A stretch of DNA of 64,000 bases. Source: Zhongshania aliphaticivorans. GTDB taxonomy: Bacteria > Pseudomonadota > Gammaproteobacteria > Pseudomonadales > Spongiibacteraceae. The DNA lies in the NCBI RefSeq assembly GCF_001586255.1, contig NZ_CP014544.1:961501-1025500 (forward strand), in the 5' to 3' direction. The notes beneath the pieces were generated by a model. The model did no database searches and was not told the origin of the DNA. It saw nothing but the letters and a program-made list of their open reading frames with translations. Position numbers and translations under genes: made by a program. Shown here piece by piece: positions 1 through 64,000 of this stretch (position 1 is its first letter; each line of letters starts with the position of its first letter).

Positions 1-1
1 T

Positions 2-979
2 TACGACACCCCCGCGCAGCCGATGTTGATCGATTTACAACGCAGTGGCAAATCGATTCCTGCGGTTGTGCAGCTAACTAAGCAGGGTTTTGTTTTTGTG
101 TTTCATCGGGAGACCGGTGAGCCATTATTCCCCATTCTTGAAAAGCCTGTGCCTCAGTTGGCGGTGGTGGGTGAACATTTGTCACCTACTCAGCCAGTGT
201 CCACTGAACTGCCCTTATTATTGAATCACAATTTAAATGCCGAAAGCGCTTGGGGGTTGACGCCTTGGGATCGCGGTGCCTGCGCGGAAAAAATTGCGGG
301 TTTGAATAATCAGGGCTTGTTTACCGCATTGACCGAGAGCCCCACGCTAATGCTGCCAGGTAGTCTTGGTGGTGCGAATTGGGGCGGCGGGGTATTTTGG
401 CCGGAACGCCAGCAACTGGTAATTAATGTAAATACCGCGCCGTTTGTAGGATATTTAAAACCCACTAGCAGCGCCGAAACGGGAGAGCATTTACCGCCCG
501 CAGGTAAAACCATGCGTATTACCATGGCAGGCACGCCCTATACCGTGGTGGTTGAGAGTCTGCTGTCGCCACTGGGAATTCCCTGTAGTGAACCGCCGTG
601 GGGAAAATTAATGGCGATCGATTTAGCCAAGGGCGAAGTGCTGTGGCAAAAGCCCTTGGGGTCAGTTCATGAGATGGCGCCCCTGCCGCTGCCCTTCGAC
701 ATTAATTGGGGCACACCGAATTTGGGTGGCGCGCTAATGACGGCGGGCAACCTGGTGTTTATCGGCGCAACGATGGATCGGCGCTTCCGAGCGTTTTCGG
801 CTGCCAGCGGTGAAATGCTATGGCAGCACACCTTGCCCGTCGATGCGACTGCATCGCCAATGACCTACCAGCGGGGCGGTCGACAATATGTGGTAATTGC
901 GGCTGGGGGGCATCATATGTATCAGCGGTCGATGGGTGATTATATTATTGCGTTTGCTTTGCCTGCTAAGTCTAATTAG
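2..979 (+). CDS. PQQ-dependent membrane dehydrogenase, C-terminal part (cut by window edge)
   Basis: The reading frame is open at the left edge, so only the last ~326 residues are seen. The visible part is the C-terminal half of a quinoprotein beta-propeller of the glucose/quinate/shikimate dehydrogenase type: glycine- and tryptophan-rich blades (LGGANWGGG, WGTPNLGGA), a PCSEPPWG segment typical of the glucose dehydrogenase group, and a final GGRQYVVIAAGGHH blade. Such enzymes oxidise sugars or polyols in the periplasm and pass electrons to ubiquinone through an N-terminal membrane domain, which would lie outside the window. The subfamily is fairly clear; the substrate cannot be told. Confidence 0.85.
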   Translation, partial: YDTPAQPMLIDLQRSGKSIPAVVQLTKQGFVFVFHRETGEPLFPILEKPVPQLAVVGEHLSPTQPVSTELPLLLNHNLNAESAWGLTPWDRGACAEKIAGLNNQGLFTALTESPTLMLPGSLGGANWGGGVFWPERQQLVINVNTAPFVGYLKPTSSAETGEHLPPAGKTMRITMAGTPYTVVVESLLSPLGIPCSEPPWGKLMAIDLAKGEVLWQKPLGSVHEMAPLPLPFDINWGTPNLGGALMTAGNLVFIGATMDRRFRAFSAASGEMLWQHTLPVDATASPMTYQRGGRQYVVIAAGGHHMYQRSMGDYIIAFALPAKSN

Positions 980-1024
980 GGGGAGTCGTAGTGCGGCGCT
1001 GGTCGGCCTAGTGCTTTCGGTGTA

Positions 1025-1342
1025 ATGTCGCAGAAACAGCTAACACAGAGCGTCACCATGAACGTAGATAAAGCCAAAAAACGTATCGCCAAGCAGGTTA
1101 AAAAAGGCTTTCACGGTTACCCACTTATATCTTTAGCGTATTTTGGCAAAAGCCCTGACTCAGCCAGTGAAGTCGTTATCTCGTTTATTTCGGAAGAGGG
1201 GGCTGCTGCGCAGGAGCAAAAATTTAGCTGCGAACAGGATGCTCGTGAAGACGAAACTATTCAGTCGATTTTAGTCAAAATCATTGAGCGGGCGGATGTC
1301 GCTACGGTGCTTGAAACAGAGGGTGTTTCGCTTGGGGGTTGA
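1025..1342 (+). CDS. Conserved small hypothetical protein
   Basis: A 105-residue soluble protein, unrecognised by function. The N-terminal third is lysine-rich (AKKRIAKQVKKGFHGYPL) and the rest is acidic. It has no signal peptide or membrane segment. A second Met at 1058 (MNVDKAKKR) may be the true start, because neither site has a clear Shine-Dalgarno sequence and the conserved-looking part begins there. It lies 45 nt after the dehydrogenase and 42 nt before the target duplication of the insertion sequence, so the IS landed just behind it without breaking it. Confidence 0.6.
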   Translation: MSQKQLTQSVTMNVDKAKKRIAKQVKKGFHGYPLISLAYFGKSPDSASEVVISFISEEGAAAQEQKFSCEQDAREDETIQSILVKIIERADVATVLETEGVSLGG

Positions 1343-1384
1343 TCGCTGCGGGGCTCTTTGGCAGATGTGGCGGTGGTGTCGTGC

Positions 1385-1392
1385 CGATCGCT
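1385..1392. repeat. Left target-site duplication of the ISL3 element
   Basis: cgatcgct immediately left of the left inverted repeat; identical to 2693-2700. Confidence 0.9.
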
Positions 1393-2692
1393 GGCTCTTC
1401 ATCATTAACGGGGGACACCGGCATTCATTAAACTGAATTTGCGAAGAAACAGTTTGATGGAGAATACCGATGTCCCACGCAGGAAGAATTATAGGCATAC
1501 CTGGCCTTGAGATTGAACGGGTAGTCCGCAGGAAAGGGATCGAAGTCTGGGCAAAGCCTGTGCACAGGCCGCCTTGTAAGCATTGTCAGGGCAATGGCCT
1601 GAGGATTAAAGCCACGCATCTCAGGACGGTGAAGCACACTCGTCAGGGGAATCAAGTGATGACCTTGCACCTTCGAGTACCCAAGTACCATTGCCAGGAG
1701 TGTAAGCGCTATTTTCGTCACGCCTTTACCGGTATTCGTCCGCGTTTTCGCGCTTCAGAAGCCTATCGACTGGAAGTGTTCGAAGCCCACGATGGCGGTG
1801 TAACGCAGCGCAAGTTGTCTCGAACCCATCAAATCAGCCCAGCGACGGTAGAGCGTTGGTATCAGCACCATATTAAGCAAAAGCGTTCCGAGGGGGATCG
1901 CCGATATTGCCCTCGCGTATTAGGGATAGATGAGCATTTCTTTACCCGTAAAAAGGGTTATGCGACCACGCTTACCGACCTCAAGAATCACAAAGTGTTT
2001 GATGTCCAACTAGGACGATCAGAATTGAGTTTGCGCCGCTATTTAAAGGCCCTTGAGGGACGAGAGCGCGTTCAGGTTGTGGTGATGGATCTCTCGGAAA
2101 CGTACCGCAGCATTGCCCGCCGCTACTTTCCCAATGCCGCGATCGTGGCTGACCGATTCCATGTGGTCAGGCTTATTAACCAGCACTTTTTAAGTGTCTG
2201 GAAGCAGCATGATCCTGAGGGCAGAAAGAACCGCGGTTTGATCAGTTTAATGCGTCGCCATCAATGGAATTTGCGGGATGAGCAGCACGCCAACCTTATG
2301 CAGTATTTGGCTGAGTACCCAGTGCTGCAAGCACTGTATGTGGCCAAGCAACGATTAATCCGATTTGTGTTGCTCAAGACCCTGACGCGCAAGAAAGCCA
2401 GCATCAAGTTGCCGGTATTCATGAAATTGCTTGATGAGCTAGCTGAGAGCCCGCTACGAGCGCTAGCTAACACATTGCGCTCCTGGTTGAAGCCCATTGT
2501 GGCCATGTGGCGATTTAGTAAAAGTAACGGAATAACTGAGGGCTTCCACAACAAAATGGAAATGATGACACGACGAGCGTATGGTTTTAGAAACTTTGAA
2601 AATTACAGGATGAGAGTGCTGGCCCACTGCGGGTGGGACGGAGTGATTAACAGGGTTTGATGAGTGCTATCCCCCGATAATGGGGTAGAGCC
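1393..2692 (+). mobile_element. ISL3-family insertion sequence, complete (1300 bp)
   Basis: The ends are imperfect 27-bp terminal inverted repeats beginning GGCTCT: 1393-1419 against the reverse complement of 2666-2692, 21 of 27 matching, including a shared CGGGGGA block. The element carries one transposase gene. It is flanked by a perfect 8-bp direct repeat (cgatcgct), the duplication length typical of ISL3. An intact transposase and identical duplications suggest a recent insertion. It sits between a small hypothetical gene and a tRNA-Leu gene. Confidence 0.92.
1470..2660 (+). CDS. tnp: ISL3-family transposase
   Basis: A 396-residue DDE transposase of normal family length. Near the N terminus is a zinc-ribbon of paired cysteines (CKHC about residue 36, CQEC about residue 75). 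The catalytic core shows the ISL3 signatures: GIDEHFF (first Asp), VVMDLSETYRSIA with VADRFHVVRLIN (second Asp region), and SNGITEGFHNKMEMM (catalytic Glu), followed by the usual RRAYGFRNFENYRMR end. GGAG about 8 nt before the ATG supports this start. No frameshift or internal stop is visible, so the element is probably active or recently active. Confidence 0.95.
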   Translation: MSHAGRIIGIPGLEIERVVRRKGIEVWAKPVHRPPCKHCQGNGLRIKATHLRTVKHTRQGNQVMTLHLRVPKYHCQECKRYFRHAFTGIRPRFRASEAYRLEVFEAHDGGVTQRKLSRTHQISPATVERWYQHHIKQKRSEGDRRYCPRVLGIDEHFFTRKKGYATTLTDLKNHKVFDVQLGRSELSLRRYLKALEGRERVQVVVMDLSETYRSIARRYFPNAAIVADRFHVVRLINQHFLSVWKQHDPEGRKNRGLISLMRRHQWNLRDEQHANLMQYLAEYPVLQALYVAKQRLIRFVLLKTLTRKKASIKLPVFMKLLDELAESPLRALANTLRSWLKPIVAMWRFSKSNGITEGFHNKMEMMTRRAYGFRNFENYRMRVLAHCGWDGVINRV

Positions 2693-2700
2693 CGATCGCT
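2693..2700. repeat. Right target-site duplication of the ISL3 element
   Basis: cgatcgct immediately right of the right inverted repeat; identical to 1385-1392. Confidence 0.9.
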
Positions 2701-2801
2701 TTATTACCAATTACTTGAAAAAGTAGTCTCAAAATTACGCACACCGCGAAATTCGGTGCTATATCTCGAGTCTTAGCGAGTGGGTTTTAAAGGGTAAATA
2801 A

Positions 2802-2888
2802 TGGTGCCCAGGAGAGGACTTGAACCTCCACCCCCTTGCGAGGACTAGCACCTGAAGCTAGCGTGTCTACCAATTTCACCACCTGGGC
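2802..2888 (-). tRNA. tRNA-Leu (anticodon CAG)
   Basis: On the minus strand the gene reads GCCCAGG...CCTGGGC-A-CCA, with a 7-bp acceptor stem and encoded CCA. The anticodon stem CTAGC/GCTAG encloses loop TTCAGGT, giving anticodon CAG. A long variable arm (TCCTCGCAAGGGG) and a GGTTCAAGTCC T-loop mark a class II leucine tRNA; the D-arm AAATTGGTAGAC closely matches the E. coli tRNA-Leu. Length is 87 nt. It is divergent from rnr. Confidence 0.96.
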
Positions 2889-3010
2889 AGGGGATGATCA
2901 GCGTTTATGCCGAGGCGCGCAATTTACTGATAGAAAGTATTTTTGTCAACGGTTGAGTTACACTACACCCATATTTTTAAATTTTCATTGTATAAAGGAA
3001 GTCTGACTGA

Positions 3011-5746
3011 ATGGCTAAACGCCGAAATATCCCCGATCCCCACGCTGAACGTGAGGCCTCGAACTACGAAAACCCGGTTCCCAGCCGTGAATATATCCTC
3101 GAACAGTTGAAAGAAAGCGAGAAGGGCATTAGCCAGGCGCAGCTGCGCCGCCAGCTTGAGATTGAAGGTGAGGAGCAGGAAGAAGGTCTGCGCCGCCGAA
3201 TTAAGGCGATGTTGCGTGATGGCCAAATTATAGAAGGTCGTCGCGGCCAATTGCGCGCTATTAGTGGCGGCGACAGCATGGTCGGTAAGGTTATCGGCCA
3301 TCGTGACGGCTTCGGTTTTGTTAGTATTGATGGTGAGTCTGAAGACGTGTATCTGGCTAATCGCCAGATGCAGCAGGTTTTTGATGGTGATACTGTCAAG
3401 GTTGAAGTGACTGGTGTCGATCAGCGCGGCCGCCGTGAAGGCGTGATTGTTGAAGTGGTTGAGCATAATACCCAGCAGCTTGTGGGTAAGTTAATGATGC
3501 ACCGTGGCCTGCCTCAGGTAGTTCCTGAGAATACACGCATCCAGAATTGGTTGGCACTTGAGGATAACGACGTCGCGACCGCCAAAGAAGGCGATTACGT
3601 GATGGTTGAACTGACTCAGCAACCCGGTCAGCGTCAACAGGCGCGGGGCCGTATTACTGAAGTGCTGGGTGATCGCCGTACGGTTGGTGTGGCCACCGAG
3701 TTGGCGATCCGCAGCCATGATATTCCCTTTGAGTGGCCGGAGGCCGTTGAAGAAGAGGCGCGGCGCTTTGGTTCTGAACCCGCCGAGGCGGACAAAGCAC
3801 ATAGAGTCGATTTGCGCCAATTGCCGCTGGTCACTATCGACGGCGAAGATGCGCGAGATTTTGATGACGCGGTGTACTGCGAGCCCAAGAAAACTGGCGG
3901 CTACCGTCTGTGGGTGGCTATTGCCGATGTTTCTCATTATGTGCAAGTGGGTTCAGCCCTTGATCAAGAGGCGCATAAGCGCGCTACCTCGGTGTATTTC
4001 CCCGACCGCGTGGTGCCGATGTTGCCCGAGGCCTTGTCCAATGGCCTTTGCTCGCTAAAGCCCGATGTAGACCGTTTGACGATGGTTTGTGAAATGACCA
4101 TTAGCGCCAGCGGCAAGCTGAGTGGCTATGTGTTTTATGAAGGTTTAATTCGCTCTCATGCCCGTTTAACCTATAACGAGGTGGGTGCACTGTTGGAGCT
4201 TGAGGGTGTTGATCCTAAGCACAACACGGGGCGCAATGCGCATTTATTGCCCCAGCTGCGTTATTTACACGACCTTTACAAAGTGCTGCGCAAAGCGCGG
4301 TCTGAACGCGGTGCCATCGACTTTGAAACCGTGGAAACGCGGATCGTGTTTGACGATGAGAAGCGCATTGAAGCAATTGTGCCGATCCGTCGTCACGATG
4401 CTCACAAGCTGATTGAAGAGTGCATGTTGTGTGCGAATGTCGCGACCGCTAGAGCGCTAGATCGCTCTGGGCTGGAAGCCTTGTACCGCGTGCACAGCGG
4501 TCCGTCAGAACAGAAGTTAACGAATTTGCGAGAATTCCTCGGCGAGATCGGTTTGAGTTTGCAGGGTGGCGAAGAGCCTAGCCCTAAAGATTATCAAATG
4601 CTGTTGTCGAATCTGGGTGAGCGTCCAGATGCTGCGGTAATTCAAACCATGATGCTGCGCTCTTTAAGTCAGGCGGTTTACCACCCAGAGAACGAAGGTC
4701 ATTTTGGTCTGCACTATGCAGGCTATACCCATTTTACCTCGCCGATTCGACGCTACCCAGATTTGCTAGTGCATCGCGCATTGCGCTATTTGGTGCGCAG
4801 TGGTGGTGGCGAGGCGCCAGCGTGCTTCCATAAAGTAGGCGATGCACCAAACATTGATCGTAAAAAAATCTATCCCTATGATCTGGAGGCCCTTATTGCC
4901 CAGGGCGGGAATTCGTCGGTCGCTGAGCGCCGAGCAGATGAGGCCAGTCGCGATGTAATGGCTTTTTTGAAATGCGAATTCTTACAAGACCATGTCGGCA
5001 GTGAGCACGAAGGTATTATTACTGCCGTGACGGGTTTCGGCATGTTTGTCGAGTTGCAAGATCTCTATATAGAAGGTTTGGTGCACATCACCGCTTTGCC
5101 CCAAGATTTCTATCAGTTTGACCAAGCTCATCAGCGTTTGATTGGCGAGCGGACGCGTCGCGTTTTCCAGCTGGGTGATGCCTTGAAGGTGCAAGTGTTG
5201 GCCGTTAACCTCGATCAGCGGAAAATCGATCTTGGTGTGTTGGCGGGCGATGACATCGGTAAAAAGGCTGCTTTTGACACGGCTAAGCCCGCTAGTGATG
5301 GGCCTAAGCGCCAGCGTCGCAAGCCAGGCCAAAGTCGCGGTCGGAATACTGAGCCAAAAGCCGCTGCCGACTCACCTCGTCGTCGCAAGCCCGACGCTAG
5401 CGCACCTGCAGCAAAGTCTGCGCCGCGTAAAAAGCGCCAAGTCGTTGCGCCTGTTGTCGCTGATGTGCCGGTTGCCGTGCCGAAAAAGACCTCGGTTCGC
5501 GAGGCCCTGGCGAAGGGGTTAAAAGGCTTGATGCCAACTAAGGCCAAGGCCTCGGCTAAGCCCAAGGCGGCATTTAAGTCTGTAGGAGCTAAGGCGGCAG
5601 AAGCAAAAGCTGCTGCAGAGGCTAAGCCTAAAGCACAGCCTCGTCGCAGTCGATCGGGTGCTAAGTCTGCCGCGCCAAGTGATACCCCCAAAAAATCGGG
5701 TGGCAAACCTAAGTCGGGCGCACCACGAACGCGTCGTAGTCGATAG
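3011..5746 (+). CDS. rnr: Ribonuclease R
   Basis: A 911-residue 3'-5' exoribonuclease that degrades structured RNA and takes part in rRNA and tmRNA quality control. Order: N-terminal winged-helix region (about 25-85), cold-shock domains (about 90-230), the RNB catalytic domain with its Asp cluster DGEDARDFDDAV (277-288), an S1 domain (about 660-740) and a long tail. The tail (about 752-911) is low-complexity, rich in Lys, Arg, Ala and Pro, and longer than the E. coli basic tail (whole E. coli protein about 813 residues). AAGGA precedes the ATG. rlmB follows after 12 nt, the usual rnr-rlmB pair. Confidence 0.97.
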   Translation: MAKRRNIPDPHAEREASNYENPVPSREYILEQLKESEKGISQAQLRRQLEIEGEEQEEGLRRRIKAMLRDGQIIEGRRGQLRAISGGDSMVGKVIGHRDGFGFVSIDGESEDVYLANRQMQQVFDGDTVKVEVTGVDQRGRREGVIVEVVEHNTQQLVGKLMMHRGLPQVVPENTRIQNWLALEDNDVATAKEGDYVMVELTQQPGQRQQARGRITEVLGDRRTVGVATELAIRSHDIPFEWPEAVEEEARRFGSEPAEADKAHRVDLRQLPLVTIDGEDARDFDDAVYCEPKKTGGYRLWVAIADVSHYVQVGSALDQEAHKRATSVYFPDRVVPMLPEALSNGLCSLKPDVDRLTMVCEMTISASGKLSGYVFYEGLIRSHARLTYNEVGALLELEGVDPKHNTGRNAHLLPQLRYLHDLYKVLRKARSERGAIDFETVETRIVFDDEKRIEAIVPIRRHDAHKLIEECMLCANVATARALDRSGLEALYRVHSGPSEQKLTNLREFLGEIGLSLQGGEEPSPKDYQMLLSNLGERPDAAVIQTMMLRSLSQAVYHPENEGHFGLHYAGYTHFTSPIRRYPDLLVHRALRYLVRSGGGEAPACFHKVGDAPNIDRKKIYPYDLEALIAQGGNSSVAERRADEASRDVMAFLKCEFLQDHVGSEHEGIITAVTGFGMFVELQDLYIEGLVHITALPQDFYQFDQAHQRLIGERTRRVFQLGDALKVQVLAVNLDQRKIDLGVLAGDDIGKKAAFDTAKPASDGPKRQRRKPGQSRGRNTEPKAAADSPRRRKPDASAPAAKSAPRKKRQVVAPVVADVPVAVPKKTSVREALAKGLKGLMPTKAKASAKPKAAFKSVGAKAAEAKAAAEAKPKAQPRRSRSGAKSAAPSDTPKKSGGKPKSGAPRTRRSR

Positions 5747-5758
5747 AGATTTTATTCA

Positions 5759-6496
5759 GTGGCAGAAAAGATTTTTGGCATACATGCCGTGCAGAGCGTG
5801 CTGGCCCGCAGTCCTGAGCGAGTTCAAGAGTTGTATGTGCAGGCGGGGCGGCTCGATAAGCGTGTGCAAGAAGTGTTGGATCTCGCTAAGGCTGCAAAGG
5901 TTCATGTTATTCAGCGAGCGCGTCCTGAATTAGACGCGATGGTTGAAGGGCGTCACCAGGGGCTTATCGCGCTGGTCGAGGCGGCTGCTCAGTTTCAGGA
6001 AAAAGATCTTCTGGATTTAGTGGTGGCGGCGGGAAGCTCGGCATTGGTGTTGGTGCTCGATGGTGTTACCGATCCTCATAATCTAGGTGCGTGCTTGCGC
6101 AGCGCCGATGCCGCTGGGGTGACTGTCGTCGTCGCGCCTCGCGATAATTCGGTGGGGCTTAGCGCTACAGTGCTGAAAGTTGCCTGTGGTGCAGCCGAGG
6201 TTGTGCCCTTTGTGCAGGTTACGAATCTCGCCCGCAGTCTGCAGCAAATGCAGCAAGCAGGGGTGTGGGTGGTGGGCATGGCTGGCGAAGCAGAGCTGTC
6301 GCTTTACGAGCAAGATTTGACTGGGCCGCGTGCCTTGGTCCTCGGCGCGGAGGGCAGTGGTATGCGGCGCCTTACTCGTGAGAACTGTGATTACTTAGCG
6401 AAACTGCCTATGGCGGGCTCGGTAAGTAGTTTGAATGTGTCGGTGGCGACGGGTATTTGTCTTTTCGAGGCGGTGCGTCAGCGCATAAAAGCCTGA
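5759..6496 (+). CDS. rlmB: 23S rRNA (guanosine-2'-O)-methyltransferase RlmB
   Basis: A 245-residue SpoU-family (SPOUT) methyltransferase that modifies G2251 in the P loop of 23S rRNA. The N-terminal substrate-binding domain begins IFGIHAVQSVL. The C-terminal knotted domain carries motif 1 (LVLDGVTDPHNLGACLRSA), motif 2 (LVLGAEGSGMRRL) and motif 3 (MAGSVSSLNVSVATGICLFE). The start is GTG at 5759, 12 nt after rnr, so the two are probably co-transcribed. Confidence 0.95.
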   Translation: MAEKIFGIHAVQSVLARSPERVQELYVQAGRLDKRVQEVLDLAKAAKVHVIQRARPELDAMVEGRHQGLIALVEAAAQFQEKDLLDLVVAAGSSALVLVLDGVTDPHNLGACLRSADAAGVTVVVAPRDNSVGLSATVLKVACGAAEVVPFVQVTNLARSLQQMQQAGVWVVGMAGEAELSLYEQDLTGPRALVLGAEGSGMRRLTRENCDYLAKLPMAGSVSSLNVSVATGICLFEAVRQRIKA

Positions 6497-6521
6497 ATTG
6501 GCTAATAACTGTACGAATCAC

Positions 6522-6550
6522 TTGCATATCATCCCCGATATACCTAAAAT
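6522..6550 (+). promoter_or_regulatory. Sigma-70-type promoter for rpsF operon
   Basis: TTGCAT (6522-6527), 17-nt spacer, TAAAAT (6545-6550). It is correctly placed upstream of the rpsF leader. Seen by eye only. Confidence 0.55.
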
Positions 6551-6574
6551 CCGCGCTCTTGATTTATTGGTAGT

Positions 6575-6647
6575 TCCGACTATTTTGGTCGGAGCTGTCC
6601 TCCTTGTCACACCGTAAAGGGTGGCTTAACCCGTAAGGAGCTGTAAA
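6575..6647 (+). promoter_or_regulatory. Structured rpsF leader, probable S6:S18 autoregulatory element
   Basis: A hairpin (TCCGAC/GTCGGA, 6575-6593) is followed by CTCCTT (6600-6605), which is complementary to the Shine-Dalgarno AAGGAG (6635-6640). This pairing encloses a small hairpin CAC-A-CC/GG-GTG (6608-6623) holding a CACACCG element. A leader with a CCG-containing hairpin that binds the S6:S18 complex is known upstream of rpsF in many bacteria. Position and sequestered ribosome site fit; the assignment to that family is inference. Confidence 0.55.
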
Positions 6648-7091
6648 ATGCGTCACTACGAGATAGTGTTCTTGGTCCATCCAGACCAGAGCGAGCAAGT
6701 ACCAGGTATGGTTGAGCGTTATACGCAAGCCATCGAAAAAGACGGCGGTAAAGTTCACCGCCTAGAAGATTGGGGCCGTCGTCAACTGGCTTACCCTATC
6801 AACAAAATCCACAAGGCACACTACGTGCTGATCAATGCTGAAGCGTCTGCTGAAGCTGTGGAAGAGTTGACTACTAACTTCCGTTATAACGATGCCGTTC
6901 TGCGTAATCTTATTATTCGCTGCGATGAAGCTGTGACTGAAGAGTCGCCGATCATGAAGGCAGAGAACGAGAGCCGCGAGCGTCGTAGCCGCAGTGAACA
7001 GCGTGTTGAGCGCAGCCGTGACGACTCTGAGTCGACGACTGATGACAATAGTGACTCTGAAGCCGATACGGCTGAAGACGACGCTGAATAA
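6648..7091 (+). CDS. rpsF: Small ribosomal subunit protein bS6
   Basis: A 147-residue S6. It starts [17 protein letters not shown] and has the conserved [11 protein letters not shown] and [13 protein letters not shown] stretches. After about residue 105 comes an unusually long Ser/Asp/Glu/Arg-rich tail ending EDDAE, longer than in E. coli; acidic S6 tails are the substrate of RimK glutamylation in some bacteria. AAGGAG lies 7 nt before the ATG. First gene of rpsF-rpsR-membrane protein-rplI. Confidence 0.97.
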
Positions 7092-7113
7092 TTGCTGAGT
7101 TAGGAGAATAGTT

Positions 7114-7341
7114 ATGGCACGTTTTTTCCGTCGTCGTAAATTTTGCCGCTTCACCGCGGAAGGCGTCAGCCAGATCGATTATAAAGATCTGGAAACCCTG
7201 AAAGCCTATGTTTCAGAAACAGGTAAAATTGTACCTAGCCGTATCACGGGTACAAATGCTAGATACCAGCGCCAATTGTCTACCGCAATTAAGCGCGCGC
7301 GTTTCCTTGCTTTGCTGCCTTACACAGACAGCCATAAGTAA
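7114..7341 (+). CDS. rpsR: Small ribosomal subunit protein bS18
   Basis: A 75-residue S18, normal length, with [10 protein letters not shown] at the start and the conserved [13 protein letters not shown] and [11 protein letters not shown] segments that bind 16S rRNA and S6. It begins 22 nt after rpsF behind a TTAGGAGAA ribosome site and is co-transcribed with it. Confidence 0.98.
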
Positions 7342-7358
7342 TCAAACGACGTAAAATT

Positions 7359-8207
7359 ATGCGCGCCTTAGCTGAATTCATTATGAAAGGGCGCTTGCAG
7401 GCGGTAGCCGTTGCAGGCTTGGGTGTTGGTACGCTCATGTTTGCCTGGGTTGGCGTTGCAGCCGCAGCATTGGTGATGTTGCGCAAAGGCTTGAGCGAAG
7501 GTGCCTACGTTGTATTTTGGGCATTGTTACCGGCAATTGCGGTGGCCGCTATTGGAGCAGATGTTGGTCCCTTGACCATGCTGCTTGGCGCCGCAGCAAG
7601 TGCAGCGGTTTTGCGCAGCACCCAGCAATGGGCCTACGCAATGCTGGCTGCGGTTGGCGCCGGTTTGCTAACAGCATTAATCTTGATGCACATGGCCAGT
7701 GATTATCTGGCCTCGATTCTGGCAATGGTGCAACCCATGCTAGAGCGGATGCAGGTTTCTGCGTCTGGGCGTTTGCCAGAGATTGGCAACGGCGATATCG
7801 CCGCGGTGATCGGTGTTAGCACGGTGTTGTGGAGTACGCTGGCGGTGATGCTAGCGCGGTGGTGGCAGTCCATACTGTACAATCCCGGCGGGTTTCGCCA
7901 GGAAATGTGGCAGTTTCGATTACCGCCAGCCATAACAGTGACCTTGGTTGCGCTGATGTTGCTAGTAAGCAATGTTGGTGGGGATTATCGGTTTTGGGGG
8001 GTGATGTGTATGCTGCCCATTGTAATTTCCGGTATTGCCTTGGTGCACGGTGCCGCAGGACGCTTGGGTTTAGGTCGCGCATGGTTAATAGTTTTTTACG
8101 TAGCGCTGTTGTTATTGGGGCCGCTTTGGGCGGGCTTGATTTTGATGGCGATTGTAGATAGTTGGATTGATATTAGGCGGCGTTTGCCGAATCGCTCTCA
8201 ACAATAG
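7359..8207 (+). CDS. DUF2232-type predicted membrane protein
   Basis: A 282-residue integral membrane protein with about eight hydrophobic segments, ending in a short cytoplasmic tail (VDSWIDIRRRLPNR). The MRALAEFIMKGR start resembles the membrane protein found at the same place between rpsR and rplI in Pseudomonas. No catalytic motif is visible. Position inside a ribosomal protein operon is conserved in this group, but its role is unknown. Confidence 0.85.
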   Translation: MRALAEFIMKGRLQAVAVAGLGVGTLMFAWVGVAAAALVMLRKGLSEGAYVVFWALLPAIAVAAIGADVGPLTMLLGAAASAAVLRSTQQWAYAMLAAVGAGLLTALILMHMASDYLASILAMVQPMLERMQVSASGRLPEIGNGDIAAVIGVSTVLWSTLAVMLARWWQSILYNPGGFRQEMWQFRLPPAITVTLVALMLLVSNVGGDYRFWGVMCMLPIVISGIALVHGAAGRLGLGRAWLIVFYVALLLLGPLWAGLILMAIVDSWIDIRRRLPNRSQQ

Positions 8208-8246
8208 AGCGGCGCAAACGCAGACGAATTTAAGAGGGTGAGAACC

Positions 8247-8693
8247 ATGCAAGTGATTCTGCTGGAGAAAATTGGCAAGCTTGGCAATTTAGGTGATCAG
8301 GTTAATGTTAAAGGCGGCTATGGCCGTAATTTCCTGATTCCATTTGGCAAAGCAGTACCTGCCACTAAAACAAATGTTGCTGAATTTGAAGCGCGTCGCG
8401 CTGATTTAGAAGCGACTGCTGCTGAAAAGCGCAGTGTTGCTGATGCCCGTGCTGAAAAGCTGGCGGCGTTGACAGTCACTATTGAAGCGAATTCTGGCGA
8501 CGGCGGCAAGCTGTTCGGCTCTATCGGTACTCGCGATATTGCTGACGCAGTAACGGCAGCTGGCGTTGAATTGAATAAAAGCGAAGTACGTATGCCAGAA
8601 GGTCCAATTCGCGATCTGGGTACCTACGACGTGGCAATTCAATTGCACAGTGATGTAGTACAGACTGTTAGCATTGCGGTTGTTGCCGAGTAA
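8247..8693 (+). CDS. rplI: Large ribosomal subunit protein bL9
   Basis: A 148-residue L9 of normal length. The N-terminal RNA-binding domain [13 protein letters not shown]...[12 protein letters not shown] is followed by a long helix and the C-terminal domain with [19 protein letters not shown] 8247 is chosen over the in-frame GTG at 8238 because L9 proteins begin M-Q-V-I-L-L and a GAGGG site precedes it at suitable distance. A terminator follows at 8797. Confidence 0.97.
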
Positions 8694-8796
8694 TTTTGCT
8701 GATCTGTCTATGATCTGATCTAGAAAGTGCAGGGTTGTTAATGCGATCTTTGTGCTTAGGGCTGTGCTTTGTCGCGGCTGCTAGTCAGGTGTAAAA

Positions 8797-8834
8797 AGCA
8801 CTGCCGTTCTTTGTAGCGGCGGTGCTTTTTTTTT
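8797..8834 (+). terminator. Rho-independent terminator after rplI
   Basis: A 10-bp stem AGCACTGCCG/CGGCGGTGCT (one G-T pair), 10-nt loop, then eight T. Its T-run ends only 6 nt before the annotated dnaB ATG. Confidence 0.85.
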
Positions 8835-8840
8835 GCCACA

Positions 8841-10283
8841 ATGCCCGATCTGTTTATTCCTAGTGATGGTTCCGTGTACCCCGAAGCTTATTCTGAATCT
8901 CCGCCGCCCTTTGAAGAAGAGAGCGATTTTGCGCAACTGAAAATGCCCCCCCATTCGGTAGAGGCAGAGCAGTCGGTGCTTGGCGGCCTAATGATCGCCA
9001 ACGAAAGCTGGGACTCGGTGGCCGATGTGGTTGGCGAGGGTGATTTCTTCCGCCCTGAGCATCGCAAAATATTCGCGCAAATGACCCGCTTGGTCACCCT
9101 CGAGTTGCCAATAGACGTGGTAACACTGGCAGAGGAGCTGGCTAAGGCGGGGCAGCTAGAGCAGGTCGGTGGCGCGGCGTATTTGGCTGAAATCGCCAAT
9201 AACACCCCTTCGGTAGTAAATATTCGGGCCTACGCCCAAGCGGTGCGCGAGCGCGCGACCTTCCGCTCGTTAATCAGTGCGGCGAATGCCATTGCCGACA
9301 GCAGTTTTAACCCTGAAGGTCGCAACAGCGACGAGATTCTGGATGAGGCCGAGCGGGCCATCATGCAGATCTCTGAGGAGCGCCCTAAAACTGGCGGCCT
9401 CACCCCCATCAACCCGCTATTGAAGTCGGCGGTTGATAAAATCGACGAGCTGTTTAGCAACGAAGATGCGGTAACGGGTTTAACCACGGGCTTTGAAAAG
9501 CTCGATGAAATGACCTCGGGCCTGCAAAACTCTGACCTGATCATTGTTGCAGCCCGTCCCTCGATGGGTAAGACCACTTTTGCGATGAACCTCGTCGAAA
9601 ATGCGCTGATGAAAAGCGAGCAACCCATTCTGGTGTTCAGTATGGAAATGCCCGCCAATCAGCTGATGATGCGGATGCTGTCTTCTGTTGGCCGTATTGA
9701 TCAGACTCGAATAAGAACAGGCCGTTTGGAAGAAGAGGATTGGCCTAAGCTGAGTTCGGCGGTGACCAAGCTCAAAGACAAGCTGCTATTTATTGACGAC
9801 ACACCGGCGCTAACCCCCACCGAAGTGCGTTCTCGGGCGCGTAAGATTGTGCGCGAGCACGGCAGCGTCGGCATGATCATGCTCGATTACCTTCAGTTAA
9901 TGAAAGTCGCGGGCACCGCGAGCGAAGGGCGAACCGCTGAGATTTCTGAAATCTCGCGCTCTTTGAAAGGCATCGCCAAAGAATTTGAATGTCCGGTCGT
10001 AGCGCTGTCGCAGCTTAACCGCGCCTTGGAGCAGCGGCCTAACAAACGACCGATTAACTCGGATTTGCGGGAATCGGGCGCCATCGAGCAAGACGCCGAC
10101 GTTATTATGTTTATCTACCGCGATGAAGTGTATAACGAGGAATCGGCGGATAAAGGTATGGCGGAAATAATCATCGGCAAACAGCGTAACGGCCCGATTG
10201 GTACCGCTAGGTTAAGTTTTGTGGGCAAGCATACGCGCTTTGAGAATTTGGCCTTTGGCTATGAGCAGGCGGATGAATACTAA
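8841..10283 (+). CDS. dnaB: Replicative DNA helicase DnaB
   Basis: A 480-residue hexameric 5'-3' helicase of the replication fork. The N-terminal domain begins at about residue 35 (MPPHSVEAEQSVLGGLM) after an acidic extension. The RecA-like domain has Walker A ARPSMGKTTF (about 238-247), Walker B MIMLDYLQLM and the SQLNRALEQR / DLRESGAIEQDADV motifs. There is no ribosome site before ATG 8841 and a terminator ends 6 nt upstream; ATG 8943 (residue 35) is an alternative start. The probable loaders of this helicase are encoded at 15.8-17.6 kb. Confidence 0.96.
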   Translation: MPDLFIPSDGSVYPEAYSESPPPFEEESDFAQLKMPPHSVEAEQSVLGGLMIANESWDSVADVVGEGDFFRPEHRKIFAQMTRLVTLELPIDVVTLAEELAKAGQLEQVGGAAYLAEIANNTPSVVNIRAYAQAVRERATFRSLISAANAIADSSFNPEGRNSDEILDEAERAIMQISEERPKTGGLTPINPLLKSAVDKIDELFSNEDAVTGLTTGFEKLDEMTSGLQNSDLIIVAARPSMGKTTFAMNLVENALMKSEQPILVFSMEMPANQLMMRMLSSVGRIDQTRIRTGRLEEEDWPKLSSAVTKLKDKLLFIDDTPALTPTEVRSRARKIVREHGSVGMIMLDYLQLMKVAGTASEGRTAEISEISRSLKGIAKEFECPVVALSQLNRALEQRPNKRPINSDLRESGAIEQDADVIMFIYRDEVYNEESADKGMAEIIIGKQRNGPIGTARLSFVGKHTRFENLAFGYEQADEY

Positions 10284-10285
10284 TT

Positions 10286-10360
10286 GGTCGGACGTCTGAT
10301 GTCGGGCGTCTGACGAAGAGGCAGTATTTATTCGGGAGTCAGACGTCGGATGTCTGACGC
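10286..10360. repeat. Palindromic heptamer array (GTCNGAC), dnaB side
   Basis: Two blocks, 10286-10315 and 10336-10360, made of degenerate 7-bp units GTCNGAY in tandem. Each unit is itself palindromic, so the array reads similarly on both strands. It lies directly after the dnaB stop codon, in the convergent dnaB/tatC gap. Confidence 0.75.
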
Positions 10361-10444
10361 TTAAAGGCATTCGCTGCGCTCACTAAATGCTCGCTTTTAA
10401 TTTTAGCGTCTCCCATCTCCCGTCAAGCATTCAGCGCATTCCAC

Positions 10445-10472
10445 GTCCGACCTCAGACCTTAGACGTCAGAC
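10445..10472. repeat. Palindromic heptamer array, tatC side (overlaps the tatC end)
   Basis: Four contiguous 7-bp units: GTCCGAC, CTCAGAC, CTTAGAC, GTCAGAC. The tatC stop codon (10460-10462) and last two sense codons lie inside it. It can pair with the dnaB-side blocks to make a long imperfect stem. The 10361-10444 segment between them holds no gene. Confidence 0.7.
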
Positions 10473-11206
10473 TCCGCTTGCTTCTTCTTCACCAAGCGCC
10501 CAAACACAATCCCCACTTCAAACAAAAACCACATCGGCACTGCGAGCAGTGCTTGTGAGATAACGTCCGGTGGGGTGAGCAGCATGCCGAATACAAAGCA
10601 GCCGATGATGACATAGGGGCGTTTGGCGGCTAAGTCTTCGGCGCTGGTCACGCCGGAGGCGATGAGGAGTACGGTGGCGATGGGGATTTCAAAGGCGATG
10701 CCAAAGGCGAGGAACAGCTTTAGGGCGGTGTCTAGGAATCGGGCGATGTCGGGGGTGTAGTTGACACCTTCGGGGGTGATACCGCTGAAAAAGCCGAATA
10801 CCAGCGGGAAAACCACATAGTAGGCGAAAGCCAGTCCCGCATAAAACAAGATAACGCTTGAGGCGAGTAGTGGGGCAGCGATGCGCTTTTCGTGGCGGTA
10901 CATACCGGGTGCAACAAACTGCCAAATCTGGTGGAGTATTACTGGCATCGCCATACAAAATGCCGAGACCAGCACCAGTTTAAACGGTGTTAGGAAGGGC
11001 GAGGCAATTTCCGTGGCGATCATGCTAGTGCCTTCCGGCAGGTAGCGGCGCAGCGGCTCGGCAACAAAGCTGTAAATAGTGTTGGCGAAGGGCATTAGGC
11101 CAACGGCGCAGACCAGCACGGCGAGTACCACGCGCAGAAGGCGGTCGCGTAATTCTGTTAGGTGGGCAACCAGCGGCTGACCTTGATCTTGGTCGGCGTC
11201 AGTCAT
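10460..11206 (-). CDS. tatC: Sec-independent protein translocase TatC
   Basis: A 248-residue inner-membrane protein with six hydrophobic segments, the twin-arginine signal receptor. Early [14 protein letters not shown] and the [13 protein letters not shown] and [11 protein letters not shown] stretches are characteristic. It overlaps tatB by 4 nt (ATGA). The last codons are formed by a heptamer repeat. At least one Tat substrate, the molybdopterin hydroxylase at 45.9-48.1 kb, lies in this window. Confidence 0.97.
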
Positions 11207-11619
11207 GATGTGGGATCTTGTTTATTGGGTGCTTGTTCATTAGCGGCTGGCGCTAGGCTTTGTTCTTCCGTATTCGGCGTGTTTTTGCTTTCGAGCTTTT
11301 CGTCGGCTGTAGAATTTTGCTTAGGGGCAATACTGTTTTCAATGTCACGCAGCCCTTCGCCAGCCTTGTTCATTTCTTTATTTAATTGGTCTTTGCTTTC
11401 TTTTAGCGATGCCAGAACTGATTCGTTGTGAAGTTGGCGGCGAATTTCATCGGCGCCAACTTCGCGCTCAATTTCGCTGCGAATATCACTAAAGCTGCGG
11501 CGTAGGCGACCTATCCAGAGTGCGACGGTGCGCACTGTGCCAGGCAAGCGTTCGGGGCCAATGACCAGTAAGCCGAGGACACCGATCACCAATAGCTCTG
11601 CAAAACCAATATCGAACAT
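11203..11619 (-). CDS. tatB: Sec-independent protein translocase TatB
   Basis: A 138-residue TatB. The short N-terminal membrane helix [26 protein letters not shown] has the Glu and GPERLP hinge typical of TatB; it is followed by an amphipathic helix and a charged, variable tail. It works with TatC in binding twin-arginine signal peptides. It sits directly after tatA and overlaps tatC by 4 nt. Confidence 0.95.
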
Positions 11620-11853
11620 TTAGTGCTTAGACTCTTCTTTGCTCTCGGTTTTTGCCGTGCCGGCGTCTTGCTCGGCTTTGCTTTCGAGGTTTTTAGCTTC
11701 CTCGTCTTCGTCACCTTTCATACTGTCTTTAAAGCCTTTAAGGGCGCCGCCGAGGTCGCTGCCCATGCCCTTGAGTTTTTTGGTGCCAAATAATAAAACC
11801 ACGATGGCAAGGATGATGAGGAGTTGCCAAATGCTAATGCCGCCTAAGCCCAT
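11620..11853 (-). CDS. tatA: Sec-independent protein translocase TatA
   Basis: A 77-residue TatA. The N terminus [15 protein letters not shown] is the membrane helix, followed by the [24 protein letters not shown] amphipathic helix and an acidic tail. TatA oligomers form the pore for folded proteins. AAGGAC lies 6 nt before the ATG. tatB follows with no gap, and hisE precedes it by 32 nt. Confidence 0.96.
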
Positions 11854-11885
11854 GATTATGTCCTTTTGCTAAAAATGAAAATTAA

Positions 11886-12218
11886 TTATTTGTCCCGCGC
11901 CGCTTTTTCGTCCAGACCTGAAAGGCCAAAACGGCGGGCGAGTTCGTCGAGAATCGGTTGGTGGCTTTCGCCAAGTTCCGACAGCATCACCAAACTGTGA
12001 AACCACAAATCAGCGGTTTCGTAGATTACTTTACTATTGTCGCCACTGACTTGTGCGTCTTTGGCGGCGATAACGGTTTCAAAGGCCTCTTCGCCGACTT
12101 TTTCCAGTATTTTATTTAGGCCTTTGTAGTGAAGGCTGGCGACATAGGAACTGTCTGGACTGGCGCTTTTGCGGGCCGCCAGTACTTGGTCGAGCTGACT
12201 TAAAATCGATTCTGGCAT
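11886..12218 (-). CDS. hisE: Phosphoribosyl-ATP pyrophosphatase HisE
   Basis: A 110-residue all-helical MazG-like pyrophosphatase, the second step of histidine synthesis. Characteristic segments are [20 protein letters not shown], with the Glu residues that bind Mg2+, and [13 protein letters not shown]. The gene starts 1 nt after the hisI stop, so the two are translated together as separate proteins rather than the fused HisIE of enterics. Confidence 0.96.
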
Positions 12219-12219
12219 A

Positions 12220-12633
12220 TTACTGGTCCACGCTTTTATACATTGTTGCGGGATCTTTTAATACCGCTTCCATACTCTGCCAGTTGTCGCCTTTAAGCTG
12301 GCGATAAAAGCAGCTTTCGCGCCCCGTGTGACAGGCGATACCGCCAATTTGCTCCACTTGCATAAGCAGGGCGTCGCCGTCGCAATCTAGGGCAATGGAG
12401 TGAATTTTTTGTACGTGACCGGAGCTTTCACCTTTGCGCCATAATTTATTGCGTGAGCGCGACCAGTAAACGGCGTCGCCGCTGCTAATCGTAAGTTGCA
12501 AAGATTCACTGTTCATCCATGCCATCATAAGCACGCGGCCACTTTTGGCGTCTTGGGCAATAGCGGCGACGAGTCCGTCGGCGTTCCACTTTACTTGCTC
12601 AAGCCACGGGCTGGTATTGGGTTTACTGCTCAT
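12220..12633 (-). CDS. hisI: Phosphoribosyl-AMP cyclohydrolase HisI
   Basis: A 137-residue zinc enzyme for the third step of histidine synthesis. Seen: [30 protein letters not shown], the Asp-rich metal site [10 protein letters not shown] and the zinc Cys cluster [14 protein letters not shown]. Length is normal for the stand-alone form. It lies between ubiB and hisE, the same order as in Pseudomonas. Confidence 0.96.
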
Positions 12634-12690
12634 ACTGTTTCCAAGAGGCTTGGGTGTTCGTGTCGATATTGATCAGGGCCATACTTTACC

Positions 12691-14331
12691 TCAGCGGCTG
12701 CGGATAAAGAAATACAAAGCGACAGCAAATAGGCCAATACTCATGCTGGGGAGTTCTTGTAAGCCCGCTCGGATTCCGGGGTCGCTGACTAAGGCCGCTG
12801 CCAGCGCGGCAACTATGGCAAGGCGTTGATTGCGGCCGCGCTGCGCTTGTTGCTTAATCATTTCAGCAAAATCGTGTTGAAGTTGGCGCTCTGCTTTGGT
12901 GTTTGCAGAAATCTGCTCTTTGCCTGCGCCGCCGCGTTCCAGTAGCGCCTCAGGTAAGTTAGGTAGCTGTTCTAACCAGCCGGGAATGCGGTGACTGACT
13001 TTTTTCAAGACACTTTGCGGCGAGTAGCGATCGCGCACCCAGCGCTCCAAAAATGGCATGGCGGTAGACCATAAATCCAGCTGAGGGTAAAGCTGGCGGC
13101 CCAGACCTTCAATATTCAATAGGGTTTTTTGCAGTAGCACCAGAGAGGGCTGCACTTCCATGTCAAAGCGGCGGGCAGTTTGGAACAGCTGCAAGAGCAA
13201 GAGACCAAAGGAGATCTCCGCCAGTGGCTTTTCAAAGATAGGCTCACTGACCGTGCGGATGGCGGCTTCAAACTCATGCACGCGGGTTTCTGGCGGCACC
13301 CAGCCACACTCAATATGGAGTTCGGCGACCTCCCGGTAATTGCGCTGAAATATCGCCAGTAAATTGCGGGCTAAATAATATTGATCGAAATCGCTGAGGC
13401 TGCCGATAATGGCGCAGTCTATCGCGATGTACTGGGGGGAGTTGGGGCGATTGTGGGCAATAAAAATATTGCCGGGGTGCATGTCGGCATGAAAGAAACT
13501 GTCGCGAAACACCTGGGTAAAGAAAATTTCTACGCCACGCTCAGCGAGCTTTTTCATGTCGGTACCTTGTTCTTTTAAGGTTTCAACATCGGTAACGGGA
13601 ATACCGTAAATGCGCTCCATAACTAATATATTGCGACGGGTGTAATCCCAGTACACCTCAGGCACATAGAGCACTTCAGAGTCTTTGAAATTGCGACGTA
13701 GCTGGGAGGTATTGGCGCCTTCACGCTGTAAATCCAGTTCATCTAGTATTGTGTGACGGTAGTCTTCCACCACTTCAACCGGTCGCAGGCGGCGGCCGTC
13801 GGGAATATAGCGGGCAATGAGTACCGCAATGGTTTGTAGCAGTTTTAGGTCGGCACTAATAATGTGCTCGATGCCCGGGCGCACCACTTTAACAACCACA
13901 TCGATGTTGTTGTCGATGGTGGCGGTATGGACTTGTGCGATGGATGCAGAGGCGAGGGGCTGGCGATCAAACTTAAGAAAGAGTTGCTCAATGGGTTTGC
14001 CCAGCGCGGCCTCAATTACCGCGACGGCTTGTTCGCTGCCGAAGGGGGGGACCTGATCTTGGAGTTTAGCGAGTTCCATGGCCACGTCGTCGGCGAGAAG
14101 GTCGCGGCGAGTTGACAGAATCTGGCCGAATTTAATAAATATTGGGCCCAGGTTTTCTAAGCCTAAACGTAAGCGTTCGCCGCGACTGTATTTGCCTTTG
14201 GCAAATAAGCGCCACGGGCCGCAGCGCAATAATAAGCGGGCGCGCAGTGGTAGGTGCTCAGTGGGGATGAGGGTATCTAGTCGGTAGACACAAATAATCC
14301 AGCAAATAGCGAGCAGGCGACGCAGCCCCAT
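12691..14331 (-). CDS. ubiB: Ubiquinone biosynthesis kinase-like protein UbiB
   Basis: A 546-residue member of the ABC1/ADCK/UbiB atypical kinase family, needed for ubiquinone synthesis, probably by freeing or presenting membrane-bound intermediates. The family KxGQ motif is present ([15 protein letters not shown]), as are the Lys region VVVKVVRPG and the catalytic [10 protein letters not shown] and AIDCAIIG motifs. Two C-terminal membrane helices end in FFIRSR. It begins 10 nt after ubiJ behind GGAAAC. Confidence 0.95.
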
Positions 14332-14340
14332 AGTGTTTCC

Positions 14341-14979
14341 TTAATTTTTATTGGTTTGGGGTGTTAGCCGTGCTTGCAGGCGGCGCAGTTTCGCTTCAAG
14401 GCGTTCACTGCGAGCCTTAACATCGTCAATTTGTTGATAGAAATCGTCGGCCTGACAGGGGTGGGGAACGAGATTGCTCTCTTCGACCAAAAACTCTTCA
14501 AACTGGCGGTGTAAGTTTTGCCGAGTTGCATTTAGCCAGCGGTGGCCAGCCCGCAGGCCAGTGCCAATTTGGTGGGCGGCGACGTCGCCAAAGGAATCGG
14601 CGAGCGGTTGCTCCCAGTCAATGTCGAGGTCGGCAAGAATTTTACGCAATGCTAATAGCGGTGCGGTATCGCCGCTGATCCGAATATTGCCATTGATCAG
14701 CGCCGCAGCTGGGTCGGCGGCCGTCGCCACGGCGGCAAACTCACTCCAGCGACCACTGAGCCGGGTGCTAATGCCTTCGTTTAGGCTGCCGAGTATACGC
14801 AGGCGACTACCAGTAATGCCGATGCCGATATTAAGATCGGGCTCCTTTAGCTCAAGGGCAAAACGTTGGCCGTCTAAGCTCAATAGTTTCGCGCGGGCAC
14901 TGGGGTCGAGATGAAGTGCTCTATTAATTAGGTTTTCAAGGCCGGAAATCGCCGCACCTTGGAGTACCGGTGGAATCAC
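14341..14979 (-). CDS. ubiJ: Ubiquinone biosynthesis accessory factor UbiJ
   Basis: A 212-residue protein with an N-terminal SCP2 (sterol-carrier) lipid-binding domain (about 15-115, including [14 protein letters not shown] and [19 protein letters not shown]) and a C-terminal coiled coil ([19 protein letters not shown]). UbiJ binds ubiquinone intermediates within the soluble Ubi complex. It overlaps ubiE by 4 nt and precedes ubiB, the standard ubiE-ubiJ-ubiB unit. Confidence 0.93.
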
Positions 14980-15725
14980 GGCTTTATGCCCCGGTGCACG
15001 GCAACGACGCCCGCCGTCATATTGTGATAGCGCACATCGACAAAGCCCGCATCGCTCATCATGCCTTTGAGGGTGTCTTGATCGGGGTGCATGCGGATGC
15101 TCTCGGCCAAATAGCGGTAACTGTCTGCGTCATTCGTAACGAGTTGGCCCATCTTGGGCAAAACATCAAAAGAGTAGCGGTCGTAGAGCTTTGCGATGAC
15201 CGGATTAACGGGTTTGGAAAACTCCAGCACCAGCAGGCGACCGCCGGGTTTGAGTACCCTGTTCATGGAGCGCAGTGCGGCGTCTTTGTCGGTGACATTG
15301 CGCAGGCCAAAAGCAATAGTAATGCAGTCAAAGTAATTGTCGGGGAAGGGCAGGCATTCGGCGTTGGCCTGTACATATTCGATATTGCCGACGATGCCTT
15401 TGTTGGTCAGTTTTTCTCGGCCAACGGTGAGCATCGAGTCATTGATGTCGGCCAGCACAACCTTGCCACTGCTGCCAACTAAGCGGCTAAATTTTGCGGC
15501 GAGGTCGCCGGTCCCGCCGGCAATGTCCAATACTTTATTGCCGGGACGCACGCCAGACAGTTCAATGGTAAAGCGCTTCCACAGGCGATGGACGCCACCG
15601 GACATGAGGTCGTTCATGATGTCGTATTTGGCCGCCACAGAGTGAAAGACGCCAGCGACCATTTTGACTTTGTCTTTGCTGTCGACGGTTTTGTAACCGA
15701 AGTGGGTGGTTTTGTCGTCTGCCAT
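14976..15725 (-). CDS. ubiE: Ubiquinone/menaquinone methyltransferase UbiE
   Basis: A 249-residue SAM-dependent C-methyltransferase. Motif I is [15 protein letters not shown]. The family signatures [18 protein letters not shown] and [17 protein letters not shown] are present, and the end [15 protein letters not shown] is typical. It catalyses methylation of demethylmenaquinol and the 2-methyl-6-methoxy benzoquinol of ubiquinone. First gene of the minus-strand ubi-his-tat cluster. Confidence 0.97.
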
Positions 15726-15829
15726 AAATTCTGCCTACTTGGTATGGTCTTGGCGGGGCGGCCAGCTTAATTAGGCCGCTATTGTAGCGTTTGCGTGGGC
15801 GCCCTGCACGATTGGATTTGACTTAAGGA

Positions 15830-16498
15830 TTATATGTCGAGTTCGTCTCTGAGCTGCTGCATGCGCTGACGCTGTTCGTCGGGGCTCAGTGGCTTGCTAA
15901 TGGTCTCTGGAAGCGCGATTTGTGCAGGTAAACTCAGGGTCTCGCCGTTAATAACGCGTTGGCAGATATCCTCGTAGTGCCGCTTAAACACCGGATAAGC
16001 AGTGTGCTCGGCAGTGCCCGCAAGAAAAAACCAGTCGCAGGCGCGGCCAGCGTGATAAACCGCGGGGTGTGACCAGTTGTACTCGGCCTTGGGCTGAGGT
16101 GCGCGACACGCTTCCATATAGGCACTGTGGCTGTCGGGTAAACCGAGTTCGCGCAGATCGGGTTCGCAGTATTTTAAAATACCTTTAACCGTCGGCAAAA
16201 ACTCAGATTCGCGAATGGCGCGGTGGGTCGCGGCAATAATTCGCTCTGGGCTGATGTGGCGCAGATTGCTAAACCAAATTTTCTTGGCATAGGAGAGCTT
16301 TTCAGGATTTGAAAAGGCCTTGTTGTATTGGTTGTGGTAGACCAGCTCGAACTCCGCAAACATCTGGTTAAGCGCGTCGATTACGGCGTCTCTGTCTGGT
16401 AGGGGTTCAGAGTTCGTCTGCCCAGCTGCGGTCGGTGTGTTTGGCGATGAAGCCAGTTGCCGGTTTGCTTGCTCCAGGAGCTTGTTGCTGTCTTGCAT
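15830..16498 (-). CDS. Lambda P-like replication protein, probable domesticated helicase loader (DopE-like)
   Basis: A 222-residue soluble protein resembling the phage lambda P family: a central helical region with VIDALNQMFAEFELVYHNQYNKAF, AKKIWFSNL and ATHRAIRESEFLPTVKGILKYC, as in P and DnaT/C-type phage loaders. Lambda P brings DnaB to the origin. Together with the preceding gene it matches the lambda O/P-derived pair that I recall being named dopC (O) and dopE (P), proposed as helicase matchmakers in bacteria lacking DnaC and DciA. The start overlaps the upstream gene by 92 nt; Met46 (16363) would remove the overlap but shorten the conserved region. The surroundings are housekeeping genes, not a prophage. 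Confidence 0.75.
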   Translation of the reverse strand: MQDSNKLLEQANRQLASSPNTPTAAGQTNSEPLPDRDAVIDALNQMFAEFELVYHNQYNKAFSNPEKLSYAKKIWFSNLRHISPERIIAATHRAIRESEFLPTVKGILKYCEPDLRELGLPDSHSAYMEACRAPQPKAEYNWSHPAVYHAGRACDWFFLAGTAEHTAYPVFKRHYEDICQRVINGETLSLPAQIALPETISKPLSPDEQRQRMQQLRDELDI

Positions 16499-17621
16499 CG
16501 CTCTGTCCCAGTTGATGATTGTTTGCCCAACGGTATTTTACATGTTGGAGAAATTTTGTGTTCCATGAACGGTGTGCTTGGCCGCTGTCTTGCCAGAATA
16601 ATATAAATTCGGCGATTTGTGCTTTGGCAAATTCCGGGTCGATACGGGCCATACGCAAAATATCGAAGACTGAATCATTGGGCTGCCAGTTGCCGGGAAT
16701 TGGCGCGATGACGTTTTCATTGCTGACGGCATTGGTATAGCGCGCCCATTGCAGGCGAATATGCTGTATAAAGCGCGAATTCCAATTGCTGTCGGCGGTG
16801 CCGCGCTCTCGCCAGAACAGGGTAAACTCGGGAATGGCGTCTTCAATAAAATTGCGGCTAATACCGTCGCGCTCGAGAATTTCAAGGGCATCGAGGCTGG
16901 GCTTCCAGTTGTCGCCAATGGGTTGATTGCGCGACAATTCAATTTTTTGGTACTGCTCTTTTTTCCAGCGGCGACTGACATACTGGCTAAACGCACTGTT
17001 CCACGAGCTGCGGGTTTCGCCCGTGTCGCGGTAATGGGCGATAAACTCGGGTAGCACGGCGTTGATAAACGCGGGGTCGACCTGATTAAAGCGGGTTAGG
17101 TAGTCGATGCCCGCTTGGTCGGGGAGCCAGTCTGCTGCAATTATATTGTTGCCGGGCACCGGGTGGCGAGGATTGGCAGTGTTGGTGTGTTGGTTCACTC
17201 TTGTGGTGTTGGCGACCAGCGAGCCCCTGCGTACCGGCTGTTGTATAGTTGACTGCGGTGTCGCGCTCTCAGTTTGGGCTGCGGCGGGGCTTGCTTGCAC
17301 TGCTGGTGCTGCGGATTTGGCTTGGGTAAATGCCAGCCGAATATTTTGTGCATTGCTCATTAGGGCTGCGCCGATAATAATGAGTCCCTGGTCATTCAGG
17401 GTGCGTAGCACTTCTTCAATTTTATCCATGTCCCAAAACGGGAGTTGTTTATTCAGGCGCTGTTTGTCAATGATATACCATTGAATTCCTTGGCTTTCCC
17501 GGCTGTCGAGCAGGGGTAGCCATTCCGCTAGCAATTGATACAGCAGTGCTGCCTCTAAGCCGAGTGTTGCGGCGAGGGAGGGGGATACCAATAGTTGGCG
17601 TTCTACAAAAGCGGCCGACAT
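16407..17621 (-). CDS. Lambda O/DnaT-like primosomal protein with three DnaT-type repeats (DopC-like)
   Basis: 404 residues. The N-terminal 100 look like a winged-helix domain (replication-protein O-like). Residues 101-160 are an Ala/Gln/Ser/Pro-rich linker. Three copies of a DnaT-type DNA-binding repeat follow at about 164-224, 237-297 and 310-370, each with a PEF or AEF core, an aromatic-R/Q-[DE]-x-G turn, and a WN-[ST]-x-F-x-Q-[YH] block ending in W. The tail overlaps the P-like gene in another frame. E. coli DnaT has one such domain and helps load DnaB in primosome restart. Probably works with the P-like protein on DnaB; inference from domains and adjacency. Confidence 0.75.
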   Translation of the reverse strand: MSAAFVERQLLVSPSLAATLGLEAALLYQLLAEWLPLLDSRESQGIQWYIIDKQRLNKQLPFWDMDKIEEVLRTLNDQGLIIIGAALMSNAQNIRLAFTQAKSAAPAVQASPAAAQTESATPQSTIQQPVRRGSLVANTTRVNQHTNTANPRHPVPGNNIIAADWLPDQAGIDYLTRFNQVDPAFINAVLPEFIAHYRDTGETRSSWNSAFSQYVSRRWKKEQYQKIELSRNQPIGDNWKPSLDALEILERDGISRNFIEDAIPEFTLFWRERGTADSNWNSRFIQHIRLQWARYTNAVSNENVIAPIPGNWQPNDSVFDILRMARIDPEFAKAQIAEFILFWQDSGQAHRSWNTKFLQHVKYRWANNHQLGQSDARQQQAPGASKPATGFIAKHTDRSWADEL

Positions 17622-17753
17622 GCTATTTACTCTGTGGATAGCGGGCCATTGTACGGCCTTGTATGGGCTGCTGTCAGCCCTGTTGTCACCACCAAATTCT
17701 GGACGTTTATCGTCTGATCTTTATCAGTAAGAGGGAGCGATTGCTTCAGTATT

Positions 17754-19121
17754 ATGGCAAAACAAAAAACCGCGTATGTGTGTGTGGACTGTGGTTCTGA
17801 CCACAATAAATGGCAGGGCCAGTGTCAGGATTGCGGCGCTTGGAATACCTTGTCGGAGCTGCGTTTAGGGCCTGCGACGAGTGCCAAAGCAGCACCAGTG
17901 CGGCAAGGTTATGCGGGTGAAGTTGGCGGTGAGGTGCAAATGCTCGCCAATGTCAGTATTGAGGCCTTGCCAAGGCGCTCCACTGGTTTTGATGAATTTG
18001 ATCGGGTCTTGGGCGGCGGGCTGGTGCCTGGCTCTGCGGTATTGATCGGTGGGCATCCGGGGGCGGGCAAAAGTACGCTGCTCTTGCAAGTTCTGTGTCG
18101 TTTGGCGAATCAATGCGAATGCCTTTATGTGACTGGCGAAGAGTCGCTGCCGCAGATTGCGATGCGGGCTCAGCGTCTGAATTTAAGTGCAGATACCCTA
18201 AAGCTGTGCTCGGAAACCAGTCTCGAGTTGATTTTGGCCCAAGCGATGGCGAATAAACCCGCCATATTAGTGGTGGATTCGATTCAGGTTTTACACAGCG
18301 AGCAAGTCAACTCGGCGCCCGGCAGTGTTTCACAGGTGCGGGAGTGCGCTGCGGCGCTCACCCGCTTCGCCAAGCAGACTGGCACGGTACTGTTGATGGT
18401 TGGTCATGTAACCAAGGATGGCGGTTTGGCTGGCCCCAAGGTGCTTGAGCATATTATTGATTGCTCGATCATGCTTGAGGGCAGCAGTGATAGTCGCTAT
18501 CGCACCTTGCGCGGGAGTAAAAACCGATTTGGTGCGGTGAATGAGCTAGGTGTGTTTGCCATGACGGAATTGGGTCTTAAAGAAGTTAAGAACCCGTCTG
18601 CGATCTTTCTTAATCGCGGTGATGTGGTGTCGTCTGGCAGTACTGTGATGGTGGTGTGGGAGGGTACGCGGCCGCTCTTGGTCGAGATCCAGGCCTTGGT
18701 CGATAGCTCTGGATTTGGCAATCCGCGCCGGGTGGCGGTGGGTTTAGAGCAAAACCGTTTGGCGATGTTGCTGGCGGTGCTACATCGTCACGGTGGCTTA
18801 CAGGTTGGTGATCAAGATGTGTTCGTTAACGTGGTAGGTGGCGTTAAAGTGCTGGAAACCGGTTCTGACTTAGCATTGCTTTTCGCAATTGTGTCGAGCT
18901 TTCGGGATCGCCCTTTGCCTGAAGATTTAGTGGTCTTTGGTGAAGTCGGTCTGTCGGGGGAAATTCGCCCGGTGCCCAGCGGCCAGGAGCGGCTCCAAGA
19001 GGCTCGTAAGCACGGATTTCGCCGAGCTATTGTGCCTCATGGTAATGCGCCGCGGGGTGACTTGGTCGGCATGGAAGTCGTGGGGGTGAAAACTCTCGCT
19101 GAAGCGCTGGAGGCCATTTAG
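17754..19121 (+). CDS. radA: DNA repair protein RadA
   Basis: A 455-residue branch-migration ATPase of recombination. The C4 zinc finger (Cys10, Cys13, Cys24, Cys27), RecA-like core with Walker A GGHPGAGKST (about 98-107), the RadA-specific KNRFG motif (about 256-260) and C-terminal Lon-protease-like domain (FVNVVGGVKV...GEVGLSGEIRPV) are all present. It is divergent from the O/P-like replication genes with a 132-bp gap and convergent with mrcA. Confidence 0.97.
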   Translation: MAKQKTAYVCVDCGSDHNKWQGQCQDCGAWNTLSELRLGPATSAKAAPVRQGYAGEVGGEVQMLANVSIEALPRRSTGFDEFDRVLGGGLVPGSAVLIGGHPGAGKSTLLLQVLCRLANQCECLYVTGEESLPQIAMRAQRLNLSADTLKLCSETSLELILAQAMANKPAILVVDSIQVLHSEQVNSAPGSVSQVRECAAALTRFAKQTGTVLLMVGHVTKDGGLAGPKVLEHIIDCSIMLEGSSDSRYRTLRGSKNRFGAVNELGVFAMTELGLKEVKNPSAIFLNRGDVVSSGSTVMVVWEGTRPLLVEIQALVDSSGFGNPRRVAVGLEQNRLAMLLAVLHRHGGLQVGDQDVFVNVVGGVKVLETGSDLALLFAIVSSFRDRPLPEDLVVFGEVGLSGEIRPVPSGQERLQEARKHGFRRAIVPHGNAPRGDLVGMEVVGVKTLAEALEAI

Positions 19122-19148
19122 GCCGCCAGGCTTTGGTCATTTTTATAT

Positions 19149-21620
19149 TTAAAATATTTCTATTGGATCGTCGCCAGCACTGCTGCCGTAGGGGCTTTGG
19201 GGTTGGTTGAAGCCCTCGCTCGGCGCATTGTCGCTGCGGAAGTATTCAAATATAGCGTTGCTCTGGCCGGGTTGGGCGAGGTTGCCGGTATCTGGGTCAA
19301 TTCTTACCGAGATGACATTGTCCGGTTGCTTTAAGTGGCGCTCGGGTTTGTTTTTGAGCGCTTCTTTCATGTAATCAATCCAGATGGGCAGGGCGACAGA
19401 GCCACCGTACTCGCGGCGACCAAGATTGTTGTTTTGGTCAAAGCCGACCCAGGCCGAGGTCACAATGCCGCCGCTGTAACCAGAGAACCACGCGTCGGTA
19501 GGCCCGTTAGTGGTACCGGTTTTGCCCGCTGCGTCGCTGCGCTTTAGCACCAGTGCTTTGCGGCCGGTTCCTCGCGTGATGACGTCTTGTAAAATACTGT
19601 CGATCAGAAAGGCGACGTCTTCGCTGAGTACGCGTTTGGCGTAGTTGGCCTTCGGTGCCTCGCTGCTGCTGTTATTAATGATGTCGTCGAGGGTGTCGGC
19701 CTCCATTCGATGGTGAGGGTTTAGTAGGTCGCCATCTTCGTCGGTGCTGCAGTTGCGGCAGACGATATCGGGTTCGGCGCGGTAAAGGGTGTTGCCGTCG
19801 CGGTCAATAATGCGATCGATAATATAGGGCTTTACTTTGTAACCGCCATTGGCAAACACCGCGTAGCCGCTAACAATATCCAGCGGGGTTAGCGAATGGC
19901 TGCCGAGCGCGAGCGAAAGATCGCGTGGTAGCTTGTTTGGGTCAAAACCGAAGCGGGCTATATAGTCGATGGCTTTGCCGATGCCGAGGTCTCTGAGTAC
20001 TCTGATAGAAACCAGGTTGCGCGACATATACAGTGCTTTGCGCAGGCGCATGGGGCCATTGAATGTGCCGTTGTCATTGCTGGGGCGCCAGGTGTCGCCG
20101 AGCCCGCTGTCCTCAAAGACGATGGGCGCGTCGTTAATAATAGTGGCCGGGGTGAAACCGTTATCGAGGGCGGCGGTATAAATAAAGGGTTTGAAATTCG
20201 AACCCGGTTGACGCTCTGCTTGGGTGACGCGGTTAAAGGCGCTTTTTTGATAGTTGTAGCCGCCCACTAAGCTGAGTATTGCCCCGCTATCGGCGTTTAG
20301 GGAGACGAGTGCACCCTGAATTTTGGGGAGCTGTGACAGTTCCCAGTGGCGCGGTTCCGTCTGGCTCATGCGCACACGTATTACGTCACCTGCCGCGAGT
20401 AAGTCACTCGCCGTTTCTGGTGCGTAGCTGACCCTGTCCTCGCTAATATAACGGATCGTTCCCTCTAGGCCGTGGCTCCACTCCAGCGTCGTTTGGTCGC
20501 CAGTGGAGAGTAGCAAGGTGGCGCTTTTCTCGGCTACATTCAAAACCAATGCTGGATGCCAGGGCCCAATGCTGCCAATTTCTTCTAATTTTTGGCTTAG
20601 GCGCTCGCGCTGCTCATCGTCGATATCTTTACTGAGATTCCAGTGTCGCTCCGCGCCGCGGTAGCCATGCCGCGTGTCATATTCAATCACGCCGTCGAGA
20701 AGAGCGTTATTCGCTGAGTTTTGGAGTCGGCTATCGACTGTGGTGATGACGGTGAAGCCATCTTCATAGGCGGTTCGGCCGTAGCGCTCGAGCATGTGCA
20801 GGCGCACCATTTCTGATACGTAAGGAGCATCAACATCGAGCTGGGTGCCATAGGCCTTGGCGCTGATAGGTTCGGCAATGGCAGTTTGGTAGTCAGCCTG
20901 TGTGATATAGCCAAGACTAAGCATTCGGCCCAATATCCAGTTACGACGTATTTTGGCGCGATTGGGGTTGGCGACGGGGTTATAGGCCGACGGCGCCTTC
21001 GGGAGTCCGGCGATCATGGCCATTTGCGCGAGATTGAGCTCTTTTATGGGTTTTCCGTAATAGACTTGACCGGCAGCCTCGATACCATAGGCATGGTTAC
21101 CGAGGAAAATCTTGTTTAGGTATAGCTCGAGAATGTCGCCCTTACTGAGTGCACGCTCTATTTCGATGGCCAAGAAAATTTCGGTGAATTTCCGGGTAAA
21201 GGTGCGTTCTTGGCTAAGAAAGTAGTTCTTGGCCACCTGCATGGTGATTGTCGAGCCGCCCGATTGGATGCTGCCACTAGTGATTAACTGGGACGCAGCA
21301 CGCAGCAGACTGGTGATGTCGACACCGTGATGGATATAAAAGCGGTCATCTTCGGCGGCGAGAAAGGCTTTGATAAAGAGCTCGGGGACTTCTTGGAAGC
21401 TAATGGGGGAGCGACGCTTTTCGCCAAATTCTCCAAGCAGCTTGCCGTCTGCGCTGTATATCCGCAGCGGTGTTTGCAGTTGAATGTCTTTTAACGCCTC
21501 GACGGATGGCAATTTAGGGCTAATATAAAGGAATGCCGCGGCGAAAATCATCACGGCGCCGCAGCTGGCGAGAATGCCTAGGCCGATGAAAAGGCGGAGA
21601 ATTCGGGTCTTGCTTGGCAT
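19149..21620 (-). CDS. mrcA: Penicillin-binding protein 1A
   Basis: An 823-residue bifunctional class A PBP that polymerises and cross-links peptidoglycan. The N-terminal membrane anchor (about 10-35) is followed by the GT51 glycosyltransferase with the catalytic Glu motif EDDRFYIHHGVD and GGSTITMQVAKN. An OB-like insert comes next, then the transpeptidase with SNFK (active Ser), SRN and KTGTT. AGGAA precedes the ATG. It is divergent from pilM, the usual arrangement in Pseudomonas-like genomes. Confidence 0.97.
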   Translation of the reverse strand: MPSKTRILRLFIGLGILASCGAVMIFAAAFLYISPKLPSVEALKDIQLQTPLRIYSADGKLLGEFGEKRRSPISFQEVPELFIKAFLAAEDDRFYIHHGVDITSLLRAASQLITSGSIQSGGSTITMQVAKNYFLSQERTFTRKFTEIFLAIEIERALSKGDILELYLNKIFLGNHAYGIEAAGQVYYGKPIKELNLAQMAMIAGLPKAPSAYNPVANPNRAKIRRNWILGRMLSLGYITQADYQTAIAEPISAKAYGTQLDVDAPYVSEMVRLHMLERYGRTAYEDGFTVITTVDSRLQNSANNALLDGVIEYDTRHGYRGAERHWNLSKDIDDEQRERLSQKLEEIGSIGPWHPALVLNVAEKSATLLLSTGDQTTLEWSHGLEGTIRYISEDRVSYAPETASDLLAAGDVIRVRMSQTEPRHWELSQLPKIQGALVSLNADSGAILSLVGGYNYQKSAFNRVTQAERQPGSNFKPFIYTAALDNGFTPATIINDAPIVFEDSGLGDTWRPSNDNGTFNGPMRLRKALYMSRNLVSIRVLRDLGIGKAIDYIARFGFDPNKLPRDLSLALGSHSLTPLDIVSGYAVFANGGYKVKPYIIDRIIDRDGNTLYRAEPDIVCRNCSTDEDGDLLNPHHRMEADTLDDIINNSSSEAPKANYAKRVLSEDVAFLIDSILQDVITRGTGRKALVLKRSDAAGKTGTTNGPTDAWFSGYSGGIVTSAWVGFDQNNNLGRREYGGSVALPIWIDYMKEALKNKPERHLKQPDNVISVRIDPDTGNLAQPGQSNAIFEYFRSDNAPSEGFNQPQSPYGSSAGDDPIEIF

Positions 21621-21763
21621 ATTTTTCCTGTAAATTGAGATGTCGGTAGAAAATCGAAGGCTAGGATAACTAAAACTGTGACATTATCGGCGTCTTTTTT
21701 TCATAACTATTTGCGCATTGGTATACACTGGTATTTAATCTTGTATATAAAAGTGCGCTCTAA

Positions 21764-22857
<1,094 letters not shown>

Positions 22858-22858
<1 letters not shown>

Positions 22859-23418
22859 TGGCAACGATTAACTTATTGCCTTGGCGCGAGGAGCGCCGCG
22901 AGCTGATTAAACAGCAGTTCCTCGTGGTGCTCGGCGGTGTGGCTGTGCTGGGGGCACTGTTGATTTTACTCGCCATGTCGATTGTGAATAGTGCAATCAG
23001 TGGTCAGGAAGCACGCAATAATTATATGCAGGCCCAAATAACTAAAATTAATAAGGAAGTGGCCGAAATTAGTGAGCTTGAAAAGCGCCGCCAGCAATTA
23101 CTCGACCGAATGACGATTATTCAGGATTTGCAGGGTACCCGGCCGCTAATAGTGCGGGTCTTCGATGAAATGGTGAGAACCCTACCCGATGGCTTGTTTT
23201 ACACCTCGGTAGTTCGGCGTGATAAACAGGTAAATGTGGAAGGCATTGCTGAATCGAATAATAGAGTATCCAGCTTAATGCGTAAATTGGACGGCTCACC
23301 TTGGTTTGCCGATCCGAACCTGACTGCGGTGAGTGCGGCTTCAGCCTACGGCGATCAAGCCAGTAGTTTCAAATTGTCTTTCCAGATCAGTGCGCCTGCG
23401 CCTGATGATGAGAAGTAG
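22858..23418 (+). CDS. pilN: Type IV pilus assembly protein PilN
   Basis: 186 residues. The N terminus ATINLLPWREERRE carries the conserved INLLPWR motif that docks in PilM. A membrane helix (about 22-45), a coiled coil and a periplasmic ferredoxin-like domain follow. It pairs with PilO. Its ATG overlaps the pilM stop (TAATG). Confidence 0.95.
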
Positions 23419-23430
23419 GGAGCGATAGCT

Positions 23431-24051
23431 GTGGCGGAGTGGCAAGAATTAGTCGAAGAAGTAAAAAGCTTCGACGTCAGTGACCTAACTGTTGAGAATA
23501 TTGGGGCTTGGCCATTATTGGTGAGGGCAGCAGTATGGCTTGGGGTTTTTGTGTTGTGCTTGGCGGGTGGCTATTTTTATGTGATTGCAGATTTGCGTGT
23601 CAAGCTGTCGAGTGTTGAGGCTAAAGAAGTTCAGTTAAAGCAAGAATTTGAGAAAAAAGCATTCAAGGCAGCGAAGCTGATCCCACTGAAAAAGCAGATG
23701 GAGGAGATGGAGGAGTCTTTTGGCATTTTACTTAGTCAGTTGCCAGTCGACACCGAAGTGCCCGGCCTCTTAGAAGACATGACCGAGAAGGCAGTTTCGA
23801 ATGGCTTGGAAATCAGCAGCATCCAGCTCCAGGCCGAGCGAGTTCAGGAATTTTATGTAGAGCTGCCCATTGCCATCAAGGTGAGCGGTAGTTACCACGA
23901 TTTGGCGGCCTTTGTGAGCGGTATCGCCGGCCTGCCACGAATAGTGACCTTGCACGACTATACGATTAGCTCCAATAAGGAGCAAAGTCAGCAAACCATG
24001 TCGATTACGGCTAAGACATACCGTTATAAAGACACGGAGGCGGGTTCATGA
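23431..24051 (+). CDS. pilO: Type IV pilus assembly protein PilO
   Basis: 206 residues with one membrane helix (about 33-52), a coiled coil (VEAKEVQLKQEFEKKAFKAA) and a periplasmic domain with the family segment LPIAIKVSGSYHDLAAFVSG. It heterodimerises with PilN. The start is GTG 23431 with AGGGAG upstream; it overlaps pilP by 4 nt. Confidence 0.95.
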   Translation: MAEWQELVEEVKSFDVSDLTVENIGAWPLLVRAAVWLGVFVLCLAGGYFYVIADLRVKLSSVEAKEVQLKQEFEKKAFKAAKLIPLKKQMEEMEESFGILLSQLPVDTEVPGLLEDMTEKAVSNGLEISSIQLQAERVQEFYVELPIAIKVSGSYHDLAAFVSGIAGLPRIVTLHDYTISSNKEQSQQTMSITAKTYRYKDTEAGS

Positions 24052-24575
24052 TTAAGCGCGTTTCCCTTGTCGCCAGCTTTACGCTGGTATTGGCCGCTTG
24101 CGGTGGTGGCGCTCAGTTTGCCGATCTAGACGCCTTTGTCGCCGCGAAGCGGGCGGCGCCATCTGGACAAATTCCACCGATTCCTGCTCTCAAAGCTTAC
24201 CGCGCGTTTAGCTATTCGGCGTCTGGTCTGCGGGGCCCTTTTAATCGCCCGGTTGATGTTAAAGAGATTGCACGACTTGAAGCGGCTAGCAGTGTTAAGC
24301 CTGATACCAAGCGCGAGAAAGAATATTTAGAACAGTACTCACTAGACTCCTTGACGGTGGTGGGAACGGTGCGCTTAAACGGGAAATTGTGGGCGTTAGT
24401 GAAGGACGCCGATGGCGGTGTGCATCGGGTTAAAGAAAGTAATTACCTAGGCCGGAATTACGGCAAAATTATTGAGGTTGCGGAGAACTACCTGACGGTT
24501 ATTGAGATTGTCTCCACCGGCGGGGATGGCTGGGTTGAACGGCCGCGCTCCCTTGAACTGAAAGTCCGTAACTAA
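24048..24575 (+). CDS. pilP: Type IV pilus lipoprotein PilP
   Basis: A 175-residue lipoprotein. The signal peptide ends in lipobox LAAC (Cys18). An extended linker follows, then the C-terminal HR-type beta domain (VVGTVRLNGKLWALVKDADG...NYLGRNYGKI) that joins the PilNO complex to the secretin PilQ. It overlaps pilO by 4 nt and ends 23 nt before pilQ. Confidence 0.95.
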   Translation: MIKRVSLVASFTLVLAACGGGAQFADLDAFVAAKRAAPSGQIPPIPALKAYRAFSYSASGLRGPFNRPVDVKEIARLEAASSVKPDTKREKEYLEQYSLDSLTVVGTVRLNGKLWALVKDADGGVHRVKESNYLGRNYGKIIEVAENYLTVIEIVSTGGDGWVERPRSLELKVRN

Positions 24576-24598
24576 GAATTCGATTGGCGGAGAAGTAG

Positions 24599-26800
24599 AT
24601 GAATACCCGAAAGCAAATGCAAAGCGCAGTGCAGGGCAAGCGCGCTGGTAGCGCGACCACAAATATGGGGCGACAGATCCTAGGTGGGGTGTGTTTGTTG
24701 TTGGCGTCGATAGCCGCTTCAGCAGCCAACTTGACGGATGTGCAATTTAACTCACTGCAGGGTGGCAGCTTTGAAGCGCGCTTTACCTTTGATGGCCCGG
24801 CGCCAGAAGTGAAGGGCTACACCATTGAAAAGCCTGCTCGAATTGCGCTGGACCTGGTTGCGACGGGTAATAAATTGTCTCAGAAGAAATTCCCCCTAGC
24901 CTACGATAATGCCAGTAGCGCCGTGGTGTTAGAGGGCCGGGACAGAACTCGGGTTGTGCTGAACTTAGTGAAACTCGCGTCATACCAGACGCGTGCAGAA
25001 GGCAATACGCTCATCGTTGAGGTTGGTAGCGGTGGCGGTCAGGCCTACCTGAAAGAGAAGTACAATAGCCCGTTAGTCTCGTCGGCCAAAGCGGCGACGC
25101 CGGCGGCTAATAATATAACCGATCTTGATTTTCGTCGTGGCGATAAGGGTGAAGGCCGCTTGGTGATTCAGTTGGCTGATGCCAAGGCTGATATCAATGT
25201 CTACGTCGAAGGATCTAAAATCAAAGTGGATTTTGGCGGCGTTAACCTGCCCGCCAGCTTACAGCGCCGCTTTGATGTCGTTGATTTTGCAACCCCGGTG
25301 AAATCGATCGAAGCGCGCATGGGCGAGAAGGGTGCGAAGTTGGCCATTGAGGCCCAGGGGGAATACGACTACCTTGCGTATCAAACCGATACTGAATACG
25401 TCGTGAGCGTTAAGCCATTAACAAAGAAAGAAGTGGCTGACCGTCGTCGTGAATTCGCTTATGTTGGCGAAAAGCTGTCACTGAATTTCCAGGATATTGA
25501 AGTCCGCTCGGTGTTGCAGTTGATTGCTGATTTCACTGAACTGAACTTGGTTGCCAGTGATACGGTTAAAGGCAATATTACGCTGCGCTTGCAAAATGTA
25601 CCTTGGGATCAAGCGCTTGAATTAGTGCTAAAGACTAAGGGCTTAGATAAGCGCCAGGTGGGTAATGTTCTGATGGTTGCGCCCGCGGCAGAAATATCCG
25701 AGCGTGAGCGGCAAGAAATTGAGGCTCAGAAGCAAGTTGAGGAGCTCGCACCGCTGCAAAGTGAATTTATTCGCGTGCGTTATGCGGATGCATCAGAATT
25801 ATTTAAGTTGTTTGCGCGCAATGGCAATGACAACGGTAATAACAATAGTGGCAACAGTGACGGGCCATCGACAGGCAGTATTCTTTCCCCTCGCGGTTCA
25901 GTTATTGTCGACGAACGCACCAACTCACTGCTGATTACTGAAACGGCCGAGCGTTTGGACGAGTTCCGTCGCCTGATAGCCCTTATAGATGTCCCCGTGC
26001 GCCAAGTGCAAATTGAAGCGCGTATTGTTCGCGCAAGCTCAGACTTTGACCGCTCATTAGGGGTTAAGTGGGGCGGGGCCTATATTAAGCAAGACGGCGA
26101 TAAGGTGTATTCCGCCAATGGTGATATAGCAAGTGACCAGGCAACCCAGAACAATTACCTGAGTGCCTTGGCCGCCGGTTCACCAACGTATACTGCGGTA
26201 CCCGGCTTGGTTACTGACCTTGGCGTCTCTGGTGCGGCGGGTTCTTTTGCACTAGGTTTTATTAGCCCAGATGTTTTGTTGAACTTGGAGTTGTCGGCAC
26301 TGGAGTCTAAGGGCCGCGGCGAGATCGTATCGCAACCTCGTGTGGTAACGGGTGATAAAGAACCGGCAATCATTAAATCGGGTACTGAGATTCCTTATCC
26401 GGAATCCTCAGCCAGTGGTGAAACCACCATTGCCTTTAAAGAAGCGGTATTGAAGTTAGATGTGACGCCGATTATCACGCCAGATGACCGAATTATTATG
26501 GATCTGACGATCAATCAGGACACCATTGGCTCGCTGGTCATTTCTACCGGCTTGGGCGGTCAGGTGCCAACAATCGACACCACTGAGCTGAAAACTCGGG
26601 TATTGGTGAGCAATGGTGAAACGGTTGTGCTTGGTGGGGTTTATGACCAAATTGACGTGCAGTCAGAAACCAAGGTGCCATTGCTAGGCGATATTCCCTT
26701 TTTTGGTCATTTGTTTAAGACCACCACAGTGACTCGTGAGAAGCAGGAGACGTTAATCTTTATTACGCCGCGCATTCTCGCCGACAGTTTGGTAGATTGA
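24599..26800 (+). CDS. pilQ: Type IV pilus secretin PilQ
   Basis: A 733-residue outer-membrane secretin. Order: signal peptide (cleavage near residue 42), two AMIN peptidoglycan-binding domains (about 45-280), the secretin N0/N1 domains (LNFQDIEVRSVLQLIADFTELNLV), a low-complexity Asn/Gly/Ser insert, and the C-terminal secretin barrel (VPLLGDIPFFGHLFK). It forms the pore through which the pilus leaves. aroK follows immediately. Confidence 0.97.
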   Translation: MNTRKQMQSAVQGKRAGSATTNMGRQILGGVCLLLASIAASAANLTDVQFNSLQGGSFEARFTFDGPAPEVKGYTIEKPARIALDLVATGNKLSQKKFPLAYDNASSAVVLEGRDRTRVVLNLVKLASYQTRAEGNTLIVEVGSGGGQAYLKEKYNSPLVSSAKAATPAANNITDLDFRRGDKGEGRLVIQLADAKADINVYVEGSKIKVDFGGVNLPASLQRRFDVVDFATPVKSIEARMGEKGAKLAIEAQGEYDYLAYQTDTEYVVSVKPLTKKEVADRRREFAYVGEKLSLNFQDIEVRSVLQLIADFTELNLVASDTVKGNITLRLQNVPWDQALELVLKTKGLDKRQVGNVLMVAPAAEISERERQEIEAQKQVEELAPLQSEFIRVRYADASELFKLFARNGNDNGNNNSGNSDGPSTGSILSPRGSVIVDERTNSLLITETAERLDEFRRLIALIDVPVRQVQIEARIVRASSDFDRSLGVKWGGAYIKQDGDKVYSANGDIASDQATQNNYLSALAAGSPTYTAVPGLVTDLGVSGAAGSFALGFISPDVLLNLELSALESKGRGEIVSQPRVVTGDKEPAIIKSGTEIPYPESSASGETTIAFKEAVLKLDVTPIITPDDRIIMDLTINQDTIGSLVISTGLGGQVPTIDTTELKTRVLVSNGETVVLGGVYDQIDVQSETKVPLLGDIPFFGHLFKTTTVTREKQETLIFITPRILADSLVD

Positions 26801-26806
26801 TTGCAG

Positions 26807-27343
26807 ATGATGAAGTCGGGTGCAGTATTTTTAGTTGGGCCAATGGGGGCGGGAAAGAGCACTATTGGCCGTTTGTTGGCAGAGACCTTGCGTTTTGAAT
26901 TTTGCGATGTCGATCGTGAGATAGAAGAGCGTAGCGGTGTGGATATTCCTTGGATCTTCGATATGGAAGGTGAAGAGGGATTTCGTGATCGTGAAGAGAG
27001 TATGCTGTCTGAGTTGAGTGATGGCTCTCAAGTGGTTATTTCTACTGGTGGCGGTGCGGTATTGCGCAGTGTGAGCCGTAAGTTGATGGTCGCTAGAGGC
27101 ACGGTGATTTATCTTAAAACCTCAGTGGAGGAGCAGGTGCGACGTACCGCTCGGGATCGCAAGCGTCCACTGTTGCAAAATGGTGATCCCGGTACAACCC
27201 TGCGAAACTTAATGGCCCTGCGTGAACCTCTCTACGAAGAAATTGCCGATTACACGGTATTAACGGATAATCGCACTCCGAAGTCAGTTGTTCAGGAATT
27301 GTGTGAGCAGCTCGGCGCCAGCGACCTCAGCGCGCAATATTGA
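26807..27343 (+). CDS. aroK: Shikimate kinase
   Basis: A 178-residue P-loop kinase that phosphorylates shikimate. Walker A is GPMGAGKST; the DxD-type [13 protein letters not shown] site, the GGGAVLR glycine motif and the lid [11 protein letters not shown] are present. ATG 26807 is preferred over the in-frame TTG 26801, which abuts the pilQ stop. The pilQ-aroK-aroB order is conserved in gammaproteobacteria. Confidence 0.96.
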
Positions 27344-27398
27344 TATACTAAGTGTCCCGGTCTAGGGGCACTTTAATCTTTTCCCGGATATATTATTA

Positions 27399-28484
27399 AT
27401 GAAACACCTCGAACTCGATTTGGGAGCGCGTAGCTATCCCATTTTTATCGCGCCCGGTATCCTTGGTGATGGCGCGCTGTGGCTGAAATATATTCGCGGC
27501 CAGCAGGTTTGTATTGTTAGCAATGACACCATCGCGCCACTTTATTTGGCGAGCTTGAAGCAGCAGCTGGCGGGCAAGTCGGTCTGTGAAGTGATTTTGC
27601 CGGACGGCGAGGCCCATAAAACCTTGGCTGTGCTGGAAAATATTTTCGACACCCTACTGCAGGCGAATCACAATCGCAGCACTACGCTTATTGCCCTTGG
27701 TGGCGGCGTTGTTGGCGATATGTGTGGTTTTGCGGCGGCCTGTTATCAGCGTGGTGTTCAGTTTATTCAGATCCCAACAACGCTGTTGGCCATGGTGGAT
27801 TCTTCGGTCGGCGGAAAAACTGGCGTGAATCACCCGCTGGGCAAGAACATGATTGGCGCCTTTCATCAGCCCAATTGTGTATTAGCAGACTTAAATGTAT
27901 TGAAAACCCTGCCAGACCGCGAGTTTTCGGCGGGTATGGCTGAGGTAATTAAATACGGTTTGATTTGTGATGCCGATTTTTTTACTTGGTTAGAGCAAAA
28001 TATGAGCGGCTTAATGGCGCGTGATGCCGAATTATTGAGCGAGGCCGTGTACCGCTGTTGTGTGAATAAAGCAAATGTCGTTGCCGATGATGAGCGCGAG
28101 GGTGGGCGGCGCGCTATCTTAAATCTCGGGCATACCTTTGGTCATGCTATTGAAACGGCAGAAGGCTATGGCAATTGGCTGCATGGTGAGGCTGTCGCCG
28201 CAGGTACGGCGCTAGCGCTAGCGCTATCGGTTAAAATGGCATGGCTAGAGCCTGAAGTTGAAGCACGGGGTTTGGCCCTTTTGGCAAATGCTGGTCTGCC
28301 TATTTCTCCGCCGTCAAATATGAATGTGGATCAATTTTTGCAGCTCATGGGGCGTGACAAGAAGGTGCTGGATGGCCAGTTACGCCTTATATTGTTAACG
28401 GGTTTGGGTGAGGCGGTGGTGAGTTCCGAGGCTAGCGTTGAAATGATTAGCCAGGTTTTGCTCGCCGCCGGCGTAGGTGCCTAG
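27399..28484 (+). CDS. aroB: 3-dehydroquinate synthase
   Basis: A 361-residue NAD+- and metal-dependent enzyme converting DAHP to 3-dehydroquinate. Seen: the NAD-binding [33 protein letters not shown], and the metal ligands in AEVIKYGLI and [11 protein letters not shown]. Normal length. In many relatives a damX/SPOR gene follows, but here gltB comes next after a 174-bp gap. Confidence 0.97.
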
Positions 28485-28538
28485 CGAGTATTATTTGCAG
28501 GTGATTGATTAAAAATTGATCGCTGGAGCGGGCGAAGT

Positions 28539-28567
28539 TTGTCGCTGGTGCCTCGTCCGTGTAGAAT
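28539..28567 (+). promoter_or_regulatory. Sigma-70-type promoter for gltBD
   Basis: TTGTCG (28539-28544), 17-nt spacer, TAGAAT (28562-28567), about 90 nt upstream of gltB. Judged by eye. Confidence 0.5.
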
Positions 28568-28658
28568 GTCACTCCTTTTTTCGGGTATGTGTAAAATTCC
28601 GAAACATTCTTTCCGACTATCTTTTTGTTTTTCTTAGTAATTTTGCGAGAGTCGTTTT

Positions 28659-31600
28659 ATGAGTACAGGCCTGTACAGACCTGATGATGTGCGCGATAAC
28701 TGTGGCTTTGGCCTGATTGCCCATATGCAGGGCACCGCCAGTCACAAATTATTGCAGACAGCCATCGAATCACTGACGTGTATGACCCATCGCGGCGGTA
28801 TTGCTGCGGATGGCAAAACCGGTGATGGCTGCGGCCTGCTGCTTAAAAAACCGGATGGTTTTTTGCGCTCCGTAGCTCGTAAAGATTGCGGTACCGAGTT
28901 AACCGCTACTTACGGGGTTGGCCAAATTTTCTTGAGCCGTGATCCTTTGCTGGCTCAAGCGGCCCGTGCTGCGTTTGAAAAGGTGCTGATCAATAATGGT
29001 TTGACGCCGGCTGGGTGGCGTGAAGTGCCCGTTGATTCATCGGTATGCGGCGAAATCGCTCTCGCGAGCCTGCCCCGTATTGAACAAGTGTTTATCAATG
29101 TTGAGGGTATGGACACTCAGCAGCTACGCACGTGTTTGTTTGTGGTGCGTCGTCAAGCCGAGATCGCTACTGCTGATGATCCTGATTTTTATATCAGCAG
29201 CTTATCCAGCGATGTTATCTCTTATAAAGGTCTGGTAATGCCAGTGGATTTGCCGAGGTTTTATCTTGACCTGGCCAACCCTGAGCTAGAAACGGCAATT
29301 TGCGTATTCCACCAGCGCTTTTCAACCAATACTAGCCCGCGCTGGCCTTTGGCGCAGCCGTTCCGCATGTTGGCTCACAATGGTGAGATCAACACCATTG
29401 AAGGTAACCGCAATTGGGCTGAGGCGCGCACGGGTAATTTTAGTAGCCCATTGCTGCCTGATGTGTCTGAGCTAATGCCACTGGTTAACCGCACCGGCTC
29501 CGACTCTTCAAGTCTCGATAATATGCTTGAACTGCTGGTTGCTGGCGGCATGGATTTGTTCCGTGCGGTACGTATGCTAGTACCGCCAGCTTGGCAAAAT
29601 ATCGAGCATATGGATGCTGATTTAAAGGCATTCTACGAATACAACTCCATGCACATGGAGCCTTGGGACGGCCCTGCTGGTTTGGTGCTTACCGACGGCC
29701 GCTACGCCGTGTGTATGCTAGATCGCAATGGCTTGCGTCCGTCACGCTGGGTAATTACCAAAGATGGCTTTATTACCGTGGCCTCGGAAATAGGTACTTA
29801 CGGTTATCAGCCTGACGACGTTGTTGCCAAGGGCCGCGTTGGCCCCGGCCAAATTTTGGTTGTTGACACCGAAACTGGCGAGCTTCTTCATACCGAAGAA
29901 GTCGACAACCGCCTTAAATCGGCGCACCCCTATAAGCAGTGGTTGCGGGAAAACGGCAATCGCCTCCAAGATCAGTTGGGTCAAGGCAACCGTCCAGCAC
30001 TGCCCGAGGGTGATACCCTTGTCGCCTTGCAAAAGTATTTTCAGGTCAGCTTTGAAGAGCGTGAGCAGGTATTGTCTGCTTTGGCCGACAGCGGCAATGA
30101 AGCCGTAGGCTCGATGGGCGACGACACCCCTATGGCGGTGTTGAGTTCTCAGCAACGCTCGCTATATGACTACTTCCGTCAAAAGTTTGCGCAGGTTACC
30201 AATCCGCCAATCGACCCCTTGCGGGAATCGATTGTTATGAGTTTGGAGACGCTGCTCGGCGCCGAGCAAAATGTTTTTGAACAGACTGCTGATCACGCTG
30301 ACCGCTTAATTTTAACCAGCCCGGTATTGTCACCAGATAAATTTGACCGCTTGATGCATGTCGATTCACCGCGCTACCCCTTGGCGCGGATTGAACTGGC
30401 TTATGACCCAGCGTTGACCTCCTTACAAGACGCGGTAACTGCCGTTGCCGAGGCTGCAGAGGCGGCCGTGCGCAGCGGTAAAGTTATTTTGCTGCTCAGT
30501 GACCGTGCGGTAGAGCCAGGTATGCTGGTGGTTCACAGCTTGCTGGCAACGGGTGCGGTACATCACCACCTGATTAAGCAGGGTTTGCGCTGCGATGCCA
30601 ATATTGTGGTTGAGACCGGCAGTGGCCGTGACTCTCATCAAATGGCCTGCTTGTTTGGTTTTGGTGCGACAGCTGTTTACCCCTATATGGCCTTCGCCGT
30701 GATCAGCGACATGCTGGAAAGTGGCGAAATTCTTGGCGACGAGCAAACTGCTCACACCAATTATTGCAAGGGTATTAATAAGGGCCTGCTCAAGATTATG
30801 TCCAAAATGGGCATTTCGACTATTGCGTCTTACCGCGGTGCCCAGCTGTTTGAAGCTATTGGTTTGGCAGATGAAATTGTCGATACCTGCTTTAAAGGCG
30901 TTGCCAGCCGTATCGCTGGTGCCGGATTTGAGCAGTTGCAGCGCGATCAAGAAGCCTTGGCGACCATTGCATGGTTACCACGCAAGCCGTTGGATCAAGG
31001 TGGCTTGCTGAAGTATGTGCACGGCAAGGAATATCACGCGTTTAATCCCGACGTGGTAATGACCTTGCAAGACGCAGTAAAAAGCGGCGATTACGCGGTG
31101 TGGAAGAAGTATTCCAATCTCGTCAATAATCGGCCTATTGCGACATTGCGCGATTTGCTCGGCATTAAGGCAGATGTTAAAGCTATTCCGCTAGATGAAG
31201 TGGAGCCGATTGAAAGTGTGCTGCGCCGTTTTGACTCAGCGGGTATGTCGCTGGGTGCATTAAGCCCTGAAGCACATGAAGCATTAGCAACTGCAATGAA
31301 CCGCTTGGGTGGCCGCTCTAACTCTGGTGAGGGCGGCGAAGACCCCGCGCGCTACGGTACTGAGCGGGTATCTAAAATTAAGCAGGTGGCGTCTGGCCGC
31401 TTTGGTGTTACCCCACACTACTTGGTGAACGCCGAAGTTCTGCAGATAAAGGTGGCCCAGGGTGCTAAGCCCGGTGAAGGTGGCCAGTTGCCTGGCGGTA
31501 AAGTTAACGCCTTGATCGCGCGTCTGCGCTATGCGGTGCCAGGTGTAACCTTGATTTCGCCGCCACCTCATCACGACATTTACTCCATTGAAGATTTGGC

Positions 31601-33107
31601 CCAGCTTATTTTTGACCTTAAACAGGTCAATCCAAGTGCGCTAGTGTCGGTTAAATTGGTATCTGAGCCTGGTGTTGGCACTATTGCCGCGGGTGTGGCG
31701 AAAGCCTATGCCGATTTGATTACCATCTCCGGCTACGATGGTGGTACGGCGGCGAGCCCGATCACCTCGATTCGCTATGCAGGTTCGCCTTGGGAGCTCG
31801 GTTTATCTGAGGCTCAACAAACTCTGCGCGGCAATGGCTTGCGTGGCAAGGTGCGGGTACAGACTGACGGCGGCTTAAAAACCGGCCTCGACGTCGTGAA
31901 GGCGGCCATGCTCGGCGCTGAGAGTTTCGGTTTTGGTACCACGCCGATGGTGGCACTGGGCTGTAAGTACCTGCGTATTTGTCACTTAAATAACTGTGCG
32001 ACCGGTGTTGCAACCCAAGATGAGCGTCTGCGTGACGAGCATTTCATCGGTACTGTGGAAATGGTGATGAATTTCTTCACCTTTATTGCCATGGAAACCC
32101 GTGAGTGGATGGCCAGCATGGGCATTCGCACCATGGCGGAATTGATTGGTCGTACCGATTTAATGGAGCAAAAGCAGGGACAGACCGAGAATCACGGTTT
32201 GCTCGACTTGGCACCGATCTTGTACAAAGATCCTGCGATGGCAGGTCAGCCTGAGTTTTGCGAAGTGGACTTAAACGCCCCCTTCGATAAGGGCGAAAAA
32301 GCCGAGGTCATGGTTGCTGCGGCCCTGCCTGCGATTGAAGCCAAGACCGGCATTACCTTGGATTTTACCGTTACCAACTGTGACCGCTCTATTGGTGCAC
32401 GCCTGTCTGGTGAAATTGCCAAGCGTTACGGCAATCTGGGCATGGATGACGCGCCGGTGACCTTGAATTTGAAAGGAACTGCGGGCCAGAGCTTTGGCGT
32501 ATGGAATGCCGGTGGTTTGAATATGTATTTGGAAGGCGATGCCAACGACTATGTCGGTAAAGGTATGGCTGGCGGCAAATTGGTTATTTACCCGCCCAAG
32601 GGCAGTGTGTTTGCGAGTCAAGATACGTCTATTGTGGGTAATACCTGTTTGTACGGTGCTACTGGCGGTAAATTGTTTGCAGCGGGGACCGCTGGTGAGC
32701 GCTTTGGCGTACGTAACTCGGGCGCCCATGCGGTGGTTGAGGGTGCCGGCGATCACTGTTGTGAGTATATGACTGGTGGTAATGTGACCGTATTAGGGCC
32801 AACCGGCGTCAATTTTGGTGCAGGCATGACGGGCGGTTTCGCCTATGTGCTCGATGAAGCCAACCGCTTCGTTGACCGCTATAACAGTGAGTTAGTTGAA
32901 ATGTGTCGGATTACCTCTGAGTCTATGGAGGCCTATCGGGCGCATCTGCGCGGCAATATTCAAGAGTTTGTGACTGAAACCGGATCGGCGTGGGGACAGC
33001 ATATACTTGATAATTTTGACGACTACATCGGTAAGTTCTGGATGATTAAGCCCAAGGCGGCGAGCCTCAGCCGTTTGCTTGACTCCACCAGAAGACGTCC
33101 GGAATAA
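28659..33107 (+). CDS. gltB: Glutamate synthase (NADPH) large subunit
   Basis: 1482 residues. The class II glutamine amidotransferase domain follows a short propeptide; the nucleophile is Cys15 in [11 protein letters not shown]. The central domain and the FMN-binding synthase domain follow ([15 protein letters not shown]; [3Fe-4S] cysteines in [12 protein letters not shown]). The C-terminal glycine-rich beta-helix shows repeated [11 protein letters not shown]-type motifs. It makes two glutamates from glutamine and 2-oxoglutarate with GltD. Confidence 0.98.
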
Positions 33108-33126
33108 GCTAGCCGAGTAGCGATGA

Positions 33127-34615
<1,489 letters not shown>

Positions 34616-34627
34616 TAAAGGTTTATT

Positions 34628-35695
34628 ATGACTGAACTTAAAAACGATACCTTCCTGCGCGCCCTCCAGCGCGAGCCGGTAGAATACACGCCAGTATGGA
34701 TGATGCGCCAAGCTGGCCGTTATCTACCCGAATACCGCGCTACTCGTGGCAAGGCCGGCGATTTTATGTCGTTGTGTATGAACCCTGAGCTGGCCTGCGA
34801 AGTAACTTTACAGCCGCTAGAGCGCTATCCCTTAGACGCCGCCATCCTGTTTTCAGATATTTTGACTATTCCCGATGCCATGGGTTTGGGCTTGTATTTT
34901 GAAACCGGTGAAGGCCCGCGTTTTAAGAAAACCGTGCGGACGATGGCGGATGTTGAAGCGCTTCCCGTTGTCGATGGTGAGAATGACCTCACTTACGTCT
35001 GCGATGCGGTGCGTACTATCCGCCGAGAGTTAAATGGCAGGGTGCCTTTGATTGGTTTTTCTGGCAGCCCGTGGACCTTGGCTACTTATATGGTTGAGGG
35101 CGGTGGCTCAAAAGACCATGCCCGCTGCAAGGCCTTGGCTTTTGACCAGCCTGAGCTTATGCACGCGCTACTCGATAAATTGGCCCAAAGTGTCACTGCG
35201 TATTTGAATGATCAAATTCGCGCGGGCGCCCAAGCGGTACAAATTTTTGATACCTGGGGCGGGGCACTGAGCCATAACGCCTATCAGGAATTCAGCCTGC
35301 GTTATATGCAGCGTATCGTTGACGGCCTGATTAAAGAAAATGACGGTCGCAAAGTACCGGTTATTTTGTTCACCAAAAATGGTGGCCAGTGGTTAGAGCT
35401 AATGGCCGCCACCGGTGCCTCGGCACTGGGTTTGGATTGGACTACAGATATTGGCGCGGCAAGAGCTCGGGTCGGCGATAAAGTTGCCCTGCAGGGCAAT
35501 ATGGACCCGTCGATGTTGCGGGCGTCACCCGCGCGAATTCGCGAAGAAGTGGCGACAATTTTAGCGCGCTACGGCACTGCTCCGGGCCATATCTTTAATT
35601 TGGGCCACGGTATTACCCCTGAAGTTGACCCTGCCCATGCCGGCGCATTCATTGAATGTGTTCGGGAGCTGTCGGCGCCGTATCACAGCAAATAG
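34628..35695 (+). CDS. hemE: Uroporphyrinogen decarboxylase
   Basis: A 355-residue enzyme that removes four acetate carboxyls from uroporphyrinogen III in haem synthesis. The signature [16 protein letters not shown] near the N terminus holds the substrate-binding Arg residues; the [12 protein letters not shown] and [16 protein letters not shown] motifs are also present. AAAGG lies just upstream. A strong terminator follows. Confidence 0.98.
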
Positions 35696-35712
35696 CAGAT
35701 TAGTTAAAGTGC

Positions 35713-35740
35713 AAAAAAGGCGGGTTTTCCCGCCTTTTTT
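35713..35740. terminator. Bidirectional rho-independent terminator
   Basis: A perfect 12-bp stem AAAAAAGGCGGG/CCCGCCTTTTTT with a TTTT loop, between convergent hemE and the next minus-strand gene. The A/T arms give a U-run in both directions. Confidence 0.92.
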
Positions 35741-35773
35741 GTGCCTCCAATAAAGATATTAGTTGCCTGATTG

Positions 35774-36331
35774 TTAAGGCATAACCTCCACAAAATGTTT
35801 CCATTTGTTTTGTAGACTGATAAACCATTGCGGAGCGCCATTACCTGTACCGGAAAATTCGAGTTCGGGGTAATGGGCGGTTACGCGATTGAGAATACCG
35901 TGGTCCTTTTCATTAATATCGATCAGTAATAAATGGCGTCCACTCGCCAAAGCTTGCTGAAAGCGTTTGAACTCGTGGTGGGGCTCTTGAATGCCAAATA
36001 GTCCACCTTCCCACGTAAAGAAACCTAGCACGACGATGGCGAGGAAAATAAAAGGCGTCCAGCCTGCTGCAGTTTCGGTTGCGCCGGAGTAGTGGCCGAC
36101 CGCGAGTACAACCGCAGAAGCGGCTGCGCCGATCAATGCGCCGCGCTCCATTGAGTGGACAACATCTTTGCGTAATACCGCTTCAACATCGTTGAGCTTG
36201 CGTATGGTTACGCCGCGATCATCATTGCTTAATACATGAATTTGCGGGGTGGAAATACCGTTTGCTTCGAGGTCGTGTTCAACAGCTTCGAGTTTGTCGA
36301 GATTATCAGCCAGAAAAAAATAGCGTTTCAT
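35774..36331 (-). CDS. Conserved hypothetical membrane-associated protein
   Basis: 185 residues, function not recognised. The first ~65 look like a small soluble alpha/beta domain (KRYFFLADNLDKLEAVEHDLE...IHVLSNDDRGV). Two membrane helices follow (about 75-93 and 101-118), then a C-terminal soluble domain ending in WKHFVEVMP. The middle has a Gly/Ala-rich turn (GALIGAAASAVV) reminiscent of DUF1269-like or glycine-zipper proteins. It stands alone between two terminating neighbours. Confidence 0.7.
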   Translation of the reverse strand: MKRYFFLADNLDKLEAVEHDLEANGISTPQIHVLSNDDRGVTIRKLNDVEAVLRKDVVHSMERGALIGAAASAVVLAVGHYSGATETAAGWTPFIFLAIVVLGFFTWEGGLFGIQEPHHEFKRFQQALASGRHLLLIDINEKDHGILNRVTAHYPELEFSGTGNGAPQWFISLQNKWKHFVEVMP

Positions 36332-36535
36332 ATTATGCTCCTAACCGTAGCTAGCGTATGCAGTAGCGCTGGTCTTAAGAGAATGCGGCCATTGCTGCTA
36401 CAATCGTCTGCTTTAGTCTAGCAGTGTCAGGGCGGCCTGCCCCGCGCTAAATAGCGCTTTATTATTGTATTTTTGTCTAAGCCGAGGCGCTGTGATTTCC
36501 TATAAATCTATTGCTGGGGCAGTTTTGGGAGTGAG

Positions 36536-37108
36536 ATGGGCGTGATGAGTTTGGTAAATGACGATAAAAAAGTGGTGGAAGCTGAAATTCGCCGTTGGCT
36601 TGAGCAAGTGGTTGTCGATTTGGGGCTTTGTCCCTTTGCCGCTAAGCCTCTTCAGGATGAGCGGGTTAGTATCGACGTTAGTTTGGCACAAAACCCTGAA
36701 GATTTAGCCTCTGACCTGCACCTCGCGCTGTGTCGGTTAGAAGAGACCCCAGTGGCGACCTTGGAAACGAGTCTTTTGGTGGTGCCCAATATGTTGGGCG
36801 ATTTCTACGACTACAACGACTTCTTGGATATTGCTGATGCCATCTTATTGGAAGGCGATTGGGAGGGTGAAATTCAAATTGCGAGTTTCCATCCCCAGTA
36901 TCAGTTTGCTGGAACGAATAAAAACGACGCTGAAAACTTCACCAATCGGGCCCCGTACCCCATATTTCATTTATTGCGCGAGGCGAGTTTAGAGGCAGTA
37001 TTGGCGGCCTACCCCAATCCAGATGCTATTCCTGAGCGAAATATTGAGCTGTTTCAGGGTATGGATAAAGCGGCTATTAAAGCGTTATTTCCTTACTGTT
37101 TCCGTTAG
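36536..37108 (+). CDS. DUF1415 family protein
   Basis: A 190-residue soluble protein matching the DUF1415 pattern: an early RWLEQVVVDLGLCPFAAKP, then SLLVVPNMLGDFYDYNDFLD, IQIASFHPQYQFAGT and NRAPYPIFHLLRE. The conserved Cys, His and aromatic residues suggest an enzyme, but no activity is established. GGAG lies about 5 nt before ATG 36536; ATG 36545 is a second possibility. It is convergent with the next gene, 4 nt apart. Confidence 0.85.
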   Translation: MGVMSLVNDDKKVVEAEIRRWLEQVVVDLGLCPFAAKPLQDERVSIDVSLAQNPEDLASDLHLALCRLEETPVATLETSLLVVPNMLGDFYDYNDFLDIADAILLEGDWEGEIQIASFHPQYQFAGTNKNDAENFTNRAPYPIFHLLREASLEAVLAAYPNPDAIPERNIELFQGMDKAAIKALFPYCFR

Positions 37109-37112
37109 TGTT

Positions 37113-37667
37113 TCATTGCTTGCTCGGCGGGAACTGGTTCAGGATCTCGGCAACGGCTTCTTCTATCATCGCAGTATTGGCTTTGGGGTCGCTATTATGA
37201 AGCTCCACGACCAGAGATCCTCGCCAACTTAGCTTCATGTCAGCAGGATTTATAAAGTCAATTATGATTTGTACATTGCGATTGACGGTGTCCTTGCCTA
37301 GGGGCACGCCGACCGAGCTGCTCATACCGAAATTGCCGCCAAAGCTGCCGATTCCTAAGCCAAGTCGCGGGCTGCGGTCGATGGTGTCGGCGGCTTCTGC
37401 CAAATAGTACTTAACAATAAAGTCGGCCGCTTGCGGAGCCGGAGCTTTGAGGTATGCGCGATTGCTTAGCTGGGTTTGCAGCGCTGCTTTAACATTGTCG
37501 ATAATAAAGGGCGAAATGTTCTTATCTGCGCCACTACTCTCTGACCAGAGGTAGTGTTGGTAGCGACTGAAATCAATATTGGGATTGTAATCGCTCACGA
37601 CATTGGTCGTGCTGCAGGCACTTAGCAGCATCGCTACGATAAGAATAAATAGTTTACTGGTTTTCAT
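37113..37667 (-). CDS. DUF4136-type lipoprotein
   Basis: A 184-residue lipoprotein. The signal peptide MKTSKLFILIVAMLLSAC has a lipobox at Cys18. The mature part has VVSDYNPNIDFSRYQHYLW and an end with EAVAEILNQFPP, as in DUF4136 proteins. The start at 37667 (AAGGAC upstream) is preferred to the in-frame Met at 37688, which would add residues before the signal. It follows tag by 11 nt and is probably co-transcribed. Role unknown. Confidence 0.8.
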   Translation of the reverse strand: MKTSKLFILIVAMLLSACSTTNVVSDYNPNIDFSRYQHYLWSESSGADKNISPFIIDNVKAALQTQLSNRAYLKAPAPQAADFIVKYYLAEAADTIDRSPRLGLGIGSFGGNFGMSSSVGVPLGKDTVNRNVQIIIDFINPADMKLSWRGSLVVELHNSDPKANTAMIEEAVAEILNQFPPSKQ

Positions 37668-37678
37668 ATAAGCCGTCC

Positions 37679-38275
37679 TTATAACCAATGTGGTCGAAAA
37701 TTATTGCCTAATTCAGCGCACGCCGCGTGTCTGGGGCAGCTAAGCAGATGATCATTAACAAAGCCCAAGGCCTGTAAATTGGCATAACAAATGGTGCTGC
37801 CAAAAAAACGAAATCCGCGTTTTTTTAGATCTTTACTAATGTGATCTGATTGGGTGCTGGTAGCGGGTACGTCGGACAAACTGCGCCAGTGATTTTGCAG
37901 TGGGGTGTCATCGAAGTAGGACCACATATAGCGAGCAAAGCTGCCGTATTCCTTTTGAATGTCTAAAAACAGGCGGGCGTTGCTAATGGCGCTTTCTATT
38001 TTTAAACGGTTGCGCACAATTGCAGGGTTGGCCTTTAAAACCTCGACCATGTCGGCGTCAAATTTGGCGACTTTACGGGGATTGAAATTGGCAAATGCTT
38101 TTCGATAGCCTTCGCGCTTGCGTAGTATGGTGAGCCAACTGAGACCGGCTTGCGCAGATTCCAAAATAAGAAACTCAAAATGTTTGGCGTCGTCGTCACT
38201 GGGTACGCCCCACTCCGTATTATGGTAGCGAATATATTGCGGGTCACTGAGACACCAGCCACAAAGCTCAGACAC
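37679..38275 (-). CDS. tag: DNA-3-methyladenine glycosylase I
   Basis: A 198-residue helix-hairpin-helix glycosylase that excises 3-methyladenine. The N-terminal CGWCLSDPQYIRYHNTEWGVP holds zinc-ligand Cys and His; the FEFLILESAQAGLSWLTIL and KKRGFRFFGSTICYANLQA segments and the late CPRH zinc motif are present. Length is close to the E. coli enzyme. Confidence 0.95.
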   Translation of the reverse strand: MSELCGWCLSDPQYIRYHNTEWGVPSDDDAKHFEFLILESAQAGLSWLTILRKREGYRKAFANFNPRKVAKFDADMVEVLKANPAIVRNRLKIESAISNARLFLDIQKEYGSFARYMWSYFDDTPLQNHWRSLSDVPATSTQSDHISKDLKKRGFRFFGSTICYANLQALGFVNDHLLSCPRHAACAELGNNFRPHWL

Positions 38276-38385
38276 AAGGCATACTCCTTTTCTTTATTCT
38301 TGCAGATTACACCATTCACAGCGCTGGCGGCTATGCCATAATGACGGGCATTCTTTCCTAATACGCTAATTCAACAGGGAGTTTT

Positions 38386-39180
38386 ATGAAGATGATTAAG
38401 CCAGTTTTGGCCTTGTTATTGGCGGCAACTGTGGTGGCTTGTGCGGAGTCACCTACTGGGCGCCGTCAAATGCTTTTGTTTTCAGATGGTGAAATGTCGC
38501 AGATGGGCGGCACAGCGTTTGAAGAAATGAAAAAGAAAATGACCATCAATAAGGACGGCGCGACGAATCGCTATGTTAGTTGTGTTGCTGATGCGATTAC
38601 CGCCAGCCTACCCTCGGAGTGGCGGGGCAGTTGGGAGGTTGTGGTATTTCAGGAAGCCTCAGCTAACGCCTTTGCATTACCGGGTAAAAAAATTGGTGTT
38701 CATACCGGTATATTCTCTGTGGCGAAAAATGCTGATCAGCTCGCGACGGTAATTGGTCATGAAGTGGGCCATGTCTTGGCGCATCACAGTGCCGAGCGGA
38801 TGTCGGTGCAAAGTGTCGCCGGTACGGGTACCCAGTTAGTGGGGGTGTTATTGGGTGAAGGGGCAGGTAAAGAGACTGTGATGGGCTTGCTTGGCTTGGG
38901 TACGCAATATGGGGTTGTGCTACCTTACGGTCGGGCTCAAGAGTCAGAAGCCGATTTAGTGGGTTTGGATTTAATGGCGAAGTCGGGCTTTAACCCTGAG
39001 GCGAGTATTAGTCTGTGGCAAAACATGAGTGCAGCCAGTGGCGGTCAGCCGCCTGAGTTTATGTCGACCCACCCCTCCCACGCGTCGCGGATTAAAGATT
39101 TGCAAAGGCAGTTAGCGACAGCAACCCCCCTCTACCAGCAGGCGCAGGCCAGAGGTATTAAGCCGGTGTGTAAGCGCTAA
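38386..39180 (+). CDS. M48 family zinc metalloprotease lipoprotein
   Basis: 264 residues. The signal peptide ends in lipobox VVAC (Cys19). The M48 peptidase domain has HEVGH (125-129) as zinc ligands and catalytic Glu, with the third ligand in ESEAD (186-190). The family includes LoiP/YcaL and BepA, which act in outer-membrane protein quality control. There is no TPR region, so it is of the short LoiP/YcaL kind. GGGAG precedes the ATG. Confidence 0.9.
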   Translation: MKMIKPVLALLLAATVVACAESPTGRRQMLLFSDGEMSQMGGTAFEEMKKKMTINKDGATNRYVSCVADAITASLPSEWRGSWEVVVFQEASANAFALPGKKIGVHTGIFSVAKNADQLATVIGHEVGHVLAHHSAERMSVQSVAGTGTQLVGVLLGEGAGKETVMGLLGLGTQYGVVLPYGRAQESEADLVGLDLMAKSGFNPEASISLWQNMSAASGGQPPEFMSTHPSHASRIKDLQRQLATATPLYQQAQARGIKPVCKR

Positions 39181-39206
39181 ACAGAGAGGTAAGAGGAAAG
39201 GGTAAA

Positions 39207-39233
39207 CGCGACGGAAATAACATGCTCGTCGCG
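39207..39233. terminator. Hairpin between convergent M48 protease and cysE
   Basis: CGCGACG (39207-39213) and CGTCGCG (39227-39233) make a perfect 7-bp stem with a 13-nt loop. It has no U-run on either strand, so the terminator role is only suggested by the convergent setting. Confidence 0.35.
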
Positions 39234-39234
39234 C

Positions 39235-40047
39235 TTATTCATCGCAACAGGCGCGGTGATTCATCGATAGCGCGGGCGCCTGACAGTCGGGCTTGCCAAT
39301 AACCTTGGCGGGCACGCCAGCGACCACGGTATGAGGCGGTACATCGCGTAACACCACGCTACCGGCCATTACTTGCGCACCCTCACCAATATGTATATTG
39401 CCCAGTATTTTTGCGCCAGCGCTGAGTAATACGCCATCAGCGACCTTGGGGTGGCGATCACCCTCTTCTTTACCGGTGCCGCCAAGAGTGACCGATTGCA
39501 TAATAGATACATTATTGCCCACGACGGCGGTTTCGCCGATCACAATACCCGTCGCGTGATCCATCAGAATTCCTTGACCGATTCTAGCGGCGGGGTGAAT
39601 GTCGACGCCAAACTCGCAGGAGATTCGGTTCTGGAAATACAGGGCTAGCGATGTCCGGCCCTGTAACCACAGGGCGTGGGCAATGCGATAAGACTGCAGG
39701 GCATGGAAGCCTTTGAAATATAAAAAGGGTATCGACAGACTGCCACATGCCGAGTCGCGCTCAAATACCGCGCAGATATCGGCGCGTATGGCGCCGCCAA
39801 TACTGGGGTCGCTAATAAACGCTTCTTCAATGACCTCTCTTACCAGCAGCGCTGATGCGGCTGGGCTGTCGAGACTGTGTGCCAAGTGAAAGCTAAGCGC
39901 GGTTTCCAGGGTGTCGTGATTGAGGATGGTTGCGTGTAGAAAACTGGCTAGTACTGGCTCGCGCTCGACCTCGCAGGCGGTTTCCTTGCGGATGGTTTGC
40001 CATACAGGATCGAGTTTGTCAGTCTTTTTTGCGGCGTGAATAGTCAT
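39235..40047 (-). CDS. cysE: Serine O-acetyltransferase
   Basis: 270 residues from ATG 40047, about the E. coli CysE length. An in-frame ORF extends to 40212, but that part is unlike the family and overlaps the divergent gene. N-terminal helical domain, then hexapeptide repeats forming a left-handed beta helix (DIHPAARIGQGILMDHATG, SIMQSVTLGGTGK, AKILGNIHIGEGAQV). It makes O-acetylserine for cysteine synthesis. The tail RACCDE has two Cys. Confidence 0.93.
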   Translation of the reverse strand: MTIHAAKKTDKLDPVWQTIRKETACEVEREPVLASFLHATILNHDTLETALSFHLAHSLDSPAASALLVREVIEEAFISDPSIGGAIRADICAVFERDSACGSLSIPFLYFKGFHALQSYRIAHALWLQGRTSLALYFQNRISCEFGVDIHPAARIGQGILMDHATGIVIGETAVVGNNVSIMQSVTLGGTGKEEGDRHPKVADGVLLSAGAKILGNIHIGEGAQVMAGSVVLRDVPPHTVVAGVPAKVIGKPDCQAPALSMNHRACCDE

Positions 40048-40213
40048 GATGAATAGTGTATCGAAATTGTCGCCAAAGTATAGCGCGGCGTGTTGCTCGT
40101 GTAACCTTTGCCCCCCACACTGAGCCACGATCTTCATGTTTTGGTAATTTACAGCCATTGCCCCCACGCAATGGGCTTGCGACACTAGAATGACGTTTTC
40201 CAGTGGACTCATT

Positions 40214-40936
40214 ATGCGGCAGGATCAGCGACCCTATTGGGTTAAAAAGAACTATTTACGCTTTCGCAGTTGGTATACCCAGCATTTTCTAAAGCCCGCC
40301 TGTGATTTTCTGGGCGATTACCCGACCTTTATGAAGCCTTGGTATATCTCGATCTCGGGGCCAAATATTGAAATTGGCCACTGTGCCACGGTAATAGGTG
40401 AGCCGGAAAATCGGGTAAAAATTGGCGTTTGGGGAAATGACGAGCACAGTGGTCGAATTAAAATTGGTGACTATGTGCTGATTAGTCCGGGTACTCGAAT
40501 TTCGGCCGCCAATGAAATCATTATTGGTGACAGCGTCATGATCGCCAATGGTGTATATATCACTGACAGCGATTGGCATCAGATGTACGACCGAGCGAGT
40601 CGCAGTACCGATTTTGCCCCGGTTCATATCGCTAATAATGTGTGGCTGGGTGACCGCAGTACCGTGCTTAAGGGCGTCACCATTGGTGAAAACAGCGTGG
40701 TTGCGGCCTGCGCGGTAGTGAGCCGGGATGTGCCTGCGAATGTTGTGGTAGCCGGTAATCCGGCCGTTGTGGTGAAAGAGCTGGATGTGACTCGACCAAT
40801 GAAAACCCGCGCAGACTATTTTGCTGACCCAGAGGGGCAGGCTAAATTTTTTGATGGTGTCGATAAAATGGTGTTACAAAAAAACGGCTTCTTGCGCTGG
40901 TTGCGAATATTGGTAAAGCCGAGTACTAAGGATTAG
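40214..40936 (+). CDS. Hexapeptide-repeat acyltransferase
   Basis: 240 residues. A long first part (WVKKNYLRFRSWYTQHFLKP) is followed by left-handed beta-helix repeats (VKIGVWGNDEHSGRIKIGD, IIIGDSVMIANGVYI, VTIGENSVVAACAVV) and the typical VVAGNPAVVVKEL end. The YITDSDWH segment holds a likely catalytic His. Similar proteins O-acetylate sugars or lipids; the acceptor is unknown. An in-frame start at 40190 would add 8 residues. Divergent from cysE. Confidence 0.8.
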   Translation: MRQDQRPYWVKKNYLRFRSWYTQHFLKPACDFLGDYPTFMKPWYISISGPNIEIGHCATVIGEPENRVKIGVWGNDEHSGRIKIGDYVLISPGTRISAANEIIIGDSVMIANGVYITDSDWHQMYDRASRSTDFAPVHIANNVWLGDRSTVLKGVTIGENSVVAACAVVSRDVPANVVVAGNPAVVVKELDVTRPMKTRADYFADPEGQAKFFDGVDKMVLQKNGFLRWLRILVKPSTKD

Positions 40937-40969
40937 GGGCGCGCTGCGGATATCCATATGACGCTTAAC

Positions 40970-41896
40970 TTATTTTGCTGTGGGCCGGTCTAATATTTCC
41001 ATTTTCGCGGGAACGCCTTCTGAGCCAATCAGTAGACGTTTGCCGTCTCGGCTAAAGGTTCCGGCTTCAATTTGCGGCAGGGATTTTACGTTCACCACGA
41101 CGGGTGTTGCGTTTAAGACTTGCAGCCAGCTTTGATTTTGTTTGCGCGGAAAATAGTAGGTTTTACCGAGGGTGACAATAATGGCGGCGTCACCGTTAGG
41201 GCTAAATGCCATCGCTGTTGGAGAAAAACGAGTGATGCGTCCGGCGCCTTGAGCTTGGTGTTTGTCGACACTTGGGATACTGCGGATCTCCCCTAAATAA
41301 TTCAATGGCACTGGCTGTTCTGTCAGCGCGTCTAGGGAAAAGCGGTAGAGGCGAGGGTGGACGTCGCGTTTACTCAGCAAATAGACAAAGCGCTCGGCGC
41401 TGTCTACCGCGAGGGCTTCGGCGTCTCGGGGGCCGTCTTCGTTTATTAGCATGAAATGGCGTTGCACGCTGGCTTCCATCACCGGCGATTTCAGCACAGT
41501 AGGCTCGGCTATTACATACACGTCCGTGTAGGGCCGAAACGCCATATTGTCGCCAATATCAGCAAGGACTAAATAGCTGCCAGTGGTGTCGCTAAAGCTG
41601 TCTATATCTTCCCAATCAAAAGCGCTAGCGCCTTTGATACGTAGCTCAGTGAGGTGTTGCCCCTGCTCATTAAAGGCAACTAGGCGGGGGCGGTCGCCAC
41701 TGTCGTTATGTGCCCAGTAACGATTATTGTGATGAGCGCTTGCAGTGATGCCGCTCATCTCGGTGAGTAAGGTGCTGTTGATTTCGATATGGCGGGCTGG
41801 AGCAGCGCTTGCAGTTGTGGCAAAAGTAAGCTGGGCGGCCACGGCAATACAAGTGCACAGCATGCCGATGAAGGTGCGAATTCTGAGTATGCTCAT
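40970..41896 (-). CDS. Secreted beta-propeller-like protein
   Basis: 308 residues with a signal peptide (cleavage near ASA-AP, about residue 32). Repeated blade-like segments are seen: MSGITASAHHNNRYWAHND, AFDWEDIDSF, PRDAEALAVDSAERFVYLLS, RFSPTAMAFSPNGDAAIIV. This pattern recalls esterase-like/phytase-like propellers of unknown substrate. It stands alone, divergent from the TetR gene. Confidence 0.7.
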   Translation of the reverse strand: MSILRIRTFIGMLCTCIAVAAQLTFATTASAAPARHIEINSTLLTEMSGITASAHHNNRYWAHNDSGDRPRLVAFNEQGQHLTELRIKGASAFDWEDIDSFSDTTGSYLVLADIGDNMAFRPYTDVYVIAEPTVLKSPVMEASVQRHFMLINEDGPRDAEALAVDSAERFVYLLSKRDVHPRLYRFSLDALTEQPVPLNYLGEIRSIPSVDKHQAQGAGRITRFSPTAMAFSPNGDAAIIVTLGKTYYFPRKQNQSWLQVLNATPVVVNVKSLPQIEAGTFSRDGKRLLIGSEGVPAKMEILDRPTAK

Positions 41897-41988
41897 GTGG
41901 ATCCTGTCGGGGTGGCAAATTGCTGTTCACTATGGAGTGCGTAGTTAGGTGCTTGTTCCCGCACCACTGAGCTATTTTACACGCGCAA

Positions 41989-42016
41989 TATAATGGTTTT
42001 AAGACACCGGTGTTTT
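41989..42016 (+). promoter_or_regulatory. -10 element and palindromic operator upstream of the TetR gene
   Basis: A perfect TATAAT (41989-41994) is followed by the palindrome ACACCGGTGT (42004-42013), 14 of 16 bases symmetric over 42001-42016. The palindrome would cover the transcription start, as an autoregulated TetR repressor operator often does. The -35 is weak. Confidence 0.5.
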
Positions 42017-42092
42017 GCGAAACTCTCAACGCTGTCGGTTTCAATAAAATGCAAATATAGACAGCGTCAAGATGCCTTGGTAGATTGGTCGG

Positions 42093-42737
42093 ATGTCTAC
42101 ATCTGAAATTAGCGCCGGTGCAACAGAAGTTAAGCCCTACCATCATGGTGATCTGCGACGGCAGCTGCTCGATGCTGCCGCCAATTTGATTCGTGAAGAG
42201 GGGGAGGCTGCCTTGTCAATGCGAAAGCTTGCCCTCGCGGTTGGCGTGTCGCGCACTGCACCATACCATCATTTTAGCGATAAGCAGGCTCTTCTGTGTG
42301 CCGTTGCTGAAGAGGGCTTTCGGCGCTTTCGACGTATTGTTACCACCCGCCTTGACACTTCTGAGCCCGCTGCCGTGATTGATGAGGCGGCGATTCGCTT
42401 ATTTATACGTCGCTATATCGATTTTGCGGTGAGTAACGCCGAGTATTACGACTTAATGTTTGGCGGTCATTTGTGGAAGTCCGAGCAGTTGACGGCGTCT
42501 TTGAAAGGCGAAGCCTACACTTCATTTAAGGTTTATGTTGATCAGATTCGCTGTTGGCAAAAAGCAGAGTTGGTGTCTGCCACGGTTGATCCGCTGCGCT
42601 ATGCCCAGGTAAGTTGGTCGACTTTACACGGCATGAGTCGATTGCTGATTGACGGCATTTACTTAGACTCAGAGGCCGTAGCCGCCATGAGCGATGCCGC
42701 CGCCAATATGTTCTGGCAGCAACTACAGGCTGCTTAA
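42093..42737 (+). CDS. TetR/AcrR family transcriptional regulator
   Basis: 214 residues. The N-terminal helix-turn-helix lies at about 20-65 (LLDAAANLIREEG...AVGVSRTAPYHHFSDKQALL). The C-terminal ligand-binding domain is of the WHG kind (YYDLMFGGHLWKS, TLHGMSRLLIDG). It precedes an ABC exporter pair by 89 nt and probably controls it and itself through the palindrome at 42001-42016. Confidence 0.9.
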   Translation: MSTSEISAGATEVKPYHHGDLRRQLLDAAANLIREEGEAALSMRKLALAVGVSRTAPYHHFSDKQALLCAVAEEGFRRFRRIVTTRLDTSEPAAVIDEAAIRLFIRRYIDFAVSNAEYYDLMFGGHLWKSEQLTASLKGEAYTSFKVYVDQIRCWQKAELVSATVDPLRYAQVSWSTLHGMSRLLIDGIYLDSEAVAAMSDAAANMFWQQLQAA

Positions 42738-42826
42738 GCCATTATTACTTGGCAGACCTTGCCTCAAGCACGGACATGGTTGACACTTCTTGGCCTTTAT
42801 TTTGGTGTTATTAGCTAGGAGTCTGT

Positions 42827-43789
42827 GTGTCGGCCATTATTAGCGTATCCAATCTGAATAAAATCTATGCTGGGGGCTTTCGGGCTCTGAATAATATTAG
42901 TCTCGATATTCGCCGAGGTGAAATTTTTGCGCTGCTTGGTCCCAACGGTGCTGGCAAAACCACCTTGATTAGTATTATTTGCGGCATTGTCAATCCTAGT
43001 AGCGGGACAATCAGTGCTGACGGCCACGATATTGTGCGGGACTATCGCGCGGCCCGCAGCAAGATAGGCTTGGTGCCGCAAGAGCTCTGCACAGATGGTT
43101 TTGAAAGCGTGATGGCAACGGTCAAGTTTAGTCGAGGTTTGTTCGGTAAGCCCCCTAATCCCGCGTACATCGAACAAATTCTCCGTCAACTATCGCTGTG
43201 GGATAAAAAGGATTCGCGGATCATGTCCTTGTCGGGTGGCATGAAGCGCCGGGTGATGATTGCGAAGGCGCTATCGCATGAGCCTGAAATCCTGTTTTTA
43301 GATGAGCCGACCGCGGGGGTAGATGTGGAGCTGCGTCGGGATATGTGGAATATGGTGCGGGGGCTGCGGCAGCGGGGCGTGACAATTATTCTGACCACCC
43401 ACTATATAGAAGAGGCCGAAGAAATGGCTGACCGAATTGGCGTGATTAACAAAGGCGAAATAGTTCTGGTAGAAGACAAGCGTGTGTTGATGGATAAGCT
43501 TGGGCAAAAGCAACTGCGCCTGCAGTTGCAAAAGCCCTTGGCTGTGCTGCCGCAGGAGCTGCAAGCTTATCCTTTAAGTCTGGGTAATGAGGGAATGGAA
43601 TTAATTTACCATTTTGATACCCAAAGTGAGCACACCGGCATTGCGGATCTCTTCCGCCGCCTCGATGAGCACGGCATTGACTATAAAGACTTACAATCGC
43701 GGCAACGCTCTCTAGAGGAAATTTTTGTTAGCCTGGTATCTGCCCAGCCACCCGCTGACGCGCCGCAGGCATCGGAGCTAATGTCATGA
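42827..43789 (+). CDS. ABC-2 type exporter, ATP-binding subunit
   Basis: 320 residues. Walker [10 protein letters not shown] (about 39-47), signature LSGGMKRR, Walker [13 protein letters not shown] and the switch His region ([13 protein letters not shown]). The C-terminal ~90 residues match the DrrA/YadG-type extension. GTG start with TAGGAG 5 nt before. It overlaps the permease gene by 4 nt (ATGA). Substrate unknown. Confidence 0.93.
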
Positions 43790-44547
43790 ATATTCACGCT
43801 ATTCGGGCTATTTATTTGTTTGAGTTAGGCCGTACTTGGCGGACTTTGATGCAAAGCATTGCCTCGCCAGTCATATCGACCTCACTGTATTTTGTGGTGT
43901 TTGGCTCGGCGATTGGTTCGCGCATGGTAGAAATTGATGGGGTGAGCTACGGCGCGTTTATTATTCCCGGTTTAATTATGCTGGCTTTGTTAACCGAGAG
44001 TATTTCCAATGCTTCCTTCGGGATATATTTTCCTAAATACAACGGCACCATCTACGAAATTTTATCGGCGCCAATTTCCATGCCCGAGATTCTGCTTGGC
44101 TATGTGGGTGCGGCGGCCAGTAAGTCAGTGATACTGGGTGGGATTATCCTTATTACGGCGCGCATATTCGTTGATTATCATATTGCCCATCCGGTGTGGA
44201 TGGTCACATTTCTGGTGTTGACGGCGGTCACCTTTAGTTTGTTTGGCTTTATTATTGGTATTTGGGCAGATGGTTTTGAAAAACTGCAAATTATACCGAT
44301 GCTCATTGTGACACCGCTGACCTTTCTTGGTGGCAGTTTCTATTCCATTACTATGTTGCCGCCCCTGTGGCAGACCATTACCCTCGCTAATCCCGTTGTG
44401 TATTTGATCAGCGCTTTTCGTTGGAGTTTTTACGATGTTGCTGACGTCGATGTTGGGGTCAGCGTGGCAATGATTTTGCTATTTATGGTGATTTGCTTGG
44501 CCTTGATTGCGTGGATTTTTCGCACCGGCTATAGACTAAAAAGTTGA
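43786..44547 (+). CDS. ABC-2 type exporter, permease subunit
   Basis: 253 residues with six hydrophobic segments. The family pattern is seen in [29 protein letters not shown] and the late [17 protein letters not shown]. It closely resembles the YadH type, pairing with the preceding YadG-like ATPase. Together they form one half-transporter each of a homodimeric exporter. Confidence 0.92.
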
Positions 44548-44883
44548 ATCTAATATTGATAGCGGTGCTCCCAGCGAATTCCGCTTGAGGTCTTGCCCAC
44601 CGGCTACTTTTAGTAAATGTTTGAACAAGCGCAAGTTTCAAAACTTGTTTTTGTATGAAGACATGCTAATGTGGCCGCCATGAATAATAAAAACGAAATC
44701 TTAAATTTAATTTCAATTATTTTAACAGTGGACGGGCTGCCCGAATTTTTGGTGCCGGCCTTTCTCTTTCAAGGCGATGGAGCTTGCTCGGTCGCCTGAT
44801 TAACCACGCTAATAAATTTAGAACTGAAAGTGTGCCGTGCAATAAGGTGCGGCATATTGTCGGTACTATGCTTGGAGAGACGA
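44548..44883. other. Gene-free stretch between exporter and Rnk-like gene
   Basis: 336 bp. It is AT-rich in the middle (around 44690-44730). It holds one short frame (44680-44799, 39 residues) without a ribosome site, which I do not accept as a gene. A weak hairpin GGCGA/TCGCC lies near its end. No promoter stands out. Confidence 0.5.
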
Positions 44884-45297
44884 GTGTTGACTAATTTGGA
44901 TGATGAGTACTTATTGATAAAAGAGTCGGACTACCTGTCCTTAACCGAGTTTATAAAGTGTAATCGGTCTGAGGCGACAGTGGCCCTGGCAGAGGAAATG
45001 CGCAAGGCGAAGGTGCTGGCTGACGAGGGTTTTCCTGACAATGTGGTGTCATTAAATGCCACTGTTGATTTTTTTGACCCCGAGCTGAGCAAAGAAAGTA
45101 AAGTCACTTTGGTGCTGCCATGGCAGGCCGATTTGACCAAGAGAAAAGTGTCTATTCTCTCGCCAGTCGGTTGTGCCTTAATTGGTTTGCGAACGGGTAA
45201 ACGAATTAATTGGCCTTTGTTAAACGGTAAAACTCGCACCCTAGATATCGTGGGGGTGAGTCAGATGCAAAAACGCAAAATAAGGTCTCGCGCTTAA
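44884..45297 (+). CDS. rnk: Rnk-like GreA/GreB C-terminal domain protein
   Basis: 137 residues, the same length as E. coli Rnk. The C-terminal GreA-type domain shows VVSLNATVDFFDPE, VTLVLPWQAD and ILSPVGCALIGLRTGKRINWPL, matching Rnk line by line. Rnk binds RNA polymerase and was named for regulating nucleoside diphosphate kinase. GTG 44884 is preferred (GGAGAG 5 nt before) over GTG 44830; TTG 44887 is also possible. Confidence 0.78.
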   Translation: MLTNLDDEYLLIKESDYLSLTEFIKCNRSEATVALAEEMRKAKVLADEGFPDNVVSLNATVDFFDPELSKESKVTLVLPWQADLTKRKVSILSPVGCALIGLRTGKRINWPLLNGKTRTLDIVGVSQMQKRKIRSRA

Positions 45298-45310
45298 GTA
45301 CTGTATACAA

Positions 45311-45326
45311 CCCCCATGGACGGGGG
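45311..45326. terminator. Short GC hairpin between convergent genes
   Basis: CCCCC/GGGGG stem with a 6-nt loop, directly before the stop codon of the cytochrome gene. No clear U-run. Low confidence as a terminator. Confidence 0.35.
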
Positions 45327-45878
45327 CTAGCAAGGTCCTCCCGCATTTACCCAAAGCCGCAAAGCGTCGGCGAATTCACTTTGACTCAGTGGCGGCGTAC
45401 TGCGATTCGCGCCGGGATTCCAACCCCATAAAACCAATTCATCCTCGGTCATGTGTCGGAATAAATCCTCTAGGCTGCGATTGCCATTTTTACCGGTGTC
45501 TTTAAGCGCGGCACAGAGCTGGCTAGGGCTTAAGTCCTCCCATGCCATGCTTAGTGGTGCCAGCCCCCAGTGCGGGGCGCCGGGCACCTCGTCGTCGGCC
45601 ACATTGCTATCTTGGTGGCAGGCTGAGCATTGCAGTGTTGGCGCGCCGTGGTTGTCTTCGCCACGAACGACGAGTTGGTCGTGGCGGCGTCTTTCGTCAC
45701 CTTGGCGAGGAAACTCGGTTTTGGTGTGACAGTTTAAGCAGCGGGGGTGGGTGAGCACCTCAAATAGCGGCTGAAACAGCGGCGATTGCGCAATGGCGGT
45801 TGTGCTGAGTAGGCTGGCGGCGATCATTAGCCATATCATTGGCAGGCGGCTGCGGATTTTTGCAAAATACGATGTCAT
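45327..45878 (-). CDS. Periplasmic cytochrome c-like protein
   Basis: 183 residues with a signal peptide (cleavage after AIA, about residue 30). Two haem-attachment motifs, CLNCH and CSACH, indicate a dihaem cytochrome c; the second is in LQCSACHQDSN. It starts at ATG 45878 (GGAG before) within 15 nt of the molybdopterin hydroxylase stop, so it is co-transcribed and is the likely electron acceptor of that enzyme. Confidence 0.85.
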   Translation of the reverse strand: MTSYFAKIRSRLPMIWLMIAASLLSTTAIAQSPLFQPLFEVLTHPRCLNCHTKTEFPRQGDERRRHDQLVVRGEDNHGAPTLQCSACHQDSNVADDEVPGAPHWGLAPLSMAWEDLSPSQLCAALKDTGKNGNRSLEDLFRHMTEDELVLWGWNPGANRSTPPLSQSEFADALRLWVNAGGPC

Positions 45879-45892
45879 TGTCGGCTCCGAGA

Positions 45893-48106
45893 TCACGCGA
45901 TAATAAAATTGAGGCGGCTTAGCGGTAATTCGCGGATGCGTTCACCGGTGGCGGCGAAAATGGCATTGGCTAGGGCCGGACCAACACAGGGCACACCAAT
46001 TTCACCCACACCACCAACAGAATTACCGCTATTCACAATCACCGTTTCAATGATCGGCGTTTGGTGCATACGCAATACTGGGTAGTCATCGAAGTTGCTC
46101 TGCTGCACCACGCCGTCTTCGAGTAAAATCTCACCGAAAAGCACGCTAGACAGCGCAAAAATGACTGCGGACTCGACTTGGGCGATAACAAGGTCGGGGT
46201 TGACGGCTGTGCCGCAATCGACGGCGCTGACCACTCTGTGCACGGTTAGCTCGCGGTTAGCAGACACCGACACCTCGACGACTTGGGCAATAAAGCTATT
46301 CCAGTGGCCCATAACCGCAATGCCCTGGCTCACGCCGGAGGTGCTTCGCCCCCAGTTTGCTGCTTGGCTTACTGCGTCGAGCACGGCGCGGTGACGGGGC
46401 TTTTCGCTGAGTAATTGGCGCCGGAATGTATATGGGTTTTGCCTGACCCGCAGGGCTAGTTCGTCAATAAACGTCTCTTGGGCAAAAACGTCGGAGAATT
46501 TATTGACTGAGCGCATCCACAGCGAAGGCATTGTGGGGAGTACGGTCAGATGTGCATCCATCAACACATTGTCGATTTTATACGGCATACCGGTTTCGAA
46601 ATCGGTCAGCTCGGCGAGCGGAGGTAACTCCATGTCATGCAGTGCATCGAGCGCATTTTCGACATACAGCGATGCCGTGACATCTTGGGTTACCGCGCGG
46701 TGAGTCCATGCGGTTATTTCATCGGCACTGTTTAATGACGCTGACACCCGCACGGATGCCGCAGGGCGGTAATAGCCGCCTTTCATGTCATCTTCTCGAG
46801 TCCAGATGACTTTCACTGGCTGTTGTAGGGCTTTGGCAACAAAGCAGGCGTCGCGGACAAAATCGGCCAGCGGGTTGCCGCGTCGACCAAAGCCGCCGCC
46901 AGCGGGCATCATATGGAAATTGATTTGATCGGGTAGGAGACCTAACACGACGCCTGCAAAAATTTTGTCGAGGGTGGCGGACTGGGTTCCGGTCCAGATT
47001 TCTGCGCTACTGCCGTCGTAGTCTACCACCACATTCAGTGGCTCCATGGCCGCGTGTGCCATAAAAGGAAAGTAGTAGTCGGCACTCAGGGTCTCGCTGG
47101 CTTGGAGTTGCGCCAGTAGTGTTGAGCCGTCGCTGCGAATGGGTAGGCCCGGCAAATTAAGACGTAGATTGTAATCATTGCGCTGACTGGCGGAGTCGGT
47201 GCGGCCAGCGAGTAGCTCATTCCAGCTGACTTGCAGCGCTTTACGCCCTTGTTGGGCAGCCCAAAAATCGTCGGCGACTACCGCGACACCGCCGGGTATG
47301 GTGTGCACGCTGCGCACGCCAGGCACCGCAAGCGCGGCGTTGTCATCGACACTTAGGGCTTGGCCGTTAAAACGGGGTGGCCGGGCAATCAGGGCCGTAA
47401 GCATGCCGGGGATGTCGACATCCATGCCGTATTTAAAACTGCCGTCAGTTTTGGCGCTGGCGTCGGTGCGCTGGGGCGAGGTGCCAATAATTCGATAGCT
47501 GGCCGGGTCTTTAAGGGGCGGATTACTTGGCACACTCTCGTTGGCGGCGGCGCTGGACAGCTCGCCGTAGCTCGCGCTGCGACCGCCGATATCGTCGATG
47601 ACGTAGCTGGCCTCAGTGCGCAGGCTACTGGCATTAACGCCCCACAGTTTGGCGGCGGCGTTAATCAGCATTTGCCGAATTGCGGCGCCGACACTGCGTT
47701 GAGCATCGAAATAGCCACGGATTGCTGAGCTGGCCACGGTAAATTGCAGTAAGTTTTGGAAGTAGGGATTGTTAAAATTGGCCGCGACCGGTGATTGTTC
47801 GGCGCTGACCAGGCTCCAGTCGGCATCTAATTCTTCGGCGACAATCATCGGGATCGCGGTGAGGGCGCCCTGACCGATTTCCGTTGCACCGACCAGCACC
47901 GTTATGCGGTTATCGGTGCCTATGCGCATAAACTCACCCAGAATAAACTCTTCAGCGGGGGTGGGTGTTGGCGTGCCGTTATTGTTGCTGGGTGGCGTTG
48001 TTGGGCGACTGCCAGACGAGCCACCTCCGCAGGCAACCAGCAAGCCGCCGCCGGCCATAACGCTGACACGAATAAAATCTCGTCGACTAAAACCAGAGTG
48101 CGTCAT
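45893..48106 (-). CDS. Molybdopterin-binding hydroxylase large subunit (isoquinoline 1-oxidoreductase beta type)
   Basis: 737 residues of the xanthine dehydrogenase family, FAD-free periplasmic branch. The Tat signal SRRDFIRVSVMAGGG is followed by an AC-GGG-type possible lipobox and a Ser/Pro/Asn linker. Motifs: GATEIGQGALTAIPM, PAGGGFGRRGNPLADF and the end VGGVGEIGVPCVGPALANAIF with the conserved catalytic Glu. With the 2Fe-2S subunit and cytochrome c it would oxidise an aldehyde or N-heterocycle; the substrate is unknown. Confidence 0.92.
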   Translation of the reverse strand: MTHSGFSRRDFIRVSVMAGGGLLVACGGGSSGSRPTTPPSNNNGTPTPTPAEEFILGEFMRIGTDNRITVLVGATEIGQGALTAIPMIVAEELDADWSLVSAEQSPVAANFNNPYFQNLLQFTVASSAIRGYFDAQRSVGAAIRQMLINAAAKLWGVNASSLRTEASYVIDDIGGRSASYGELSSAAANESVPSNPPLKDPASYRIIGTSPQRTDASAKTDGSFKYGMDVDIPGMLTALIARPPRFNGQALSVDDNAALAVPGVRSVHTIPGGVAVVADDFWAAQQGRKALQVSWNELLAGRTDSASQRNDYNLRLNLPGLPIRSDGSTLLAQLQASETLSADYYFPFMAHAAMEPLNVVVDYDGSSAEIWTGTQSATLDKIFAGVVLGLLPDQINFHMMPAGGGFGRRGNPLADFVRDACFVAKALQQPVKVIWTREDDMKGGYYRPAASVRVSASLNSADEITAWTHRAVTQDVTASLYVENALDALHDMELPPLAELTDFETGMPYKIDNVLMDAHLTVLPTMPSLWMRSVNKFSDVFAQETFIDELALRVRQNPYTFRRQLLSEKPRHRAVLDAVSQAANWGRSTSGVSQGIAVMGHWNSFIAQVVEVSVSANRELTVHRVVSAVDCGTAVNPDLVIAQVESAVIFALSSVLFGEILLEDGVVQQSNFDDYPVLRMHQTPIIETVIVNSGNSVGGVGEIGVPCVGPALANAIFAATGERIRELPLSRLNFIIA

Positions 48107-48115
48107 GGGCTGCTC

Positions 48116-48574
48116 CTACAGTTGTTCGCTGGCGATTTTGTGAATCGCCTTGCGAATGCGTGGATAGGTGCCGCAGCGGCAGATGTTGCCTGACATGGCG
48201 CGGTCTATATCTTGGTCGCTCGGCGCTGAATTACTTTTCAGTAGCGCCGTTGCGGCCATAATTTGGCCCGATTGGCAGTAGCCGCATTGGGGTACGTTCA
48301 ATTCCCGCCAGGCGTCTTGCACGAGACTGCCGATGTGTTCGTTGCGAATGTCTTCAACGGTGCGTACCGCTTTATTGCCCACGGCGCCAACGGGCATAAC
48401 GCAGGCGCGGGTGGGCTGGCCGTCGATATGCACAGTGCAAGCGCCGCACAGGGCTTGGCCGCAGCCGTACTTGCTGCCAGTCAATTTGAGATTTTCACGC
48501 AACACCCATAGCAAGGGTTTGTCTTCGGGGGCATCGACGGTGTGGGAAACACCGTTCACTTGAATTGTTAGCAT
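48116..48574 (-). CDS. 2Fe-2S subunit of the molybdenum hydroxylase (isoquinoline 1-oxidoreductase alpha type)
   Basis: 152 residues. The plant-type [2Fe-2S] motif is [20 protein letters not shown]. The second cluster domain has [11 protein letters not shown] and the paired Cys in [14 protein letters not shown]. No signal peptide, so it should be exported attached to the Tat-signal-bearing large subunit. First gene of the three-gene unit. Confidence 0.95.
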
Positions 48575-48626
48575 GCGTTAACTCCTGCACTTGTCTGCTA
48601 AGCCGGTTTGAACTCACCACGAGCTC

Positions 48627-48736
48627 AGCGCCGCCGGAACAACGGGCGGGCTAGCCGAGTAGCATCGGAAAGCTGTTTTGGCGGCGCTTAATTTTATTTT
48701 CCTGTGGTCTAACGGCAGCACCTAGTAGTGCTGCCG
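48627..48736 (-). promoter_or_regulatory. Structured leader candidate upstream of the molybdenum hydroxylase
   Basis: A 9-bp inverted repeat AGCGCCGCC/GGCGGCGCT (48627-48635, 48680-48688) encloses a GGCTAGCC palindrome and a CCGA/TCGG hairpin. A perfect 9-bp hairpin CGGCAGCAC/GTGCTGCCG follows (48713-48736). All lie in the 243-bp gap on the leader side of the operon. No U-run is seen. A cofactor-sensing leader is only a guess. Confidence 0.35.
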
Positions 48737-48817
48737 AAAGTAGCAGTGAATGTTGTACGTGTAAACACTGCGGTTGGATCATTGTGATGGCGGTTTGTTT
48801 TTATTTTCTCTCATCGC

Positions 48818-49807
48818 CTAGTAGGGCAAACGCAGAGGCGCTTCTTGCATCAAGGCTAATTGCTCTCGCAATTGCAGGATATGCTCGCCCCAGTAACGCT
48901 CAGTATTAAACCAGGGAAAGGCTTTTGGAAAGGCTGGGTCTTGCCAGCGCCGCGCAAGCCACGCCGCGTGATGCATAATGCGCAGGCTGCGCAGGGCCTC
49001 GATAAGGCCAAGTTCTTTGGGGTTAAAGTCGTAAAATTCGTTGTAGCCCTCTACCAACTCCATAATGGCGCGCTGCTGGGCGTCGGGTTCGCCGGAGAGG
49101 AACATCCACAAATCCTGTATTGCGGGGGCCATACGGCTGTCGTCAAAATCGACCAGCCAGGTTTCGCCATTGCGGGACAAAATGTTGCCGACATGACCGT
49201 CGCCGTGGGTGCGAATATAGCTGGGCGTAATATCGGCAAAGCGCTGGTGAACGAGTTTGAGGAGGTCGGCGCTGAGGCTGGCATAGGCGTCACCTAGGCT
49301 GGCGGGAATCACCCCGTCGAGAATAAAACTGCGGCTATCGTCACCGAAGCTTGCCGTGTCTAGCGTTGGTCGATACTGAAAAGGCGTGCTGGCACCAACG
49401 AGGTGAAGTCGGCCTATCAATCGGCCAAGCTGGAAGAGGTTGTCCATATCGTCGAGAGCTGGGGCGTGGCCGCCGCGACGGGGGTAGAGCGCGAAGCGGT
49501 AACCCTCAAAGCTGAACAAGCTGCTACCCTTTTCGTCGCGCCACGGGGCAATGACCGGAATGTCAGTGTCAAAAAGTTGCTGTGTAAATTGGTGTTCCTC
49601 TAAAATTTGTTCGTCGCTCCAGCGCTCTGGGCGGTAAAACTTCACGACGAGGGGTTCTTTGTCTTCCAGGCCAAATTGGTATACGCGATTTTCGTAGCTG
49701 TTTAAAGCAAATACCCGCAGATCGCTGATGAATCCAAGGCTTTCAACGGCGTCGATAACCCGATCGGGGTTAAGTTCTGCAAAATCCTGCTGTTCGTTCT
49801 CGCTCAT
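48818..49807 (-). CDS. srkA: Stress response kinase SrkA (YihE/RdoA family)
   Basis: A 329-residue APH-like Ser/Thr kinase. The Lys of EPLVVKFYRPERW, the catalytic loop YIRTHGDGHVGNIL and the metal site LVDFDDSRMAP are present, and the length matches E. coli SrkA (328). It is thought to counter stress-induced cell death. It overlaps modC by 4 nt, an unusual partner. Confidence 0.92.
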   Translation of the reverse strand: MSENEQQDFAELNPDRVIDAVESLGFISDLRVFALNSYENRVYQFGLEDKEPLVVKFYRPERWSDEQILEEHQFTQQLFDTDIPVIAPWRDEKGSSLFSFEGYRFALYPRRGGHAPALDDMDNLFQLGRLIGRLHLVGASTPFQYRPTLDTASFGDDSRSFILDGVIPASLGDAYASLSADLLKLVHQRFADITPSYIRTHGDGHVGNILSRNGETWLVDFDDSRMAPAIQDLWMFLSGEPDAQQRAIMELVEGYNEFYDFNPKELGLIEALRSLRIMHHAAWLARRWQDPAFPKAFPWFNTERYWGEHILQLREQLALMQEAPLRLPY

Positions 49808-50907
49808 GATGCGACTCCAGTTTCATTGACGAGGGCGACAGTTTTGATTTGCGCAAATACTTCCTGACCAGCGTGTAAGGCTAGGCGGTCGCGGGATTTG
49901 CGGGTGATGCGAGCCAGTAAATACTGATCGCCGACACTTAGGCGTACAGTGACTTGGGGGTTCATGGCTTTATTCCGGGCGATATCGCCGTCAATGGTGT
50001 CTATGGTGCATCTTAAGCTATTTAAAATGCTACTTTGGGTCGGCGCTTCAAGGCTGATACTGATGTCTCTGGCCGCAACAAAAAGCCTGAGCTGCTGGCC
50101 CGGTGCAGCGGATATTTGATTAATGCTGAGTTGATGGTCCGTAGTGAGTTGCAAGGTGCTTAACTGGTATTCATGGTCATGGCCAAGAAGCGTGGCGTTA
50201 AGTACCGCGCCCGCATTTTGCTGACGGCTAAGGGGTAGGTCGAGGCGACTGCTGAGCTCGACCAGGTCACCTTCGGCAATGAGCTGTCCGTTTTCTAGTA
50301 ATACCACGTGATCGGCGAGGCGGCTGACTTCATGGAAGCTATGGCTAACGTAGATAATCGGCAAGCTTAAGTGCTGGGGCAGCCGCTGTAGTACGTCCAT
50401 CATTTCGTCTCTGGCGGCGTCGTGCAGCCCTGACAAAGGTTCATCCATTAGCAGTAATTGTGGATGACGCAAAAGAGCGCGGGCAATAGCGACTCGTTTG
50501 CGCTCGCCGCCCGAGAGCTTGTTAACATCGCGATTTAGCAGCGCAGTAATTTGCAGCCAATTGCAGACTTCCTCAACACTTGGCCCGGCTGAACGAAATT
50601 GCCGTCTTTCGGCGTAGCCTAGATTCGCCGCAACGTTGAGGTGTGGGAATAATTGGGCATCTTGGAAAACCAGCCCTACTCCACGCTTTTCACATTGTAG
50701 GAATAGCCCTTGGCTTTGCCAGTCACTGCCTAAAAATTGCACCATGCCGTCGGGCGCGCGATCCAATCCGGCGATGCAGCGTAGCAAGCTCGTTTTGCCG
50801 CTGCCGCTGGGGCCGCAAATAGCGGTAATGCCGGTGCTTGGCAAGGCGGTGTCAATATCCAGCCGGAAGTCGCCGCGCTGCAAGTGTAGTGATAGCAGTA
50901 AGCTCAT
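49804..50907 (-). CDS. modC: Molybdate ABC transporter ATP-binding protein
   Basis: 367 residues. Walker A GPSGSGKTS, Q-loop GLVFQDAQLFPHL, signature LSGGERKRVAIARALL, Walker B LLLMDEPLSG. The C-terminal Mop/TOBE molybdate-binding domain follows (about 290-360). It overlaps modB and srkA by 4 nt each. Confidence 0.94.
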   Translation of the reverse strand: MSLLLSLHLQRGDFRLDIDTALPSTGITAICGPSGSGKTSLLRCIAGLDRAPDGMVQFLGSDWQSQGLFLQCEKRGVGLVFQDAQLFPHLNVAANLGYAERRQFRSAGPSVEEVCNWLQITALLNRDVNKLSGGERKRVAIARALLRHPQLLLMDEPLSGLHDAARDEMMDVLQRLPQHLSLPIIYVSHSFHEVSRLADHVVLLENGQLIAEGDLVELSSRLDLPLSRQQNAGAVLNATLLGHDHEYQLSTLQLTTDHQLSINQISAAPGQQLRLFVAARDISISLEAPTQSSILNSLRCTIDTIDGDIARNKAMNPQVTVRLSVGDQYLLARITRKSRDRLALHAGQEVFAQIKTVALVNETGVAS

Positions 50908-51608
50908 GCCCGTGCCTTGGGCAAATGGCGGTTACCCAGCTCAAGGCCGCGATAGCGGTTTAAACGGTATACCCAGCAAAGGACAATAAAGGAGAAGGCG
51001 ATGAGGCCACCGGCTAGCCAGTGGGCGGCGCCATATTGCAGGGATTCAACGCGGTCGTAGAGTGCGATAGACAGCACCTGGGTGCGACCTGGGATATTGC
51101 CGCCAATCATTAGCACTACGCCAAATTCGCCCACGGTATGGGCAAAACCCAAGGTAATAGCAACCAAGAAGTTGCTGCGGCACAGGGGCACAACAATACT
51201 AATAAAGCGGTCGAGGCGGGCGGCGCCCAAGCTCGCGGCGGTTTCCAATAGGGCTTTGGGGACTTGCTGAAAACCACTTTGCAGTGGCTGCACCACAAAG
51301 GGTAGCGAATACAGCACTGAAGCAATGACCAGGGCGCTGAAGCTAAACGCGAGATTTTCGCCGGTTAAGCTAAGCCAAAACTGGGCAATCGGTGAGCTGG
51401 GTGCAAAAGCGATGAGTAAATAAAAGCCTAAAACCGTTGGCGGTAATACCAGTGGCAGTGCGACAAGGGCTTCAATAACGGGCTTGCCGCGCCATGGCGT
51501 ATTCGCCATCCACCAGGCCAGAGGTGTGGCGATGACCAGCAGGATTAGGGTGGTGAGTCCCGCCAGTTTTAGTGTCAGGAAAATAGCCAGCCAATCGTGG
51601 TCGCTCAT
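50904..51608 (-). CDS. modB: Molybdate ABC transporter permease
   Basis: 234 residues with five hydrophobic segments. The permease signature PLVLPPTVLGFYLL and the coupling loop EFGVVLMIGGNIPGRTQVL are typical of ModB. No modA precedes it; instead there is a 20-codon frame with a perfect ribosome site whose stop overlaps this ATG. It would supply molybdate for the hydroxylase 2 kb away. Confidence 0.94.
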   Translation of the reverse strand: MSDHDWLAIFLTLKLAGLTTLILLVIATPLAWWMANTPWRGKPVIEALVALPLVLPPTVLGFYLLIAFAPSSPIAQFWLSLTGENLAFSFSALVIASVLYSLPFVVQPLQSGFQQVPKALLETAASLGAARLDRFISIVVPLCRSNFLVAITLGFAHTVGEFGVVLMIGGNIPGRTQVLSIALYDRVESLQYGAAHWLAGGLIAFSFIVLCWVYRLNRYRGLELGNRHLPKARA

Positions 51609-51667
51609 GCTGGCCAGCCTGTAGCGTAATGCCGGGCTAAAAGGCGGCGGTGCTGCTTGTGGTGCAT
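51605..51667 (-). CDS. Possible 20-residue leader peptide of modB
   Basis: A short frame with AGGAGG (51674-51679) 6 nt before its ATG, far stronger than any site for modB. It is His/Arg-rich at the start (MHHKQHRR). Its TGA overlaps the modB ATG (ATGA), so modB may be translated by coupling. It could be a leader peptide or a trace of a lost modA; not recognised. Confidence 0.4.
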   Translation of the reverse strand: MHHKQHRRLLARHYATGWPA

Positions 51668-51694
51668 TTGTCGCCTCCTATCTAAATTAATGGG

Positions 51695-52402
51695 TCAGGG
51701 TGTTCTGGCTAGACACCAGATATCAATCTGCCGTGCGCCGTTGCGCGCCAGTATAGCGGCCACGGTATTAGCTGTCGCGGTTGTCGTCACTACGTCGTCG
51801 ATCACCGCGACATGCTTGCCGCGGATTGGGCTTTGAGGAATAAATGCGAAGGCCTGTTTGATATTTTTTTGGCGCATCGCTGCGTTGAGGGCTTGTTGGG
51901 GTGGGGTGGCGCGGGGGTGGGTAAGCGCGTGACAAACTGGAATATCTAAAGCCTGGCTCCAGTGGTTGGCGAGCACCGTGGCTTGATTGAAACCGCGCTG
52001 CCAGCGCCGCCGCCAATGGATGGGAACGGGAACGAGGAGATCGGGCACTGTGTCGATGTCTCCGCCGACTGTGTTAAGCCATAGCTGGGCTAACACTGAG
52101 CCATAGCTAAGTTTGCCGCGGTGTTTAAATCCTGCAATCAGGCGATCTACCGGAAAATCATAACGCAGTGCGCTTAGGCATTGGGAAAAGGCCGGTGGCT
52201 TGCTGATGCAGCGACCACATTCGCTGTACTTCTCATGGCTTGCAAGCGGCAGCGCGCAGCGGGCGCAGTGGCTTTCTAGCCAGGGTAGGTCGGCTTCACA
52301 GTCTCGGCAAAGGTCAATTTGCCTAAAACTAGCGTCACCACAAAGCACGCACATGCCGCTAAAAGCATTGTAAATCAGCGTTTTATAAAATCTGTTAACC
52401 AT
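51695..52402 (-). CDS. comF: ComF-family phosphoribosyltransferase-like protein
   Basis: 235 residues. The N-terminal zinc-finger has paired Cys (CVLCG, CRDCE, CARC, CGRC). The C-terminal PRTase domain has LLVPVPIHWRRRWQRGFNQA and the PRPP loop VAVIDDVVTTTATAN. ComF is needed for DNA uptake in transformation, consistent with the complete pilMNOPQ here. ATG 52402 has AAGGA 6 nt before, better than the in-frame ATG 52408. Confidence 0.92.
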   Translation of the reverse strand: MVNRFYKTLIYNAFSGMCVLCGDASFRQIDLCRDCEADLPWLESHCARCALPLASHEKYSECGRCISKPPAFSQCLSALRYDFPVDRLIAGFKHRGKLSYGSVLAQLWLNTVGGDIDTVPDLLVPVPIHWRRRWQRGFNQATVLANHWSQALDIPVCHALTHPRATPPQQALNAAMRQKNIKQAFAFIPQSPIRGKHVAVIDDVVTTTATANTVAAILARNGARQIDIWCLARTP

Positions 52403-52424
52403 GTGCATCCTTGCAGGTTGACAG
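52392..52424. promoter_or_regulatory. BirA-type biotin operator
   Basis: CTGTTAACC-N15-GGTTGACAG (half-sites 52392-52400 and 52416-52424), 8 of 9 positions symmetric and close to the BirA consensus TTGTAAACC-N14/16-GGTTTACAA. It overlaps the bioB -35 box and the comF start codon, so biotin-loaded BirA should block bioB transcription. Confidence 0.8.
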
Positions 52425-52445
52425 CTTGCATTAAGCCTTTATCAT
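52418..52445 (+). promoter_or_regulatory. bioB sigma-70 promoter
   Basis: TTGACA (52418-52423), 16-nt spacer, TATCAT (52440-52445). The -35 lies in the BirA operator. Expected start near 52452 argues for bioB translation from ATG 52483 rather than 52456. Confidence 0.75.
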
Positions 52446-52482
52446 AGTAGGCTTTATGATCTTGCCTAAACTGGACTTTAAG

Positions 52483-53541
52483 ATGACAGCACTCGCGCCC
52501 ACGGTAATTCGCACAGATTGGACTAGCCAGGAAGTTCAGGCCTTATTTGCCCAGCCTTTTAATGATCTGTTGTTTCAGGCGCAAACTGTGCACCGCGCTA
52601 ACTTTGATCCCAATGCAGTTCAGGTCAGCACCTTATTGTCGATTAAAACGGGCGCCTGTCCAGAAGATTGTAAATATTGCCCGCAAAGTAATCGCTACGA
52701 CACCGGGCTTGAAGCTGAAAAATTGATGGAAGTTGAGAAAGTTTTGGCCGAGGCTCGGGCTGCCAAAGCTTCGGGCACAACCCGCTTTTGCATGGGGGCC
52801 GCATGGCGTTCGCCCAAGAAAAAAGACATGCCTTACGTCACTGCGATGGTGAAGGGCGTAAAGGAAATGGGTTTAGAAACCTGTATGACCTTGGGTATGT
52901 TAACCGGGGACCAGGCGGCCGAATTGGCAGAAGCCGGATTAGATTATTACAACCACAATTTGGACACCTCGCCCGAATTCTACGGTGAGATTATTACTAC
53001 GCGCACCTACCAAGATCGCCTCGGCACCTTGTCTAATGTCCGTGATGCTGGCATCAAAGTGTGTAGTGGCGGCATTGTTGGTATGGGCGAGTCCATCAAA
53101 GACCGTGCGGGTTTGTTGCTGCAATTAGCTAATTTGCCGGTGCAGCCAGAAAGTGTACCCATTAACATGCTAGTGAAAGTAGAAGGCACGCCAATGGCCG
53201 ATGTGGCCGATCTCGATCCCTTCGATTTTATCCGCACTATCGCGGTGGCGCGGATTATGATGCCAAAATCCCATGTTCGCCTGTCTGCTGGTCGCGAATC
53301 CATGAATGAGGAAATGCATGCCTTGGCGTATTTTGCCGGTGCTAACTCGATATTCTATGGTGAAAAACTACTCACCACGCCCAACCCCAAAGCAAATAAA
53401 GACCTAGAGTTGTTTGGTCGTCTTGGCATTAAGCCTGAAGAGCGTCATGTTGAACACGACGATGATGCGCAAAGCGAGGCCCTGCTGGGCGCCGTGCAAC
53501 AAGTCGAGAATGATCGATTTTTCTACGACGCTACCGCTTAA
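52483..53541 (+). CDS. bioB: Biotin synthase
   Basis: 352 residues, a radical-SAM enzyme inserting sulfur into dethiobiotin. The radical-SAM cluster motif is CPEDCKYC. The segments [11 protein letters not shown] and [16 protein letters not shown] and the [2Fe-2S] ligands including the Arg of HVRLSAGRE are present. ATG 52456 would add 9 residues but lies almost at the predicted transcription start. bioF follows after 24 nt. Confidence 0.97.
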
Positions 53542-53565
53542 TTGTCGGCGCTGTAATTCATTGTG

Positions 53566-54726
53566 ATGAATGAGGTCTTGCAGCGCCGCCTCGCCGAGCG
53601 CCGACACCAATCCCGCTACCGACGTCGTCGAGTGCTAGAGTCTGCTCAAGGGCCGCGGCTGCAAGTTGACGGCCGTGATTTGCTGCAATTTTGCAGCAAC
53701 GACTACCTAGGCTTGGCAAACCATCCTAAATTAATTGCCGCAATGCAGGACACCGCCGCTCAGTTCGGTGTGGGTGGTGGCGCCTCCCATTTGGTCTGTG
53801 GCCATTCTGAGCTGCACCATCAGCTTGAAGAGCGCTTGGCTAAAATCACGGGGCGTGAGCGCGCGTTATTATTCTCCACGGGTTACATGGCGAATCTCGG
53901 CACGGTTACGGCCTTAATGGGAAAGGGCGATCATATCCTTGAAGATCGCCTCAATCATGCCTCGCTCCTAGATGCGGGCTTGCTCAGTGGCGCGCGTTTT
54001 CAGCGTTTTCAGCACAATGATATGGCTGACCTCGAACGCCGATTGCAAAAACTGCCTGCGGATGGCAACCGTTTAATAGTGGTCGATGCGGTATTCAGTA
54101 TGGATGGCGACATGGCGCCGTTGCCAGCGCTGGCTGCATTGGCGCACAAATACGATGCCTGGCTAATGGCCGATGATGCCCATGGCTTTGGTGTGCTGGG
54201 TGAAAATGGCGCAGGTAGCGCTGAATTTTTTGACCTCGATCAGCAGCAATTGCCGGTGCTTATGGGCACCTTGGGCAAGGGACTTGGTAGTTTTGGTGCC
54301 TTTGTGGCGGGAAGTGATGAGCTAATAGAATCGCTTATCCAATTTGCGCGCCCCTATATTTACACCACTGCGATGCCGCCGGCGGTCGCTGCGGCCACTA
54401 TTGCAGCTTTGGACTTGCTGGTTGATGAGCCTTGGCGGCGCAGTCATTTGCAAGAGTTGATTCGCTATTTTCGTGATAAGGCCATCGCGCTGGCGCTGCC
54501 GGTGATGGCATCAAATACCGCTATTCAGCCCCTGCTGATAGGCGACGAAATCGCTGCAATGGCGCTCAGCAGCGCATTAGAGCAGCGCGGTATACTGGTT
54601 TCTGCGATACGCCCACCTACGGTGCCGGTAGGCAGCTCGCGTCTGCGAATTACCCTGTCGGCAGGGCACAGCAAAGCGGACATTGATTGCTTGTTGGCGG
54701 CGCTTGTTGAGGCGCTGGCTATTTAA
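53566..54726 (+). CDS. bioF: 8-amino-7-oxononanoate synthase
   Basis: 386 residues, a PLP enzyme joining pimeloyl-ACP and alanine. [13 protein letters not shown] and the PLP-lysine segment [15 protein letters not shown] are diagnostic; [12 protein letters not shown] is the N-terminal family motif. A GTG just before (53563) is an alternative start. The stop overlaps the next start (TAATG). Confidence 0.97.
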
Positions 54727-56306
54727 TGGCTATTTATCGCGAGCACTTGGCGGCCTACCGAAAGGATGCGGCGGAACTGGTTTTACTGCATGGCTGGGCC
54801 AGTGATTCATCTATTTGGCGGCCCTTATTGGCTGCGCTGCGCCGCGACTTCCACATTACCCTCATTGATCTGCCCGGCTGCGGACGCAGCGCTAAGGTGA
54901 TGGCGAGCAGCGATCCAGATCATTATATTGACGCAATTTTGCCGTTAGTCCCAGCAAGTGCTATTTATTGTGGCTGGTCTTTGGGGGGCATGCTGGCAAC
55001 GCGATTGGCGGCGCGTTTCCCCGATCGGGTGCAGGCGCTGATCTGTGTGGCGAGTAATGCGGTGTTTGTCGCTGACGCTGATTGGCCCGCGGCAATGGCA
55101 AAGCAAGACTTTGATGCCTTTTCTGCTCTGGTTGCTGCTAATCCTCGTGCCAGCTTACGTCGCTTTGAGTTATTGCAATTACATGGCGATTGCCATGCAA
55201 AAGAAGTTCGTGCGGAGCTTCAGGGTCTTGCGATAGCGCCTTCACAAGAAAATTTGTCTCTGGGATTGGCTTGCTTGCAATCACTGGATAATCGGCAAGC
55301 GCTGGCTGACTTGGCCTGCCCCTGTCTTTATCTCTTTGGTGGGGAGGACGCGCTAGTGCCTAGCGCTGCAGCCGACATTTTTGCTGAGCGCTATCCCCAG
55401 CACAGTAGCCAGCAGCTTGCGGACCGGGGGCATATATTATTTTTAGCTGACGCAGGGGAACTTAGTTCTTTGTTGCTGTCTTATTGCCGTAATTGGGGCT
55501 ATGTCGCAACGGATAAGCCAGCGCAGCTGAATAAATCGGATATTGGTCGCTCGTTTAGTCGCGCCGCCCATAGCTATGATGGCGCCGCGCTACTGCAGCG
55601 TCGTGTTGCAGATCGCTTGATCGCCTATTTGCCACAAGAGATCGCCGGGCCAGTGCTGGATCTTGGCTGCGGAACCGGATATAGCCTGCCAGCTTTGCAG
55701 GCTCGTATAGGCGCAGAGCCGCTGTTAGCCTTAGATTTGGCGGCGGGTATGGTGGGGCATGCCGCTGAGCAATATCCAAATATTGCAAATTATTTTGTGT
55801 GTGGCGATGCTGAAGACTTGCCCTTAGCAGATAACAGCGTGGCGACTATTTTTTCAAGTCTGGCCCTGCAGTGGTGCGAGAACTTAGCGGGACTGATGTT
55901 TGAGATAGAGCGGGTTTTGCAGCCAGGTGGCTCTGCGGTCATCGCTACTCTGGGGCCAAATACGCTTCATGAGCTGCGCAGTGCTTGGCGCCGAGTTGAC
56001 GGCTTTGTACATGTCAATCAATTCGCTGAGCGGGACGATTTAGCGGCGGCGATATCCGGCTCAAGCCTAGCCATTGAAGCTTGGGAAGAGGTCGTTGAGG
56101 TCATGTACTACGACCGCTTGTCTGAACTGACCCGGGAGTTAAAGAGTATTGGTGCCCATAATGTCAACGGCGGGCGGCCGAGTGGCTTGACGGGGCGGCA
56201 GCGCTTGCAAGCGCTCACGCAGCAGTACGAAGTTTATCGCGGTGCCGAGCTAAAGTTGCCCGCGAGCTACCAGCTTTGGTATTTAAAACTTAGTAAAAGC
56301 CGGTAA
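54726..56306 (+). CDS. bioHC: BioH-BioC fusion: pimeloyl-ACP methyl ester esterase and malonyl-ACP methyltransferase
   Basis: 526 residues. Residues 1-258 are an alpha/beta hydrolase of the BioH type: LLHGWASDSSIW, nucleophile GWSLGG (Ser85), Asp208 in FGGEDAL and His236 in DRGHILFL. From about 268 comes BioC: IGRSFSRAAHSYDGAA, SAM motif LDLGCGTGYS (311-320), FSSLALQWCENL and NGGRPSGLTGR. BioC methylates malonyl-ACP to start, and BioH removes the methyl to end, pimelate assembly. Both halves look complete, so one polypeptide does both. Confidence 0.94.
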   Translation: MAIYREHLAAYRKDAAELVLLHGWASDSSIWRPLLAALRRDFHITLIDLPGCGRSAKVMASSDPDHYIDAILPLVPASAIYCGWSLGGMLATRLAARFPDRVQALICVASNAVFVADADWPAAMAKQDFDAFSALVAANPRASLRRFELLQLHGDCHAKEVRAELQGLAIAPSQENLSLGLACLQSLDNRQALADLACPCLYLFGGEDALVPSAAADIFAERYPQHSSQQLADRGHILFLADAGELSSLLLSYCRNWGYVATDKPAQLNKSDIGRSFSRAAHSYDGAALLQRRVADRLIAYLPQEIAGPVLDLGCGTGYSLPALQARIGAEPLLALDLAAGMVGHAAEQYPNIANYFVCGDAEDLPLADNSVATIFSSLALQWCENLAGLMFEIERVLQPGGSAVIATLGPNTLHELRSAWRRVDGFVHVNQFAERDDLAAAISGSSLAIEAWEEVVEVMYYDRLSELTRELKSIGAHNVNGGRPSGLTGRQRLQALTQQYEVYRGAELKLPASYQLWYLKLSKSR

Positions 56307-56871
56307 AACTGCCTTATTGTAGGGAGCTTCTTGGTATATTTTGGGGCAACAGCCTTTGGATAGTGCAAAAAAGGCATCATTGAGCTATGTTAAGCAGTAT
56401 TAAAAAGACGGACATAGTTCAAAGTAATAAAAATTTGGTTTAAAGCAAGGGTAGTTGGGCTGAATTAAGGCTTTGCAGGCGGTTTTTATCGCTGCTTAGC
56501 GGCCGTTCACTTTTATTCATTGTTCGTGGCGCAGAGCTTGCATCAATTAAACGGCAATTTTAATGCGTAAATAGTAATTCTTTAACAAGAATATATTTAA
56601 ATTATGATGCATTAATTGCTAGGATAAAGTGACTTTGCTAAAGACGGTACCGTCTTGTTGATGGCTATAGTTATATTTGACTGAGGTGGGCACTTGTCTC
56701 GTGCCCGTGGTTTAATATGTGCTAGCCGCGTCAAGAGGGTCTTAAGTACTCGTAGTACGGTTAAATAATATGTAACGCCAGGTTACTGGCAGTTATTTGG
56801 GTGGGGGTCTGGCGCGATTTGCGTCGATGCTGGCAATATTTAGTTCTAAAATGAAGAAACGGAGTTTTACT
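56307..56871. other. 565-bp gene-free region with palindromes, leader of the first lipoprotein
   Basis: No coding frame is convincing. It contains ATTCTT-taac-AAGAAT (56577-56592), a perfect 16-bp palindrome AAGACGGTACCGTCTT (56641-56656), and three hairpins in a row: GGGCAC/GTGCCC (56688-56706), GTACT/AGTAC (56746-56758) and GCCAG/CTGGC (56777-56790). The last three would lie in the mRNA leader. I see no convincing promoter and no match to a riboswitch that I know. Confidence 0.5.
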
Positions 56872-57765
56872 ATGATCAACTCGGAAAAAATGCGGCTAAC
56901 TATGTTTGCTGCCAGCATGGTTGCAGCTGGAGCGCTGACTGGGTGTTTCAACGACAAAAGTTCTGACCCAAGTACTACTGGCTTCGGTCTTGGTGCTGCA
57001 AAGGGTGCTATTAACGGCGCAACTTGTAATTATAAAACCGCAGTGAATACCAATGGTTTTGCTGGTACAACCGATGCGAATGGTGAAGTGCAGGTGGCAG
57101 TTACTCCTGGTTTCGGCGCAAATGATTACCCAGTTGTTATTACATGTGTAGGCGGGACTTATTTTGATGAGTCTGATAACTCTACTCAGCCGCAGACTGA
57201 ACCAATGCGTTCTGTAATTCCTGACGCCCAGTCAATTGCAGAGGTTGGCGGAAAAATCGGCGTAAACCCATTCACTGAGCTTGCAACTGCATTGTTTGAC
57301 AGCTTGCCAGCTGGCGCGGCAAACAGAACTGCGGCAGCGGCTAAAGCTAGCTATGGCGAAATCGGACGTCTTTTCGCGCCTGGTATGGTGGCAAACGGCG
57401 GTGCGTTGAACCTGATGCAGGCGTCTACTCCTGTTAACACTGCTAACCCGACTAATTTGGGTAATAATGTCGCGGGTCAGCTGGCTACATATTTGGCTGG
57501 TTTCGCTAAATATGCTGCCACTAATGGCGGTAGCATGGCGGTTCTAGCTGATTTGCGCACTAAAATTGCTACAGGTACTGCAGTTCCTGCAAGCGTGGCG
57601 CAAGGCATTAAAACTCAGGCTAATAGCTATACTCCTGGTGCTACAACTGGCGTAACTGCTCAGCCTAGCGGTAATGGCGGCACTGCGCAGAAGCCAACTT
57701 CTGGTGGTGCCACTGGCGGCACTGGCGGCACTGGTGGTACTGGCGGCAGTGGTGGTCAGGTTTAA
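56872..57765 (+). CDS. Lipoprotein with Gly-Gly-Thr tail (first of two)
   Basis: 297 residues, not recognised. The signal peptide has lipobox LTGC (Cys25). The mature part includes GATCNYKTAVNTNGFAGTTDANGEVQVAV, like a small beta domain with a disulfide, then a helical stretch and an Asn/Ala/Thr-rich end. The last 20 residues are repeats of GGT closing with GGSGGQV. ATG 56872 has GGAG 8 nt before; an upstream in-frame start at 56797 would precede the signal. It has its own terminator. N-terminal 30 residues and tail match the next protein. Confidence 0.85.
   Translation: MINSEKMRLTMFAASMVAAGALTGCFNDKSSDPSTTGFGLGAAKGAINGATCNYKTAVNTNGFAGTTDANGEVQVAVTPGFGANDYPVVITCVGGTYFDESDNSTQPQTEPMRSVIPDAQSIAEVGGKIGVNPFTELATALFDSLPAGAANRTAAAAKASYGEIGRLFAPGMVANGGALNLMQASTPVNTANPTNLGNNVAGQLATYLAGFAKYAATNGGSMAVLADLRTKIATGTAVPASVAQGIKTQANSYTPGATTGVTAQPSGNGGTAQKPTSGGATGGTGGTGGTGGSGGQV
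57703..57756 (+). repeat. 9-bp GGT-coding tandem repeat, first lipoprotein
   Basis: Degenerate tandem units GGNGGNACN encode the Gly-Gly-Thr tail. Third positions differ between units, so the peptide rather than the DNA appears conserved. Confidence 0.75.
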
Positions 57766-58091
57766 TCGCGAGCGTTAGTGACTGAAAAGGGCAGCGTTTA
57801 GCTGCCCTTTTTTTTGTGTAAATAATGAGCAATCAAAAGTAAAGCAGGGCTTACCCTCGTTTCCTGTGGTCCAGCTAATAAGTGCCTTATCATTCCTGAA
57901 ATGGCGACTTGCTAATAAAACCACCTTCCTTCTTAGCGTCCCGTGTGAGCGGATATCGTGGTGTGCGTGTTTGTAAAACCGAATTAATTTTTGTTTGCGG
58001 TGGCGCATGGTATTCAGTGTGCTATATATCTACTGGGCTGAAAATCTAAGCTAATAATGCAGTCTGCTTCTTATAACAGGTGGGTGTAGAT
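57766..58091. other. Gap between the two lipoprotein genes
   Basis: 326 bp. It holds the terminator at 57785-57815 and then AT-rich sequence with no convincing frame on either strand. A promoter for the second gene must lie here, but I cannot pick one with confidence. Confidence 0.5.
57785..57815 (+). terminator. Rho-independent terminator after the first lipoprotein
   Basis: An 11-bp stem AAAAGGGCAGC/GCTGCCCTTTT with a 5-nt loop and eight T. Confidence 0.92.
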
Positions 58092-59903
58092 ATGAATAAT
58101 AAGGGGAATATGCGACTAACCCTGATTGCTGCGGGGGTTATGTCAGCGGGAGCGCTAACGGCTTGCTTTAACGACGAATCAGCGAAAGTTGTCCGGCCAG
58201 TCGAGGACAGCCTATTTGTGGTGCGCTTAGTGGATGAAAAGCGTCAGCCGATTTCGGGCACTATTCAAATTGAAGACCAGGATGGCGGGCCTAATGATGC
58301 TGCGCGGTTCTCGTCGGTCAATGACGATGTTTCCAAAGTTAGCTATACCGCGGGTGCGAATGGTATTGTCTTTCTCGATTTGGTGAGCTCCTCAGACTTG
58401 ATTAAGAACGACCCACTTGATGTTGTTTTTGTGGGTTCGGCGTCTGGCTATATCGCCAGCAGTAAATTGGGCTCGTATACCGCTTCTGGTCAGTATGCGG
58501 AGACCATTATATTAACCTCCAAAACCGCCGCGGCGACAACGCCAACGGCATATAAATCGGTGGTTGGTAATGCAACGGTTTCCGGTGGTATAGCAACTAA
58601 TGATACAGATTTAGTGCTGACGACAGACAAGCGTGCCGCCGGTGCTGGCCAGGCAGCGGTAAAGGGTACGGCGAAAGTCAGAATTCCTGCAGGTACTCAA
58701 ATGTCCTTGGCGGACGGCACTGCGCCTGCCCCCGGCCCTATTACGCTGGAAACGGTCTATTTTGACAATGATACCGACCCTGCAGTAACCCCTGCTGACG
58801 GCGCCCTTGCGCTTTTTCCCGGTGGCTTAACAGGTATGCAGGTCAGTGGTCAGAATCCGGGATCAATGGCATCGGCTGGTTTTGCGGCAATTGAGTTACG
58901 TGACTCAGCGGGTAAGCTGATCACCAAATTTAATGGCCAAAAAGTTGAAGTTGAAATGGTCATCCCCGATGGCACTCCTTACCCTTCTGGATCCACCGTT
59001 GGCCAGGATGTAGACAGCAATAGCGTTGTGTCTGCAGGCGATACTGTGCCGGTATGGTCTTATGATGAGATTAAGGGCAGGTGGACCGCTCAGCTTGATG
59101 CTCAGGGCGCCCAGCAAATTGCGACGGTTCAAACGCGTACCGTTGGTGGTCAGCCAGAGTTATTTGTTACGTTTACCTCGGATCACTTAAGCTACTTTAA
59201 CCTCGATTTTTACTTCAATACCTGCGCATCAGGTGCTGACGGCACGGTCTCAGTCGTTGATAAAAATGGTGTGCCGAATAATAGAACCCTAAATTTGTAC
59301 CTAAAACTGGCCGTTGGAAGCGGTGGTTGGGCGAATGACTCAGCGTCCGTGACGTCTTCATTCGATGTCTATAATTTGCCGAGCTTTGCGGTTAGTGTTG
59401 GGGCAGTTGATCCGGCTAACCCTGGTGTGGGGGTTGCTACTTTTACGCCGAGTGGCGGCGCAGCGTCAGCGGCTGCGACAAGCGGGGCATTGGCTGGCTA
59501 TGCGGCGGCGGGTACCTGCAATTTAATCGGCGGTGTTGTGAAGTTGAATGTAGAAAACGGGGGTACCGTTGCCCCAGTCCCGGTCAATCTTGAAATCAAG
59601 ACAAGGGCTGCATGTGCTAATATCGCTGGCCAATATGAAGCGGTTGCCGCCAGTGGCGCAATTAGCTCAGGCTCAAACTTTACATCATTCAGCACGTCTG
59701 CAAGCGGAAGTTATACCGCGTCGATTTTTGCTGCTCCGACCTACACGATTACTGTGGCAGGAAATGGCAGCGAAGCAACGGCGGGGCCTAACAAAGGTAA
59801 TACGTTTACTAATCCCTTGGTGTTAACGCTGGGCACTAAAACCTGTGCGACAGGTGGCACGGGCGGTACGGGTGGTACCGGTGGCAGCGGCGGTACGCTT
59901 TAA
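58092..59903 (+). CDS. Large lipoprotein with Gly-Gly-Thr tail (second of two)
   Basis: 603 residues, not recognised. The signal peptide has lipobox LTAC (Cys25), exactly the position in its neighbour, and both continue CFND. Predicted all-beta segments follow, including an Ig/CNA-B-like start (FVVRLVDEKRQPISGTIQI) and FTSDHLSYFNLDFYFNTC. Several paired Cys lie in the last third. It ends GGTGGTGGTGGSGGTL. The GTG at 58080 is in frame, but ATG 58092 has GGTGG at better distance. A terminator follows, so each lipoprotein is transcribed on its own. Confidence 0.85.
   Translation: MNNKGNMRLTLIAAGVMSAGALTACFNDESAKVVRPVEDSLFVVRLVDEKRQPISGTIQIEDQDGGPNDAARFSSVNDDVSKVSYTAGANGIVFLDLVSSSDLIKNDPLDVVFVGSASGYIASSKLGSYTASGQYAETIILTSKTAAATTPTAYKSVVGNATVSGGIATNDTDLVLTTDKRAAGAGQAAVKGTAKVRIPAGTQMSLADGTAPAPGPITLETVYFDNDTDPAVTPADGALALFPGGLTGMQVSGQNPGSMASAGFAAIELRDSAGKLITKFNGQKVEVEMVIPDGTPYPSGSTVGQDVDSNSVVSAGDTVPVWSYDEIKGRWTAQLDAQGAQQIATVQTRTVGGQPELFVTFTSDHLSYFNLDFYFNTCASGADGTVSVVDKNGVPNNRTLNLYLKLAVGSGGWANDSASVTSSFDVYNLPSFAVSVGAVDPANPGVGVATFTPSGGAASAAATSGALAGYAAAGTCNLIGGVVKLNVENGGTVAPVPVNLEIKTRAACANIAGQYEAVAASGAISSGSNFTSFSTSASGSYTASIFAAPTYTITVAGNGSEATAGPNKGNTFTNPLVLTLGTKTCATGGTGGTGGTGGSGGTL
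59853..59894 (+). repeat. 9-bp GGT-coding tandem repeat, second lipoprotein
   Basis: Same design as 57703-57756, with different third-position bases. Confidence 0.75.
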
Positions 59904-59921
59904 TATTAAACGGTGGTTTTT

Positions 59922-59951
59922 AAGGGTGGCTATATAGCCACCCTTTTTTTT
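59922..59951 (+). terminator. Rho-independent terminator after the second lipoprotein
   Basis: A 9-bp stem AAGGGTGGC/GCCACCCTT with loop TATATA and eight T. Confidence 0.92.
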
Positions 59952-59998
59952 GCGTTAAACTTAGCGCAAAATTTATATTAAAAAATGAGAGGTTTCCC

Positions 59999-62119
59999 TT
60001 GAAAAGGAATATTGGTGCTGGACTGTTAACGGCCGTATCAACGCTTGCATTTGCGCAAGGGAATATGAATATGCAAGGTGTGAGCGGCCTATTAAACGTG
60101 CCAGACGCCTCGGTGCTAGAATACGGCACAGCGACAATTGCTTGGGATAATCAGGTCGATGGTCGTTTTGCTCGGCCGCGAACACTGAATGACACCGGCA
60201 ATGATATCAATTTTGCAGCCGGGGCCTTTCCCCATTTTGAGATGGTGGGGCGCAATGTGTCACCTGAGACTACTTCAGGAGGCTCAGACTTATCATTTAA
60301 TATTAAATTACAACTCCCTTGGGAGTTGCTGCCGGGGCTTAATTTCGCCATTGGTGAAATGGATTTTGGTGGTTCGGTTAACGAATACGATACCAAGTAT
60401 GCGGTAGCAACGTGGCAATATGGCCCCATTCGCACGACCCTCGGCGCGGGTACTTACGACGGTCGAGTTGAAGGCACCGGTCGATTAGATGGGATTTATG
60501 GCGGTGTAGAATTTGCGGCTACAGATTGGTTAAGCGTAATACTGGAAGATGACGCCTACTCAATGAATACCGGTATTCGGTTGTCAACGCCAGAACACTG
60601 GTTGCCGGGTGGCTGGCAAGCATCGATGTTGTGGATGTATTCTGCCGAAGAAGGCGTAGACGATCGCCAAGATTGGTATGGCTTTAATGTCAAAATACCC
60701 TTAGCGGCAGAGTATGCACGGGTTTTACCAAAAGATCGGCCACGTTCTGAGGCCGTACTTAATTCCTCGTATGTTATTACCGAGAGTTACGGTAATGACG
60801 AATTATTAGCCAATAACCCCTTGCTTGCGCCACCCACGGCCTCGCCAGCGGAAGCGATGTCACGTTTAGACGCGGTGAATGGCGAGAAAGCACTGCATGA
60901 TCGTTTTGTTGCGGCTAATTTTGAGCAAGTGCGGGTGCAAAAATACGGTCGTGAGTGGGTCATCGCTTTTGAAAATGTGCAATACAATGCTAATGACATT
61001 GATGCTCTAGGTGTTGCCGCGGGTGTTGCGGCCATGTCGCTTCCCGATGGTGACCGCTTTTATTTGCAGCTAGAAAAATACGGCGTTGCTACCTTTGGTT
61101 TAGGTGGCGAAGTTGTCGCATGGAAGGCCTTTTTAAGGGGTAATGGCGCTATTCCCGATTCAGAGATGGTGACCGCCCCAGCAAATAGACTTCGGCGCCG
61201 CAGCGCAGACGGCGGGATTTTTGCTGCAAGTATAAAAAACAGCATCGATTATTTAGCTTTCAGACCTGATGTGCGTATTCGCCCTATTTTGTCGTCAACT
61301 GTGGGAACGGAGTACGGTGTTTTTGATTACTCCTTAGCTGCACGAGCGGATGTGGTTTTGCCGCTGTGGCGAGGTGCTGCCTTTAATGTCAGCCGCGACT
61401 GGAATGTTAACGATACGAAAGACTTCACTCGCGAAGGGATTTATGGCGGTGTTTTTTACAATCAGCGGGTAACGGAAGGTGTTAAAGACCGTATCTTTAG
61501 TCAGACTTTCCGTCATGGGCAAGGCTTTACCAGCATGATTTCTTATGGTCGTTTCTATGGTTCAGTCGACGGCGCATCGCTTGAAAGTCGCTGGGAACCC
61601 GGCGATGGCCGTCACCGTTTTAAAATTATAGCCACTGATTTTGAAGAGAAGCAGCGCCCAGAAAATACCCATAACGCGCGCTTGTGGTCTTATCGTTATT
61701 TTGCGCAAAGTATTAATACTTCAGTTGATATTACGGGGGGCGATTTCTATAACGAAGATTCGGGCTACCGACTGGAGTTTACTCAGCATGTTGGTGATGT
61801 CAGGTTGCATCTTTTGTACAAAAAGTCTGAAGATAACGCCTTTGCAACCTTGGGTTTTACGATTCCCTTAACGCCGCGCAAGGGTATGACCCGAGTTGCT
61901 GGTGTGCATGTTGAAGGTCAGGCTAACTGGGCCTATGGTATTACCACCATTCTTGGCGAGCAGGGCAATCGCTTAGTGTTTGGGCCGAATATTATTCCTA
62001 CCGTTTATAATGATTTGCGTAATACCTATTTCAGTGGCGATCGCCTAAATGCTGCTTATATCCGGGCTAACCAAGAACGCTTGGTTGACGCATGGCAGCG
62101 CTACGGTGAGAGCAAATAA
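59999..62119 (+). CDS. YjbH/GfcD-like outer-membrane protein
   Basis: 706 residues with a signal peptide (cleavage near AFA-QG). It starts with the family-like segment GVSGLLNVPDASVLEYGTA and has many alternating beta strands with aromatic ends. Recurrent segments are FGGSVNEYDTKYAVATWQYG, IYGGVEFAATDWLSV and, later, IYGGVFYNQRVTEGVKDRI. These fit YjbH-type beta-barrel proteins of exopolysaccharide or capsule export. The start is TTG 59999 with GAGAGG 8 nt before; the nearby ATG is out of frame. No other polysaccharide gene is in the window. Confidence 0.8.
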   Translation: MKRNIGAGLLTAVSTLAFAQGNMNMQGVSGLLNVPDASVLEYGTATIAWDNQVDGRFARPRTLNDTGNDINFAAGAFPHFEMVGRNVSPETTSGGSDLSFNIKLQLPWELLPGLNFAIGEMDFGGSVNEYDTKYAVATWQYGPIRTTLGAGTYDGRVEGTGRLDGIYGGVEFAATDWLSVILEDDAYSMNTGIRLSTPEHWLPGGWQASMLWMYSAEEGVDDRQDWYGFNVKIPLAAEYARVLPKDRPRSEAVLNSSYVITESYGNDELLANNPLLAPPTASPAEAMSRLDAVNGEKALHDRFVAANFEQVRVQKYGREWVIAFENVQYNANDIDALGVAAGVAAMSLPDGDRFYLQLEKYGVATFGLGGEVVAWKAFLRGNGAIPDSEMVTAPANRLRRRSADGGIFAASIKNSIDYLAFRPDVRIRPILSSTVGTEYGVFDYSLAARADVVLPLWRGAAFNVSRDWNVNDTKDFTREGIYGGVFYNQRVTEGVKDRIFSQTFRHGQGFTSMISYGRFYGSVDGASLESRWEPGDGRHRFKIIATDFEEKQRPENTHNARLWSYRYFAQSINTSVDITGGDFYNEDSGYRLEFTQHVGDVRLHLLYKKSEDNAFATLGFTIPLTPRKGMTRVAGVHVEGQANWAYGITTILGEQGNRLVFGPNIIPTVYNDLRNTYFSGDRLNAAYIRANQERLVDAWQRYGESK

Positions 62120-62146
62120 TGACTTACCTTGTTAAGGGTGCTGAGT

Positions 62147-62830
62147 TTGAAATCTAAGCACTACTTTATTGCTGGCACTGACACGGATGTGGGCAAAACG
62201 CTAATAGCCTGCGGCATTTTAGGTGCCGCAGCTAAGCTGGGTTTAAAAACGCTAGCCATAAAGCCGGTTGCCGCAGGTGCTGAGCAAAGCGCCGACGGCT
62301 TGCGTAATAGCGATGCGCTCATGTTGATGGCGGCAATGACCGAGTCATTGCCCTATGCGCAGGTGAATCCGGTATTGCTAGCGCCGCCAATTGCACCGCA
62401 TATTGCCGCTGAGCAAGCTGGTCGGCGCCTTAGTGTGTCGCAATTGGCTGGGTTTTGTCGCGGCGTGATGATGCGCAAGGCCGATTTGGTATTGATCGAG
62501 GGTGCAGGCGGTTGGCGCGTTCCCTTAAATCAGCGAGAAATGCTGTCTGGTCTAGCGATCGAATTGCAAACACCGGTGATCTTGGTAGTTGGCATGAAGC
62601 TGGGCTGTATTAATCATGCTGTACTTACCGCTGAAGCAATCCAAGCTGACGGTCTGCTTATTGCTGGTTGGGTTGCAAATAAACTTGACGCTGAAATGGC
62701 GTGTTTTGATGAAAACTTGGCGACACTTCGCCAGCTGTTACCCGCCCCCTGTCTGGGTGTGGTGCCTAATTTAGCTCGGCCAGACCCCGCGCTGGTAGCT
62801 GAATGTCTCGATATCTCTCTTCTCGCCTAG
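62147..62830 (+). CDS. bioD: Dethiobiotin synthetase
   Basis: 227 residues, an ATP-dependent carboxylase closing the ureido ring. The P-loop is GTDTDVGKT, with KPVAAGAE, LIEGAGGWRVPL and the late VGVVPNLARP-like end. TTG 62147 is chosen because AAGGG lies 8 nt before and the family begins a few residues before the P-loop; TTG 62129 and GTG 62138 are in frame. It starts 27 nt after the YjbH-like gene and is separated from bioHC by 5.8 kb. Confidence 0.95.
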   Translation: MKSKHYFIAGTDTDVGKTLIACGILGAAAKLGLKTLAIKPVAAGAEQSADGLRNSDALMLMAAMTESLPYAQVNPVLLAPPIAPHIAAEQAGRRLSVSQLAGFCRGVMMRKADLVLIEGAGGWRVPLNQREMLSGLAIELQTPVILVVGMKLGCINHAVLTAEAIQADGLLIAGWVANKLDAEMACFDENLATLRQLLPAPCLGVVPNLARPDPALVAECLDISLLA

Positions 62831-63134
62831 CGACCGGCCCTGACGGCCTGTTATAAGCGCTACACAATTTTCGTCTTCTCCCTGTGTCATGATGAAATGT
62901 CAGCTATGCTGATGCCTATGCTTAACGATTTGCGCTGGAAATACTTCTGGGGTGTTCATTAAACGTACCGTGAAAATTCTGCATTAATCGACCTAATATT
63001 CAATGTCATTGACCTAAATGACTTTTCTGTACATCCAAAAACACTTGCAAGACGTAATAAAAGCGCTATAGTTGTCACTGTCAACATTGCCCGGCAGGCA
63101 CTGCCGCGGCCACCATGCACATGAGGTCATTACC
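62831..63134. other. 304-bp upstream region of the acyl-CoA dehydrogenase
   Basis: It carries a promoter (63045-63072) and an inverted repeat GTCATT-N6-AATGAC (63005-63022) just upstream, a possible regulator site. Otherwise no gene is visible. Confidence 0.5.
63045..63072 (+). promoter_or_regulatory. Sigma-70-type promoter for acyl-CoA dehydrogenase
   Basis: TTGCAA (63045-63050), 16-nt spacer, TATAGT (63067-63072), about 60 nt upstream of the start codon. Confidence 0.6.
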
Positions 63135-64000
63135 ATGCCGCAATACACAGCTCCGCTCCGCGATATTAATTTCGTGTTAAAAGATGTACTTAAGAGCGAT
63201 AAACATTTCGCCAGTCTCGCTACTCGTGAAGAGGTCAGTGAAGACTTAATGGACGCCATTATTAGTGAAGGCGCCAAGTTTTCTGAAAATGTTCTTTCTC
63301 CGCTGAACCAGCCTGGTGATCAAGAAGGTTGTACTTGGTCTGAAGACGGTGTCAAAACCCCTAAGGGTTTTAAAGAAGCCTATCAGCAATATGCTGAAGG
63401 TGGTTGGCCGTCAATGACTGCGAACCCTGAGTTTGGCGGTCAAGGCTTGCCGAATTCTTTGGGCTTAGTTGTCACCGAAATGGTCAGCTCTGCTTGCTGG
63501 TCTTGGGGAATGTACACGGGCTTGTCGCAGTCTGCCGCGCGTTTGCTTGAAGTCTACGCCAGCGACGAATTGCAGCAGACGTATTTAGGTAAAATGACTG
63601 AAGGTACTTGGGGCGGCACTATGTGTTTAACCGAGTCCCACTGCGGTTCAGACCTTGGTCTGTTGCGCACTAAAGCCGAGGCCAATGCCGACGGTAGTTA
63701 CAATGTTACCGGCACCAAGATTTTCATCTCGGGTGGCGAGCACGACATGATGGAGAATATTATCCATTTGGTGCTGGCCCGGGTTGAAGGCGCGCCAGAA
63801 GGCACTAAGGGTATTTCACTGTTTGTTGTGCCTAAGTTCCTGCCTGATGAAAATGGTGAAGTTGGTGAGCGCAATGGCGTGCACTGTGGCAGCATCGAAC
63901 ACAAAATGGGTATTAAAGCGTCTGCTACCTGTGTAATGAATTTCGACAGCGCTAAAGGCTTTTTGGTTGGCGAAGAAAATCGCGGCTTGAATGCCATGTT
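63135..64000 (+). CDS. Acyl-CoA dehydrogenase, N-terminal part (cut by window edge)
   Basis: The first ~288 residues are present. They start MPQYTAPLRDINFVL, the N-terminal extension of the long acyl-CoA dehydrogenase group that includes DmdC-like enzymes. The core shows GGWPSMTANPEFGGQGLP, MCLTESHCGSDLGLL (flavin/substrate loop), GTKIFISGGEHDM and HKMGIKASATC. These flavoenzymes make the 2,3-double bond of acyl-CoA. GAGG lies 8 nt before ATG 63135. The C-terminal catalytic part is outside the window, so the substrate cannot be judged. Confidence 0.92.
   Translation, partial: MPQYTAPLRDINFVLKDVLKSDKHFASLATREEVSEDLMDAIISEGAKFSENVLSPLNQPGDQEGCTWSEDGVKTPKGFKEAYQQYAEGGWPSMTANPEFGGQGLPNSLGLVVTEMVSSACWSWGMYTGLSQSAARLLEVYASDELQQTYLGKMTEGTWGGTMCLTESHCGSDLGLLRTKAEANADGSYNVTGTKIFISGGEHDMMENIIHLVLARVEGAPEGTKGISLFVVPKFLPDENGEVGERNGVHCGSIEHKMGIKASATCVMNFDSAKGFLVGEENRGLNAM

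Follow-up and report, generated by a model that had tools for sequence, protein, structure and literature searches.

Two lipoproteins that end in the same Thr-Gly tail lie beside a divergent barrel of the YjbH/GfcD family in the window (the whole stretch of 64,000 nucleotides analyzed here), the tail is retained on unrelated families of lipoproteins, and the pairing of tailed lipoproteins with such barrels recurs in genomes across one clade of the barrel family. The reading that we favor, to which we assign a probability of roughly one half, is that the three genes form one functional set, in which a YjbH/GfcD barrel of a distinct clade works with lipoproteins whose disordered Thr-Gly tail engages it. 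In the open-licence literature that we searched, tails of this kind next to YjbH-like barrels are not described.

The host genome is Zhongshania-like, and all features of the locus lie on the forward strand. The first ORF encodes P0001, a lipoprotein of 297 aa (56872..57765), whose signal peptide and lipobox up to Cys25 (56872..56946) are read off the translation and whose Thr-Gly tail, TGGTGGTGGTGGSGGQV, occupies 57712..57762 by translation and tail tests. A terminator-like hairpin follows at 57784..57812, and then the ORF of the second lipoprotein, P0002 (603 aa, 58092..59903), with its signal peptide and lipobox to Cys25 at 58092..58166 and its tail, TGGTGGTGGTGGSGGTL, at 59850..59900. A second hairpin from the same scan (59922..59945) sits in the interval before the barrel gene, which encodes P0003 (706 aa, TTG start, 59999..62119) and finishes with the C-terminal peptide GDRLNAAYIRANQERLVDAWQRYGESK (62036..62116). 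That the three genes are set apart by terminator-like hairpins is a point against one functional set; the scan gave 13 sites in the region, compared with 7.1 ± 2.7 expected. Biotin genes flank the set, and by ORF reading the interval from bioH-bioC to the barrel gene holds the two lipoprotein genes only.

The original prediction held that the two lipoproteins share an anchor and a tail but differ in between, and all of this is borne out. The N-termini (MINSEKMRLTMFAASMVAAGALTGCFND in P0001 and MNNKGNMRLTLIAAGVMSAGALTACFND in P0002) both place the lipobox Cys at residue 25, and the signal regions are identical at 15/22 residues and 47/66 bases. At the other end, both proteins finish in TGGTGGTGGTGGSGG plus two residues, with GGSGG closing both tails, and the profiles of the two families align over 36 columns only, which are the signal peptide and lipobox. 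As to the further proposal that selection acts on the peptide, the tails agree at 15/15 residues but at only 6/15 third codon positions, and their identity is thus one of peptide. This codon count also bears on local gene conversion, by which the signal peptide and tail would have been copied from one lipoprotein gene to the other and their likeness within the window would have no functional meaning. While the similarity of the signal regions in both residues and bases and the common GGSGG ending fit such an event, the sparse agreement at third positions does not, nor does the occurrence of such tails next to such barrels in other families (see below). We consider gene conversion very improbable, and as the sole cause we reject it, the wider survey having largely refuted it.

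The likeness of the two tails exceeds chance, because a DNA pattern for Gly-Gly-Thr-Gly-Gly-Thr-Gly-Gly finds five matches in the 4.2-Mb genome and none in a reversed control. These matches fall in three genes: P0001, P0002 and a paralogue of P0002 at 3.19 Mb (44% identical to it). Among the 201 closed ORFs of at least 60 aa in the window, P0001 and P0002 are the two that pass the tail tests. A wide Ser/Thr-Gly pattern was discarded as too loose to be informative in this genome (127+132 matches versus 229+233 in the reversed control), and 0 of 30 loci taken from it had an ORF passing tail test A. Neither lipoprotein matches a Pfam or NCBIfam family at E up to 1. The model of P0001 predicts a beta domain, a helical domain and a disordered tail; its best match in the PDB has an E of 1.4, which we count as none. 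Sequence searches of the PDB with A1 and A5 found no match at E up to 1, and the four matches obtained with A4 (E 0.085-0.78) are not credible. For the P0002-like domain, a likeness to PF10577 is seen only in relatives and stays below threshold.

The identification of the third protein as a YjbH-like barrel is supported by its match to PF06082 (E 8.6e-12, 45.1 bits, with a cut-off of 24), which together with the tree described below makes P0003 a divergent relative of YjbH/GfcD; nothing else in Pfam matches it at E up to 1. A structural model made from eight near relatives only is poor (mean pLDDT 41, pTM 0.28); its order of strands, an alpha/beta segment (283-379) and strands would fit the two beta-barrels and periplasmic middle domain of the family, but pLDDT exceeds 70 in no more than a portion of the middle segment. 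The RDGGQ-type C-terminal peptide seen in the canonical YjbH/GfcD members examined is absent from P0003, where the peptide given above forms the end.

A genome search for such tails and their YjbH neighbors, as originally proposed, reveals a link that is real and reaches distant bacteria. In an order-wide sample, for which tail tests A and D were fixed after inspection, 21 of the 325 ORFs located at most 4 kb from YjbH carry a Thr/Gly tail, compared with 0/156 farther away and 0/389 in control stretches. The class sample, which is the independent one, applies the frozen tests to genomes of other orders and yields tailed ORFs in 9/205 cases near YjbH, 0/149 far from it and 1/203 in controls (p 7.5e-4). 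The order sample was read in stretches from 39 of the 57 PF06082-positive genomes, plus G019; of the remaining genomes, nine Zhongshania were seen through other loci and nine were left out (G082, G263, G300, G333, G349, G366, G368, G382 and G388). The class sample comprises all 30 loci of 27 genomes outside the order, L176 and L179 being 3.4-kb contigs.

Inspection of individual loci gives the same picture. Among divergent YjbH loci of the order sample, 12/14 have a tailed lipoprotein; the ORF picker, which selects the longest ORF, overlooked the lipoprotein of L099 and gave 11/14. Within the family, all eight P0001-like genes lie upstream of the barrel on the same strand, and relatives of P0001 or P0002 occur in 0/10 genomes that have no P0003-like barrel. 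When searches start from the P0002 family and make no use of the barrel, 2/2 matches in the order outside the genus, and 3/3 strong matches in the class, adjoin a barrel. Two loci count against the reading that we favor, their tailed genes being 3.6 kb from the barrel and on the opposite strand. Frequent tails without a YjbH neighbor would speak against the original prediction; the pairing mostly holds, with three tailed genes that lack a barrel neighbor. Two are paralogues adjoining ilvIH (G000, G017), in genomes that both have a barrel elsewhere, and the third (G317) is on a 5.3-kb contig.

The tail is also not lost in homologues, another point on which the original prediction turned. It is present, with varying length, in 8/8 members of the P0001 family, including G012, where it consists of only GTGGTATGG, and G009, where mostly Gly/Ser is retained, and in 6/6 members of the P0002 family in alignment A4. 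Its core is T-G-x-T-G: T/S-G-x-T/S-G occurs in 27 of 29 tails (part of them first noticed by tail-like tests), compared with 6.5 ± 2.1 expected from composition, and in 17/19 of the subset from homology searches, compared with 4.7 expected as the sum of per-tail values. When seven divergent lipoproteins are aligned, four of the eight invariant columns (T, G, T, G) belong to the tail.

Gly-rich spacers are common, raising the question of whether the tail is simply a flexible spacer or low-complexity end that nothing recognizes, with barrel and lipoprotein associated for some other cause, such as joint work at the surface. Besides this commonness, the predicted disorder and the variable length of the tail agree with such a spacer. 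But the tail is at the extreme C-terminus and joins nothing, its T-G-x-T-G order exceeds what composition predicts, and few parts of divergent relatives are as constant. Furthermore, among P0001-domain proteins with a visible C-terminus, 11/11 tailless ones have no barrel in the available flank, a comparison in which 7/9 tailed proteins were profile seeds (of 69 matches listed in the A5 search, 32 were examined, 12 of these without the C-terminus in the available stretch). On balance, a plain spacer appears unlikely to us.

The tree of the barrels covers 79 YjbH-like rows, with L098 and L101 (482-487 aa) excluded. In it, 26/26 barrels scored as lipoprotein-partnered fall in one clade of 31 members, with L186 and L190 counted as partnered though their lipoproteins run off the contig. 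These 26 barrels come from 12 families, and 15/15 barrels with a Thr-rich YjbE-type neighbor sit outside the clade. A C-terminal peptide of the kind seen in P0003 is found in 28/31 clade members and 1/48 other rows, by a pattern set post hoc from the sequences; the 48 become 46 without L176 and L180, which are probably wrong ORFs judging by their ends and long branch. Against the reading that we favor, five clade barrels (L028, L029, L185, L192 and L187) have no visible tailed lipoprotein: near L028 (G008) and L029 (G004) there is none in 19 kb, and the upstream side of L187 is beyond the contig.

In E. coli, the GfcABCD/YjbEFGH systems (group 4 capsule and exopolysaccharide operons) likewise group a YjbH/GfcD barrel with a few exported proteins, including one whose end is Thr-rich like the tail here (YjbE terminates in GGGDGSNTGTTTTTTTSTQ). 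The proposed parallel with YjbE/GfcA holds for composition, as 10/26 canonical loci of the order have a neighbor with a Thr/Gly/Ser-rich end, but not for the T-G-x-T-G order, found in 6/16 versus 3.1 expected, which is not significant. The present locus differs in that its partners are larger lipoproteins, its barrel has another C-terminal peptide and belongs to another clade, and no GfcB- or GfcC-like gene adjoins the barrel on ORF inspection. We reject membership in a yjbEFGH/gfcABCD operon, the neighboring GfcB/YjbF and GfcC/YjbG genes being absent.

The Thr and Ser of the tail could instead be sites of glycosylation or polymer attachment, the barrel exporting a polysaccharide with the lipoprotein as its protein end. 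Such a protein end is suggested for the Ser/Thr-rich GfcA in PMC8592465. YjbE-type neighbors are Thr-rich, and polysaccharide genes are found at several clade loci (Wza and Wzc types in G532, a Wza type and a sugar transferase in G013, Polysacc_synt_2 in G161 and a UDP-sugar dehydrogenase in G047). However, Gly is the more constant component, the G009 tail being mostly Gly/Ser, and the trio of the window sits amid biotin genes, with no polysaccharide gene among the ORFs listed for 50-64 kb. We think it improbable that attachment of a glycan accounts for the tail.

The recurrence of the pairing in distant bacteria suggests that the tail serves the barrel as a tag or a docking peptide. In the functional set that we favor, the lipoprotein would be lipidated and delivered to the outer membrane, and its tail would then enter the periplasmic opening of the barrel or dock there. 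The tail may serve either as the end that goes first when the lipoprotein is moved to the surface or as the peptide by which an accessory subunit of polymer export docks. A lateral gate has been modelled for GfcD, whose authors allow anchors other than lipid A, and such a gate would suit a lipid-anchored client. Extending this, the barrel clade could be an outer-membrane translocon that recognizes the C-terminal T-G-x-T-G tail, passes the lipoprotein tail-first through one barrel, possibly with a glycan attached, and releases the lipid anchor sideways into the outer leaflet, a version that we put forward as speculative and on the doubtful side. If true, lipoproteins would reach the surface by a new route, and YjbE/GfcA would be the client in a form without lipid.

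Slam and its surface lipoproteins, for which a C-terminal specificity motif on the lipoprotein and a proposed lateral gate of the outer-membrane barrel are described in PMC9090332, resemble this in idea only. Here, a disordered Thr-Gly peptide forms the tail, and Slam membership is rejected given that P0003 has no Pfam family other than YjbH at the E limit above. Sorting signals of the GlyGly-CTERM type are likewise short, conserved C-terminal signals on otherwise unrelated exported proteins, defined by a Gly-rich motif with a membrane helix and basic residues after it. P0001 and P0002 differ in already having a lipobox, and this candidate too is rejected: only two residues follow the last Gly-Gly, there is no membrane helix or basic end, and no NCBIfam model matches.

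The cargo proposed for GfcD/YjbH in the literature is free, lipid-anchored or protein-joined polysaccharide, or an amyloid-like polypeptide. A clade whose usual partners are Thr-Gly-ended lipoproteins offers a concrete candidate client or subunit for these barrels, and the tail is a short peptide amenable to deletion and cross-linking. The pairing also led, through a lipoprotein-family search, to L246, where the family member lies beside a barrel that has no Pfam match.

In the window (961501-1025500 of a single 4.2-Mb contig), reading of the ORFs gives the gene order fused bioH-bioC, P0001, P0002, P0003 and bioD. P0001 (56872-57765) and P0002 (58092-59903) are lipoproteins with Cys25 and a Thr-Gly tail, and P0003 (59999-62119) is a divergent barrel of the YjbH/GfcD family (PF06082), the named relatives of which lie in Zhongshania and Spongiibacter (the Z. 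antarctica barrel is 99% identical). The host is accordingly regarded as Zhongshania-like. Gaps of 326 bases (P0001/P0002) and 95 bases (P0002/P0003) separate the genes, and a terminator-like hairpin lies 3' of each lipoprotein gene. The original prediction described matching anchors and tails on the two lipoproteins, and the translated ORFs show this description to be exact. The two tails are identical at 15/15 residues and at 6/15 third codon positions, and by profile comparison the two families have only the signal peptide and lipobox in common. We find that the pairing of a tailed lipoprotein with a YjbH-like barrel is real and recurrent, the barrel family itself being already known; searches of open papers turned up no account of the pairing.

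Among the 21 genomes of the family, 11 carry a P0003-like barrel, 8 a P0001-like gene and 3 a P0002-like gene, and the 10 genomes lacking a P0003-like barrel have neither lipoprotein gene. All 8 P0001-like genes lie upstream of the barrel on the same strand, next to it except in the window, where P0002 intervenes, and every P0001-like protein has a Thr/Gly-rich C-terminus, reduced in G012 to GTGGTATGG. In G013, where the protein ends in PTGSTGATGATGS, the lipoprotein-barrel pair sits inside a polysaccharide locus that also encodes a Wza-type protein and a sugar transferase. The P0001-like position upstream of the barrel is occupied in G019 by a P0002-like gene, the product of which ends TGGTGGTGGTGGTGGTGGAGGGG. 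Two genomes (G004, G008) have a barrel and no P0001/P0002-like gene, with 0 tailed ORFs in 19-kb stretches.

PF06082 is present in 57/390 genomes of the order, scoring 520-840 bits in canonical full-length proteins and ~24-65 bits, in pieces, in divergent ones, the type to which P0003 belongs. We surveyed 40 loci and, as controls, 20 stretches, each 20 kb long, taken from the sample genomes, asking of the last 20 residues of each ORF for [TS]G[AGST] twice consecutively (test A) or for at least 12 G/T/S, of which at least 3 are T (test D). Either test is passed by 21/325 ORFs within 4 kb of a barrel, 0/156 farther away and 0/389 in controls (p = 4.6e-8); test A alone, with a 2.5-kb limit, gives 12/225, 2/256 and 0/389. 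Counted per locus, tailed neighbours occur at 11/14 divergent loci (12/14 with a gene found later at L099) and 10/26 canonical ones. Lipoproteins of divergent loci end in, for example, GEATGATGASA, QTPTGATGATGALGGGE or ATGATGGTGASGTSGVN; the tailed neighbours at canonical loci are mostly small exported proteins, with ends such as TTGTTGTTATSATSGT and NGTTGTTGTR. Shorter YjbH-like proteins of 482-487 aa also occur, in polysaccharide-type loci (L098:7065-8513, L101:7256-8719) where these tests found no tailed neighbour.

In an independent sample of 30 loci from 27 genomes outside the order, the unchanged tests pick 9/205 ORFs near a barrel, 0/149 far from one and 1/203 in controls (p = 7.5e-4, near versus rest), or, per locus, 3/9 canonical, 1/12 intermediate and 4/9 divergent. 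Among the five divergent loci scored as misses, the adjoining lipoprotein is truncated by the contig end at L186 and L190 (the latter contig stops within the Gly/Ser/Thr repeats), the barrel is at the contig start at L187, and a tailed lipoprotein was not seen at L185 and L192. In G507 a barrel accompanied by a Gly/Ser/Thr-repeat lipoprotein occurs twice, on separate 4.65-kb contigs (L190, L191).

The motif T/S-G-x-T/S-G occurs in 27/29 lipoprotein tails versus 6.5 (sd 2.1) expected from composition, and in 6/16 tails of the YjbE type (after YjbE/GfcA, the small Thr-rich exported protein of the E. coli operons) versus 3.1 (sd 1.3) expected. The ordered motif is therefore a lipoprotein trait, and the YjbE-type proteins share the composition. 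When 7 divergent lipoproteins are aligned, the T, G, T and G of the tail make up 4 of the 8 invariant columns. In a 79-row tree of the barrels, all 26 scored as partnered with a tailed lipoprotein, spanning 12 families, fall within one 31-member clade (SH-aLRT 97). The 15 barrels that have a YjbE-type neighbour fall within a group of 46 (SH-aLRT 99), and the remaining two rows probably represent wrongly chosen ORFs. A barrel C-terminal peptide, its pattern defined after the sequences were seen, marks the clade (28/31 members versus 1/48 others).

Searching with P0002 gives matches in 5/381 genomes of the order, and outside the genus 2/2 genes adjoin a barrel. The P0002-family profile matches in 9/369 genomes of the class; all three strong non-host matches (G466, G675, G532) adjoin a barrel of the clade, the G675 lipoprotein tail sitting on a separate contig joined by inference alone. 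The G532 barrel (L246:10968-13118), a clade member adjoining Wza- and Wzc-type genes and the tailed lipoprotein, has no Pfam match at E up to 0.01 and matches the divergent-barrel profile, built without it, at 2e-132. Five weak matches cover one domain of other proteins, with no barrel nearby and no tail in the 4/4 with a visible end. Two P0002 relatives (L100:8528-10147, E 1.6e-6; L246:9190-10872, E 2.9e-7) show a sub-threshold resemblance to PF10577, which represents the N-terminal region of FAM171 proteins from animals.

A P0001-like profile, built from lipoproteins of other families, gives 69 matches in 55/390 genomes of the order, many spanning only a portion of much larger proteins. Examination of 32 of these yields 9 tailed, 11 untailed and 12 without a visible C-terminus. 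A barrel lies within 1.5 kb of 6 tailed proteins and at 3.6 kb from 2, and is absent from the 5.3-kb contig of the other (G317) and from the available flank of the 11 untailed matches, a contrast that is partly circular because 7/9 tailed proteins were profile seeds; the 2 tailed non-seed proteins are one with a barrel and one without.

Within the genome of the window, in which 1 barrel gene was detected, the Gly-Gly-Thr DNA pattern picks three genes: P0001, P0002 and a P0002 paralogue (44% identical to P0002) that adjoins ilvIH; the 17 kb examined around it contain no barrel. In all, two genomes of the genus have tailed P0002 paralogues adjoining ilvIH (L004:6832-8703, L253:9590-11461), with no barrel found nearby.

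The P0001 model has a beta part and a helical part, the tail being of low confidence (pLDDT <50 from residue 279); the P0003 barrel model is poor, and its segment order (strands, alpha/beta, strands) agrees with a GfcD-type scheme. We infer a mechanism in which the Thr-Gly tail would be the part of the lipoprotein that meets the barrel, the lipoprotein being either exported by the barrel or a fixed subunit. GfcD is modelled as two barrels with a lateral gate in the second, and the authors of that model suggest that polysaccharide is exported in lipid-anchored form, leaving other lipid anchors possible (PMC11494523); the first barrel is compared to an amyloid exporter (PMC9603273), and the Slam model joins a C-terminal specificity motif to a lateral gate (PMC9090332). 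GfcA is 30% Thr, and it might carry an O-antigen modification and be directed to GfcD (PMC8592465). The tail could alternatively be a site of glycan attachment.

Beside the lipoprotein genes, a 526-aa ORF (window 54726-56306) is a BioH-BioC fusion, with its BioH part at residues 16-252 (TIGR01738, 177 bits, under the cut-off of 206.95) and its BioC part at residues 276-520 (TIGR02072, over the cut-off).
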